Of a stretch of DNA of 46,460 bases, positions 1 through 46,460 are shown piece by piece. Source of the stretch: Treponema sp. GTDB taxonomy: Bacteria; Spirochaetota; Spirochaetia; Treponematales; Breznakiellaceae. Every line of letters begins with the position of its first letter. The first letter of the stretch is position 1. The translations under genes and the position numbers were made by a program. The notes under the pieces are model-generated. The model searched no databases. It was given only the letters and a program-made list of their open reading frames with translations, and was not told where the DNA came from. Location: assembly GCA_009784975.1 (NCBI GenBank), contig WQXG01000019.1:1-46460 (forward strand), given 5' to 3'.

Positions 1-221
1 CGCTTCGCTCGGCCTCGCCAGCAGAGAATTTCGGAAGATGTTTTTTCTGATCCCGCTGCCGCAAGCGCCTGTACGCATGGATTTCAAATTAACACAATTA
101 CTTAAAAATCACATCCCGCAGCCCGCCGTGCCTGTACAAAAACAATAGTAAATATTTATAAAGCAGGGTAAGTTATAGGCAGCAAGTCTTTAATAGCGTA
201 GTGGCTCTGAGTAGGCTAAAT

Positions 222-266
222 ATTGTTGACAAACACTGAGGATGCACTTGACAGTTTGTGAACAAT
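222..266. promoter_or_regulatory. Inverted repeat over the TA promoter, candidate antitoxin operator
   Basis: Bases 222-234 (ATTGTTGACAAAC) and 254-266 (GTTTGTGAACAAT) are inverted repeats matching at 12 of 13 positions across a 19-bp spacer. The repeats cover both TTGACA hexamers and end just before the -10 box. Antitoxins of HTH type usually repress their own operon by binding such repeats, so this is a plausible operator. Binding itself is inferred. Confidence 0.5.
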
Positions 267-276
267 TGGCTACAAT
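248..276 (+). promoter_or_regulatory. Sigma70-type promoter of the toxin-antitoxin operon
   Basis: TTGACA at 248-253, a 17-bp spacer and TACAAT at 271-276 form a near-consensus promoter. The expected transcription start, about seven bases after the -10 box, falls on the A of the toxin ATG at 283. There is no Shine-Dalgarno sequence, so the transcript may be leaderless. A second TTGACA at 226-231 has no well-placed -10 box. Confidence 0.7.
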
Positions 277-282
277 ATAATT

Positions 283-579
283 ATGATTGTTGAAAAGACG
301 GAAACTTTTGATAAGTGGCTGAAAGCTTTAAAAGATGTGATTGGCAAGGCTCATATACTACGCCGTATTCAAAGGATAGAAACCGAAGATTTTTTCGGCG
401 ATCACAAAAAACTGGCAGGTTGCGAACTTTATGAACTTATTATTGATTATGGTCCAGGGTACAGAGTCTATTTTGAAAAGCGCGTTAATAATACTATTGT
501 TTTTATACTTCGCGGCGGAAAAAAAGCAGGTCAGAAACGAGATATAAAACAAGCAAAAAAACAGGCTAAGGAGAATTAA
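283..579 (+). CDS. RelE/HigB-type toxin (phage Gp49-like addiction module killer)
   Basis: This 98-residue basic protein has the layout of the Gp49-like/HigB family of type II toxins (COG3657 type), usually ribosome-dependent mRNA interferases. The N-terminal EKTETFDKWLKALKD helix, the central GPGYRVYF strand and the C-terminal ILRGGKKAGQKRDIKQAK segment all match the family as I know it. It lies one base upstream of its HTH antitoxin, giving the toxin-first order of HigBA-like pairs. The ATG at 283 agrees with the family N-terminus but has no ribosome binding site and sits at the predicted transcription start. Family membership is confident. The mRNA-cleaving activity is family knowledge, not visible in the sequence. 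Confidence 0.85.
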   Translation: MIVEKTETFDKWLKALKDVIGKAHILRRIQRIETEDFFGDHKKLAGCELYELIIDYGPGYRVYFEKRVNNTIVFILRGGKKAGQKRDIKQAKKQAKEN

Positions 580-580
580 T

Positions 581-904
581 ATGGCTAAAGAAAAAATTAC
601 ACGCTGGAATATACTCGACTACCTCGACAACGAAAAATCAATAGCGGCATACCTGCAAGTAGCGCTTGAAGAAAACAATCCTGCCGGGTTTGTGGGCGCA
701 ATCGGCGATGTGGTACGCGCGCGCGGTATCAACAATATGGCTGAAGAAATGGGCGTAAGCCGTGAAGGTCTGTATAAAAGCTTTTCCGGCAAACGCAAAC
801 CAAATATCGAAACTGTATTTAACGCGCTCGACAAACTTGGCATGCAAATTATTGTCCAGCCTAAATTAAACACTACAAGAAAAAGAAAAGCTGCTGTATT
901 GTAA
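581..904 (+). CDS. HTH antitoxin of the addiction module
   Basis: This 107-residue protein matches the COG3636-type antitoxin partner of Gp49-like toxins. The N-terminal part has the typical YLDNEKSIAAYLQVALEE pattern. A helix-turn-helix follows at about residues 50-90 (NNMAEEMGVSREGLYKSFSG), then a basic tail. It should neutralise the toxin by direct binding and repress the operon from the inverted repeat at 222-266. An AAGGAG at 568-573 inside the toxin gene gives it a strong ribosome binding site, which the toxin lacks. Efficient antitoxin and weak toxin translation would fit the need for antitoxin excess. The final RKRKAAVL residues show no recognisable domain. Confidence 0.85.
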   Translation: MAKEKITRWNILDYLDNEKSIAAYLQVALEENNPAGFVGAIGDVVRARGINNMAEEMGVSREGLYKSFSGKRKPNIETVFNALDKLGMQIIVQPKLNTTRKRKAAVL

Positions 905-907
905 AAA

Positions 908-940
908 GGTGCCAGACACCAAATGTTGGTGACAGGCACC
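908..940. repeat. Palindromic repeat, copy 1 (GGTGCC family)
   Basis: Arms 908-922 and 926-940 are inverted repeats (13 of 15 matching) around a 3-base loop, starting GGTGCC and ending GGCACC. The element begins four bases after the antitoxin stop codon. It has no T-run, so it is not a typical intrinsic terminator. Related copies lie at 1613-1645 and 13621-13646. The form recalls REP-like extragenic palindromes, which is an inference. Confidence 0.75.
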
Positions 941-957
941 ATAAAAAATGTTAAAAT
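929..957 (+). promoter_or_regulatory. Possible promoter of the Cys-rich lipoprotein gene
   Basis: GTGACA at 929-934, a 17-bp spacer and TAAAAT at 952-957 each differ by one base from the sigma70 consensus. The -35 box lies inside the right arm of the palindromic repeat, so the repeat may supply part of the promoter. The leader to the preferred start at 1047 would be about 80 bases. Confidence 0.45.
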
Positions 958-1046
958 ATCGGTAACAGACTCCTAGTGGAAAAAAGGAGAGAGAATATAA
1001 CCAAAGCATCCGCCAGTGTGGCGCGATGAACAACAAAGAGCACATT

Positions 1047-1634
1047 ATGAAAAACAAAAAGAAAATGACGCCGCAACAGGCCATTGCAACAGGAGTATTG
1101 GTACTTGGCGGTGCTGGTATTGCATTGGGACTGGTTGCTTGTAAAGAGCCGGAATGCAAATGTTCAAACAAAGATCATACATGCACCTGCAACCTTAAGG
1201 GTTGTGTATGTTTTCAGAGAACATTCGTAATTCCAATTGGTGAACATAACATCACGGTCAAAGACACGCGTACTGGGTCGAATGACAAACAATTGGATTA
1301 TAATGGAACCATAGACGCAGATGTTATACATAGGCTGACGGCCGGGTTGACGACCGCCAGTGCAAGTCCAAAATTTGCCACGGTGGCAAATCGGGGTCTT
1401 ACGATAGAAGTAAAAGACAATCCTGGATATGATTATTTTAAGATATATACTTGGAATAAAATTGGATTTAATCTGGATTATATTCTGTCTGATGACGGAT
1501 TGTTTGCTGTTTTTCTGCAATCGGCAATAGATCAAGCCGAAGGCAAGGATGAAAATTTCACTGCCAAAGCCAACAGCCAAAGCAACATCCGTATGGCAAA
1601 GACTGTGCCGCCAGTGCCTGTCACCACCATTTGA
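1047..1634 (+). CDS. Cys-rich lipoprotein, function unknown
   Basis: I do not recognise this 195-residue protein. It starts with a basic stretch and a hydrophobic segment ending LGLVAC, a plausible lipobox with the lipidated Cys at residue 32. A short Cys-rich segment follows, with CKC, CTC and CVC pairs between residues 37 and 55. This could bind metal, be disulfide-linked or act as a spacer. The remainder (about 56-195) looks like a soluble domain without a known motif. I prefer the ATG at 1047 because AAAGAG at 1035-1040 precedes it; the in-frame ATG at 1026 has no ribosome binding site. The last codons and stop lie inside a degenerate inverted copy of the 908-940 repeat, suggesting an accessory cassette. 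Confidence 0.6.
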   Translation: MKNKKKMTPQQAIATGVLVLGGAGIALGLVACKEPECKCSNKDHTCTCNLKGCVCFQRTFVIPIGEHNITVKDTRTGSNDKQLDYNGTIDADVIHRLTAGLTTASASPKFATVANRGLTIEVKDNPGYDYFKIYTWNKIGFNLDYILSDDGLFAVFLQSAIDQAEGKDENFTAKANSQSNIRMAKTVPPVPVTTI

Positions 1635-1645
1635 TGTCTGACCCC
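1613..1645. repeat. Palindromic repeat, copy 2 (degenerate, inverted)
   Basis: Aligned base by base with the reverse complement of 908-940, this 33-base stretch matches at 28 positions. The two copies therefore stand in inverted orientation on either side of the Cys-rich lipoprotein gene. This copy contributes the last codons and stop of that gene. Confidence 0.65.
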
Positions 1646-1679
1646 ACCATCCGGCAATTATTTCACCCTACTTCGTTTT

Positions 1680-1709
1680 CGTGCCCCTGCGGCTCTGGCA
1701 GCGGGCACG
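1680..1709. repeat. GC-rich stem-loop upstream of groES
   Basis: CGTGCCC at 1680-1686 pairs with GGGCACG at 1703-1709 around a 16-base loop that can pair further (GC with GC). No T-run follows, so a Rho-independent terminator is unlikely. It lies between the lipoprotein stop and the groES promoter. Confidence 0.4.
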
Positions 1710-1725
1710 GAGAGCAAGCGACCGC

Positions 1726-1754
1726 TTGACTTAATTGCCAAATTTTCATATAGT
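1726..1754 (+). promoter_or_regulatory. Sigma70-type promoter of groES
   Basis: TTGACT at 1726-1731, a 17-bp spacer and TATAGT at 1749-1754 give one mismatch in each hexamer. Transcription should start near 1761, leaving a leader of about 29 bases with GGAGG at 1779-1783 before the ATG at 1790. I see no CIRCE-type inverted repeat, so HrcA control is not supported here. Confidence 0.65.
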
Positions 1755-1789
1755 AACCTAAACAATAACTACAATTTCGGAGGAAAGAT

Positions 1790-2056
1790 ATGAAAGTCAG
1801 GCCCTTGTTAGACCGTGTAATGGTAAAACTGGAGAAAAATGAGGCAAAAACAGCCGGAGGAATAATTATTCCAGATACAGCCCAGGAAAAGACCCAGCAG
1901 GGAACAGTTGTGGCGGTTGGAGACGACAAGGAAGTTATCAAGGTATCAGTCGGGCAGAAAGTCATGTATGACAAATATGCGGGGACACAGGTAAAAATCG
2001 ACGGAGAAGAACACCTGATCCTTAAAATGGCTGATGTGATTGCAGTAGTTGAATAA
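1790..2056 (+). CDS. groES: Co-chaperonin GroES (Cpn10)
   Basis: The 88 residues cover the whole GroES fold. They include the N-terminal VRPLLDRVMVKLE strand, the mobile loop around residues 17-32 (EKNEAKTAGGIIIPDTA) that contacts GroEL, and the C-terminal LKMADVIAVVE strand. GroES caps the GroEL ring in the cytoplasm during ATP-driven folding. The length is slightly below the usual 95 or so residues but no core segment is missing. A strong GGAGG precedes the ATG. No groEL lies nearby; separation of groES from groEL is, as I recall, also seen in T. pallidum. The gene has its own promoter at 1726-1754. Confidence 0.95.
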   Translation: MKVRPLLDRVMVKLEKNEAKTAGGIIIPDTAQEKTQQGTVVAVGDDKEVIKVSVGQKVMYDKYAGTQVKIDGEEHLILKMADVIAVVE

Positions 2057-2125
2057 TTCAAAGGCGGAAAGGCGGGGTCTTGCGGGGCAGATGCCCGCGG
2101 GATACTCTCGCCTTCGGCTAACCTT

Positions 2126-3466
2126 ATGATTAGATATAGCAAATTATCAATTTTAGTGCTTTTTGCTCTTGTCCTGCTTTTATCTTCCTGTTCAAGAAAG
2201 ATAGGGTATGGGGTTTTGCTATGGTCGGTTGAGGAGCCGTCGATTTTTTCCGGCATGGTTTTGCCGGTTTATATCAAATCCAATATCGATCAGGTTTGGG
2301 TAGTTGGTATCCCGGAAGCGCTTAGGAACGAAAAAAGCGCTGATAAAATTGAAGTTCCGCTTTCTCAATTTGAATTTGTCGGCAACAGAAAAAAAGCGCA
2401 AAACAGAGCAATTGATTTTTCTGAGTTTGCCCAAATATATGCCGAGAATATGCAGGACGGGCTGCCCATCCGCGATAATGCCGACAATAATTCAAGGCGC
2501 ATATATCGTTTGCGGCTTGGAGAAATTGTTAAAGTTTTAGGTAAAGCAAGCGGGAGTCCTCCGATAAGCACAACAGGAGATCCTCTTCCCGGCGATTGGC
2601 TTAAGGTGCTTACAAAAGACGGTATTACAGGATATTGTTTTTCATACAGGTTAAAACTAATTGATCAAAACGAAGATTCTCTTCAAAGCACCGGAACAAC
2701 AGCAAGAGAGACAGTTTATGATCCGGACCTTGATATGATTTTATCAAGAACATGGTCGCCGGAAATTTATCTTCAAATGTTGAATTCAAGAAAAATCAAT
2801 ATTCAAACTTTTGAAAAAAAATACCGGTTTGATCCCGGCAATGAAACAGGCATAGCAAGAATTATACTTCCGGATTTGGAAAGAAATTTTAATTACGCAA
2901 GAATTATTCAGGACGGAGATCGATCATGGCGTTTTGAAGGAACAAATCTGCAAATGAACTTGCGTTCAAACAATAATCTTGTTGTGCAGTTTGCGGAAGG
3001 CGCGGGCACAAGACGTACTCTTTTATTTGTAACATTACCCACCGATGTAAACGATATTATCCTTCAGGAAAACACACGCCGGCAAGGGCGCTTTATGCAA
3101 ATTCATAATCAGGGACCGGTATTTACAAGCAATAATTACGGAACTATAACATTTATCAGCACGGGAGATTTTACCTGGACAGGATATGAGCTTTTGGTTC
3201 CTCAGATTTTTCCTGCAGAAACAAAAGGAGCAGGCCGCATAACCATGGATCTTTATATAAATCCTTCTTTTGAAGATCGTTATAACGGCGCTTTTACATT
3301 ACGGTTTACAGATATAAGAACCAATAATACTTTTTATTTTTTATACGGAATTGATAATCAGGGGCTGCGGCTTGAAATAGTACCGGATTTTGGCATAGAA
3401 GATACAACCGTAATGCGGCGATCTCAGTCTCCTATGGTACTTTATTTTTTCAGAGACTCAACCTGA
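2126..3466 (+). CDS. Lipoprotein with a bacterial SH3-like domain
   Basis: This 446-residue exported protein begins with a hydrophobic signal and the lipobox LLLSSC, with the lipidated Cys at residue 22. At about residues 113-180, the pattern LPIRDNADNNS, RLGEIVKVLGKA, GDWLKVLTKDGITGYCFS resembles bacterial SH3 (SH3b) domains, often associated with cell-wall or peptide binding. The C-terminal two thirds (about 200-446) has many aromatic beta-strand-like segments and no motif I recognise. The ribosome binding site is weak, but the lipobox fixes the start. It ends four bases before the ABC-F gene, so the two are probably cotranscribed. The specific function is unknown. Confidence 0.65.
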   Translation: MIRYSKLSILVLFALVLLLSSCSRKIGYGVLLWSVEEPSIFSGMVLPVYIKSNIDQVWVVGIPEALRNEKSADKIEVPLSQFEFVGNRKKAQNRAIDFSEFAQIYAENMQDGLPIRDNADNNSRRIYRLRLGEIVKVLGKASGSPPISTTGDPLPGDWLKVLTKDGITGYCFSYRLKLIDQNEDSLQSTGTTARETVYDPDLDMILSRTWSPEIYLQMLNSRKINIQTFEKKYRFDPGNETGIARIILPDLERNFNYARIIQDGDRSWRFEGTNLQMNLRSNNNLVVQFAEGAGTRRTLLFVTLPTDVNDIILQENTRRQGRFMQIHNQGPVFTSNNYGTITFISTGDFTWTGYELLVPQIFPAETKGAGRITMDLYINPSFEDRYNGAFTLRFTDIRTNNTFYFLYGIDNQGLRLEIVPDFGIEDTTVMRRSQSPMVLYFFRDST

Positions 3467-3470
3467 TAAA

Positions 3471-5414
3471 ATGGCATTCGTGCAATTTTCCCGCGTAAGT
3501 CTTGCCTTCGGCGGCAGGGATATACTTAAAAACGTATCACTTAGGCTTTCTTCCGGTTCTCGTTCGTGTCTTACAGGCGCTAATGGCTCCGGAAAAACCA
3601 CGTTAATGAAAATAATGGCAGGTAAAATTATTGCGGACACAGGAGAGCGCGCGGTTCAAAAAGAAACGCGTATTTCATATCTTCCGCAAAGCGGAATTGT
3701 GCATCATGGACGAAGTTTAAGAGATGAGGCGGAAACGGCTTTTGGTTTTGTTCATAAATTATTTGATAAACTGGAAAAAAACGGAGACCTTCTTAAAAAA
3801 GCGAAATATGACGGGTCATCTACTAAAATTTTAATAGATGAAAATCATAATTTACAGGAACAAATAGAAAATTCCGGGTACTACAGACGGGAAGCTGATA
3901 TATACACGGTTCTTTGCGGACTTGGGTTTAGCGTAAAAGATTTAGAACGCGATACAGGAGAATTTTCCGGCGGCTGGCAGATGCGCATTGCCCTTGCGAA
4001 AGTTTTGCTGGAAAAACCGGACATCCTGCTTTTGGATGAACCAACCAATTATCTTGATATCGAAGCCAGATACTGGCTGGAAAAATGGCTTGAAATATTT
4101 ACCGGAGGCTATCTTTTGGTTTCACATGACAGATATTTTCTGGATGTGTGTGTAAACGAAGTATACGAATTATTCGGCGGAAACCTTAAGCGTTATACCG
4201 GCAATTACAGCGCTTTTGAAAAAACACGCAAAATTGAACTTGAATCGCTTGTTAAACGCTATGAAGAACAACAGGAAGAAATAGTTAAAGCCGAGGCTTT
4301 GATACGACGTTTCCGCTACAAGGCAAGCAAGGCGGCATTTGCGCAGGATTTAATTAAACGCCTTGAAAAAATGGAACGTATCGAGATACCGGAATCGTTA
4401 AAAAAAATAAATATAAGTTTTCCGCCTGCTCCTCATTCAGGAAATATTGCGCTGACACTGCAAGGTATCGGAAAAAGTTACGGGGATCACAGGGTACTTA
4501 CAGAACTTGATTTATGTCTTGATACAAAAGAGCGTCTTGTTGTCGCAGGTCCTAACGGAGCTGGTAAATCTACTCTTTTAAGGATAATCGCGGGAGTCGA
4601 TAAGAACCATGAAGGAACTGTTAAATACGGAACCGGCATAAGCGCGGGCTACTTCTCTCAGGATGCGGCGGAAATGCTGGATTCGCCTAAATCCATAATT
4701 GATTTTATGGAAGAAGAAGCGCCAACTTCTCTAATACCAAAATTACGTGATATGCTTGGCGCTTTTTTATTCCGCGGCGATGATGTTTATAAAAGCGTCT
4801 CGGTATTGTCGGGCGGCGAAAAAAGCCGTCTTGCTCTTCTTAAAATGTTTTTAAAACCTATGAACCTGCTTATCCTGGATGAACCTACAAATCATCTTGA
4901 TTTGTATTCCAAAGATATTTTACTTGACGCTTTGCAGAAATTCAGCGGAACAATTATTTTTGTATCCCACGACAGATCTTTTATGGAAGCGCTTTCCACC
5001 AAAACTTTGGAACTTTTCGGCTCTAACGCAGCCTTGCCGGGGGCACGGCTTTTTTACGGAAACTATGCTTACTATCTTGAAAGAGCAGACAGCGCTCAGG
5101 CGGACAGTGTACAGAAGACGGAAATAAAAGAACAGGAAACCGGAGACAATGAACAGAGGAGAATTGAAGAAAAGCAAAGGCAGGCGGCACTGCGCAGATT
5201 TGAAAGACAGGAAGCTGAAATTTTAAAAGAACTAGAAGAGCTTGAAGCAGAAAAAACTTTTTTAGATGCGCAACTGGCGCGTCCTGAAATTTATTCCAAC
5301 GGAGAAAAAGCAAAAAACATAAAGCAAAAACTTGATTTAAATGCCCAAAAGATAGAAATTAAGACAAAAGACTGGGAAGAGATTGCTTCTCAAGCAGAAA
5401 ATTATAGGATATAA
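3471..5414 (+). CDS. ABC-F family ATPase (ribosome-associated type)
   Basis: This 647-residue protein has two ABC domains and no membrane segment, the hallmark of ABC-F proteins, which act on the ribosome as translation factors or resistance proteins. The first domain has Walker A GANGSGKTT (36-44), signature FSGGWQMRIALAK (near 164) and Walker B LLLDEPTNYLD (near 190). The second has GPNGAGKST (near 360), LSGGEKSRLALLK (near 445) and LILDEPTNHLD (near 472). A charged linker at about 240-310 corresponds to the P-site tRNA interaction motif region. A coiled coil fills the last 100 residues. The subfamily (Uup, YheS or EttA-like) is not resolved. It is tightly packed between the SH3 lipoprotein gene and galE. 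Confidence 0.9.
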   Translation: MAFVQFSRVSLAFGGRDILKNVSLRLSSGSRSCLTGANGSGKTTLMKIMAGKIIADTGERAVQKETRISYLPQSGIVHHGRSLRDEAETAFGFVHKLFDKLEKNGDLLKKAKYDGSSTKILIDENHNLQEQIENSGYYRREADIYTVLCGLGFSVKDLERDTGEFSGGWQMRIALAKVLLEKPDILLLDEPTNYLDIEARYWLEKWLEIFTGGYLLVSHDRYFLDVCVNEVYELFGGNLKRYTGNYSAFEKTRKIELESLVKRYEEQQEEIVKAEALIRRFRYKASKAAFAQDLIKRLEKMERIEIPESLKKINISFPPAPHSGNIALTLQGIGKSYGDHRVLTELDLCLDTKERLVVAGPNGAGKSTLLRIIAGVDKNHEGTVKYGTGISAGYFSQDAAEMLDSPKSIIDFMEEEAPTSLIPKLRDMLGAFLFRGDDVYKSVSVLSGGEKSRLALLKMFLKPMNLLILDEPTNHLDLYSKDILLDALQKFSGTIIFVSHDRSFMEALSTKTLELFGSNAALPGARLFYGNYAYYLERADSAQADSVQKTEIKEQETGDNEQRRIEEKQRQAALRRFERQEAEILKELEELEAEKTFLDAQLARPEIYSNGEKAKNIKQKLDLNAQKIEIKTKDWEEIASQAENYRI

Positions 5415-5421
5415 TGCCATT

Positions 5422-6390
5422 ATGAATATTTTAATAATAGGCGGCGCCGGATATATCGGCAGCCATGTAACAAGGGAATTTCTTGATATTGGCCATCAAT
5501 GTACTGTATTTGATAATTTATCCAGCGGCCTTCGCGAAAATCTTTTTGCAGAGGCAGAATTTATTCACGGAGATATACACGATCTTCCTTCTCTTCTTGA
5601 CACAATGAAAAACGGCTCTTTTGACGCAATCGTTCATCTTGCGGCATTTAAAGCGGCAGGCGAATCAATGCTTAAACCGGAAAAATATTCTCATAATAAT
5701 ATATCGGGAACCATTAATATTTTAAATGCGGCAAGTATTCATGGAATAAAAAACATTGTTTTTTCTTCAAGCGCTGCAGTTTACGGAGAACCTCAATATT
5801 TACCGATAGATGAAAATCACCCTACGCTGCCAGAGAATTATTACGGTTTTACAAAACTGGAAATCGAGCGTTTTTTGGCATGGTATGACAAACTAAAAAA
5901 TATCCGTTATGCAAGCCTTCGCTATTTTAATGCCGCAGGTTACGATGTTAAGGGGCGCATTAAAGGGCTGGAACAAAATCCTGCAAACCTGCTTCCTGTT
6001 ATTATGGAGACAGCTTGCGGCACAAGAAAGGAAATGCAGATTTTTGGAAATGACTATGATACTAAGGACGGCACCTGTGTGCGCGATTATATTCATGTAA
6101 ACGATCTTGCATCCGGGCACGCTCTGTCTTTAAATTATATTATTAAAAATGATAAAAGCATTATTGTAAACCTTGGAAGCGAAAATGGTTTTTCTGTAAC
6201 AGAAGTTCTTGAAACAGCGCGAAAAATTACAGGGCGAGCAATTCCTGCCAAAATAACAGGCAGACGAAGCGGAGACCCGGCTAAACTTACCGCTTCTTCC
6301 GCCATTGCGCAAAAACTGCTTAACTGGAAAGCCAAGTATTCTGATATGGAAACGCTTATTAAAACAAGCTGGGATGCGTATTCAAAATGA
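5422..6390 (+). CDS. galE: UDP-glucose 4-epimerase
   Basis: GalE interconverts UDP-glucose and UDP-galactose with bound NAD, supplying galactose for glycans or routing it into glycolysis. The 322-residue protein has the NAD-binding GGAGYIGSH (7-15), FSSSAAVYGE with the catalytic Ser region (near 115-123), and the YxxxK pair Y141/K145 in YYGFTK. The C-terminal substrate domain has DYDTKDGTCVRDYIHVNDLA, typical of GalE. I placed the start at the ATG at 5422, next to the Rossmann strand and seven bases after the ABC-F stop. An in-frame upstream start at 5383 would add residues the family lacks. The stop overlaps the next start by four bases (ATGA), indicating translational coupling. Confidence 0.92.
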   Translation: MNILIIGGAGYIGSHVTREFLDIGHQCTVFDNLSSGLRENLFAEAEFIHGDIHDLPSLLDTMKNGSFDAIVHLAAFKAAGESMLKPEKYSHNNISGTINILNAASIHGIKNIVFSSSAAVYGEPQYLPIDENHPTLPENYYGFTKLEIERFLAWYDKLKNIRYASLRYFNAAGYDVKGRIKGLEQNPANLLPVIMETACGTRKEMQIFGNDYDTKDGTCVRDYIHVNDLASGHALSLNYIIKNDKSIIVNLGSENGFSVTEVLETARKITGRAIPAKITGRRSGDPAKLTASSAIAQKLLNWKAKYSDMETLIKTSWDAYSK

Positions 6391-7640
6391 AAGAAAAATT
6401 ATTTTCCTGGATAGATAACTCGATTGATTTGGCAATTGAACTTGAAACGGAACTTACAAAAAGACCCGCTATTTCTCCTGATTCCGGGGGCGAGGGAGAA
6501 CTTGATAAATGCCTGTTTCTGGAAAACTTTCTGCGTAGCCACGGAATTACTTTGCTGGAAAGATACGATGCTCCTGACCCAAGGGCAAAAGGCGGAGTAC
6601 GTCCCAATTTAATCGCGACAATTAAAGGATCGGAAAATGAAGGCTGCCTTTGGATCTTAAGCCATATTGATATAGTTCCGCCCGGAGAGGAAAAATTGTG
6701 GAACAGCAATCCATGGACTGTTGTAAGGGAAAATGATCCTTCGGGTGAAAAACTTGTCGGGCGGGGGGTGGAAGACAATCAGCAGGGGATTGTTTCTTCT
6801 GTGATTGCATCGCTCGCTTTTACAAAGCAAAATTTAAAACCGGCGCGTACCATTAAATTATTGTTTGCTTCAGATGAGGAAGTTGGTTCTGTTTACGGCA
6901 TTGAATGGCTTGTTAAACACCACAGTAATCTTTTTGGGAAAAATGACATGGTGCTGGTTCCTGACGGCGGAGATCCAAACGGAGAGTGCATAGAAATAGC
7001 TGAAAAAAATATTATCTGGGCGCGGTTTAACACTTGCGGGAAGCAGGCGCACGGATCAAAACCTGACAAGGGCGCAAATGCTTTTCTTGCGGCATCTGAT
7101 CTTGCTGTCCGCCTGCATAATGAACTATCTGCCAAATTCAGCCATCGCGATCCGCTTTTTGATCCGGACTACTCTACTTTTGTTCCGACAAAAAAAGAAG
7201 CCAATGTTCCTAATATTAACACAATCCCCGGCGAAGATGTTTTTTATATGGATATGCGTGTTCTTCCATGTTATACCCCCGATTCTGTGTTAGCAGAAAT
7301 TGACAGGATAAAATCTGAAATTGAAGCTAAATATCACGTAACAGTAAAATATGACTTGCCTCAGCTAATGCAGTCCAAACCTACTGATGCCGGCTCTCCA
7401 ATAGTCAAAATGCTTACAAAAGCCATTATGGAAGTGAACAATATAAAACCGCGTACTATCGGAATCGGCGGGGGAACCATGGCTGCTTCCTTGCGCAATA
7501 TCGGCATAAACTGCGCGGTATGGACAAAGACACAGCAAACACTGCATCAGCCGAATGAATATGTACTTCTTTCAAATATTATAAGTGACGCAAAAGTTAT
7601 GGCTTTACTGGGTATAATACAACCTGAACAGGTCCATTAA
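6387..7640 (+). CDS. M20 family metallopeptidase
   Basis: The 417 residues match the M20 zinc aminoacylase/dipeptidase fold (ArgE/DapE/ACY1/CPG2 group). Metal-binding landmarks are ILSHIDIVPPG with H93 and D95, GRGVEDNQQG with the bridging D130, and FASDEEVGS with the catalytic and ligand Glu pair near 164-165. A dimerisation-type lid domain follows, and the C-terminal ligand His lies in TQQTLHQPNE. The substrate cannot be read from the sequence; a di- or aminoacyl peptide is typical. It shares a four-base overlap with galE. Its 3' end overlaps the convergent M16 protease gene by 44 bp, with no room for a terminator. Confidence 0.85.
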   Translation: MKEKLFSWIDNSIDLAIELETELTKRPAISPDSGGEGELDKCLFLENFLRSHGITLLERYDAPDPRAKGGVRPNLIATIKGSENEGCLWILSHIDIVPPGEEKLWNSNPWTVVRENDPSGEKLVGRGVEDNQQGIVSSVIASLAFTKQNLKPARTIKLLFASDEEVGSVYGIEWLVKHHSNLFGKNDMVLVPDGGDPNGECIEIAEKNIIWARFNTCGKQAHGSKPDKGANAFLAASDLAVRLHNELSAKFSHRDPLFDPDYSTFVPTKKEANVPNINTIPGEDVFYMDMRVLPCYTPDSVLAEIDRIKSEIEAKYHVTVKYDLPQLMQSKPTDAGSPIVKMLTKAIMEVNNIKPRTIGIGGGTMAASLRNIGINCAVWTKTQQTLHQPNEYVLLSNIISDAKVMALLGIIQPEQVH

Positions 7641-10440
7641 TCAGCATCTGACGGCATAAAACCTGCACATCTTCTGCTCTTACTCTCCTTATAGCATCCG
7701 GTCTTAAATTCAGTCTGTTAAGAGGCGTATTGTAAAGCGCATGGGAATTCGCATAACTTTGCGCTATATGCAAATTTCTTTGCATGGATCTTTCATGCCC
7801 CATTAAAAGAGCTTCTTTTGCCTTGTTAAAGGTTTCTATGCTTACGGGCTGTGTAAATATTTTTGTTATACTTTCCTGTACAGCGGCTGCCAGCTCTTCT
7901 ACACGCTCCGGATTGCACACAAAATATACACTTAATCTGTACTCGCCGTCCGGTATTACAGAAACAGACGCGCCTGCGGAAATTGAATATACCCCGCCCA
8001 TTTTTTCGCGTATTTCATCGGTTAGCAGTATATCAAGATATTCTGACAGAACTGCCGCACTCTGATTTGTATGTTCATTAAAAACAGAAGGTGCTGACGC
8101 AAACCATCCAAGATAGACTGTACTCCTGTCATCAACTCCTCTGAAAATTTCCCTTTTGCCTCTTAAAGGACGAGTTATCCCAGGATCATTCCAGCTATTC
8201 ATTGATGCTGTATTTGGAATGGAAGCAAGATACACAGCCGCGTATTCTCGCATTGTTTGCGAATCTAAATTTCCCGTAAATACAAATGTATAATCTGCCG
8301 GGTTAATGCATAATTTTAAAAATGAAAACGCGTCTTCTATGGAGACACTTTCCAAATCTTTTAATTCCAGAGGTTTAAACAGCGGATGGTTATTATTTAT
8401 TATTTTTGTTAATTCACGCGAAAAATATCTTTGAGGATTATCATCCTGATGAGCCAGATTTGTTTTATATTGATCTATCATGGCAGCAATTGCGTTTGTA
8501 TCCAGTTTTGGCTGCGTAAAGAAAAGATGCAGCATTTCAAAAAGAGTTTTTAAATCCTGTGTTGTAGATGAACCCTGAAACCCGCGGTAATATCCGGAAG
8601 TCCAAAAAGAAGCGGAAACCTGCTTGCCTGTCAGCTTATTGACCATATCTGTGCGCGAATGAGGTCCTAAACCGGAAACCTGAAGCATTTCCGAAAGCAA
8701 ATTAACGGAAACAATTGTCTGCTCTGTTGCATTGGCAGTTCCTCCCCTCGCTATTGAATACAGTATAATTTCGTTATTCCTGTTTGCTGTTTCCTTTAAA
8801 ATTACTTTTGCGCCGTTGGATAATTCCAGAATATAAGCGCCCGTTTGTACATCCAGATTATCTGATATTATTGCCCCAGGGGCAGGAATCCTGTCCAGCA
8901 ATTCGCCTGTTATTGCGGCATCCTGTCTTGGAGTTATCCTTGCGTTTTTTGCTTCCCTAAAAATCGCACTGATTTCTTCTTTGGAAGGAAGATTATCTTC
9001 TTCTGCCTGCGGAGAAATTAAAAATACAATACAATCGTTTAGCTCAAAATATTTTTTTACTGCCCGCGATATTTCATTTTTAACAATTCCCGCAAGCAGT
9101 GATTTTACGGCATTTACTTCCCATTCAATTGATGCCATATCTTCGCCGAAAATAAAATGCCTTGTAATTCCCCTAACATAAGTTCTGGATTCCATCCTGT
9201 CTTTTTCTGACAGCTGTTTTTCCATAAAAGATACAAGCCTTAATTTTGCGCTGTCAATTTCGTTTTGTGTAAATCCAAACCTTTGAATTGACTCTTTTTC
9301 CAGAAGCAATTCCCTTAACGCCTCCTGTACATTACCTGTTTTTGGCTGCGTGCCCATCGTATAAAAACGGGAATTTGCGCCCCATCGCCAAATTCCGCCC
9401 CAGGAACTGTTTGAAGCAGAGTGCGGATTTAATTCCGCTTCTTCAAAACGCAAAGTAAGCATAATATCAATTAAATAATCAATAACCGATTCGCGGTAAG
9501 AAGCAATTGTTCCCCTTTTTGATGTCTGTCTTTGTTTGTAATAAATGTTAAAACTTATTGATGTCAGTTCCGGTTCTGTAATAATTTCTATATGAAAATT
9601 GTCCTTTTTTGGAGGAGGCAAATCATAACGGGGACGGTTAACAGGGTTTTCAGATTTTGGCATATTAAAATGAGAAACAAGTTCCGCTTCCAGTGTTTTT
9701 CCGTCAAAATCACCGGCAAAAACAAGAGCCATATTATCGCTTTTATACCATCTTTCATAGAAAGCACTTATCTGCTGTGACGTTGCGTTTTCTATTATAT
9801 CCGCAAGCCCTATAACATCCCTGTTTTCGTAAGCGGAGCCGGAAAATAAAACAGGAAGTGTTGTCCTTCTTACTCTTTCCATAGCTCCGGACCTTGTGCG
9901 CATTTCTTCTAGCACTACACGGCTTTCGCTTTTTACATCTTCTTCATTAAAACTTACTTTATAAGTCCAGTCATCAAGAATTGCAAGCGCTCTTTGCGGT
10001 ATACGTTTAATGCCGTTAACTGTTTCTACAGGAACATCAAAGTGATATACTGTCTCATCGTAAGAAGTGTACGCGTTTGCGTCCGGTCCAAAGCGCATTC
10101 CAAGCGAGCGAAGATAATCAATAAGCTCATTTTCCGGAAAACGTTCTGTTCCTTTAAAGGCAAGATGTTCCGTAAAATGCGCAAAACCTCTCTCCTCATC
10201 TTTTTCTACAACAGAGCCGGCATTTACAACAAGAGCAAGATTTGCCCGGTTTTCCGGCATTGTATTTTCAAGTATATAATAACGCAGTCCGTTAGGTAAA
10301 ATTCCTGTTATTATCTTTTCAGAAAGCGGAACTTTATCTGAAGCATTTCCAAGTCCGGCAAAATCTGCCGTTGCGCATGTAAAAACAAATAATGTTAATA
10401 CAATAAAAGCAAAAAGGCTTTTAATATTTTTTTTAAACAT
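7597..10440 (-). CDS. M16 (pitrilysin/insulinase) family zinc protease, exported
   Basis: This 947-residue protein has the inverted zinc motif HFTEH (H88, E91, H92), which defines M16 peptidases. A later Glu near 172 is a candidate third ligand. Two M16 halves follow, the second (about 520-947) lacking the motif, as expected for the inactive domain. The N-terminus is a signal sequence; Cys22 in LFVFTC could be a spirochaetal lipobox, so periplasmic or lipid-anchored location is likely. Homologues degrade peptides or process envelope proteins. It is the last gene of the division-flagellar run and overlaps fliJ by eight bases, so it is translationally coupled to flagellar export genes. A role in flagellar or envelope protein turnover is inference. 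Confidence 0.85.
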   Translation of the reverse strand: MFKKNIKSLFAFIVLTLFVFTCATADFAGLGNASDKVPLSEKIITGILPNGLRYYILENTMPENRANLALVVNAGSVVEKDEERGFAHFTEHLAFKGTERFPENELIDYLRSLGMRFGPDANAYTSYDETVYHFDVPVETVNGIKRIPQRALAILDDWTYKVSFNEEDVKSESRVVLEEMRTRSGAMERVRRTTLPVLFSGSAYENRDVIGLADIIENATSQQISAFYERWYKSDNMALVFAGDFDGKTLEAELVSHFNMPKSENPVNRPRYDLPPPKKDNFHIEIITEPELTSISFNIYYKQRQTSKRGTIASYRESVIDYLIDIMLTLRFEEAELNPHSASNSSWGGIWRWGANSRFYTMGTQPKTGNVQEALRELLLEKESIQRFGFTQNEIDSAKLRLVSFMEKQLSEKDRMESRTYVRGITRHFIFGEDMASIEWEVNAVKSLLAGIVKNEISRAVKKYFELNDCIVFLISPQAEEDNLPSKEEISAIFREAKNARITPRQDAAITGELLDRIPAPGAIISDNLDVQTGAYILELSNGAKVILKETANRNNEIILYSIARGGTANATEQTIVSVNLLSEMLQVSGLGPHSRTDMVNKLTGKQVSASFWTSGYYRGFQGSSTTQDLKTLFEMLHLFFTQPKLDTNAIAAMIDQYKTNLAHQDDNPQRYFSRELTKIINNNHPLFKPLELKDLESVSIEDAFSFLKLCINPADYTFVFTGNLDSQTMREYAAVYLASIPNTASMNSWNDPGITRPLRGKREIFRGVDDRSTVYLGWFASAPSVFNEHTNQSAAVLSEYLDILLTDEIREKMGGVYSISAGASVSVIPDGEYRLSVYFVCNPERVEELAAAVQESITKIFTQPVSIETFNKAKEALLMGHERSMQRNLHIAQSYANSHALYNTPLNRLNLRPDAIRRVRAEDVQVLCRQMLINGPVQVVLYPVKP

Positions 10441-10867
10441 TTATTCCATTCCTTATTGATCTTGCTGCAAATAATTCATCTATTTCATTGTCGTATCTTT
10501 TTCCCATTTCTTTTTTGTATTCTTTTTCCTGTTTTTCCTTTAATTTTTCCATAGCGGTAAGCTCTTTAAATGCTTCCATGTATAATTCTCTTTTTTCTTC
10601 TACTACATTCTGCGCAAGCGCGGCTTTTTCCATTAAAATTTCCGCTTCCTGATCCAGTCTTGTTATATAATTGTTCCACATTATAATTTGGGAAGGATCA
10701 TTAAAACGCTCTGTCGCCGCATTATGTTTCTTTACAGCAGTTTCCTTAATTTTATTTTCTATTTCATTTAAAATGCCAATTGCGTATCCCAGAGCCATTT
10801 TACATTCTTCTTCGTTAAATTTCTTTAATTCCAGGATTTTTTGCAGATTAAATTTAAATTTTCTCAT
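10433..10867 (-). CDS. fliJ: Flagellar export protein FliJ
   Basis: FliJ is the small coiled-coil stalk protein of the flagellar type III export ATPase complex and escorts chaperones to the export gate. The 144 residues are almost entirely charged, heptad-like helix, beginning MRKFKFNLQKILELKK, a typical FliJ N-terminus. Its ATG shares one base with the fliI stop (TAATG), and its stop lies inside the start of the M16 protease gene. Sequence conservation in FliJ is low, so position after fliI supports the call strongly. Confidence 0.85.
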   Translation of the reverse strand: MRKFKFNLQKILELKKFNEEECKMALGYAIGILNEIENKIKETAVKKHNAATERFNDPSQIIMWNNYITRLDQEAEILMEKAALAQNVVEEKRELYMEAFKELTAMEKLKEKQEKEYKKEMGKRYDNEIDELFAARSIRNGINV

Positions 10868-12396
10868 TAATTATTGTCCGGATTAAAATCTTCTTCATTG
10901 TTTACAGGTTCAGCATCAAGAATATTAATTCCGGGCATGGCAGAAAACAATGCCGCTACGCTGCTAAGCGCGTTTGCCGTTTCGCTGGAAGCAATTATTG
11001 CCTCTTTCTTTTTTTCCTTTATTACGCGGTTTGTTTTTATTTTTAAATTTTTGTCTGTCATTTCTTCCTGCGGAATTTCTATCCCAGATAATTCAGAAAG
11101 AGAAACAAGCGTTTCTTCTATGGAAGACGGCTCATCTACTGCCTGTATAAGGAAATTTTCTATAGCATCATGTTTTGCAATAGCCGTGTCTACAGAAGGA
11201 TTTGAACCGGGTCTGTACGCTCCTGCATTTATAAAATCTTCCATTCTTGCGTAATCTGCCATATATTTGCGGACAATTTTTATCGCTTCCATTGTTGAAG
11301 AGCCCGATATGGAAGGAGCAAGACGGGAGATACTGTGAAGAACATCAATCGGCGGATAATGATTTGCATGAGCAAGTTTACGCGAAAGAACAATATGGCC
11401 GTCCAATATACCGCGGACGGTATCTGTAACAGGTTCATCCATATCATCGCCGTCTACAAGGATTGTATAAAAACCTGTTATGCTGCCTTTTTCTGAAGTG
11501 CCAGACCTTTCAAGCAGTTTAGGCATGGAATCGAACATGCTCGGAGGATATCCTTTTTGCGCGGCAGGTTCTCCGCTGGCAAGCCCTATCTCTCTCATGG
11601 CGCGGGCAAAACGGGTAACGGAGTCAAACAGAAGCATTACATCCAATCCCTGATCCCGGAAATATTCAGCAACGGCTGTCGCGACATAAGCTCCCCTTAA
11701 ACGCGCAAGAGGCGGCGAATTGGAAGGCGTTACAACCACTACGCTTCGCGCAAGCCCTTCTGCAACAAGGTCTTTTTCTATAAAGTCATTTACTTCCCTT
11801 CCGCGCTCTCCAATAAGCGCTATAACATTTACATCCGCGTTTGTGTTACGCGCAATCATGCCAAGAAGCGTGGACTTGCCGATACCCGAGCCTGCAAAGA
11901 TACCCATTCTCTGTCCTTTTCCAACCGGCAAAAGTCCGTCAATTGCCCTAACTCCTGTTGTTATGCGATCTGTTATTCGTTTTCTTTTTAAAGGATCAGG
12001 CGGGCTTGTAATGGCAGGATATAAGCAGGCAGATGTAATGTCTCCCTTATCATCCAGCGGGTTTCCAAGAGGATCTATCACCCTGCCCAAAAGTTTATTT
12101 GACACAGGCACTTCCAGGCGGCTGCCCATAGCTATTACCCTGTCGCCTATTTCAATTCCGTCTGTTTCATCATATGACATCAATTGAACAATTTCATCGC
12201 GTAAACCTACAACTTCCGCTCTTATTTGCCCTCTTCCTTTTGGAGCTATTATTCTGCAGATTTCTCCTATAATTGCCTGAGGCCCTCTGCTTTCTATTAA
12301 CAAACCCTGTACTTTAGAAACCTTGCCTGTGCATTTAATCGGATCTATCCTTTGAGCGGATTCTATGTATTTGTCAAAAATTGTACATGTTTCCAT
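10867..12396 (-). CDS. fliI: Flagellum-specific export ATPase FliI
   Basis: FliI is the F1-like ATPase that energises substrate entry into the flagellar export apparatus. The 509-residue protein has Walker A AGSGIGKST (168-176), Walker B VMLLFDSVTRFA with the FliI-typical MREIGLASGEPA following, and the T3SS ATPase segment GYPPSMFDSMPKLLERSG. An in-frame ATG lies 18 bases upstream (12414), but AGGGAGG sits between the two, six bases before the ATG at 12396, so I chose the downstream start. It is flanked by fliH, its negative regulator and stator, and fliJ, its stalk. Confidence 0.95.
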   Translation of the reverse strand: METCTIFDKYIESAQRIDPIKCTGKVSKVQGLLIESRGPQAIIGEICRIIAPKGRGQIRAEVVGLRDEIVQLMSYDETDGIEIGDRVIAMGSRLEVPVSNKLLGRVIDPLGNPLDDKGDITSACLYPAITSPPDPLKRKRITDRITTGVRAIDGLLPVGKGQRMGIFAGSGIGKSTLLGMIARNTNADVNVIALIGERGREVNDFIEKDLVAEGLARSVVVVTPSNSPPLARLRGAYVATAVAEYFRDQGLDVMLLFDSVTRFARAMREIGLASGEPAAQKGYPPSMFDSMPKLLERSGTSEKGSITGFYTILVDGDDMDEPVTDTVRGILDGHIVLSRKLAHANHYPPIDVLHSISRLAPSISGSSTMEAIKIVRKYMADYARMEDFINAGAYRPGSNPSVDTAIAKHDAIENFLIQAVDEPSSIEETLVSLSELSGIEIPQEEMTDKNLKIKTNRVIKEKKKEAIIASSETANALSSVAALFSAMPGINILDAEPVNNEEDFNPDNN

Positions 12397-12428
12397 GAAG
12401 CCCTCCCTCTTCATGTATCTTACAACAT

Positions 12429-13610
12429 TTAGTCTGACTTTCTTTTGCCTAAATGTTCAATTATTTTTTTATCTGCTTCTCTTTTTCCTTTTGTTGCCAT
12501 AGTGGCAAGAGCTGCCAATGCCGCAGATGCTGTAAGCGCCGCATTTGCTCCCTGCGAAAATTCATCATCTTCAACTTCTTCTTCCTCTGCCTGATTATCC
12601 AGCGCGTTCATCAATGACGATGTCGCTGCTATATCGGCGCTTAAATTCGCGGTTCTTACAACAGGCACAGGAGTATTTTCCTTTATTTTTGATCTTATGG
12701 GAGAAATTTCAAGTATTTTGCTTTCCAGTTCCGCAAGCTGACTTGCTATCCTTGCGTCTATCTCGCCGAAATCTGTTTCTATGACGCAGCCCCCGGAATC
12801 AACAGAACTGTCTTCTACTATCTGAATTGATTTTGCTCTTTCCATATACTGGATAAAGTCCTGTTTGTGTTCTGTAGCAAGTTTTAAATCTGCAATGTTA
12901 ACCCTTATGATTATATCGCCTTTGGATTTTACTTTTCTTAAAGCCTCTATTACATTGGAGATTATAATATTGCGCTGGTTTTCTGATATTACTTTAATAA
13001 CTTTTCGTGAAATCAAAAGAACAAGGTCAACTATCTCTTTTTCCGTTTCGCTTAAAATCTCTCCTCTTTTATCCTGCGCGCGTTCAAGCACCACTTGAGT
13101 TCTTTCTATAAGGCGATCTACTTCCGCTTTTCCGTCGGCAAATCCGGCATTACGGCCTTCTTCCCTGCCGCTATCACGCGCCTCTTTGCGTTCTCCTTCT
13201 ATAGACTGCCGTATCTCGTTTTCTATTTCCCTTGCCTTAAACTGCGCGTCAGAAATAATACGTTCCGCTTCTTCCTGCGCCTGCTGTTTTATAACAAGGG
13301 CATCATCAGATTGCCTTTTAACTTCTGCAAAAGCTGCTCTTTGAGCGTCCTGTACGATGTTTTCCGCTTCAGATCTGGCTGAAGCAAACATCCTTTCTTT
13401 TTCTTCTTCCCAGTGAGCTTTGAACATTTCTGCTTCACGGCGAAGATCATCCGCGGTGGGACCCCGGTATTCTTCTATCTTAACTTCTTCATCTGCCAGC
13501 TCTTCTATAGGAGCAAGATGCGCAAGATCCGGAAAAGAAGTAGGTGATTCAATAACTACCTTGTCAGGAAGAGTTACCAATTCTGTCGGCCTAAAAACAG
13601 CTTTTAACAT
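12429..13610 (-). CDS. fliH: Flagellar assembly protein FliH with extended C-terminus
   Basis: FliH binds and restrains FliI and tethers it to the C-ring. Residues 55-200 form a long charged coiled coil with glycine-spaced GREEGRNAGFADGKAE (148-163), the typical FliH helix. Residues 200-300 carry the C-terminal FliI-binding domain (NVIEALRKVKSKGDIIIRVN, then DSGGCVIETDFGEIDARI). The protein is 393 residues, and the last 90 or so are an unusual tail: an acidic stretch EEEEVEDDE (342-350), an Ala/Thr-rich stretch and a basic end. I know of no function for this tail. The gene follows fliG after 83 bases of palindromic repeats, unlike the near-zero spacing of most neighbours. Confidence 0.88.
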   Translation of the reverse strand: MLKAVFRPTELVTLPDKVVIESPTSFPDLAHLAPIEELADEEVKIEEYRGPTADDLRREAEMFKAHWEEEKERMFASARSEAENIVQDAQRAAFAEVKRQSDDALVIKQQAQEEAERIISDAQFKAREIENEIRQSIEGERKEARDSGREEGRNAGFADGKAEVDRLIERTQVVLERAQDKRGEILSETEKEIVDLVLLISRKVIKVISENQRNIIISNVIEALRKVKSKGDIIIRVNIADLKLATEHKQDFIQYMERAKSIQIVEDSSVDSGGCVIETDFGEIDARIASQLAELESKILEISPIRSKIKENTPVPVVRTANLSADIAATSSLMNALDNQAEEEEVEDDEFSQGANAALTASAALAALATMATKGKREADKKIIEHLGKRKSD

Positions 13611-13620
13611 GTTACCTCTT

Positions 13621-13646
13621 TGGTGCCAGACTCTTGTCTGGCACCA
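13621..13646. repeat. Palindromic repeat, copy 3, in the fliG-fliH gap
   Basis: TGGTGCCAGAC (13621-13631) and GTCTGGCACCA (13636-13646) are perfect 11-base inverted arms around a TCTT loop. The arm shares GGTGCCAGAC with the repeat at 908-940. In the mRNA the hairpin would end just before the fliH ribosome binding site (AGAGG), where it could affect fliH translation or mRNA ends. Confidence 0.8.
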
Positions 13647-13656
13647 GTTTTATAAA

Positions 13657-13703
13657 GGTCGTTTACGACCTAGGTCGTTTACGACCATGGTCGTTAGACG
13701 ACC
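13657..13703. repeat. Three tandem palindromes at the end of fliG
   Basis: GGTCGTTTACGACC occurs at 13657-13670 and 13673-13686, and GGTCGTTAGACGACC at 13689-13703. Each unit is a palindrome and they repeat every 16 bases. The last copy contains the two final Val codons and the stop of fliG, suggesting that the array grew by duplication of the fliG 3' end. Confidence 0.85.
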
Positions 13704-14746
13704 AGTTCGTCTTCGCCTGCGCGCGCAACAACGATTTCTCCGGTATCTTCCAGGTGGCGGATAATGGATACGATCTTTTGCTGCGCTTCTTCAACATCCT
13801 TTAAGCGCACAGGACCCATATACTCCATGTCTTCCTTGAGCATACCGGCTGCGCGTTTACTCATGTTCTTGAAAATCTTGTCCTGTACTTCCGAATCAAC
13901 AGATTTTAACGCTTTTGCAAGTTCCTGAGAGTCTACTTCGCGCATAACCTTTTGAATGGCTTTGTCGTCGAGCATAACAATATCTTCGAATACGAACATC
14001 CTCTTTTTAATTTCTTCCGCAAGCTCAGGATCTTCGTCTTCAAGAGCTTCGATAATCTGCTTTTCAGACGCGCGATCTACAAGGTTCAGAATTTCTACGA
14101 TGCTTTCAACACCGCCTGCCGCTGTGTAGTCTTCGCTGGAAAGTGAGGAAAGTTTCTTCTCCAAAACCCTCTCAACTTCGCGCAATACTTCCGGGCTTGT
14201 TCTGTCCATTGTCGCAATACGGCGCGCTACATCGCTTTGTACTTCATGCGGAAGATTTTGCAGAATGATTGACGCCTTGTTAGGTTCAAGATACGCGAGA
14301 ATAAGAGCGATTGTCTGCGGATGCTCCTGCTGGATAAAGTTTAAAAGGTGCGCGGGATCTGTGCGGCGGATAAAGTCAAAAGGACGCACCTGAAGGCTCG
14401 ATGTAAGACGGTTGATAATATCAATTGCTTTCTGGCTTCCCAGTGATTTTTCCAGCAATTCCCTCGCATAGTCGATACCGCCCGTAGAGATAAACTGATT
14501 GGCAAGCATCAACTCCTGAAATTCCTGCAGGATTGCGTCTTTTTGTTCGGAATCAATTGTTTCAAGCCTTGCTATTTCAAAGGTGAGAGTTTCTATTTCA
14601 TCTTCACGCAGGAATTTGAATATTTCCGCGGAAATTTCCGAACCTATTGTTACAAGGAAAATAGCCGCTTTCTGGCGCCCTGTATATTCCTTTGCGCCTT
14701 TCTTTTTGGCTGTACTCCCTGTTGCGGGGATCATTCCTTTTGCCAT
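13694..14746 (-). CDS. fliG: Flagellar motor switch protein FliG
   Basis: FliG forms the top of the C-ring, couples torque from MotA and binds FliF and FliM. The 350-residue protein has the FliG N-domain (GRQKAAIFLVTIGSEIS), the middle-domain EHPQTIALILAYL motif, and the C-terminal charged torque helix region (LDDKAIQKVMREVDSQELAKALK). It ends in the hydrophobic-acidic EDELVV. The N-terminal extension (about 20 residues, AKGMIPATGSTAKKKGAK) is short and flexible. An upstream GGAGG inside the fliF 3' end supports the ATG at 14746, three bases after fliF. Spirochaetes often carry two FliG proteins; this one is in the standard fliF-fliG-fliH position and is presumably the functional switch protein. 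Confidence 0.95.
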   Translation of the reverse strand: MAKGMIPATGSTAKKKGAKEYTGRQKAAIFLVTIGSEISAEIFKFLREDEIETLTFEIARLETIDSEQKDAILQEFQELMLANQFISTGGIDYARELLEKSLGSQKAIDIINRLTSSLQVRPFDFIRRTDPAHLLNFIQQEHPQTIALILAYLEPNKASIILQNLPHEVQSDVARRIATMDRTSPEVLREVERVLEKKLSSLSSEDYTAAGGVESIVEILNLVDRASEKQIIEALEDEDPELAEEIKKRMFVFEDIVMLDDKAIQKVMREVDSQELAKALKSVDSEVQDKIFKNMSKRAAGMLKEDMEYMGPVRLKDVEEAQQKIVSIIRHLEDTGEIVVARAGEDELVV

Positions 14747-14749
14747 ATA

Positions 14750-16465
14750 CTATTCCTCCAAAAGCCAGGTTCTGATGAGCTGAGCGGCATCTTCAGGATG
14801 CTCTTTTGCCATATTGATGGCATTTTCTATCAGCTCCATCCTTTCGCGTTCTGCGTAAGAAATGGATACTTCCATTCCTTCGTTTTCCGCCTCGGCCATC
14901 GCGCTTTCCCGCAATTCCTGCTGACGCCTTGCCCGTTCTACTTCGGCAATTCTTCTGCGGCGATCCATCTCGCGGGATATCGTTCTTATCAGCATAAAGG
15001 CAAATAAAAGTAATGTCAAACCGGATACAATTACAATAATGGTGGTCTGCATCTGTTTCCGCCTGGCATGAGCAAGGTCTTCTTCCATATGCTGCTGGGC
15101 ACGGTCAATACTGATATTATGCACATGAACCTGATCTCCCCTTGCGGAATTATACCCTACGCCGCCCCGAATTAATCCTTCTACCCTGCGCAGTTCCTCC
15201 GGCGGAATTTCGATATATTCCCTGTCAATGCTTCCATTGGGAAGTACAACGGGATTCCCCTTATCATCGTATTTTATTTTCCATGATCCGTCTATGTTTA
15301 CAGAAACAGTTACACGGCCGATTGAAGGGCTTCTTTCTTCCACAATCTGCCTTTGGTTAATTTCATTATTTTCTACTACCATTTCCTGATTCATTTCGCC
15401 TGCCATACTGCTTATATCAGGGTATGACGGAGTTACCTGCCCCTCCATTCCGGGAGGACCTTCCGGGTGAAATCCTGTTCCCCTGAAATTTGTACTGGAG
15501 GCGGTTCTGGAGCGGAGAATATATTCAAGAAGCACAGAATCATCATACGGAAGACCGGGTGTCGGAGGCTTCATGGTAATTGGAAAATGTTCCAATGTTT
15601 CTATGGTCATCTTGGAAAGGTCGATATCAAATTTTATGTTAAGATGCCTTACCCGGTCTTTGGAATAAATTCCCTGAAGGGAAGAAAGCACAACATCGCG
15701 GTAATGTTCTTCTACGCGCCTTATTAATCTTGTTTCCTGTTCAATCTCAAAAATTCTGTCAAGGCCTGCGAAACTCGCAAAATCATTTAAGACATTTCCC
15801 CTGTTATCGGTTATTACGATATGTTCCGCTTCAAGCCCTACAACAGCAAACTGAAGAAGCTTTTGAATACCTTCTATTTTTTTGCGGTTTTGCGGAGACT
15901 GGGTAATATCACTTCCGTGTTTGGGAGTAATGCGTACGCTTGCGGATACCGGCTTTTGATCCCTTGTAAAAAGTTCCCTTGGAGGCCAGCCGATTTGCAA
16001 TCCGACATCATCAATATCTTCCATTGCTTTTAAGTGTTCAAGAATCATCCTCTCCTGAGCCCGGCGTAAATTGACATTACGTTCAAAATCGGTAATTGTC
16101 CATCTTTCCCTGTCAAAAATCGCCCAAGGATCTATCCCTCTGGGAATCAAATCTTCCCTGATAAGGATTGTTCTCATGCGCCTGGCTGTTGCCGCATCCG
16201 GAACCTGTACAAGCCCGTTTGCGGAAACAGAAACCTTTACATTTTCTTCATTGATGCGAAGCACAATCCTTTCCAGCACATTTTCATCCCTTATCGGCGC
16301 ATCAATTACTGATACCAATACAGGTGATGATGAAACCCTGAAAAGCGCTATTATAACTCCGATTACAACAACGGCGATTACAGAAAAGATAATTCTCTGC
16401 TGCATTGACCAGCCTGCCCATAACGCGGCGGCTTTGGTAAATATTTTTTTAAAAAACTCGTTCAT
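14750..16465 (-). CDS. fliF: Flagellar MS-ring protein FliF
   Basis: FliF builds the membrane MS ring on which the motor and export gate assemble. The 571-residue protein has a first membrane helix at about 23-43 and a second at about 473-495. Between them lies the large periplasmic part, with the ring-building motif domains (residues 50-230, including VNLRRAQERMILEHLKAMEDI). A cytoplasmic tail of about 75 residues ends AAQLIRTWLLEE, the typical FliG-binding end. A G-rich ribosome binding site (GGGGGGGGAA) precedes the ATG. The order fliE-fliF-fliG matches other spirochaetes. Confidence 0.95.
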   Translation of the reverse strand: MNEFFKKIFTKAAALWAGWSMQQRIIFSVIAVVVIGVIIALFRVSSSPVLVSVIDAPIRDENVLERIVLRINEENVKVSVSANGLVQVPDAATARRMRTILIREDLIPRGIDPWAIFDRERWTITDFERNVNLRRAQERMILEHLKAMEDIDDVGLQIGWPPRELFTRDQKPVSASVRITPKHGSDITQSPQNRKKIEGIQKLLQFAVVGLEAEHIVITDNRGNVLNDFASFAGLDRIFEIEQETRLIRRVEEHYRDVVLSSLQGIYSKDRVRHLNIKFDIDLSKMTIETLEHFPITMKPPTPGLPYDDSVLLEYILRSRTASSTNFRGTGFHPEGPPGMEGQVTPSYPDISSMAGEMNQEMVVENNEINQRQIVEERSPSIGRVTVSVNIDGSWKIKYDDKGNPVVLPNGSIDREYIEIPPEELRRVEGLIRGGVGYNSARGDQVHVHNISIDRAQQHMEEDLAHARRKQMQTTIIVIVSGLTLLLFAFMLIRTISREMDRRRRIAEVERARRQQELRESAMAEAENEGMEVSISYAERERMELIENAINMAKEHPEDAAQLIRTWLLEE

Positions 16466-16485
16466 TTCCCCCCCCTAGGTTTATT

Positions 16486-16851
16486 TTATCTTGTGTTAAT
16501 TAAATCTCTCCAACCCTGAACCAATCTGCTAAGAATATTGCGTGTTATTCCAAGAGCCATGTTTGCTTCAGCCTGGGCTATTGTAAGATCATGAATATCA
16601 ACAGATCCCGGATTGATAATTGCCTGCTTGTTCAGTTCGCTTGCATGCAGCTGCGCATCGGATACATTATCCAGCGCTTTTAACATTGAATCAAAAGTTC
16701 CAATGCCTGTTTTATCGGAAACTCCCCTGAACATTTGAGTATTTTCCGCCGCATTCCCGGACATGTGACCTGCATGTGTTTGAAGCATAGTGGCTGCATA
16801 ATTTTTTATTGCAGACTCACTTATAAAAGCCTCGGTACCAAAAATTTTCAT
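16486..16851 (-). CDS. fliE: Flagellar hook-basal body protein FliE
   Basis: FliE joins the MS ring to the proximal rod. The 121-residue protein has the family C-terminus (LTIAQAEANMALGITRNI, then LVQGWRDLINTR). The N-terminal half is longer and less conserved than in many bacteria. GGGAGG precedes the ATG. It stands between flgC and fliF as in most spirochaetal flgB operons. Confidence 0.9.
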   Translation of the reverse strand: MKIFGTEAFISESAIKNYAATMLQTHAGHMSGNAAENTQMFRGVSDKTGIGTFDSMLKALDNVSDAQLHASELNKQAIINPGSVDIHDLTIAQAEANMALGITRNILSRLVQGWRDLINTR

Positions 16852-16879
16852 AATTCCCTCCCAATCTTTAACTTATTTT

Positions 16880-17341
16880 TTAGCGTGTTCCTATGTCCAA
16901 CGCGCGCTGGAACATTGCTTTTGAACCTTCAATAATTGCCGCATTTGCTTCATATGAGCGTGTTGCGGAAATCATATCTACCATTTCTGTTACAACATCA
17001 ACATTCGGCATTTCAACATAACCTTCTCTTGGACCTGTAAGTATCGCGTCCGGATGAGACGGATCGTACACAAAACGCGATTCTGTTAAAGTATCTTTTT
17101 GAATCTCCGCGACGCGTACTCCTTTGCCGATTCCGTTATCAAGTAAATCGGGCAGAAAAGGCGATCTCCAGTAAGGGCTTTCCACTCTCGGCCTCATAAT
17201 TACCCTTGAGCGTTTAAAAGGTCCGCCCTCTGCAGTACGCGTTGAGTTTACGTTAGCTAAATTGTCGGAAATAACATCAAGCCTTACCCTGTTGGCGCTC
17301 AGCCCTGATGCCGCAATGTTTATTGAACTAAAAATACCCAT
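16880..17341 (-). CDS. flgC: Flagellar rod protein FlgC
   Basis: FlgC is a proximal rod subunit exported without a signal peptide. The 153-residue protein begins with the rod/hook family motif (SINIAASGLSANRVRLDVISDNLANVNSTRT has its core at residues 6-36). It ends with the coiled-coil partner (VDVVTEMVDMISATRSYEAN, near 112-131). Length is standard for the family. It follows flgB after ten bases. Confidence 0.95.
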   Translation of the reverse strand: MGIFSSINIAASGLSANRVRLDVISDNLANVNSTRTAEGGPFKRSRVIMRPRVESPYWRSPFLPDLLDNGIGKGVRVAEIQKDTLTESRFVYDPSHPDAILTGPREGYVEMPNVDVVTEMVDMISATRSYEANAAIIEGSKAMFQRALDIGTR

Positions 17342-17351
17342 ATTAAATTAC

Positions 17352-17765
17352 CTATCCTCTTAATACCTGATTTATCTGACTAAATTCAAAATCTACAGCC
17401 CGCGCATACATCATATAAGCCATCTGATTTTGCGTCGCAAGCATGAATTCCTTTTCCGGATCAACATTGTTCCCGTTATTGTTATATGTGCTTGTATAAT
17501 CCAATACCCTGCGGATTTCCACATCTCTGTAATCCCTTTCCTTAAAGTTGGGGATATGCTTATCATGTGTACGATTAAGCTCCAAAACCGGTCTCTTTTT
17601 TTCCGATTCCAGCGCTCTTTTTAACTCGCTTTCAAAATTAACATCCGTACGCTTAAAATTCGGCACATCGGCATTTGCCATATTATTGGCAATAACCTGA
17701 CGGCGAACCACAGACGCATCCATCGCCCTGTGAAGCAAATCAACTGTCCTTGCAAAAGTGTTCAT
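17352..17765 (-). CDS. flgB: Flagellar rod protein FlgB
   Basis: FlgB is the first rod subunit above the MS ring. The 137-residue protein has the N-terminal rod motif VVRRQVIANNMANADVPNFK (19-38) and a C-terminal helix ending YARAVDFEFSQINQVLRG. AGGGAGGAAGG lies upstream of the ATG. The 49 bases to the hslU stop are AT-rich with a TATATA, but I could not find a -35 box, so a separate flagellar promoter is not established. Confidence 0.93.
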   Translation of the reverse strand: MNTFARTVDLLHRAMDASVVRRQVIANNMANADVPNFKRTDVNFESELKRALESEKKRPVLELNRTHDKHIPNFKERDYRDVEIRRVLDYTSTYNNNGNNVDPEKEFMLATQNQMAYMMYARAVDFEFSQINQVLRG

Positions 17766-17814
17766 AAAAACCTTCCTCCCTATATATAAACATCGGCAAA
17801 ACGCCTATTTCGCA

Positions 17815-19389
17815 TTAGAGTATGTACCTCCCAAGGTCCTGATCTTTGACAATATCTGCTAATTTGTCATTTACATATTCTACGGTAATATCGATATTGG
17901 CAGGCGCTATATCTGATGCTTCGAACGATAATTCCTCCAATAATGTCTCCATAATGGTATGAAGCCGTCTTGCCCCAATATTTTCCAGTTTGGAGTTAAC
18001 CTCTGCCGCAAGGGCTGCAAGGTGTTCAATAGCTTGCGGGGAAAATATGAGTTTTACTTCCTCTGTACCAAGCAATTCCGTATACTGCTTAATAAGCGCG
18101 TTTTTGGGCTCTGTGAGAATACGCAGAAAATCATCCTTTCCAAGAGAGTCCAGTTCCACCCTAAGCGGGAAACGTCCCTGCAGCTCAGGTATCAGATCCG
18201 AAGGTTTACTGACATTGAACGCGCCTGCCGCTATAAAAAGGATATGATCGGTATTTACAGGACCCCATTTTGTGTTTACCGTAGCCCCTTCTACAATTGG
18301 CAGAATGTCCCGCTGCACGCCTTCGCGTGAAACATCAGGTCCCCCTCCCCTATCGCCCTTAACCGCGATTTTATCAATTTCATCAATGAAAATTATGCCT
18401 GTCTCTTCCACGCGCTGCCTGGCTTCATCGCTAACCTTGTCACGGTCTACAAGTTTTTCGGCTTCTTCGGCTTTAAGTATTTCTCTTGCTCTTGATACAG
18501 TTACAACCCTTTTTTTCTTTCCGCCGCCGAAAATACCCGCAAACCCGGAAAGAGTCGCTTCAATATCCTCCATGTTGCCGCCCATCATTTCTATTGCGGG
18601 AAACTGCGGATTACTGCCCACTAAAAGCTCAACTTCCCTTTCTTCGAGCTTTCCGTCACGCAGCATTACGCGCAATTTTTCCCTTGTTGCCTTAAATTTT
18701 TCATCGCCTTTTTTTGCTTCATTTTCATTAAAAAATGCCTGTTCAGCATTGTCATCATGGGGCATTTCTTCATTGTTTGCGCTATCTTCAATTTCATTCT
18801 TTTTCATGAGAGGAATTCCCATCTGCAAAGTTGTCGCAATGATACTTCCGTTGGAATTCTCGGGATTAATGGCAAAAGTACCCATTGGTTTTATTATGGG
18901 ACCTTGTTTAGGTCTTTTATCACTTTGCTTTTTCTGGTTTACAGGAAGCAGCAAATCCAAAAGCGCTTCTTCCGCGCGTTTTTCGGCTTCCTGAGTAACA
19001 GTCTCCTGCATTTCCTGTTTAACCATCTGAAACCCTGCCGCCATTAAATCGCGAACCATCGATTCTACATCCCTTCCTACATAACCAACTTCCGTATATT
19101 TTGTAGCTTCTACTTTTATAAACGGAGAACCCGCAAGTTTTGCGAGACGGCGCGCGATTTCTGTTTTTCCAACGCCTGTAGGTCCTATCATAAGAATATT
19201 TTTTGGCGCGATATCTTCGCGTAATTCCGGATCAAGCTTAAGCCTTCGTATACGGTTGCGCAGCGCTACTGCAACGGCTCTTTTTGCTTTTTTCTGGCCA
19301 ACGATATACTTGTCCAATTCTCCCACAATTTCTCTTGGAGTAAGTTCCGTTACGGGATTTGTTTTTTCTGTAATTTGCTTTTTTTCCAT
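17815..19389 (-). CDS. hslU: HslU, ATPase subunit of the HslVU protease
   Basis: HslU is the AAA+ unfoldase that feeds substrates to HslV in the cytoplasm. Walker A GPTGVGKT lies at 69-76, the pore loop GYVG at 102-105 and Walker [12 protein letters not shown] in the C-terminal half, followed by the sensor and Arg-finger regions. The C-terminus DLGRYIL matches the family tail that docks into HslV. At 524 residues it is about 80 longer than E. coli HslU (443). The excess is in the I-domain, where residues about 140-215 form a charged, low-complexity insertion. The ATG is one base after the hslV stop. Confidence 0.95.
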
Positions 19390-19390
19390 C

Positions 19391-19933
19391 TTATAATTCC
19401 TCTGTTATTATTTGCATATTTGTATAAATACAAATGTTACCTGCAATTTGCAGGCTTTTTTCCGCAATTTGCGCCGCTGAAAAACTGCTTCCTTCAAGAA
19501 AAGCCAACGCTGCCGCATAAGCATAATTCCCGCCGGAACCGATTGCAAGCGCGTTTTCGGCAGGTTCAATTACATCTCCGGTACCGGAAATCAGCAGGGT
19601 CTTGGAAGCATCCGCTACCAATAACAATGCTTCAAGCCGCCTTAACATTCGATCCAGCCGCCAGTCTTTTGCCAGTTCCACGGCAGATCTTAAAAGATCG
19701 CCTGAGTATTCTTTAAGTTTTCCTTCAAAACGATCAAAAAGAGTGAATGCATCCGCTGTCGCTCCGGCAAAACCGCAAAGCACTTTTCCGTCCATGAGAC
19801 GCCTTACCTTACGCGCGTTGTTTTTCATTACGGTATTACCCATAGTTACCTGGCCATCCCCTGCCATTGCTACCTTGCCGTCTTTTCTTACGGCAATTAC
19901 GGTAGTAGAATGAAACTCGACTTTTTCTTTCAT
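19391..19933 (-). CDS. hslV: HslV, peptidase subunit of the HslVU protease
   Basis: HslV is the proteasome-like Thr peptidase of the HslUV complex. The 180-residue protein contains [11 protein letters not shown] (catalytic Thr), [28 protein letters not shown] and AIGSGGNYA, all diagnostic. I placed the start at 19933 because an AGGAG precedes that ATG and family proteins begin there; an in-frame upstream ATG at 19987 lies inside the recombinase gene. The Thr that should become the new N-terminus is preceded by about nine residues (MKEKVEFHS), so a short propeptide must be removed, as in several non-enterobacterial HslV proteins. Ribosome binding site and xer stop overlap, giving tight coupling. 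Confidence 0.94.
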
Positions 19934-19934
19934 A

Positions 19935-20888
19935 TTACACTCCTGTCTTCTCATTATTATTCCTCGCATGAGGATGGCTTGCGGCATAAACCTTCTTTAA
20001 ATTTTCCAGATTTACATGCGTATAACGCTGTGTAGTGGAAATACTTGAATGACCCAGCATCTCCTGAACCACGCGTACATCACAGCCTGAGTTAACCAAA
20101 TGAGTTGCAAAACTATGGCGCAATACATGCGGATGGATATTTTTTCCAAGCGTTGAATATTTTGCATAACTGCTTATTATCCATCGTATTCCGGAAACAG
20201 AGATTGATTTTCCTTTTCTGCTTATAAAAAGCGCTTCTTTTTTTTCATTAACTCCAGCCATTCTTAAACATTCTTTCCTGAACGGAAGATATTCCTTAAC
20301 AGCGGATTTTGCTTCGCCGGAAAAAAACACATAACGCTGTTTTCCTCCTTTTCCGGTTATCTTCGCTTCATCAAGAGCCTCAGAAATATTTTCCATTTTA
20401 ATGGAAGCGGCTTCAGAAATACGCAGTCCCGCAGAATACATAACCATAATTAATGCTTTATCCCTTTGCGGCCATAAAATGCCGGATGTATCAGGCAGCT
20501 CCGCAAAATCCGCCATTTCATTTTCCCATAATACCACAGGCAGCCTATGAGGCGTTTTTACATTACACAGGGATGTACAGGGATTATCTGTTCTCCTTTT
20601 TAACCACAAAAGCCAGCGGTAAAATCCGCGTATGGAAGAAAGGCATCTGTTAACACTTACCGCGCTTAAATTATCAGAAGATAAATCTGCGATAAAACTC
20701 TGCACTTCATAAGACGAAGCGTTATCCGGCTTTATATCCAGATTCGCGCAGTAATTGGCATAGCGGAAAAGATCATTTGCATAGGCTTCTATGGTTTTTT
20801 TAGAACATCCCTTTACCGCCTCAAGGTAAGAAAGATATTCCGTCACCGCAAGAGAATCCAAATTTTTTAATCTTTTCTCATCCATCAT
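19935..20888 (-). CDS. XerC/XerD-type tyrosine recombinase (CodV-like)
   Basis: This 317-residue tyrosine recombinase has an N-terminal SAM-like core-binding domain (about 10-95) and a C-terminal catalytic domain. Catalytic landmarks are Arg in [11 protein letters not shown], Lys in [23 protein letters not shown], His in [16 protein letters not shown] and the nucleophile Tyr in the same motif. Such proteins resolve chromosome dimers at dif together with a partner and FtsK. Its position upstream of hslV mirrors the codV-hslVU order of Firmicutes. A second recombinase lies about 4.8 kb upstream in the same run, and the two may be the XerC/XerD pair. Which is which cannot be decided here. Confidence 0.88.
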
Positions 20889-20906
20889 ACCTAATTCCCA
20901 ATTCTC

Positions 20907-23054
20907 CTATTCTTCTTCTGCGCTGTGAAGATAATCACATTCAGGATTAATACACAATTTGTGAGATCCGTTTTTCTTGTCGTATTTTTCTACCATAAAG
21001 TAATTGCATTTTGGACAATTTTGATTGGTAGGTTTAAAATGGCTGATAAAATCACATTCCGGGTAATTTGTACAGCCGTAGAATTCCTTTCCTCTGCCCT
21101 TGGTTTTTCTCGCAACTACATCGCCCTGGCATTTTGGGCATTTTGCAAGCGGAATTGATTTGGTATTGCGGCATTCAGGAAATCCCGAACACGCAAGAAA
21201 AAACCCAAAACGGCCGAGCTTTTTCATCAGCTTTTTGCCGCATTTTTCACACTCATGCTCAGTTTCTTCATCCAAAGTTCCCTTATACGATTCAATTGTT
21301 TTTGTAACTTCATCTACAGTAGATTTAAAAGGATTCCAGAATTCCCTGATCATCTCAGGCCAGCTAATTTGATTTTCTTCTACCTTATCCAGTTTGTTTT
21401 CCATTGATGCTGTAAAATCCGCATCCACATAAAGCGTAAAATGTTCTACAAGCACTTCATTAATCAGTTTTCCCAAAATAGTGGGAACGAGCTGTTTATT
21501 GGAGCGCGTAACATAATAACGATCCAGCAATACAGAAATTATTGAAGCATAGGTAGAAGGGCGCCCTATTCCTTTTTCTTCCAGAGTACGCACAATTGAA
21601 GCATCCGAATAACGCGCAGGTCCCTGCGTAAAGTGCTGTTCGCTTCTGAACTTTTCTACATTCACTTTATCGCCCGGTTTAAGAAGCGGGCAGGAGCCGG
21701 AATTATCTTCTTTGGAAGACAGTAATTTTACTACCTTGTAAAAACCTTTTTCCAGCAATCTTGTTCCGCTGATACGGAAAATACCTTCGTCACTGTCTGC
21801 TTTAACCTTGATATCTACGCTTACAGTCCTGCTCTTTGCGTTATTCATCTGGCTTGATACAAATCTTTCCCAAATAATTGTATAAAGACGAAGCTGATCT
21901 TTTGTAAGATGTTCTTTTATGGACTCAGGGGTATATTCAGTATATGTAGGACGTATTGCTTCATGAGCATCCTGGGCATTTTTGCCAACTGTATATTCAA
22001 TTGCTTTTGGCGGCAATTCATTTGGGTAATTTTTTTCCAGCCAGCCGCGCACATCCTCAAGAGCGGAATTCGCGATACGGACACTGTCGGTGCGCATATA
22101 GGTAATAAGACCAACTCTTGAAGAGCCGATATTAACGCCTTCATAAAGCTGCTGTGCAACCTGCATTGTCTTGCGTGATGTAAAACCAAGCCTGTTTGCC
22201 GCGGTTTGCTGCAATTGCGAAGTGGTAAACGGCGCTTTGGGTCTTATGGTTTTATCTGTTTCGCGAATATCAGAAACAATACATTCATTGCTGCTGATTT
22301 TGTCGATAATGGCTTTTACTTCGGCTTCGTTTTTAAGTTCCGGCTTGCTGTTGTTCCATAAAACAAGCTGCGCTGTATAAATTGTTTTTCCTGTTTTAAA
22401 ATCGGCTTCCAGCGTCCAGTATTCATCCGGGATAAAGCTTTCTACTTCTTTTTCACGTTCGCAAATTAAACGAAGCGCAACAGATTGTACACGCCCCGCA
22501 GAAAGACCGTTTTTTACTTTTTTCCAGAGAAGAGGAGAAAGATGATAGCCAACAAGCCTGTCAAGAACACGGCGCGCTTTTTGAGCGGCTACCTTTGTTT
22601 CATCTATAGTGCGCGGATTAAGAACAGCTTCATTAACAGCCTGAGGCGTTATCTCGTTAAAACTGATGCGTTCTATGGGAACATCTTTGGACTTTGCTAT
22701 GATGGCGTTTTTTAAATGCCAGGCAATCGCCTCACCCTCGCGATCATTATCGCATGCCAGCAAAACTTTTCCGGCTTTTTTGGCGTCTGTTTGCAGTTCT
22801 TTTAATATTTTTGCCCGTCCGCGCACAGTAATATACTCAGGTTCAAAATTATGTTCCACATCTATCGCTGTCCTTGATTTTGGAAGGTCTATCAAATGCC
22901 CCATAGACGCTTTAACATTATAACTGGGACCCAGATATTTCTCTATAGTCTTTACTTTTCCCGGAGATTCTACAATTACAAGAATTTGTTTTTCCTGTTT
23001 TTGCAAACTTTTCTTTTTTCCGGCGCTTTTCTTCGCTGTTTTTTCTTTTACCAT
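20907..23054 (-). CDS. topA: DNA topoisomerase I
   Basis: TopA relaxes negative supercoils by single-strand passage. The 715-residue protein has a TOPRIM domain (ILVIVESPGK with E29, DNDREGE at 102-108), the active-site Tyr319 in RVGLITYMRTDS, and three C-terminal Cys4 zinc ribbons starting near residues 610, 650 and 690. The N-terminus carries an extra basic Lys-rich stretch of about 20 residues before the TOPRIM. AAGGAT precedes the ATG. It lies between dprA and the xer gene, in what I recall as the Treponema order. Confidence 0.96.
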   Translation of the reverse strand: MVKEKTAKKSAGKKKSLQKQEKQILVIVESPGKVKTIEKYLGPSYNVKASMGHLIDLPKSRTAIDVEHNFEPEYITVRGRAKILKELQTDAKKAGKVLLACDNDREGEAIAWHLKNAIIAKSKDVPIERISFNEITPQAVNEAVLNPRTIDETKVAAQKARRVLDRLVGYHLSPLLWKKVKNGLSAGRVQSVALRLICEREKEVESFIPDEYWTLEADFKTGKTIYTAQLVLWNNSKPELKNEAEVKAIIDKISSNECIVSDIRETDKTIRPKAPFTTSQLQQTAANRLGFTSRKTMQVAQQLYEGVNIGSSRVGLITYMRTDSVRIANSALEDVRGWLEKNYPNELPPKAIEYTVGKNAQDAHEAIRPTYTEYTPESIKEHLTKDQLRLYTIIWERFVSSQMNNAKSRTVSVDIKVKADSDEGIFRISGTRLLEKGFYKVVKLLSSKEDNSGSCPLLKPGDKVNVEKFRSEQHFTQGPARYSDASIVRTLEEKGIGRPSTYASIISVLLDRYYVTRSNKQLVPTILGKLINEVLVEHFTLYVDADFTASMENKLDKVEENQISWPEMIREFWNPFKSTVDEVTKTIESYKGTLDEETEHECEKCGKKLMKKLGRFGFFLACSGFPECRNTKSIPLAKCPKCQGDVVARKTKGRGKEFYGCTNYPECDFISHFKPTNQNCPKCNYFMVEKYDKKNGSHKLCINPECDYLHSAEEE

Positions 23055-23063
23055 ACAAAATCC

Positions 23064-24026
23064 TTAAATATCAATTTTTAAAAAATCTGCCATAGAAGAA
23101 ATTAATTCTCCTGTGCTTGTTAATCCTTCATGAGAATGTTCACAACTTGCATCAACATTCCATTTCTCCAGCACATCACATGCTGAATGAATAACTTCCG
23201 CTCCGTCGTTTGCCAGTTTGATAGTACCCAATCTGTCATAGGAACCTTCTTCCACACCTGCCGATGCAACCCAAAGATCCTTTCCCTGTTCCAGCGCAAA
23301 AGACGCTGTTATTAAAGCGCCGGATTTATGGGGCGCCTCAACAATTAATACACTGCGGGATAATGCCGCAATTATCCTGTTCCTCGCGGGAAAAGTCCAT
23401 TTTGCAGGCGGAAATCCCGGAGGATATTCGGAGATAATCGCTCCGCCGGAATCAAGTATCCGTTTTGCCAAAGGTTTGTTGGATGCAGGATATATTTCAT
23501 CTATACCTGAACCTAACACAGCATACGCGGGAGAACCGCTTACAAGGTTTCCCCTGTGCGCCATCGCGTCTATTCCAAGCGCAAGACCGGAAACAACAGA
23601 CACACCCAGCCTGGATAAATTACCTGCAATCTTATATGCCTGTTCTGCCGCCTGAGGGCTTGGCTTTCTTGTCCCTACCATACCCAAAAGTGATTTTTCC
23701 GGGTTCGGCAATATGCCTCTGTAAAATATAACAGCAGGCGGATCATAGCATTCCCTTAGAAGCGGCGGGTATTCATCATCTGTCCATGACACCCATTTAA
23801 TTGATTTCATTTTGCAAATTGTATCAATACGGCCTGCTTTTTCAATTATTTCTGTTATATCCCAAAAATATTGTAATTCTCTATTTAAGATTAATTCTAT
23901 GTCTCTTTTTGATTGTACAAATAATTTGTCTACACTGTCAAACACCTGCAGAAGAACTATTCTTTCTGTAAGCCTAAGACCCGGTAAAAGAGAAATAACC
24001 AAATCTTCAAAACATCTTTCATTCAT
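23064..24026 (-). CDS. dprA: DNA-processing protein DprA (Smf)
   Basis: DprA loads RecA on single-stranded DNA during transformation and is also kept in many bacteria not known to be competent. The 320 residues contain the Rossmann-like core GTRKPSPQA, VSGLALGIDAMAH, GSGIDEIYPASN, FPARNRIIAALS and SGALITASFALEQGKD. A short N-terminal helical domain precedes the core; a clear C-terminal winged helix is hard to see. Its start overlaps the upstream TPR gene by eight bases. Confidence 0.94.
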   Translation of the reverse strand: MNERCFEDLVISLLPGLRLTERIVLLQVFDSVDKLFVQSKRDIELILNRELQYFWDITEIIEKAGRIDTICKMKSIKWVSWTDDEYPPLLRECYDPPAVIFYRGILPNPEKSLLGMVGTRKPSPQAAEQAYKIAGNLSRLGVSVVSGLALGIDAMAHRGNLVSGSPAYAVLGSGIDEIYPASNKPLAKRILDSGGAIISEYPPGFPPAKWTFPARNRIIAALSRSVLIVEAPHKSGALITASFALEQGKDLWVASAGVEEGSYDRLGTIKLANDGAEVIHSACDVLEKWNVDASCEHSHEGLTSTGELISSMADFLKIDI

Positions 24027-24768
24027 ATCTCATCCCCTGAATAACATCTTTTAGATTTAACGCTTCTTCCCTGATATTTTTATCTTTGCTTCGATCTGCT
24101 ATTCTGTCATATATTTCTATTGCGCGCGAGTAATTTTCCAGCATAAAATTTGCTCTTGCCAGAACAAACATGGCAGAAATATCAGATGGTATTATTTGCA
24201 GATAACGCTCCAGATGAGCTATTGCGTCAGAAGGACGATCCAGCTCAAAAACATATAATATGCCAAGTCCGTACATTGGTCTTGTATACGTAATATCAAG
24301 CTCTAAAGCCCGTAAATATGATTTTTCCGCAAGATTATAAAAATGCTCGCGTTCCCTTTCTGCGTTAACAGAAAATCCAACTATAGATTTTGCGACAGAG
24401 CCTGCGGAAACGCCTGTTAAATAATAAAGGACAGCATCATCTGTATTATAATATATTGCCCTTTCCAATGCTTCAAGCGCGTCATTGTGCATATTTCTGT
24501 CGGAAAGCCTCATAGCCAGTATTTTCCAGTAAACTCCTGTCTGCGCTCCTTCCCTTACATTGCGTTCTATTTGATCTTCGTATAACGCAATTGCCCGTCT
24601 TAACCCGTCAATTGTTTCCGGCGGACCTCCGCGCGGGCTAATTTCTGTCATTCGCCTGGCTAATTCCCTGCTTGTCCTTGCGCTTGTTCCCTTATAGATA
24701 AAATATACAAGAGAACCGACAACGCAGAGAATAATTATTGCGATTAAAAATTCTTTTAATTTTTTCAT
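24019..24768 (-). CDS. Membrane-anchored TPR protein
   Basis: The 249-residue protein begins with one membrane helix (about 7-25, LIAIIILCVVGSLVYFIYKG). Several helical repeats follow with TPR spacing: YWKILAMRLSDRNMHNDALE, a repeat ending ALELDITY, MYGLGILYVFELDRPSDAIA, and FVLARANFMLENYSRAIE. TPR domains hold protein partners, here probably in the periplasm. Position between the recombinase and dprA is, as I recall, shared with other treponemes (T. pallidum has a TPR gene in this place). Partner and role are unknown. Confidence 0.75.
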   Translation of the reverse strand: MKKLKEFLIAIIILCVVGSLVYFIYKGTSARTSRELARRMTEISPRGGPPETIDGLRRAIALYEDQIERNVREGAQTGVYWKILAMRLSDRNMHNDALEALERAIYYNTDDAVLYYLTGVSAGSVAKSIVGFSVNAEREREHFYNLAEKSYLRALELDITYTRPMYGLGILYVFELDRPSDAIAHLERYLQIIPSDISAMFVLARANFMLENYSRAIEIYDRIADRSKDKNIREEALNLKDVIQGMRYE

Positions 24769-24775
24769 ATCATTC

Positions 24776-25705
24776 TCACACCTTTTTATTGCCTTGTGCT
24801 GTATTTAGTGCTGTACACAGCTTTGGCAAAAATCTGCGATGATTTTCCTTTAGCATAGTTCTTTCCACATGAGTATAAATCTGCGTTGTAGAAAGATTTG
24901 TATGCCCCAAAAGTTCCTGAACAGTTCTAAGATCTGCCCCTCCTTTTAAAAGCGATGTTGCGAAACTGTGCCGTAATGTATGCAAATGCGATGAGATGCC
25001 GGCAAGAGAAGTATATTTAACATAATTTTTCCAGATGCTTTTTCTGGAAAGCCGCTTTCCTCTTCTTCCTATAAAAAGCGCCTGGCTCTTATTAACGCTT
25101 CCTGCAAGCTGCGGGCGTGATATCTCAAGATAATGGCGAATAAGACCTGAGGCTTCCTTTCCGAATAACACAAGACGTTCTTTATCTCCCTTGCCCCTGA
25201 CTTTGGCGACACCGGATGTTATATCAACATCTTTAATGTTTAACCCTTCCGCTTCAGAAACACGCAAACCCGCTGAATACATAAGCTCAAAAATACATCT
25301 GTCACGGCAGCCCAGAGGGCTTTTTACATCTATCAGGTTTAAAAGATTTTCTATTGCGCTTGTATCCAATGTTTCAGGCAGTGTAGCTTTGCGTTTTGGA
25401 ATTTCCAGAATAGCAGCCGGATTTTCATCTACAAGTCTTTCATCCAGCGCAAATCTGAAAAATGATCTTAATGCGGAAATTGCCTTGGCAACAGACCTGG
25501 AGTCTATGTTATCCTCTTTTCTGCGCATTGCAAGATAATCACAAAGAACGGCTGTATCCGTATCAGACAGAGCCGTCTTTTTATCTTCAAGATACTCCAG
25601 AAAACGGCGAATCTCAAAACGATAGCTCTCTTTTGTTAAAAGCGATCTTCTTTCCATTGCCATAAGCCGGGAACAATATCTTTTAAGAAGCACAGAATTA
25701 TTCAA
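24776..25705 (-). CDS. XerC/XerD-type tyrosine recombinase, TTG start
   Basis: This 309-residue tyrosine recombinase has the core-binding domain (about 10-95) and a complete catalytic set: MYSAGLRVSEA, VRGKGDKERLV, HTLRHSFATSLL and LLGHTNLSTTQIYTHV with the nucleophile Tyr. The likely role is dif-site recombination at division, fitting its place right after ftsZ. It starts with TTG at 25705, two bases after the ftsZ stop, with GGAG six bases upstream. The non-ATG start plus coupling to ftsZ should hold expression low. It is clearly paralogous to the recombinase at 19935-20888. Confidence 0.88.
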   Translation of the reverse strand: MNNSVLLKRYCSRLMAMERRSLLTKESYRFEIRRFLEYLEDKKTALSDTDTAVLCDYLAMRRKEDNIDSRSVAKAISALRSFFRFALDERLVDENPAAILEIPKRKATLPETLDTSAIENLLNLIDVKSPLGCRDRCIFELMYSAGLRVSEAEGLNIKDVDITSGVAKVRGKGDKERLVLFGKEASGLIRHYLEISRPQLAGSVNKSQALFIGRRGKRLSRKSIWKNYVKYTSLAGISSHLHTLRHSFATSLLKGGADLRTVQELLGHTNLSTTQIYTHVERTMLKENHRRFLPKLCTALNTAQGNKKV

Positions 25706-25707
25706 TT

Positions 25708-27048
25708 TTACTCCGTTAATTCCAATACGCTTTTTTCTTCCATCTTGAAATTATAATTTCTTATTATAGACGGAACTTCCAAATCTTCCCTATATTCACG
25801 CGGAGGCAAACATGACAGATATTCAGGTCTTTTTGTTTTTTCTACCATCATTACATATTCATTGTAATCAATAAATTCTGTATCCAGCGGTTTTTCCTCA
25901 GGCATCTCTTCAATTTTTGGCAGTTCTACCTCTTTAAAACCTGTTGCTATGACCGTTACCTGAAAACAATTATCAAAACTGCTGTCATAGCGAACGCCCG
26001 GAATAAGATGCACATCCTGATCGCATTTATCTTTTACTGTTTTAATAATGTTTTGAATTTCAACAAGAGTCATATCCATCGGACCTACAATATTAACAAG
26101 AATTCCCGTTGCTCCTTCTATACTGGTGTCTTCAAGAAGAGGATTATCTATGGCGTTATTTACGGCGTCAATTGCGCGGTTTTCTCCCGCACCAAGCCCA
26201 ATTCCCATTAAAGCATCGCCTTTTCCTTCCATGATCGCCTTAACATCCGCAAAATCAGTATTTTGATATCCGGTTTCCGTAATAATTTCGGAAATTCCCT
26301 GTACAGCCTGACACAGAATATCATCTGTAAGCAGATATGCCTTGCTGTAATGCGTTGTGCTGTCAATAATTTTGAATAAATTCTGATTCCTTATTACGAT
26401 TAATGCGTCTACCTCTGCGCGTAATTTTTCAATGCCTTCATCTGCAAGACTCATCTTGTAACGGCCTTCAAAATCAAAAGGCATAGTAACCACTCCAACT
26501 GTAAGAGCGCCAAGCTGTTTTGCTATTTTCGCGATAACATGAGCAGAGCCGGTACCTGTCCCTCCTCCCATGCCGGCTGTAACAAATACCATATTCGCGC
26601 CTTTAAGCACATCGGCAATTGCTTCGCTGTCTTCGATTGCAGCCTGTTCACCCCTTTGCGGTTTTCCGCCTGCTCCAAGCCCGCCTGTTACTCTTGCGCC
26701 GATTTGCACTTTAACATCTGCCCTGCTCCTGTTTAAGAGCTCCTGGATGTCCGTGTTAGCCGAAATAAATTCTATCCCGGATAACTTTGCATCGATCATG
26801 CGGTTAACAGCATTCATGCCGGCGCCGCCTGAAGAAATTACCTTAATTACAGCAGGTACAATTTCCCTGTAGTGCGCGGACTCCTTCTCGGCGCAGATAG
26901 CGTTCGGCGTTACCAGCTTCAACGGTGATTTTGATACTTCCTGCGTTTTAAATTGAAGTATCTGCGCCGCATTATGCGCTGCTTGCGGCGCTGCATTTTG
27001 TACCGCCATTTGCGGTGACTGTAGTTCACGTACTGCTAAAACATTCAT
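25708..27048 (-). CDS. ftsZ: Cell division protein FtsZ with N-terminal extension
   Basis: FtsZ is the tubulin-like GTPase that forms the division ring. Conserved parts are the tubulin signature GGGTGTG (161-167), the T7-loop NTDFAD (263-268) with the catalytic Asp pair, and a C-terminal peptide DLEVPSIIR (422-430) that should bind FtsA. The protein has an extra N-terminal stretch of about 62 residues rich in Ala and Gln. The first GTP loop reads ISSGGAGMNAVNRM where most FtsZ proteins have IGVGGxGxNAVNRM. About 16 residues follow the C-terminal peptide. A strong GGAGGGG supports the start at 27048, so the extension is probably real. Confidence 0.94.
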   Translation of the reverse strand: MNVLAVRELQSPQMAVQNAAPQAAHNAAQILQFKTQEVSKSPLKLVTPNAICAEKESAHYREIVPAVIKVISSGGAGMNAVNRMIDAKLSGIEFISANTDIQELLNRSRADVKVQIGARVTGGLGAGGKPQRGEQAAIEDSEAIADVLKGANMVFVTAGMGGGTGTGSAHVIAKIAKQLGALTVGVVTMPFDFEGRYKMSLADEGIEKLRAEVDALIVIRNQNLFKIIDSTTHYSKAYLLTDDILCQAVQGISEIITETGYQNTDFADVKAIMEGKGDALMGIGLGAGENRAIDAVNNAIDNPLLEDTSIEGATGILVNIVGPMDMTLVEIQNIIKTVKDKCDQDVHLIPGVRYDSSFDNCFQVTVIATGFKEVELPKIEEMPEEKPLDTEFIDYNEYVMMVEKTKRPEYLSCLPPREYREDLEVPSIIRNYNFKMEEKSVLELTE

Positions 27049-27085
27049 TTTTTCCCCTCCATTGTATTTATTTAAATGATTTTAA

Positions 27086-28351
27086 TCATGTAAATTCTTC
27101 TTTTAACCAAACCCTAAGCCTTTCTATAAGGTTCATTTTTTCACGATTACGCGAATCGGACGCGTACTCTTTTTGTTCTGCCCTTGATCTTTTTTCTCCT
27201 TCAAGAATAAGTCCTATTGCCGTAGCATATGAAGGAATACGGTATTCTTCCACAAGGCCTGATAAATTCGGCGTCTGCAAAGGACTTCCCAATCTTGCGG
27301 GTAATCTTAAAATATGGTTTGCAAGATCAACAACACCGGATAATTGGGAGCCGCCACCGGTTAATACTACGCCTCCGCCAAGAGAACGTGAAAGATTAAG
27401 CGTATCAAGATGCTGCTTTACCAGTTTAAATATTTCTTCCATTCTTGGTTTAATTATCGCAAGTATTTGAGAGCGCGGAATACTCATGGGAGGCCTTCCT
27501 CCGACACCCGGAACAATCACAGTTTCTTTAACATCCATCATTGATTCCCAGCAGCAGCCGGCATCAATTTTGATTTTTTCCGCATTTTCCAGCGAGATAT
27601 TTTTTAATATTGATATATCCTTTGTAACATGCGTACCGCCAGCGGGAATTGTATATGTGGAATACGGAGTGCCGTCTACATATACAAGAACATCTGTAGT
27701 TCCGCCTCCAATATCGAGCAGCACAGTTCCAAGCTCAATTTCTTCCGGAGTCAGGACAGCGCGCCCGCTTGCCAAAGTTTGCAGAATTAAATCATTTACT
27801 CTTAGCCCCGCGCGATTTACGCATTTAATTAAATTTTGCGCTCCTGTAACAGCGCATGTTATGATATGCACATCAGATTCAAGGCGTACCCCTATCATGT
27901 CCATTGGATTTCTAATTCCCTTTTGATCATCTACTTTAAAATTTTGCGGAATTACTTCCAGTATCTGCCTGTCTGTCGGTATCACAACTGCCTTGGCAGC
28001 TTCTATTACACGCTCAATATCTTCAGGGCCTATCTCCCTTTCATTTGAATTTTTCTTTTTCCCTGAAACACCAACAACACCGCGGGAGTTTAATCCATTT
28101 ATATGATTTCCTCCTATTCCTGTCCAGCAGTCTGTTACTTCCAAACCGCTCATCATTTCTGCATCTTCTATTGTTGCGGTTATTGCCCGAAGAGTAGCTT
28201 CGATATTTACCACAACACCCTGCCTTAAACCTGTTGACGGTCTTACTCCGCTGCCTATAATTTTTAATAGACCGTCCGGGTCCTGTTCACAGATAACGGC
28301 GCGTACATAAGTTGAGCCAATATCCAACGCAGTAATAATTCTGTTATTCAT
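27086..28351 (-). CDS. ftsA: Cell division protein FtsA
   Basis: FtsA is the actin-like protein that tethers FtsZ to the membrane. The 421 residues include the phosphate-binding strands ALDIGSTYVRAV (8-19) and VLLDIGGGTTDV, and the adenosine-site VLTGGGSQLSGV. The C-terminal amphipathic helix MNLIERLRVWLKEEF is the membrane anchor. TAGGAG precedes the ATG. The gene sits between ftsQ and ftsZ in the classic order. A 6-bp inverted repeat (ATGATT/AATCAT) surrounds its stop, too short to call a terminator. Confidence 0.95.
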   Translation of the reverse strand: MNNRIITALDIGSTYVRAVICEQDPDGLLKIIGSGVRPSTGLRQGVVVNIEATLRAITATIEDAEMMSGLEVTDCWTGIGGNHINGLNSRGVVGVSGKKKNSNEREIGPEDIERVIEAAKAVVIPTDRQILEVIPQNFKVDDQKGIRNPMDMIGVRLESDVHIITCAVTGAQNLIKCVNRAGLRVNDLILQTLASGRAVLTPEEIELGTVLLDIGGGTTDVLVYVDGTPYSTYTIPAGGTHVTKDISILKNISLENAEKIKIDAGCCWESMMDVKETVIVPGVGGRPPMSIPRSQILAIIKPRMEEIFKLVKQHLDTLNLSRSLGGGVVLTGGGSQLSGVVDLANHILRLPARLGSPLQTPNLSGLVEEYRIPSYATAIGLILEGEKRSRAEQKEYASDSRNREKMNLIERLRVWLKEEFT

Positions 28352-28359
28352 GATAACTC

Positions 28360-29178
28360 CTAATTAATGGTGTATGAACCCATACCCGATCTAAAATCTA
28401 TTTCTTTCGGTTTATTACCGGCTGCTTCAACAACATTTAACATTAGCAGCATATACCTAAGAACATCCTCTGTCAGGTTATTCTCTACCCTGACTCTTAC
28501 TGAACTATGAACAGGAAAAAGCACAAGCTCGTATCCGTCCCATGCTTTACGTTCAATGCGTATTTCTGAAATGGCAGACAATAACTCAGGCGAATCAGAT
28601 GCCATTTGACTTAAATTTGCTGTTAGCGAAACAAGCGCATCGGGCAGGCGCATATTCAGCCGGGGATTTTCTATTCCGGAAAGCACTATAAGCCCTGCTG
28701 TGCTCTGCGGCATTTTATCGTCGCCTGTTTTAAAAAATATGCCGTTTCTGTCAATAAAAACCGGAACCTGCCTTGTATCATCTTTGGAAAGAACAACCGC
28801 GACTGCTTCACGGGGAGTAAGAAAAATTGATAATTTATCTGGAAAGCGTTTCATTACAACAGCAGATTCTACAAGAATATGATTAGAAAGTATTTTCTGA
28901 ATTTCCTTTACATTCACAGAAATAAAAGATGAATTTTCATTAATGCCGGAAATGGAAAGTATAAAAGAGCGATTAAGCCCTTCTATCCCATGAACTTCAA
29001 TTACAGAGAACGGAATAAACGGAGTTATTCCCAAAAGCCAAACCAGCTGAGCTGCAAAAATAATCGCGGCAATAATCAAAAGCCTCTTAAGCCCTTTTTC
29101 TATTTTTTTAACAGATTTTTTTTCTGCAGTATTGATATTATCCGCCGTAAACGCATTCACGTTTGAATAATTACCCAT
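28360..29178 (-). CDS. ftsQ: Cell division protein FtsQ/DivIB
   Basis: FtsQ is a bitopic divisome scaffold. The 272-residue protein has a cytoplasmic N-terminus, one membrane helix (about 32-54, LLIIAAIIFAAQLVWLLGI) and a POTRA-type domain starting at FSVIEVHGIEGLNRSFI, followed by the beta domain (KRFPDKLSIFLTPREAVAVV). Sequence conservation is low in this family, so order between ftsW and ftsA helps. AGGAGGG lies upstream, inside the ftsW 3' end, and the coding regions overlap by eight bases. Confidence 0.88.
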   Translation of the reverse strand: MGNYSNVNAFTADNINTAEKKSVKKIEKGLKRLLIIAAIIFAAQLVWLLGITPFIPFSVIEVHGIEGLNRSFILSISGINENSSFISVNVKEIQKILSNHILVESAVVMKRFPDKLSIFLTPREAVAVVLSKDDTRQVPVFIDRNGIFFKTGDDKMPQSTAGLIVLSGIENPRLNMRLPDALVSLTANLSQMASDSPELLSAISEIRIERKAWDGYELVLFPVHSSVRVRVENNLTEDVLRYMLLMLNVVEAAGNKPKEIDFRSGMGSYTIN

Positions 29179-30310
29179 TTAATTCCCTCCTGTTTTTTCC
29201 GGCTACATTTGTAATAAGCCCTGCGCAGGCAAGAGTTGTTAAAAGAGACGAACCTCCCGCCGAGAAAAACGGAAGAGGTATCCCTGTTGCCGGCAATGCC
29301 CCGGAAACAACCGCGACATTAAGCAATGCCTGCGATACAATCATTGTTGTTAATCCGGCTGCAAGGAGCTTTTTAAAAACAGTATCGCTTGTCCATGCCG
29401 CTCTGTATCCCAGTATTGCAAAACATGTAAACAATACAAAAAACAATATAATGCCTAAAAATCCTGTCTCTTCCACGAAGGAGCTAAAAATGAAATCGGA
29501 GTGGATTTCCGGGATACTTGATATCTTGCGTGTTCCTTCTCCAATGCCCTTTCCCAAAAAACCGCTGGAAATAATCGCGTCCCGGCTTGCATTAACCTGG
29601 AAGCCCGCTCCGAGCGGGTCCCACTCAGGCCTTAGGAAACTCACCAGGCGCCTTACCCTGTGTTCTTTGGTAAATATTAAAAGCGCGGAAACGGGAATTA
29701 TCACCCCTATAGCCGCAAAGAAATACCTAAAGCGCATTCCCGCAAGGAAAAATATTATCATTGCATTTACAACAATAAATACTGCGGTAGAAAAATTATT
29801 CTGAAGATAAATAATTCCAAAGAAAAAACTTGTCGCAATGACAGGAGGCAGAATACCGGAATAAAAATTATCAAGATTATCGCGTTTTTTATCTAGCAGG
29901 TGAGCCAGATATAAAGGAAGCGCAACTTTAACAAGCTCTGAAGGCTGGTAAGTAAAAGATCCAATTTCTATCCAGCGGGAAGCGCCGTAACGTTCAATTC
30001 CAATGCCTGGAACAAAAGTAAACGCGCATAAAACAAATGCTACAATTACAAGCGGCAGGGAAAATTTACGTATTATATCAAGATTTACATTCGAAAGAAT
30101 AATAAAAAATACGATTCCAACAGCCGCAAAAACCAATTGCCTTATTATAAAATAATATCCGCCTGTAAAAAACCGCGAGGCAAATGAGTATGATGCTGAA
30201 TAAAGCGTAACAAGTCCTGTTCCCAACAATAAAATTACGCAGAAATAAATGAGATGAACATTTTTTTTGTTATGGGAAAGACTGGCTTTTTCTACATCAA
30301 AATAACTCAT
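29171..30310 (-). CDS. ftsW: Peptidoglycan polymerase FtsW (SEDS family)
   Basis: FtsW is the septal SEDS glycosyltransferase that polymerises lipid II. The 379-residue protein has about nine to ten membrane helices and the family signatures YGASRWIEIGSFTYQPSEL, GAGFQVNASRDAIISSG and PLPFFSAGGSSLL. The gene's own partner ftsI is absent from this cluster. AGGGAGA precedes the ATG at 30310. RodA has the same fold, but the ftsQ-ftsA-ftsZ context favours FtsW. Confidence 0.93.
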   Translation of the reverse strand: MSYFDVEKASLSHNKKNVHLIYFCVILLLGTGLVTLYSASYSFASRFFTGGYYFIIRQLVFAAVGIVFFIILSNVNLDIIRKFSLPLVIVAFVLCAFTFVPGIGIERYGASRWIEIGSFTYQPSELVKVALPLYLAHLLDKKRDNLDNFYSGILPPVIATSFFFGIIYLQNNFSTAVFIVVNAMIIFFLAGMRFRYFFAAIGVIIPVSALLIFTKEHRVRRLVSFLRPEWDPLGAGFQVNASRDAIISSGFLGKGIGEGTRKISSIPEIHSDFIFSSFVEETGFLGIILFFVLFTCFAILGYRAAWTSDTVFKKLLAAGLTTMIVSQALLNVAVVSGALPATGIPLPFFSAGGSSLLTTLACAGLITNVAGKNRRELNG

Positions 30311-30320
30311 TAATTTCTCC

Positions 30321-31400
30321 CTATTGAATCTTTAATGTTGAAAGGGCTATAATTGCAAAGAGCCCGCCCAATATCCAAAACCTTATAACTGTTTTAGGTT
30401 CTGCCCAGCCAATTAATTCATAATGATGATGAAGAGGCGCCATTTTAAATACGCGCTTCTTTCGCAATTTAAAGGATACAACCTGAATTATTACAGATGC
30501 GATCTCCAGAACAAAAACTCCTCCTATAACAAAAATTAATAATTCTTTTTTGGTAATAAGCGATATTACTCCGATAACTCCGCCAAGAGAAAGGCTGCCG
30601 ACATCGCCCATAAAAACTTCTGCAGGATGCGCGTTAAACCACAGAAAGCCGACACAAGCGCCTGCTGCCGCAAGACAAAAGACTGTCAGTTCTCCCGCCT
30701 CCGGAATATACGGTATTCCAAGATATGCAGAAAAATCTATTCGTCCTGTAATGTAAGTTAATATTGCAAGTGTAATAAAAACAATTATTAAAAGACCTGC
30801 CAGCAAACCATCCAAACCATCAGAAAAATTTACCGCGTTTGATTCTCCTACAATAAGCAATACTGCCAAAGGTATCCACAGCCAGCCTAAATCCAAAACA
30901 GGATCTTTAAAAAAAGGAATATAAAGCACTGTTGTTTCTTCATTACCTGTAAAATAAATAATTAAAACAATAATAATCGCAGCAAAAAACTGCCCTGCCA
31001 ATTTTGCCCATGCAGGAAGTCCTCCGGAGCTGTGAAGCTTAACTTTAAGAAAATCGTCAATAAAACCAATAGCGCCGAATGCCAAAAAAGCTCCCATCGT
31101 TATCCATATTGTTTTATTCCGCAAATCTCCCCAAAACAGCATTGCAATTACAACAGACATTATTATAAATATTCCGCCCATTGTAGGCGTTCCGGTTTTA
31201 ATCAGATGCGTCTGCGGTCCGTCCTGGCGGATATTCTGTCCAATTTTTAAAGTCCTTAAAAATTCAATAATTCTTCCGCCAAAGATAAAACAAATCAGCA
31301 GTGTAGTAAGAGCGGCAAAAGCGCTTCTGAATGTAAGATACGAAAAAACACGAAATGGAGTAAAATAATTGAATAATACATCAAAAAATTCAAGTACCAT
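30321..31400 (-). CDS. mraY: Phospho-MurNAc-pentapeptide transferase MraY
   Basis: MraY makes lipid I from UDP-MurNAc-pentapeptide and undecaprenyl phosphate. The 359-residue protein has about ten membrane helices and the catalytic motifs GFIDDFLK, NFSDGLDGLLAG and FMGDVGSLSLGG. The cytoplasmic loop RVFKMAPLHHHYELIGW carries the HHH motif. Its ATG overlaps the murF stop by one base (TAATG). Confidence 0.96.
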   Translation of the reverse strand: MVLEFFDVLFNYFTPFRVFSYLTFRSAFAALTTLLICFIFGGRIIEFLRTLKIGQNIRQDGPQTHLIKTGTPTMGGIFIIMSVVIAMLFWGDLRNKTIWITMGAFLAFGAIGFIDDFLKVKLHSSGGLPAWAKLAGQFFAAIIIVLIIYFTGNEETTVLYIPFFKDPVLDLGWLWIPLAVLLIVGESNAVNFSDGLDGLLAGLLIIVFITLAILTYITGRIDFSAYLGIPYIPEAGELTVFCLAAAGACVGFLWFNAHPAEVFMGDVGSLSLGGVIGVISLITKKELLIFVIGGVFVLEIASVIIQVVSFKLRKKRVFKMAPLHHHYELIGWAEPKTVIRFWILGGLFAIIALSTLKIQ

Positions 31401-32785
31401 TACACACCCCCCGTTAACATTGGAGTTAATCGTTCAAGCGCAAGACCGCGAGAACCTTTTAAAAGAACAAGATCTCCTTTTTGCACATAACTATTAAGTG
31501 CAGAGGAAAGATCATTAAAGTTATCTGTATAAAAAAACGCACTTTTAATACTGGCTGCAGCGGCTTCTATTTCTTTGCCAAAGAGAAATACTTTATCCGC
31601 ATTTGATTCTGATAAAAGAGAGCCAAGTTCCATGTGGGCTTGCTTTGATTTTTCGCCCAGTTCCAGCATGTCGGCAATTACATATATTTTTCTGCCCTGC
31701 CAGATGACAGAATCGCAGAATTCTATGCTTTTCGCAGTTGATTCAGGGTTTGCATTGTAACAATCACGGATAACGGTTGTACCCCTATCGCAATCCCTTA
31801 AAATTTCAAGCCTGCCAAAAAGAGGTTTAACAGATTCAAGACCCTGTTTTATGGCTTTATTGCTGACAGGAATTTCTCTTGCAATGGCAATTGCAGCCAT
31901 TGCATCATCCAGACAGTGTTTTCCGGGAAGGGCAAAGTTAATTTTTTCTCCCGCCCAGATAATTTCAGTACCGTCAAGACCAAGACTGCGTACACCTTCA
32001 AGCTCTTTAAAATTCTGCGAGCCGTAAAATTTTACATTGCCTGTTATACCGGAAGAAAGCTCTTTTGAATATTCATCATTTGCCGGAACCAGCGCAATAT
32101 CATTATGCGACAAATAATTATAAATACATTTTTTTTCGTTAAGTATTTTTTCTTTAGTGCCGAAATATTCGATATGGGCAGAACCTATGTTTGTTACCAG
32201 AGCGATGTTTGGTTTTAAAACATTCGCGATTTCAGAAATCTCGCCGCGGCGGTTCATGCCAAGTTCAAAAACTCCAACTTCGCAGGAGGAGCGGACTTCA
32301 AAAACAGAAAGAGGAAGCCCGGTCTCGGAATTAAGGTTGCCTTTATTCATAACAGTATTTTTTTCACAGGATATAATAGCGGCTGTTATTTCTTTTACGG
32401 TAGTTTTGCCGCTGGAACCTGTAATTCCAACTTTTATAATGTTATTAAATTTTTCAAGGTATAACCTTGCGCTATCCTGCAGGGCTTTCAGCGTATTTTC
32501 TACCGCAAGCAAAACTTTTTTTGCATCTTTTGCGATATTTACAAGATTAAAACTATCCAGTTTGGAAGCTTCAACCACAGCTCCAACAGCGCCTGCATTA
32601 AAAGCGTCAGATACAAAGCCATGCCCATCGCAAACATTGCCGGGAAGCGCAAAGAAGAGAGAGCCTTCCCTGACAGCGCGTGAATCAATTGCTACGGAAG
32701 AAAAACCATTTATACCGCAAAAGGAGAAACAGCGGCAGTTTAAAAGACGGGTCAATTCATCAAAGCCAAAAAGGTCAGTACTCAT
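31400..32785 (-). CDS. murF: UDP-MurNAc-tripeptide:D-Ala-D-Ala ligase MurF
   Basis: MurF adds D-Ala-D-Ala to the stem peptide in the cytoplasm. The 461-residue protein has the Mur ligase domains, with the ATP loop GITGSSGKTTVKE (near 118-130), GVFELGMNRRGEI, LVTNIGSAHIEYFG and DCYNANPES. The first domain opens with FDELTRLLN and SVAIDSRAVREGSLFFALPG, typical for MurF. It overlaps the ftsL-like gene by 11 bases and has a G-rich ribosome binding site. Confidence 0.95.
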   Translation of the reverse strand: MSTDLFGFDELTRLLNCRCFSFCGINGFSSVAIDSRAVREGSLFFALPGNVCDGHGFVSDAFNAGAVGAVVEASKLDSFNLVNIAKDAKKVLLAVENTLKALQDSARLYLEKFNNIIKVGITGSSGKTTVKEITAAIISCEKNTVMNKGNLNSETGLPLSVFEVRSSCEVGVFELGMNRRGEISEIANVLKPNIALVTNIGSAHIEYFGTKEKILNEKKCIYNYLSHNDIALVPANDEYSKELSSGITGNVKFYGSQNFKELEGVRSLGLDGTEIIWAGEKINFALPGKHCLDDAMAAIAIAREIPVSNKAIKQGLESVKPLFGRLEILRDCDRGTTVIRDCYNANPESTAKSIEFCDSVIWQGRKIYVIADMLELGEKSKQAHMELGSLLSESNADKVFLFGKEIEAAAASIKSAFFYTDNFNDLSSALNSYVQKGDLVLLKGSRGLALERLTPMLTGGV

Positions 32786-33068
32786 GCCCCTTCCCCCCCA
32801 TTACTCTGACCTGTAAATAATACTCAGGCTGTATTTTACGTAAATTAAGCTGGTTTTTTGCCAAAAAATCGATTCTTTGCGCAGAAGAATATTCCGCAAT
32901 ACCTGCAACCAGTTTTTTATTGCTTTCTATCCATTCTTTTTGCGTTTGTTCAAGACGCACCAGATCTTTGCTAAGGTTTTGGTACCTGTTTGACTGCCAA
33001 ACCAACAGACCAAGGAAAAGCGGTATAGTAAATACCATTAAATAGAGCAAAATATACTTTTTAATCAT
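32775..33068 (-). CDS. ftsL: FtsL-like divisome protein
   Basis: The 97-residue protein is a small bitopic protein. One membrane helix at about 5-24 is followed by a helical, coiled-coil-like part (SNRYQNLSKDLVRLEQTQKE) and a short C-terminal tail. FtsL proteins share this layout but little sequence, so the call rests on size, topology and position between rsmH and murF. It overlaps both neighbours. Confidence 0.7.
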   Translation of the reverse strand: MIKKYILLYLMVFTIPLFLGLLVWQSNRYQNLSKDLVRLEQTQKEWIESNKKLVAGIAEYSSAQRIDFLAKNQLNLRKIQPEYYLQVRVMGGKGHEY

Positions 33069-34020
33069 TACTATCCCCGTCTGATATTTTTTCTATAACA
33101 CGCAATCTGGCGCTTCTGGACGGAGGATTCTGCGCTAGCTCCTCTTTTGAAGGCGTTATGCCCTTTTTTGTCAGCACATTAGCTGAGCGCAATCCCCTAC
33201 AGTTACATATCGGCGCATTTTGCGGACAGATGCAATTTTTATTCAGCGCTTTAATAAAATTCTTTACGATTCTATCTTCCAGCGAATGAAACGAAATTAC
33301 CAAGAGCTTCCCTCCGTGCTCAAGTGACCTAAACGCCGCCTCAAGGAGAGCATGGAGCCCTGACAACTCCCCGTTCACCGCAATACGCAGAGCCTGAAAA
33401 GTTCTGGTTGCAGGATGTATAGGTCCGTGCCTGTAAGAAGCAGGTACGGCTCTTTGGACCAAATCGGCAAGAGCCGAAGTAGTCGTAATCGCGGAATTTT
33501 GCCTTTCGCAAGCGATAAAAGAAGCAATACGGCGGGAAAAACGTTCCCCGGAATTGTTATAAATTAAATCCGCAAGTTCTTTTTCCGGTAAACGCGCGAC
33601 AAGATCTGCCGCGGTTAACCCGCTTTCCTTAGTGTCAAGGCGCATATCCAAAAACTCATTTTTTTCAAAACTAAAGCCTCTGGCGCTTAATTTATAATGA
33701 AAAAAACTAATCCCCAAATCAAAAAGAATGTAATCCGGGCGTTTTAATTCAGATGGATAGCCGGTAAAGAAATCATAAGACCATTCATTATAAAAATAAG
33801 TACGATCAGAAAATTGCTCCAGGCGTTTTTTGGCAATTTCTAGAATAACATTGTCAACATCTATGCAGACTACCTTTAATTTATGGAACCTGTAAAGAAA
33901 TGCAAAACTATGTCCGCCTTCTCCGGTATTTGCGTCGACAAAAAGAACATTATCCTTATCAGATACAAAACTGAGACATTCATTGAGCATTACAGGAGTA
34001 TGGGCATAATTCATAGTCAT
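33061..34020 (-). CDS. rsmH: 16S rRNA m4C1402 methyltransferase RsmH
   Basis: RsmH (MraW) methylates N4 of C1402 in 16S rRNA. The 319-residue protein has HTPVMLNE near the start, the SAM-binding DANTGEGGHS (28-37), LFDLGIS, FSFEKNEFLDMRLD, FQALRIAVNGEL and VISFHSLEDRIVKNF, all RsmH hallmarks. The ATG at 34020 overlaps the mraZ stop (ATGA). GGGAGAAA precedes it. Confidence 0.96.
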   Translation of the reverse strand: MTMNYAHTPVMLNECLSFVSDKDNVLFVDANTGEGGHSFAFLYRFHKLKVVCIDVDNVILEIAKKRLEQFSDRTYFYNEWSYDFFTGYPSELKRPDYILFDLGISFFHYKLSARGFSFEKNEFLDMRLDTKESGLTAADLVARLPEKELADLIYNNSGERFSRRIASFIACERQNSAITTTSALADLVQRAVPASYRHGPIHPATRTFQALRIAVNGELSGLHALLEAAFRSLEHGGKLLVISFHSLEDRIVKNFIKALNKNCICPQNAPICNCRGLRSANVLTKKGITPSKEELAQNPPSRSARLRVIEKISDGDSND

Positions 34021-34487
34021 ACTTTTCTCCCTTTTTCGTCCCTGACTCGCCTGCTAAGCGCTTCTGAAGCCTGCTTTGTTTCTGCCGCCCTGTTTGGATT
34101 ACTTTGATATTCCTGGAAAAGCCCCAAATCCCAAATTTCAATATGGTCAAGCATACCTACAACTTTACATTCCTTTGTAATCCCCGCGTATTCCCGAAGA
34201 TCTTCGGGAATAAGAATTCTCCCCGCTTTGTCAATTTTTATTTCATGTGAAGGGCTTATATATTCCCTAACCACCAATTGATCCTGTTCAGAAAAAAGCT
34301 CTGAATTTTTTGATACAGTTCCTTCTACTTTTTCATACCATGCGGCAGAACCAAAGAGCCACAAACTTTTACCGAGACCCTGGGAAATAAATAAATTATT
34401 ATCACCTAACTCTTCCCGTAATTGAACGGGTAAAGTTAAACGTGATCTTTCATCGAGTGACACATTAGTTCTGCCCCGTAATGCCAT
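34017..34487 (-). CDS. mraZ: Transcriptional regulator MraZ
   Basis: MraZ is a ring-forming SpoVT/AbrB-type DNA-binding protein that controls its own division operon. The 156-residue protein has two half repeats, with DERSRLTLP (12-20) and DKAGRILIP (86-94). The first half has SR where the family usually has GR. I placed the start at 34487 rather than the in-frame ATG at 34514, because family proteins begin near MALRG. The stretch between the two ATGs is occupied by the four TGGGN repeats that MraZ proteins bind. The upstream promoter gives a leader of about 50 bases. It heads the 25-gene minus-strand run. Confidence 0.93.
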   Translation of the reverse strand: MALRGRTNVSLDERSRLTLPVQLREELGDNNLFISQGLGKSLWLFGSAAWYEKVEGTVSKNSELFSEQDQLVVREYISPSHEIKIDKAGRILIPEDLREYAGITKECKVVGMLDHIEIWDLGLFQEYQSNPNRAAETKQASEALSRRVRDEKGRKV

Positions 34488-34488
34488 C

Positions 34489-34523
34489 TCCCACAATCCC
34501 CCATTTATCCCCATAATTTCCCA
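34489..34523 (-). promoter_or_regulatory. MraZ box: four TGGGN direct repeats
   Basis: On the minus strand TGGGA, TGGGG, TGGGG and TGGGA occur at 34523-34519, 34513-34509, 34503-34499 and 34493-34489. They are separated by exactly five bases each time. MraZ is known to bind TGGGN repeats with 5-bp spacers upstream of its own gene. The array lies between the predicted transcription start and the ATG at 34487, fitting repression by blocking the polymerase or the ribosome. Confidence 0.92.
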
Positions 34524-34543
34524 TCAACTATGGGATTTTAATC

Positions 34544-34571
34544 ATTCTAACATAAAAAAAAGGGATGTCAA
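34544..34571 (-). promoter_or_regulatory. Promoter of the mraZ division-flagellar run
   Basis: Minus-strand TTGACA at 34571-34566, a 16-bp spacer and TAGAAT at 34549-34544 form a near-consensus sigma70 promoter. Transcription should start near 34537, about 14 bases before the first MraZ repeat. Confidence 0.8.
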
Positions 34572-34650
34572 TAAAAATAAGTTTTTTTTTGTTAAATTTC
34601 ATGAAAAAATTGCTAATATTCCTATACATTCATGTAGTAGAATGGGATAA

Positions 34651-34679
34651 TTGCACCATTTTGACGCATAAGTTATGAT
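34651..34679 (+). promoter_or_regulatory. Possible promoter of the divergent gene pair
   Basis: TTGCAC at 34651-34656, a 17-bp spacer and TATGAT at 34674-34679. The -10 box is good and the -35 box moderate. The predicted start falls on the ATG at 34686, and no Shine-Dalgarno is present. Confidence 0.45.
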
Positions 34680-34685
34680 TTATGA

Positions 34686-34937
34686 ATGTATATCAGCGAA
34701 TACTTCATTGTCTTCCCGGAAGGCGATATTCAGGAAATAGAAAGACGCCTGCCTTTTAACGCCCTTGTGGACATGAACGGCAATGTCCTTTCCCCTCCCC
34801 TGCCGACAAATAAAATGATTGCGTTCAGGGTTGCAGGAATAAAAACCGATGAAAAAAAAGGCTCAAGCGGAACATATCATTTTTTGGAATTGCTCGGCGC
34901 GGATGAATTAATTGAATATTGCAGCGGGGGAAAATGA
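34686..34937 (+). CDS. Small conserved-looking protein of unknown function
   Basis: I do not recognise this 83-residue protein. It begins MYISEYFIVFPEGDIQEIE, has a Pro-rich middle (SPPLPTNK) and a hydrophobic-acidic end (FLELLGADELIEYC). No signal peptide or membrane segment is seen, so it is probably cytoplasmic. Its stop overlaps the next start by four bases (ATGA), so it should act with that nuclease-like protein. It is divergent from mraZ and has no ribosome binding site. Confidence 0.65.
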   Translation: MYISEYFIVFPEGDIQEIERRLPFNALVDMNGNVLSPPLPTNKMIAFRVAGIKTDEKKGSSGTYHFLELLGADELIEYCSGGK

Positions 34938-35617
34938 ATAATTCCATTGGAATTAAAAATGAAAGTTCTTTACACCGTACATTAAAATTCCAGTATGTAG
35001 GACCCGGCGGAAAAACAGAAGAAGCAGTTGGTGAATATATAGCGGACGGGATAAACTCCTGCGGCGAATATATCGAGGTACAGACAGGCAGTTTTGGACC
35101 TCTTAAAAAAAAGATTAAAGAATTTACATCCTGCGGCAAGGTACGGATTATTCACCCTATTGTTGTCTCAAAAAAAATCGAAGTATATGCGCAGGACGGT
35201 ACATTTCTTTACAGGCGAAAAAGCCCAAAAAAAGGCTCACCCTGGGACATTTTTAACGCGTTGCTTTACGCCCCCGAACTGCCGCTTACAAAAGGCGTAA
35301 CAATTGAACTTGTAATGGCTGATATCATAGAAAAACGCGTAAAAAACGGCAAAGGTTCATGGAGACGGGGCGGAATTAGCATCCAGGACAAGGAATTATC
35401 CGTCTGGCACGGAAGAATAACATTGAATAAAAAAGCCGATTACCTGCGTTTTATCCCGTTTAAAAAAGGCGAAGAGTTCACTGTCTCCTCCCTGTCACAA
35501 CAAACAGGTATAAAAAAACCAACTGTCCAAAAAGCCCTTTATGTACTGACTAAAATGAAGCTTGTAAAACGCGTTTGTAAAAAGAAAAATGCCTGGATAT
35601 ATGAAAAGAATTCTTAA
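34934..35617 (+). CDS. PD-(D/E)XK-like protein with C-terminal winged helix
   Basis: The 227-residue protein resembles an uncharacterised family found in other phyla with an IEVQTGSF-type motif (from memory, perhaps the DUF8091 group; unchecked). Residues 30-60 read E30, D38, E48-V-Q50 and a Lys cluster at 58-60, a layout like the PD-(D/E)XK nuclease core with Gln in place of the usual Lys. Then comes VRIIHPIVV and RRKSPKKGSPWDIFNALL (94-111). The C-terminal 60 residues look like a winged helix (FTVSSLSQQTGIKKPTVQKA). I start it at 34934, after GGGGG, with an ATGA overlap to the small upstream gene. DNA binding or cutting is inferred only. Confidence 0.6.
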   Translation: MNNSIGIKNESSLHRTLKFQYVGPGGKTEEAVGEYIADGINSCGEYIEVQTGSFGPLKKKIKEFTSCGKVRIIHPIVVSKKIEVYAQDGTFLYRRKSPKKGSPWDIFNALLYAPELPLTKGVTIELVMADIIEKRVKNGKGSWRRGGISIQDKELSVWHGRITLNKKADYLRFIPFKKGEEFTVSSLSQQTGIKKPTVQKALYVLTKMKLVKRVCKKKNAWIYEKNS

Positions 35618-37311
35618 TTAAAGTCTCTAAGAAAACGTTCTATCTCGGCGGCGGTTGGTAATTTTAAGACTGTTTCTGCTATTTCTTTTGCTTTTTCGGC
35701 AGAAACTGAGTTTATTTTGCGTTTTACTGCCGCAATGGAAACAGATCCCATACTGAGTTTTCTTATTCCTAGCCCCAGCAATACAGGAGCCGCCAATGGG
35801 TCACCTGCAATTTCTCCGCAGACAGAAAGCGGTTTTCCTTCCTTCGCAAAAGACGCGGCTGCATCCTTAATTAGCCTAAACATAGCAGGATGATAACTTT
35901 GATAATAACTATCCACCTGCGCGTTCATTCTGTCGGCTGCGCACAGATATTGGCATAAATCATTTGACCCTATGCTGGCAAAATCGACTTCTTTTGCGGC
36001 AAGATCACAGATAAGCGCGATAGAGGGAACTTCTATCATGATACCGATTTTTACAACACGGGACATTTTGCCTTCTTTGGCAAGTTCATCCCTTGCTGCG
36101 CCAATGTGCTCTTTTGCCCTGCGAATACAATCAAGAGAACTAACCATTGGAAGCATTAGCCAAAGATTACCGTATACAGAAGCGCGCAAAGCCGCTCTTA
36201 ACTGTGTTTTAAAAATATCCGGGTTATTTAAACAGAACCTTAAACCCCGATTTCCCAAAAAAGGGTTTTCTTCGTTTTTTATATTCATATACGGGAGTTT
36301 TTTATCTGCGCCAATATCCAGAGTACGCAGTATCACCGGCTTTTTGCCGAAACTTTCCAAAACTTTGCGGTAGCAAGCCAATTGCTCTTCTTCTGTTGGC
36401 AGCGAACTGCGTCCTAAAAATAAAAATTCTGTCCGGAAAAGACCTGCCATATCAGCATAATTTGCCGCATCCAATTCATCTGTATTGGAAATATTAACCC
36501 CAATATCAATTTTTTCCCCGGAAATACAACATTCGGTGAACCGGAAAGTTTCGGCATCTTCCCTATCCAGGCGAAATTCATTCATTTTTATTAAAAATTT
36601 ATTTTTGGTATCATCATCAGGATCAAGGATTACGGTTCCTTCTGCGGCATTAACCGCGGCATTCTGCCCCTGTTTTACAAGCCCCATAAGACCTTCTATG
36701 CCCAAAACGCAGGGAATCCCGTAACTTCTTGCTATAATCGCGGTATGGCTTGTTTGTCCGCCTGTTTCCGTAAGAATTGCCAATACTTTGTCTTTGTCTA
36801 AACTTGCGGTATCTGAAGGTTTAAGGTCATAAGCGGCAATAATAACAGGTTCTTTAAAGGAGGTTAAATCTTCATTCTTTTGTCCGTACCAAAGCCGCAG
36901 CAACAGGGAGCGGACATCTTCAAAATCGGCAGTCCGCTCTGCAATTAAAGGATCGGGCGCCTGCCGCAATACAGCAAGAACTGTATCATAAACATGGTAA
37001 ATTGCCCAATCTCCGGACCATAAATTATTTAATATTCTTGCAGGGATTTCTTCGTTAATAATAATATCATCAACAATTTCCTGATGCGCCTTAAAAATTT
37101 CAGCTTTTGCAGGGTCGATTTTCTGCAAAGAAATCCTGTACTCTTCAAGCTCCAGTTTTGCCTGCTCTTTTACAGAAAGATAACGCGAATAATGACCCTG
37201 TTTTTCTTCTTCTTTTATTGGAGTTTCTAAAGGAATGATTTGTTCTTTATAGTAAATATAAACGCTGCCAACCGCCGCTCCGGGGGAGGCGCTTTTTCCG
37301 GCTAATTGCAT
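35614..37311 (-). CDS. ptsI: PEP-protein phosphotransferase (Enzyme I, PtsI)
   Basis: Enzyme I takes phosphate from phosphoenolpyruvate and passes it to HPr. The 565-residue protein has the phospho-His motif GGQTSHTAIIAR with H189 and the PEP-binding barrel (RTLDIGADKKLPY, GNRGLRFCL, SIGSNDLCQY and the active Cys in VCGEIAGDP). No HPr or EII gene lies nearby, so it may serve a regulatory PTS, as proposed for other treponemes. The ATG follows directly after an intrinsic terminator U-tract, without a ribosome binding site. The 3' end overlaps the convergent gene by four bases. Confidence 0.94.
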   Translation of the reverse strand: MQLAGKSASPGAAVGSVYIYYKEQIIPLETPIKEEEKQGHYSRYLSVKEQAKLELEEYRISLQKIDPAKAEIFKAHQEIVDDIIINEEIPARILNNLWSGDWAIYHVYDTVLAVLRQAPDPLIAERTADFEDVRSLLLRLWYGQKNEDLTSFKEPVIIAAYDLKPSDTASLDKDKVLAILTETGGQTSHTAIIARSYGIPCVLGIEGLMGLVKQGQNAAVNAAEGTVILDPDDDTKNKFLIKMNEFRLDREDAETFRFTECCISGEKIDIGVNISNTDELDAANYADMAGLFRTEFLFLGRSSLPTEEEQLACYRKVLESFGKKPVILRTLDIGADKKLPYMNIKNEENPFLGNRGLRFCLNNPDIFKTQLRAALRASVYGNLWLMLPMVSSLDCIRRAKEHIGAARDELAKEGKMSRVVKIGIMIEVPSIALICDLAAKEVDFASIGSNDLCQYLCAADRMNAQVDSYYQSYHPAMFRLIKDAAASFAKEGKPLSVCGEIAGDPLAAPVLLGLGIRKLSMGSVSIAAVKRKINSVSAEKAKEIAETVLKLPTAAEIERFLRDFN

Positions 37312-37346
37312 AAAAAAAATGACCTGACCGCAAAGCGATCAGGTCA
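37312..37346 (-). terminator. Rho-independent terminator of the flaA operon
   Basis: On the minus strand an 8-bp perfect stem (TGACCTGA with TCAGGTCA, 37346-37339 and 37327-37320), extended by an inner CGC/GCG pair after one mismatch, is followed by eight Ts at 37319-37312. It lies 11 bases after the flaA stop. The T-run ends exactly where the ptsI ATG begins. Confidence 0.9.
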
Positions 37347-37357
37347 GATATTGTTTT

Positions 37358-38074
37358 TTACCAGCCATCAACCATGTCGTCTTCATCACGGTGATGCTCT
37401 GAAAAGAGGTCGGTATTTGCGCGAAGATCGTCAAAGTAAATGTAATAGCTGCCTCTTGACTCTAACGGGTCACAATCAACACGGAAACCTATAACTTTAA
37501 TGCCAAAGTGGTTTTGATAATGGTAGCTTCGCTGTACTACGCCGCTTAATCCATCATCCGGAGCAGGTGGAATGGTAGCATACAATTTCTGCCAACCCAT
37601 GAAATTAAGTTTACCCATGCTGAATTCATATTTTCTGCCGAAAAAATCTTCGATTAATATGTAAAGTTCATGGTTAAAATTACGTCCTGCAACCCACAAA
37701 GTTATGGTTTTTGTTATACCTTCAATTGGAATGGGGCGTACCGGATAAATAATAAAACTGTTATATCCTCTGCGCAGAAAATCTACCCTTGTACCCAATA
37801 CATAATCATCCGGGATATCAAGTCCTTCTTCTTCAGGAATCGGCTCTTTTCCGGCGGGAGAACCCCTGAAAAGCCTGGTTGTTGTATAACCTTCGTCGCG
37901 GGACATTGTAGATCTCCAAAAACCATCGTTTTCAAACTTGTCTACAGAAACTTCTCTAATCATCTGCTGAGCGGATTCAATGCCGATCCTGTCTGCATCC
38001 GGTGTCCCAACTTCCTGGGCATAGAGAAAACCGCCAATAAAAAAGATAAGTGTAATAATTAAAAACTTCTTCAT
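37358..38074 (-). CDS. flaA: Periplasmic flagellar filament sheath protein FlaA
   Basis: FlaA proteins coat the FlaB core of spirochaetal periplasmic flagella. The 238-residue protein has a signal peptide ending near LYAQ (residue 20). The FlaA signature follows: TLWVAGRNFNHELYILIEDF, MGKLNFMGWQKL, VIGFRVDCDPLESRGSYYIY and FDDLRANTDLFSEHHRDEDD, ending in MVDGW. It is shorter than the T. pallidum FlaA as I remember it (about 350), but the C-terminal core is complete. AAGGAG precedes the ATG. It is the second gene after the consensus promoter at 38893-38921 and is followed by a terminator. Confidence 0.92.
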   Translation of the reverse strand: MKKFLIITLIFFIGGFLYAQEVGTPDADRIGIESAQQMIREVSVDKFENDGFWRSTMSRDEGYTTTRLFRGSPAGKEPIPEEEGLDIPDDYVLGTRVDFLRRGYNSFIIYPVRPIPIEGITKTITLWVAGRNFNHELYILIEDFFGRKYEFSMGKLNFMGWQKLYATIPPAPDDGLSGVVQRSYHYQNHFGIKVIGFRVDCDPLESRGSYYIYFDDLRANTDLFSEHHRDEDDMVDGW

Positions 38075-38085
38075 TTATATACTCC

Positions 38086-38862
38086 TTAGTTTGACCAGAG
38101 TCTGTCAACATGCGCTGGATCGGCCAAATCATTGCCGTCAAACAGATTTTCAAACATATCTGTTAATACCTTTAACTGTTTAAAATAAATATAAAAATTA
38201 TCTACTCTTTCCGTAGGTTGTGTCCAAATACGGAATTTGACAAAGGTAAGACCTGCGTAAGAAGGCAATGTCCTTCTTGCCTGAGGAATATGATTCGGCA
38301 CATTAACCCTTAAGTTTCTCCAACCGGGATAGGCTATGTCCCCTAAATGCAGGGTATGAATTACACCCCTGTAATCCCTTAAAAAGACCTCTATGTAGTA
38401 CCTTAAATTTGCTCCCCATACCCAGCAATCAATATTACTGACTCTGCCCGGAATTGGAATTTCAAACGGTTTATCATCTCCCGCCAAAACCGGATACATA
38501 TCAATCCAGTTATAACCTCTGCGGTCGAACTTACCGTGCAGACCCAAGCTCCTTAAAGGCGTGCTGTTGGCATCCCTGTTATATCCAAAAGCGGAAGCCG
38601 GCCAGGCATCTACATAGGTAGTAAGCGGGTATTTTGTATTGTTACCATCGCTATCCTGTACAGGTTCGCCGTTTTCATCCCTGACAGTGGAAATAAACCT
38701 GCTGGATACTGTTTTCCAGGTGTACGGAGCATCGTCATCCCCATTAAAAGATTCCAGAACCCTTGTTTCCCAACTGACAGCCTTATCCTGCCCATAAGCT
38801 GAAAAAACCGTAATAAATGCCCATAAAATCAGGCAGATAATTTTTAAACTACCTTGTTTCAT
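38086..38862 (-). CDS. FlaA-like sheath protein (second FlaA paralogue)
   Basis: This 258-residue exported protein shares the FlaA layout with its neighbour: a signal peptide to about residue 24 (FSAYGQ), RRGYNWIDMYPV where FlaA has RRGYNSFIIYPV, DCWVWGANLRYYIEVFLRDYRG, GDIAYPGWRNLRVNVPNHIP, FVKFRIWTQPTERVDNFYIYF and a final acidic tail. The distinctive long N-terminal insert (DSDGNNTKYPLTTYVDAWP) is absent from the neighbour. AGGAG precedes the ATG. Tandem FlaA-like genes are known, as I recall, in T. denticola. It is probably a minor sheath or accessory filament protein. Confidence 0.82.
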   Translation of the reverse strand: MKQGSLKIICLILWAFITVFSAYGQDKAVSWETRVLESFNGDDDAPYTWKTVSSRFISTVRDENGEPVQDSDGNNTKYPLTTYVDAWPASAFGYNRDANSTPLRSLGLHGKFDRRGYNWIDMYPVLAGDDKPFEIPIPGRVSNIDCWVWGANLRYYIEVFLRDYRGVIHTLHLGDIAYPGWRNLRVNVPNHIPQARRTLPSYAGLTFVKFRIWTQPTERVDNFYIYFKQLKVLTDMFENLFDGNDLADPAHVDRLWSN

Positions 38863-38892
38863 CCCTAACTCCTTTGATAGTTACATACTTCA

Positions 38893-38921
38893 ATTATATT
38901 TGTTTGCGTTATCTTTGTCAA
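38893..38921 (-). promoter_or_regulatory. Perfect-consensus sigma70 promoter of the flaA pair
   Basis: Minus-strand TTGACA at 38921-38916, a 17-bp spacer and TATAAT at 38898-38893 match both consensus hexamers exactly. Start near 38886 gives a leader of about 24 bases with AGGAG. This fits constitutive high expression of a sheath protein by the housekeeping sigma factor, not sigma28. Confidence 0.9.
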
Positions 38922-38947
38922 ACCTTAAGCCCCTAATTTTCAACATT

Positions 38948-39880
38948 TTACCATGTTTTTAGTATTTTATGCAATGATCGGCTGTCAATATTTTCGGAAT
39001 TTATAAACGTAAATTTAGACTCTATAAACCCTTGAGGTAACCCGGATTTTGCCATTTTTACAGCCTGGACAACCTGGGACCATGGGGAATCGTTAATAAT
39101 AAGGGCTACATTATCGGGTATATAATCCGGGGCAAGCCAAGTAAAGCAAATAACAGGGATTTTAGTTTTTCTTTCAAGATATTCTATGCCGGTTCCGGTT
39201 AAAACAACACAGGAAATGTTTGATGTTTCAGAAAATTGAGAAAAAGACGAGAAAAAACTGGAGGTTGGGGTGGGTCTTTCATTGTTTTCCGGCGCTTCCC
39301 GCCTTTTATATTCATTTACCCCGCGTAAAAACGCTTCCCTAGCCTGAGAATGTATATTTTGCTCCAAAAAAACAATGATTCTGCCGTTTTTACCGTTGTC
39401 AAAAGCGGCAGCGGCAAGCCCTGCCCTGTAAAAGTCCCTGTCTATATCTGTTTTATATAAAAAGTAATCCTGAGGGTATCTGCCAACGGCAAAAGCAGCC
39501 GGACTGTCGTCTTCTGTGAATCTGCCTTCCAGAATAACAACAGGGATTTGCGGATTCTGTTCACGGTAAATCCGCGCGCTGCGGGCAAACCTTAAGGGAA
39601 AAAGCACACAAAACGGTTTCGCGGAATTTTCAGTTACAGCCAGCGCAACAACATCATCACTTGCGTCGTTTGCCGCTACAACGGTTCTGACAGGGCGGAA
39701 CAGGACAAGCGAAGCCTGAAACGCTTCTTTGCGGATCCGCTCTTCGCCGTAAAACCTGCTAAATTCCTGTTCGATAACAATTAACACAGGAGTACGGACA
39801 AAAAAAACGACCGGCAAAACCATAAATACGGCAATTACAAAAGCAGAGATTATAATTATTGGTTTTCTATACTTTTTCAT
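38948..39880 (-). CDS. Membrane-anchored periplasmic binding-fold protein
   Basis: The 310-residue protein has one N-terminal membrane helix (about 8-27) and a periplasmic part. This resembles a type 1 periplasmic binding fold of the BMP/sugar type (DIDRDFYRAGLAAAAF, NGRIIVFLEQNIHSQAREAFLRGVNEY, ISCVVLTGTGIEYL, IPVICFTWL, VALIINDSPWSQVVQAVKMA). A Ser/Pro/Asn-rich linker lies near residue 205. Its ATG overlaps the kinase stop by four bases (ATGA), and the kinase has an extracytoplasmic sensor, so it likely presents a ligand to that kinase. No transporter genes are nearby. The ligand is unknown; the fold call is moderate. Confidence 0.55.
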   Translation of the reverse strand: MKKYRKPIIIISAFVIAVFMVLPVVFFVRTPVLIVIEQEFSRFYGEERIRKEAFQASLVLFRPVRTVVAANDASDDVVALAVTENSAKPFCVLFPLRFARSARIYREQNPQIPVVILEGRFTEDDSPAAFAVGRYPQDYFLYKTDIDRDFYRAGLAAAAFDNGKNGRIIVFLEQNIHSQAREAFLRGVNEYKRREAPENNERPTPTSSFFSSFSQFSETSNISCVVLTGTGIEYLERKTKIPVICFTWLAPDYIPDNVALIINDSPWSQVVQAVKMAKSGLPQGFIESKFTFINSENIDSRSLHKILKTW

Positions 39881-42800
39881 AGTTTTATTTTTTCGGCAAT
39901 TTCCGCAACATCTTCAAATTCACTGTGTAACAGATGCTTCGCTATGGCGCTGAGCTGATCTCTTATATGACGAGGCCAGTTTTTTTGTTTAATTTCTGCC
40001 AGAGCTTCTTTGGCTGCCTTTTTATTTAAAGATGAGCAAGCCGAACGGATTGCAAGTAATTTTTCCTTAAGGAATTCATCTGATGCTTCGTCTGCGGGTT
40101 CATCAGATGTTTCGTCATCATTATCTGAAAGCTTGTCAATTACGGAATACAAAGACGCAAGAAATTCAGGAAGCGAAGATAAAATAAGATTGATATTCTG
40201 CTCGCGCCCTGCCTGTTCCAGCCTTGACGCTTCCATGGCAAGTTCGCTCTCCCCTACATTTGCAAGAGCGCTTTTCATTGCATGGACATTGATAAGGAAA
40301 GCAGGAAGATCATCTCCCCTGCGGCAGTTGTTTTCGCTTATTGCAGTTAATATTTCTACGGTTTTTTTTGCGTCGCGTACAAAAAATTCAGCCAATTGAG
40401 GTTCGATTGCTATATTATGGCCGCCTGCCGCATAAAGCATATTTTTCTGTCTGCGGGCATTATCCAGCACTTCCGGCGTTTGCCTGTCGCGAATATGCTT
40501 GTTAAGCACGGTATTAAGCTGACGGATATCTATCGGCTTGGAAATAAAATCATCAAAACCGTTATTTAAAAATATTTCTGCCTGCCCGGAAAGAGCATTT
40601 GCTGTTAACGCTACAATGGGCTTTGAATAATTAAGGCTGCGTATAATTCTTACGGCTTCTATACCATCCATTCTGGGCATCATGTGATCCATGAAAATAA
40701 TATCGTATACAACGCCGTCTCTAATCCTGTCTATCGCTTCAAAACCGCTTAATCCGGTATCTACTGTAATACCATAAGGCGCGAGAAGACCTCTTGCGAC
40801 ATAAAGATTAGATTCTACATCATCAATAACAAGAACATTTCCGTACGGCATATACTCCTGTGTTATCTGCGCGTTTCTCATCTTTGTAGTATTCTTTAAA
40901 TTCAGTTTCATCAGATTTTCCGCAAGCTGCCTGCCAATCGGATCGGAATTGATATAGCCTTGCGGCAAACTAACGGTAAACACAGATCCAAGACCGGGAG
41001 TGCTTTCTACTTCAATACTGCCGTTCATTAATTGAATCAAATTGCGCGTAATATTCATGCCAAGACCTGTACCTTCTGTTTTACGGTTTGTCTCCATGTT
41101 AAAGCGGCTGAATTTTTCACCGAGCTTACGCACCTGATCCGAAGTCATTCCCTGTCCTGTATCACTTACCCGGAAAATCAACATTAAACCGGCGTCTTCC
41201 TGAGGTTCAACAGAAAGAGTGAATTCTATCTGACCTTCCTGAGTATATTTAAACGCGTTGGAAAGCAGGTTATTTAAAATTTGTTTTATCCGCAGCTCGT
41301 CTCCTATAAGAGCGGCAGGAATATTTTCGTTTACAATCAATTTGAAATCAATTGGTTTGCTTTCGTAGCGTAAAATGTTTAATTTTACAGTGTCGTGAAT
41401 CAAACTTGCTATTTCGTACTGGGTTGTTACAAGTTCAAGTTTCCCAGCTTCTATTTTGGATAAATCCAGTATGTCGTTAATAATACCAAGCAATAAGTCA
41501 CCGGAATTATATATTCTTTCAAGCCCTTCTTTTGTAACAAGCGGAAGCGTATTGTCCTGCAGCTGAATTTCCGTGATACCCATTATTGCGTTCATGGGAG
41601 TGCGGATTTCATGGCTCATTTTCGCGAGGAAGTCGCTCTTTGCCTTATTGCTCTCTTCCGCTACTTCCGCCCTGCGCATCTCGGCAATCATCGCTTTTAT
41701 TTCTCTTAAATCCCTGATATACCCCGCAACCGCGTATTCTCCCCTGAATTTAACGCGAACAAGCGAAACTTCCGTAGGAATCTGCTCTCCGTCCTTTTTC
41801 TGATGCATCCATTCAAAACGGCAAAAACCCTCTTCAAATGCTTCGTCTATATATCCTTTAATGGCAAAAGTTGATTTTAAACCGGAAGGCTGAAATTCCG
41901 GAAAAAAGTCAAAAACCTGGTCTATAAATTCTTTTTTATTTGTAAGCCCGAATAATCTTTCTATTTCCTGATTTGATTCCAGAATTTTTGAATTTTTATC
42001 TATCATAAAACAGCTAAGGGGAGTAGCATCAAAAATAACCTGCGTACATTCATCCGCCTCGCGCATTTTTGCCATTAATGCCTTAAGAGTGCGTAAATCG
42101 CGGGAATAACCGCAGACCATATATTGATTTCTGTATTTAGCGCGCACCAGCGTAATTTCGCATGGTATTGTTTCTCCGTTTAATTTCCGGTGCATCCATT
42201 CAAAACGGCAGTAGCCGTCAGAAAACGCTTTTTTAAGAAACTCAAATGATTTTTCGCTAGACAGCCTTCCATCCGGCTGATATTCAGGCGATAATTTGTC
42301 AAACACATCAATGTATTCTTTTTTGCTTGACAGCTCAAATAATTTATATGCCTCTAAATTACAATCTATAACTTTATAATTTTTATCCCAAAAATTAGCG
42401 CAGAGAGGAGTCGCATCCAGCATTATCTGCGTTCGTTCTTCTGCTTTCTTTCTCCCGATAATGACGCTTAACAAAATGGAAATAAGAGCGACTGCCAGCA
42501 TTGTTCCCAATGCAATAAGTATTAATCCTATTTCCCTTAAACTATGATAATATTTATCGGCATAGGCAATTATGGCAAGATACCATCCGTTATCCAGCTG
42601 GCGAATAAACCCGACCGCTTCGTTATTGTTGTAATCTCTTACCTTTAGCTCATTAATTTCTTTTCCCTGAACCAAATCATTTTTTATAGCCACACCGTCA
42701 TTCATAAGTTCTATATTTCTGCCTATATATGCCGGATGAGGATGAGCCAATACATTAAAATCCTTATCAAACAGAATCCCGTAGCTGTCTTCCGTTACAA

Positions 42801-43413
42801 ATGTATTAACCGCATATTCCTGAATTCTGCTGATTGATATATCAAGACATACTATTCCCAGCCGGTTTCCGTTTTCATCAAAAATGCACTGGGAAAATGA
42901 CAGAGTAGTATTGCCGTAAACAGCATCTATATACGGCTGCGAAACCCCGATTCTTCCGCCTGCTTCAACTGCCGTAGAAAACCACGGACGGGTCTGCGGA
43001 ATAAAATTATCGGGCGGAGTCCAGTTTACACCTGTTAAAAATAATCCGTTAAATACATCAAAATAACCGTAAACAGAAGTTACATAGGACATCAGCCGTT
43101 CATTTGTGGTTATGTATCCTGTTGTATTCACCAAATAATTATGAATTGCGCCGGAAGACGCATTCTGCAAAATCATATTTTTAATATTTTCCGCGATTAT
43201 CCCCAATGCAGCCTGGGGTTCCAAAAGATCTGTATTTATATTTTTTTGGGTATTTTCGATTGCCGTATTTACATTGCCGAACAAATGTTTGCGCTCAATT
43301 CCGCTCATATAATGGTAGCTGAGAAAAACCATCAATGCAAACGCCAAAACAACAGATAATACCTGAACATGAGATATTAAAGCAATCAATTTTTTAAAGA
43401 TTACTTTAATCAT
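39877..43413 (-). CDS. Hybrid histidine kinase: dCACHE-PAS-PAS-HisKA-HATPase-REC-HPt
   Basis: This 1178-residue kinase is anchored by helices at about 15-35 and 293-319. They frame a dCACHE-like extracytoplasmic sensor, recognisable by PWFSTAVEAGGRIGVSQPY (143-161) and GNRLGIVCLDIS (182-193). Two PAS domains (about 331-440 and 460-570) are tandem duplicates with an exact 129-residue period. HisKA carries the phospho-His in SHEIRTPMN (H601). The ATPase domain has NNLLSNAFKY (N719), DTGQGM and GTGLGM. REC carries D909 in FMDHMMPRMDG, and HPt carries H1044 in NVHAMKSALANVG. All relay residues are present. It overlaps both neighbours by four bases, so kinase, response regulator and binding protein should form one signalling unit. 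Confidence 0.92.
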   Translation of the reverse strand: MIKVIFKKLIALISHVQVLSVVLAFALMVFLSYHYMSGIERKHLFGNVNTAIENTQKNINTDLLEPQAALGIIAENIKNMILQNASSGAIHNYLVNTTGYITTNERLMSYVTSVYGYFDVFNGLFLTGVNWTPPDNFIPQTRPWFSTAVEAGGRIGVSQPYIDAVYGNTTLSFSQCIFDENGNRLGIVCLDISISRIQEYAVNTFVTEDSYGILFDKDFNVLAHPHPAYIGRNIELMNDGVAIKNDLVQGKEINELKVRDYNNNEAVGFIRQLDNGWYLAIIAYADKYYHSLREIGLILIALGTMLAVALISILLSVIIGRKKAEERTQIMLDATPLCANFWDKNYKVIDCNLEAYKLFELSSKKEYIDVFDKLSPEYQPDGRLSSEKSFEFLKKAFSDGYCRFEWMHRKLNGETIPCEITLVRAKYRNQYMVCGYSRDLRTLKALMAKMREADECTQVIFDATPLSCFMIDKNSKILESNQEIERLFGLTNKKEFIDQVFDFFPEFQPSGLKSTFAIKGYIDEAFEEGFCRFEWMHQKKDGEQIPTEVSLVRVKFRGEYAVAGYIRDLREIKAMIAEMRRAEVAEESNKAKSDFLAKMSHEIRTPMNAIMGITEIQLQDNTLPLVTKEGLERIYNSGDLLLGIINDILDLSKIEAGKLELVTTQYEIASLIHDTVKLNILRYESKPIDFKLIVNENIPAALIGDELRIKQILNNLLSNAFKYTQEGQIEFTLSVEPQEDAGLMLIFRVSDTGQGMTSDQVRKLGEKFSRFNMETNRKTEGTGLGMNITRNLIQLMNGSIEVESTPGLGSVFTVSLPQGYINSDPIGRQLAENLMKLNLKNTTKMRNAQITQEYMPYGNVLVIDDVESNLYVARGLLAPYGITVDTGLSGFEAIDRIRDGVVYDIIFMDHMMPRMDGIEAVRIIRSLNYSKPIVALTANALSGQAEIFLNNGFDDFISKPIDIRQLNTVLNKHIRDRQTPEVLDNARRQKNMLYAAGGHNIAIEPQLAEFFVRDAKKTVEILTAISENNCRRGDDLPAFLINVHAMKSALANVGESELAMEASRLEQAGREQNINLILSSLPEFLASLYSVIDKLSDNDDETSDEPADEASDEFLKEKLLAIRSACSSLNKKAAKEALAEIKQKNWPRHIRDQLSAIAKHLLHSEFEDVAEIAEKIKL

Positions 43414-44429
43414 AGATAAACCTTTGCCTTGTCTATTGCATCTTTAATTTCATAAAACAACTGGGCAATTTTTGGATCAAAATGAGAGCCGGAGTTTTGC
43501 ATAATAATCTCGACCGCTTCTTCATTGGTAAACGCTTTTTTATAGGGACGATCCGACACAAGCGCATCGTAAACATCCACAATTGCCATAATACGCCCCT
43601 GCAGCGGAATTTCCGTTTCTTTCAGCCCGCGCGGATACCCCTTACCGTCCCATCTTTCATGATGTGTGCCGGCAAACAGTTTCGCGTTACGCAGGAACTC
43701 TCCCTCTCCTGTTCTGGAAATAATCTCGTCTATAATGCGCTCGCCTTCCATAGCGTGGCTTTTCATTGTTTCATATTCTTCTTCTGTAAGTTTGCCCGGC
43801 TTGTTTACGATAATGTCCGTAATTGAGATTTTCCCAAGATCATGCATACGCGCCGAAGAAATCATTTTTTCCACATCCCAGCCCTGAATCTCGTTGATAT
43901 ACAACCCGCGTTTTTTCATTTCATCTATTAGTATTTTGATATATATTGATGTTCGCTCAATATGCCCTCCGGTACCTTTATCGCGGTTTTCCACCATATC
44001 CGCAAGTACCGAAATTATGCTGTTTTGAAGCCTGTGCAGCTGGGAGGTGCGTTCGCGTATAATTTCATCTATATCCAGATGGGTTTTTATCCGGTTTAAC
44101 AAAACGGGCGCCGAAAACGGTTTTGTGATAAAATCTATTGCCCCAATCTCAAAGCCTTTTGCCTCAATTTCCGCGTCATTGCGGCCGGTAAGGAACATAA
44201 CCGGTACATCCTGCCAATAATTGTCAGCTTTTAACTTAACAAGTGTCTCAAACCCGTCCATTTCGGGCATTTCTATGTCCAAAAGGATCAAATCCGGGGT
44301 AATTTTCTCCAAAAGAGCAAACATTTTTGATGCAGACGGCATAGTCATGACACGATATTGGTCTTCCAGTACCGCTTCTGCCATTGAAAGGTTAGTATCA
44401 CTGTCGTCTACTACAAATATCGTTTTCAT
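43410..44429 (-). CDS. REC-HD-GYP response regulator, predicted c-di-GMP phosphodiesterase
   Basis: The 339-residue protein has a receiver domain (1-118) with D51 in LLDIEMPEMDG and K103 in ITKPF. An HD-GYP domain follows, with GGHIERTS (154-161), ARMHDLGK (HD at 196-197), THHERWDGKGYPRG (GYP at 264-266) and IMAIVDVYDALVSDRPYK. HD-GYP enzymes hydrolyse c-di-GMP to pGpG or GMP. All usual metal-binding motifs are present, so it is probably active and switched by phosphorylation of D51, probably by the kinase HPt. I start it at 44429, where the receiver begins; an in-frame GTG at 44468 adds a non-homologous stretch. An AAGGAG lies 13 bases before the ATG. It is the first gene of the three-gene operon. 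Confidence 0.92.
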   Translation of the reverse strand: MKTIFVVDDSDTNLSMAEAVLEDQYRVMTMPSASKMFALLEKITPDLILLDIEMPEMDGFETLVKLKADNYWQDVPVMFLTGRNDAEIEAKGFEIGAIDFITKPFSAPVLLNRIKTHLDIDEIIRERTSQLHRLQNSIISVLADMVENRDKGTGGHIERTSIYIKILIDEMKKRGLYINEIQGWDVEKMISSARMHDLGKISITDIIVNKPGKLTEEEYETMKSHAMEGERIIDEIISRTGEGEFLRNAKLFAGTHHERWDGKGYPRGLKETEIPLQGRIMAIVDVYDALVSDRPYKKAFTNEEAVEIIMQNSGSHFDPKIAQLFYEIKDAIDKAKVYL

Positions 44430-44542
44430 AATAAAGCTCACTCTCCTTATGCTCGTCCTTTCGGGCACATTAAACCCAGCAATGTCAACACTGTTAAAAA
44501 ACAGCTTGAAAAGGCGAGAGTTTAATCCGCTACGTAAATTTT

Positions 44543-44571
44543 ATTGTACTTTTGGCGATCTGTAAAGTAAA
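44543..44571 (-). promoter_or_regulatory. Possible promoter of the HD-GYP/kinase operon
   Basis: Minus-strand TACAAT at 44548-44543 with TTTACT 17 bases upstream. The -10 box differs from consensus by one base and the -35 box by two. It would give a leader of about 107 bases. A second TTGACA at 44489-44484 lacks a fitting -10 box. Confidence 0.35.
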
Positions 44572-44659
44572 AAAAAGCAAAATTATAGGAAAAAAGCGGA
44601 CTTTTTGGCAGCAGCATATCTTCCCAAAATACGATAAAACGATTAATCTGTAGCTAATT

Positions 44660-45697
44660 ATGAAAATTCTATTTATTGGCGGAACAGGAACAATTTCTAC
44701 TGCTATTTCAAAACTGATTATACAATCGGGGTGGGAACTTTATCTGCTTAACCGTGGAAACAGAAAAAGCGCAATGGACGGTATGTTTTTTAATCACATT
44801 GAATGCGATATTAGAACCCAGGATTACACGATTATCAGGGAAAAACTGATAAATACGCTTGCAAACAGCGGTCAAAAACAATTTGACGTTGTTGTAGATT
44901 TTATAGGTTATTTTACTGAACATGTCGAAAAAGATTTTAATATTTTCAATGGTCTTTGCAAACAATTTATCTTTATCTCTTCTGCATCGGTTTATCAAAA
45001 ACCGCTATCTTCATACATTATAACCGAAAGCACTCCGTTGGCTAATCCTTTCTCGCAGTATTCAAGAGATAAAATCGCCTGCGAAAATTTTCTTATGGAT
45101 AAGTACCGGGATTCCGGCTTTCCGGTAACCATTGTCCGTCCCAGCCATACATACGATAACAGAAAAATACCGGTCGCTTTTCATGGTAAAAAAGGAAGCT
45201 GGCCGGTTATAAAAAGAATGCTGGAAGGCAAACCGGTTATCATACATGGCGACGGTTCCAGCCTGTGGACATTGACCCATCACAGCGATTTTGCGCGCGG
45301 TTTTGTGCGACTGATGGGCAATATTCACGCAATTGGAGAGTCCGTACATATCACTTCAGACGAAAGCCTTACATGGAACCAGATTTTCTATATTATTGCA
45401 AATGCCCTAAATGTAGAATTAAAAGCAGTGTATGCCGCAAGCGATTTCCTTGCCGAATGCGCCATTGGACTTTACGATTTTAGGGCAGCACTTCACGGAG
45501 ATAAAGCCAATACCGTAGTTTTTGACAATTCAAAATTAAAATACCTTGCGCCAGGTTTTTGCGCAAATTTCCGTTTTGACGAAGGAATAAAACAATGCGC
45601 CGCTAGCGTACTTGCCAACAAAGAATTCCAACAAGAAGATCCGGAATTTGAAGCATGGTACGAGCATGTAATAACAAAGATTCCGAAATCATTTTAA
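44660..45697 (+). CDS. NAD-dependent epimerase/dehydratase, extended SDR family
   Basis: The 345-residue protein has the SDR dinucleotide motif FIGGTGTIS (5-13), VVVDFIGYF, FIFISSASVY with the catalytic Ser, and YSRDKIACENF with the YxxxK pair. The C-terminal substrate domain has HGDGSSLWTLTHHSDFARGF and HITSDESLTWNQIF. Such proteins act on nucleotide sugars or related substrates in the cytoplasm; the substrate is unknown. No clear ribosome binding site or promoter was found upstream. The gene is divergent from the HD-GYP operon, and its 3' end overlaps the convergent exonuclease gene by nine bases. Confidence 0.85.
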   Translation: MKILFIGGTGTISTAISKLIIQSGWELYLLNRGNRKSAMDGMFFNHIECDIRTQDYTIIREKLINTLANSGQKQFDVVVDFIGYFTEHVEKDFNIFNGLCKQFIFISSASVYQKPLSSYIITESTPLANPFSQYSRDKIACENFLMDKYRDSGFPVTIVRPSHTYDNRKIPVAFHGKKGSWPVIKRMLEGKPVIIHGDGSSLWTLTHHSDFARGFVRLMGNIHAIGESVHITSDESLTWNQIFYIIANALNVELKAVYAASDFLAECAIGLYDFRAALHGDKANTVVFDNSKLKYLAPGFCANFRFDEGIKQCAASVLANKEFQQEDPEFEAWYEHVITKIPKSF

Positions 45698-46246
45698 TAC
45701 CTTCATCTTAATCCCTGCTGCTGCCAGCAGATCATCAATATTTTCACATGAGAATTCTTCGGCTGATAGTTGCACCAGTTTTCCGCAGGTTAGAGCGTCG
45801 TCAAGGGCGTTGTGGGCGTTGTAGACTATGCCGAAATTTTGTGCAAGTGAGGGTAGTGAGTAATGTTTAAGTTCCAGAAAAGAGCGGCGAGCAAGGCTGC
45901 AGGTGCAAAAATAGGATAATGGCGGGATATCCAGTTTATACCATCCAAGAACAGCTTTGAGTACCCCCATGTCAAAAGCGGCATTGTGGGCTGCCAGGGG
46001 GAAAGCGCCGATAAAGGGCTTTATAACGCTTTCCCATAAATCAGCGAAAGTGGGGGCATCCCGTACATCATTAACTTTAATGCCGTGCAGCTTTGTAAAA
46101 TCAGGGCGAATGTAGAGAATGGGAGGGCGAATCAGTGAATAAAAAGAGTCGGATGCTTTTCCGTCAATAAATTTAACAAGACCTATCGCGCATGCGCTTT
46201 CCTGTGAGTATTTTGCGGTTTCAAAATCTATGCTGACGAAGTTCAT
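45689..46246 (-). CDS. DnaQ-like 3'-5' exonuclease
   Basis: The 185-residue protein is a single DEDD exonuclease domain like the epsilon subunit of DNA polymerase III. The first metal motif is FVSIDFETA (3-11, D7 and E9). Exo II is AAHNAAFDMGVL, and Exo III is HNALDDALTCGKL with the general-base His. It lacks any polymerase or BRCT domain, so it could be a proofreading subunit or a stand-alone nuclease. I start it at 46246, where the family begins, rather than at the in-frame ATG at 46282. TATAAT ends six bases before this ATG and there is no ribosome binding site. Confidence 0.88.
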   Translation of the reverse strand: MNFVSIDFETAKYSQESACAIGLVKFIDGKASDSFYSLIRPPILYIRPDFTKLHGIKVNDVRDAPTFADLWESVIKPFIGAFPLAAHNAAFDMGVLKAVLGWYKLDIPPLSYFCTCSLARRSFLELKHYSLPSLAQNFGIVYNAHNALDDALTCGKLVQLSAEEFSCENIDDLLAAAGIKMKVLK

Positions 46247-46252
46247 TTTTTT

Positions 46253-46282
46253 ATTATAACTTGAAATCTCTTTACTTGTCAT
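46253..46282 (-). promoter_or_regulatory. Promoter of the exonuclease gene
   Basis: Minus-strand ATGACA at 46282-46277, an 18-bp spacer and perfect TATAAT at 46258-46253. The transcript would start on the A of the ATG at 46246, as for the toxin gene and the gene at 34686. Confidence 0.55.
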
Positions 46283-46371
46283 GCTTTTACATTTAATTAC
46301 AATTACAAGAATTCGGGAAGGCGGGGCAGCCTGCGTGCGCAGAAAAACTCCTCAAGAGCCCGGCTATGAGC

Positions 46372-46437
46372 CCTGACCACTAAAATTTAAAAGATAGAAA
46401 ACAATTATTTTAAATTTCTGTAATTTTAGTGGTCAGG
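46372..46437. repeat. Long palindrome near the right edge
   Basis: CCTGACCACTAAAATT (46372-46387) and its exact reverse complement (46422-46437) are 16-bp perfect arms around 34 AT-rich bases. An overlapping second pair of 10-bp arms (46383-46392 with 46408-46417) lies inside. No gene on either strand ends here within the window. The 46247-46460 region otherwise holds only the exonuclease promoter and small GC-rich palindromes. Confidence 0.75.
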
Positions 46438-46460
46438 TCTCTCCGCCGGAGAACTTCGGA

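Follow-up and report, generated by a model that had tools for sequence, protein, structure and literature searches.

A predicted cyclic di-GMP two-component pair probably joined by chromosomal rearrangement to an unrelated flagellar block in a Treponema sp.

A conserved two-component pair with a predicted role in cyclic di-GMP signalling and an unrelated flagellar block, in which a protein of binding-protein fold (BP) precedes two flaA-like genes, have most likely been joined in one small clade by chromosomal rearrangement, a reading to which we assign a probability of about 80%. Judged by gene order, the neighbourhood of kinase, BP and flaA appears real but recent, and a coupling of BP to the kinase or of the kinase to flaA would be recent and unproven.

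The locus is situated on the minus strand of the window, the whole stretch of 46,460 nucleotides analysed from contig WQXG01000019.1 (assembly GCA_009784975.1, Treponema sp.). An HD-GYP response regulator (44429..43410, 339 aa), a hybrid histidine kinase (43413..39877, 1178 aa) and BP (39880..38948, 310 aa) are connected by a 4-base ATGA overlap at each junction, in agreement with the preliminary description, with the kinase stop overlapping the BP start at 39877..39880, the rearrangement junction. The regulator frame extends up to a GTG at 44468 as an alternative start; the ATG at 44429 is preferred because 7 of 20 other regulators read as 339 aa. Downstream of BP, a sigma-70 promoter (TTGACA-17-TATAAT, 38893..38921) precedes the first of two genes in which Pfam finds the FlaA domain (38086..38862, 258 aa, and 37358..38074, 238 aa), and a strong terminator-like hairpin of 12 pairs followed by a T tract (37320..37346) separates the second from a ptsI-like gene. 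What had been described as flaA is a tandem FlaA-like pair, while a FlaA match of higher score is located on contig C21 of the same genome. The host is a spirochete of the termite-gut type.

The regulator and kinase can be predicted to form a phosphorelay pair, as was proposed at the outset. Pfam assigns to the kinase a dCache (52-281), one clear PAS (467-571), a HisKA (591-657), a HATPase (704-818) and a REC domain (860-970), and to the regulator Response_reg and HD_5. The originally proposed dCache-PAS-PAS-HPt architecture thus stands for the dCache and one PAS domain, while the first PAS domain is a reading as sequence repeat of the second, outside the Pfam calls, and the HPt match is weak (E 0.00039, under the gathering score). 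With this proviso all relay parts are present, in the order dCache, PAS repeat, PAS, HisKA (H601), HATPase, REC (D909) and HPt (H1044), with D51 as acceptor in the regulator. The four relay residues previously named are not only present in the window, but conserved upon alignment: H601 and D909 in 22 of 22 kinases, H1044 in 21 of 22 (the remaining one having a gap) and D51 in 21 of 21 regulators. Equally invariant in the 21 regulators are H156, H196-D197, H256-H257 and G264-Y265-P266 of the HD-GYP domain, which comprise its motifs and metal-binding histidines and aspartates; G152 aligns opposite a glutamate of 4mcw that is presumably a third-metal ligand. The nearest solved sequence to the HD-GYP part is 4r8z, annotated as 'Cyclic di-GMP phosphodiesterase' (E 2.4e-38), which we take to be PA4781. 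The Pseudomonas aeruginosa phosphodiesterase PA4781, likewise composed of REC and HD-GYP domains, binds pGpG approximately 10 times better than cyclic di-GMP (PMC3774798), a preference to be set against a window regulator that is known here from its sequence.

With respect to the input, the dCache_1AA amino-acid sensor motif consists of Tyr-Arg-Trp-Tyr-Asp (PMC11237719, PMC10104139). The window kinase possesses R142, W144, Y161 and the Asp of CLD, with F137 at the place of the first Tyr; among 22 aligned kinases the Arg and Trp are kept in 21 and the first Tyr position is variable. A spirochetal system of similar composition is Hk1-Rrp1 of Borrelia burgdorferi, where a kinase with periplasmic sensor, REC and HPt is encoded beside a cyclic di-GMP response regulator and solute-binding-protein-type sensing has been proposed (PMC4013479). 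There the binding protein-like domains are part of Hk1 and Rrp1 produces cyclic di-GMP, whereas in the window the sensor is a dCache domain, the binding-fold protein is a separate and separately inherited gene, and the output domain of the regulator is HD-GYP.

In other species of the genus the pair is inherited as a unit. The 20 kinase regions considered were hand-picked from the matches listed and are not a random sample; 19 species have matches to the sensor half at 53-65%, of which all but the relative G163 (18 species) are covered, together with two further genomes, one with a match at 48% and one with matches at 45% and 67%, in pieces. In 19 regions the regulator is directly upstream of the kinase, and 17 of these have metA as the next gene before it; the twentieth region ends at a contig end. 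Where the downstream gene is readable, it is rimP in 13 of 17 regions and another gene in four, so that the pair's own neighbourhood is likewise not fixed; BP or flaA follows the pair in none of the 17. A hydrogenase cluster downstream of the pair, guessed from gene sizes, was discarded when Pfam identified metA, rimP, nusA, infB and rbfA in one region. A further search, with matches in 33 of 39 genomes of the genus, includes paralogues and is not taken as presence of orthologues.

BP, on the other hand, travels with flaA. It precedes two flaA-like genes in all 39 fetched regions (again hand-picked from the matches listed, not random), in 122 of the 128 genomes with both places among the matches listed, and in 44 of 48 named loci, the genomes of which overlap in part with the 39 regions. 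In the other six of the 128, three of them from one genus, BP and flaA are on different contigs; in the other four named loci flaA was not found after BP, one of these being at a contig end. Alignments comprised 32 of the 39 fetched BP sequences and 45 of the 48 named loci, each with the window, the frames of the other three loci being unreadable. In 24 of the 48 named loci a divergent fba adjoins BP on its upstream side, and in an outgroup family fba faces the flaA pair in five of six fetched regions, but was not found there in the sixth. By gene order it is BP, not the kinase, that lastingly adjoins the flagellar genes.

A profile search with BP matched 146 of 390 genomes of the order, every match listed belonging to the family of the window and none of these to another family of the order. 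Three fetched regions from two other families contain a gene of 293-335 aa in the BP slot, the homology of which to BP we leave undecided as the profiles agree only weakly (probability 5.9, E 0.0065). A hand count of the co-occurrence of BP and the second flaA-like gene (159 with both, 19 with neither, 11 with flaA only, six with BP only) is not used as evidence, because neighbours vanish together in incomplete genomes. FlaA is shared with Treponema denticola, where TDE1712 is the FlaA of the filaments with 349 aa, encoded in an 11-gene cluster with a mapped sigma-70 promoter (PMC9481697); compared with this protein, the FlaA-like proteins of the window are shorter, encoded in tandem beside BP, and known here from their genes.

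The sequence of BP has no significant match in Pfam, NCBIfam or PDB, and a similarity to LptF (PDB, E 0.059 to 0.7) is weak and was taken as chance. An AlphaFold2 model (pLDDT 94.8, pTM 0.90) predicts a type I periplasmic-binding-protein fold, with BmpD (6shu) as top Foldseek match and, among the other matches, XylFII, including chains of the XylFII-LytSN complex, and ribose- and allose-binding proteins; the first 50 rows have E values from 1.6e-7 to 1.7e-5, TM-scores of 0.38-0.55 by query length and identities of 9-16%. While the predicted fold resembles type I binding proteins and LacI-type sensor domains over nearly its whole length, BP differs from them by an N-terminal helix instead of a lipobox and by its companionship with flaA. 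The helix would act as membrane anchor, an assignment made by reading and not by a signal predictor, so that the model agrees with the membrane-tethered binding-fold protein initially suggested. Scanning six window genes at 35614-44468 showed no transporter. Upstream of BP in one relative are genes for two permeases and for the binding protein of an ABC transporter, this binding protein being of another type; the neighbours of BP in relatives are mostly without annotation.

How pair and block came together is indicated by three genomes. The kinase adjoins BP in the window species and in G163, and in both genomes fba adjoins rimP-nusA at another place (contigs C9 and C13, respectively). These reciprocal joins recur in the assembly of a second species, which, assuming that the assemblies are independent, makes it very improbable that unrelated stretches were artificially joined, even though the window genome is a 73-contig assembly. 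A third genome, G180, has the fba-rimP junction too, with one inserted gene, and metA divergent directly beside BP, the pair being absent from that site. Searching the whole of G180 gave weaker matches only, to the sensor half of the kinase (best E 7e-40) as well as to the regulator (51-63% identity); as this assembly is 82% complete, the pair could be encoded in sequence missing from it, but not beside BP. The three genomes cluster in a tree of 27 of 30 genomes (three being under the length threshold; the ptsI-like gene was available in 21 of 30 and fba in 23 of 30) with moderate support (UFBoot 78). A reciprocal rearrangement would thus have placed two ancestrally separate units end to end. 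Its simplest form would be an inversion, which we infer rather than observe since the junctions lie on separate contigs of unclosed assemblies.

According to this reconstruction, the first unit would be the conserved pair, with a membrane kinase sensing a small molecule via dCache and passing phosphate from H601 through D909 and H1044 to D51 of the regulator, whereby the HD-GYP domain would be switched to degrade cyclic di-GMP or pGpG. The second unit would be BP-flaA-flaA, a putatively membrane-anchored periplasmic protein of binding-type fold and a FlaA-like pair with a sigma-70 promoter to itself. BP has probably ended up as the terminal gene of the kinase operon in the window species, whereas the promoter of flaA was retained.

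Starting 27 bases downstream of the BP stop, the promoter matches the consensus at 12 of 12 positions, and no terminator-like site was found on the same strand between BP and the promoter, as first noted. A promoter with 11-12 of 12 matches precedes flaA in all 39 regions of the family and all 10 of the outgroup, suggesting that flaA keeps it regardless of the upstream neighbour. This arrangement bears on the idea that BP, and partly flaA by readthrough, has recently been captured by the kinase operon and is now under selection there, which would be compatible with the rearrangement history. The spacing between kinase and BP is tight in the two joined species (-4 and +3 bases) although the proteins have diverged to 52% (BP) and 71% (kinase) identity, which could mean selection for coupling; besides the persistence of the join in two diverged species and the lack of a terminator-like site, the 200 bases preceding BP reach a top promoter-like score of 7 for the window and 8 for G163, compared to 8-10 in 28 other scored regions. 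These scores are low everywhere, however, the comparison inside BP, with a mean of 7.1, being for windows of 150 and not 200 bases, G180 lacks the pair beside BP, and with the flaA promoter being strong, readthrough would be a minor input. Overall, we consider such a capture rather doubtful.

A ligand-to-cyclic di-GMP-to-flagella circuit, in which the kinase dCache would be the docking site of a ligand-binding BP and the flagella would be adjusted through the HD-GYP output, is still less likely, and we regard it as improbable. Binding proteins dock on kinases in TorT-TorS and LuxP-LuxQ, and by analogy with pairs such as XylFII-LytS the predicted fold of BP would be suitable, with XylFII chains of the receptor complex among its structural matches. 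Tight spacing is in line with such a circuit, and a cyclic di-GMP network exists in view of matches above the cut-off to GGDEF (five) and PilZ (three). The kinase, though, has its own sensor domain, flaA retains its promoter in any case, and gene order argues against the circuit: 38 of the 39 fetched BP regions, a few of which end early upstream, do not show the pair next to BP, the exception being G163; BP-flaA follows the pair in none of the 17 readable regions elsewhere; and in G180, which belongs to this clade, BP-flaA stands without the pair alongside. Synteny in the fetched regions also shows that BP and kinase are not inherited together, unlike what would be expected for a co-sensor of the XylFII-LytS type, and led us to reject an ancestral trio. 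With the trio not conserved near flaA in relatives, an outcome named at the outset as a refutation, a junction apparently arising by rearrangement and G180 without the pair beside BP, the earlier interpretation of the three genes as one system aimed at flaA is not supported, and the joining of two separate units by rearrangement remains our preferred reading.

Cumulatively, chromosome rearrangement can incidentally produce what seems a purposeful operon leading from signalling to flagella, and the focus moves to the gene that tracks flaA, the conserved and uncharacterised binding-fold protein BP. Tentatively, BP may be an unrecognised partner of the periplasmic flagella of treponemes, acting family-wide on the tandem FlaA-like proteins, be it as a chaperone, as a structural partner or as a regulator responding to ligand. 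Two neighbouring families may have counterparts of BP by position, and the rearrangement in one small clade may have put its expression under an amino acid-type sensor kinase and a cyclic di-GMP phosphodiesterase. If so, this rearrangement would be a natural experiment in signal rewiring, for which the three species of the clade (joined, joined, pair absent) offer a ready comparison of the effects of the new operon join, and the role of BP in the periplasmic flagella would be accessible in cultured termite-gut treponemes.

Of the three genes upstream of flaA, two form a conserved two-component pair and the third belongs to a flaA block that is itself conserved; a rearrangement has brought the two units together. 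As given in the preliminary description, three minus-strand genes joined by two 4-base overlaps encode an HD-GYP regulator (43410..44429), a hybrid kinase (39877..43413) and BP (38948..39880), a binding-fold protein of 310 amino acids with a hydrophobic helix at its N-terminus, and the relay residues are present and conserved among aligned relatives (H601 and D909 in 22/22, H1044 in 21/22 with one gap, D51 in 21/21). The proposed dCACHE-PAS-PAS-HPt architecture of the kinase stands for the dCache and hybrid kinase parts, with only one PAS domain clear in Pfam and a weakly scoring HPt; the first PAS would, by our reading of the sequence rather than by a Pfam call, be a repeat. The window constitutes contig C19 in a 73-contig genome assembly of 2.60 Mb with an estimated completeness of 95%.

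Matches to the sensor half of the kinase, at 53-65% identity, occur in 19 further species of the genus; in one of them (G163) the match adjoins BP. The neighbourhood of the pair was compared in 20 regions, comprising 18 of those 19 species (without G163) and two weaker matches. In 19 of the 20 the gene immediately preceding the kinase is the regulator, the twentieth region starting within the kinase, and metA (homoserine O-succinyltransferase) is next upstream in 17/19; in the window an epimerase-like gene takes its place beyond the regulator. Where the downstream gene is readable (17 regions), rimP directly follows the pair in 13, other genes in 4, and BP or flaA in none, which makes the ligand-to-c-di-GMP-to-flagella circuit proposed for the three genes unlikely. 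The window genome harbours five regulators of the window type (61-100% identity, window copy included); the four others (61-80% identical to the window one; contigs C44, C33 with two, and C32; loci L233-L236) adjoin or sit inside clusters of kinase relatives found by BLAST. Its set of HD-GYP/kinase modules is expanded, with 15 HD_5 matches in about 13 frames, and GGDEF has six matches, five of them over the cut-off.

BP is present in 165/195 genomes of the family Breznakiellaceae, and its profile matches 146/390 genomes of the order, all within this family among the matches listed. It lies just upstream of both flaA-like genes in 39/39 regions chosen by hand and in 44/48 named loci, the genomes being partly shared between these sets, and adjoins them in 122/128 genomes with both places among the matches listed. 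A divergent fba is directly upstream of BP in 24/48 named loci; in the outgroup family f3, 5/6 regions have fba facing the flaA pair without an intervening BP, and the sixth has a different gene there. In two neighbouring families the position of BP ahead of flaA is taken by an unannotated gene of 293-335 amino acids (L227, L228, L230), possibly a very distant BP relative. BP copies without downstream flaA occur at loci L175, L176 and L177, and in one genus (G055, G060, G061), where the link may be broken, BP and flaA are on separate contigs. In G009 (L054 3971-7955) the same-strand genes preceding BP encode an ABC solute-binding protein, two permeases and a PfkB-type sugar kinase. The window genome also has a third FlaA gene, with a better score (contig C21, 26421-27161; L001), which may correspond to the principal FlaA of T. 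denticola.

The usual neighbours kinase-rimP and fba-BP are replaced by kinase-BP and fba-rimP in the window genome and G163, where fba adjoins rimP-nusA on contigs C9 and C13, respectively. This swap is a reciprocal exchange, most simply a single inversion. In a third species, G180, the fba-rimP side is present, with one 480 amino acid ATPase_2/DUF234 gene (L220 8806-10248) inserted between rimP and fba at the junction, and metA is directly divergent from BP without the pair; the join came first, and the pair was later lost from the site. The three genomes form one group in a four-protein tree (UFBoot 78).

The sigma-70 promoter of the first flaA-like gene (38893-38921), correctly described as starting 27 bases beyond the BP stop, matches the consensus at 12/12 positions in the window. 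It does so in 36/39 family regions and at 11/12 in the other three, and scores 11 or 12 in 10/10 outgroup regions; 6/195 control windows inside BP reach a score of 10. Such invariance across all 39 family and 10 outgroup regions is unusual for a promoter, and a sigma-70 promoter has been reported as mapped for another T. denticola flaA gene (PMC9481697). Since its own promoter is kept across family and outgroup, flaA could be expressed independently of the kinase operon. Promoter-like scores before BP, which have no matched control, are 7 in the window and 8 in G163 versus 8-10 in 28 other regions; they are a weak hint that BP expression may depend on the kinase operon. BP may recently have undergone regulatory capture.

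The closest solved sequences to the HD-GYP part of the regulator are 4r8z (E 2.4e-38), which we take to be PA4781, and 4mcw, in which the glutamate aligned opposite G152 of the regulator is presumably a third-metal ligand. Because PA4781 is reported to bind pGpG about 10 times better than c-di-GMP (PMC3774798), the predicted output substrate is better stated as either c-di-GMP or pGpG. The dCache domain of the kinase is similar to the sensors of chemoreceptors, PctA among them, and retains the published amino-acid motif in large part but not completely, so amino acids would be plausible candidates for its signal.

A literature search with little coverage of subscription journals returned, among the matches listed, no publication on BP or the regulator-kinase-BP-flaA arrangement, and a term search of the main text of the Breznakiellaceae paper (PMC13067680) no mention of flaA, histidine kinase or c-di-GMP. 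The AlphaFold2 model of BP (pLDDT 94.8, pTM 0.90) retrieves type I periplasmic binding proteins and LacI-type regulators in Foldseek, with Borrelia BmpD as top match (E 1.6e-7, TM about 0.5), and R48, R62, P95, R97, P242, W248, D264 and S265 are invariant in 46 aligned sequences. BP as a candidate flagellar partner is the most valuable lead.
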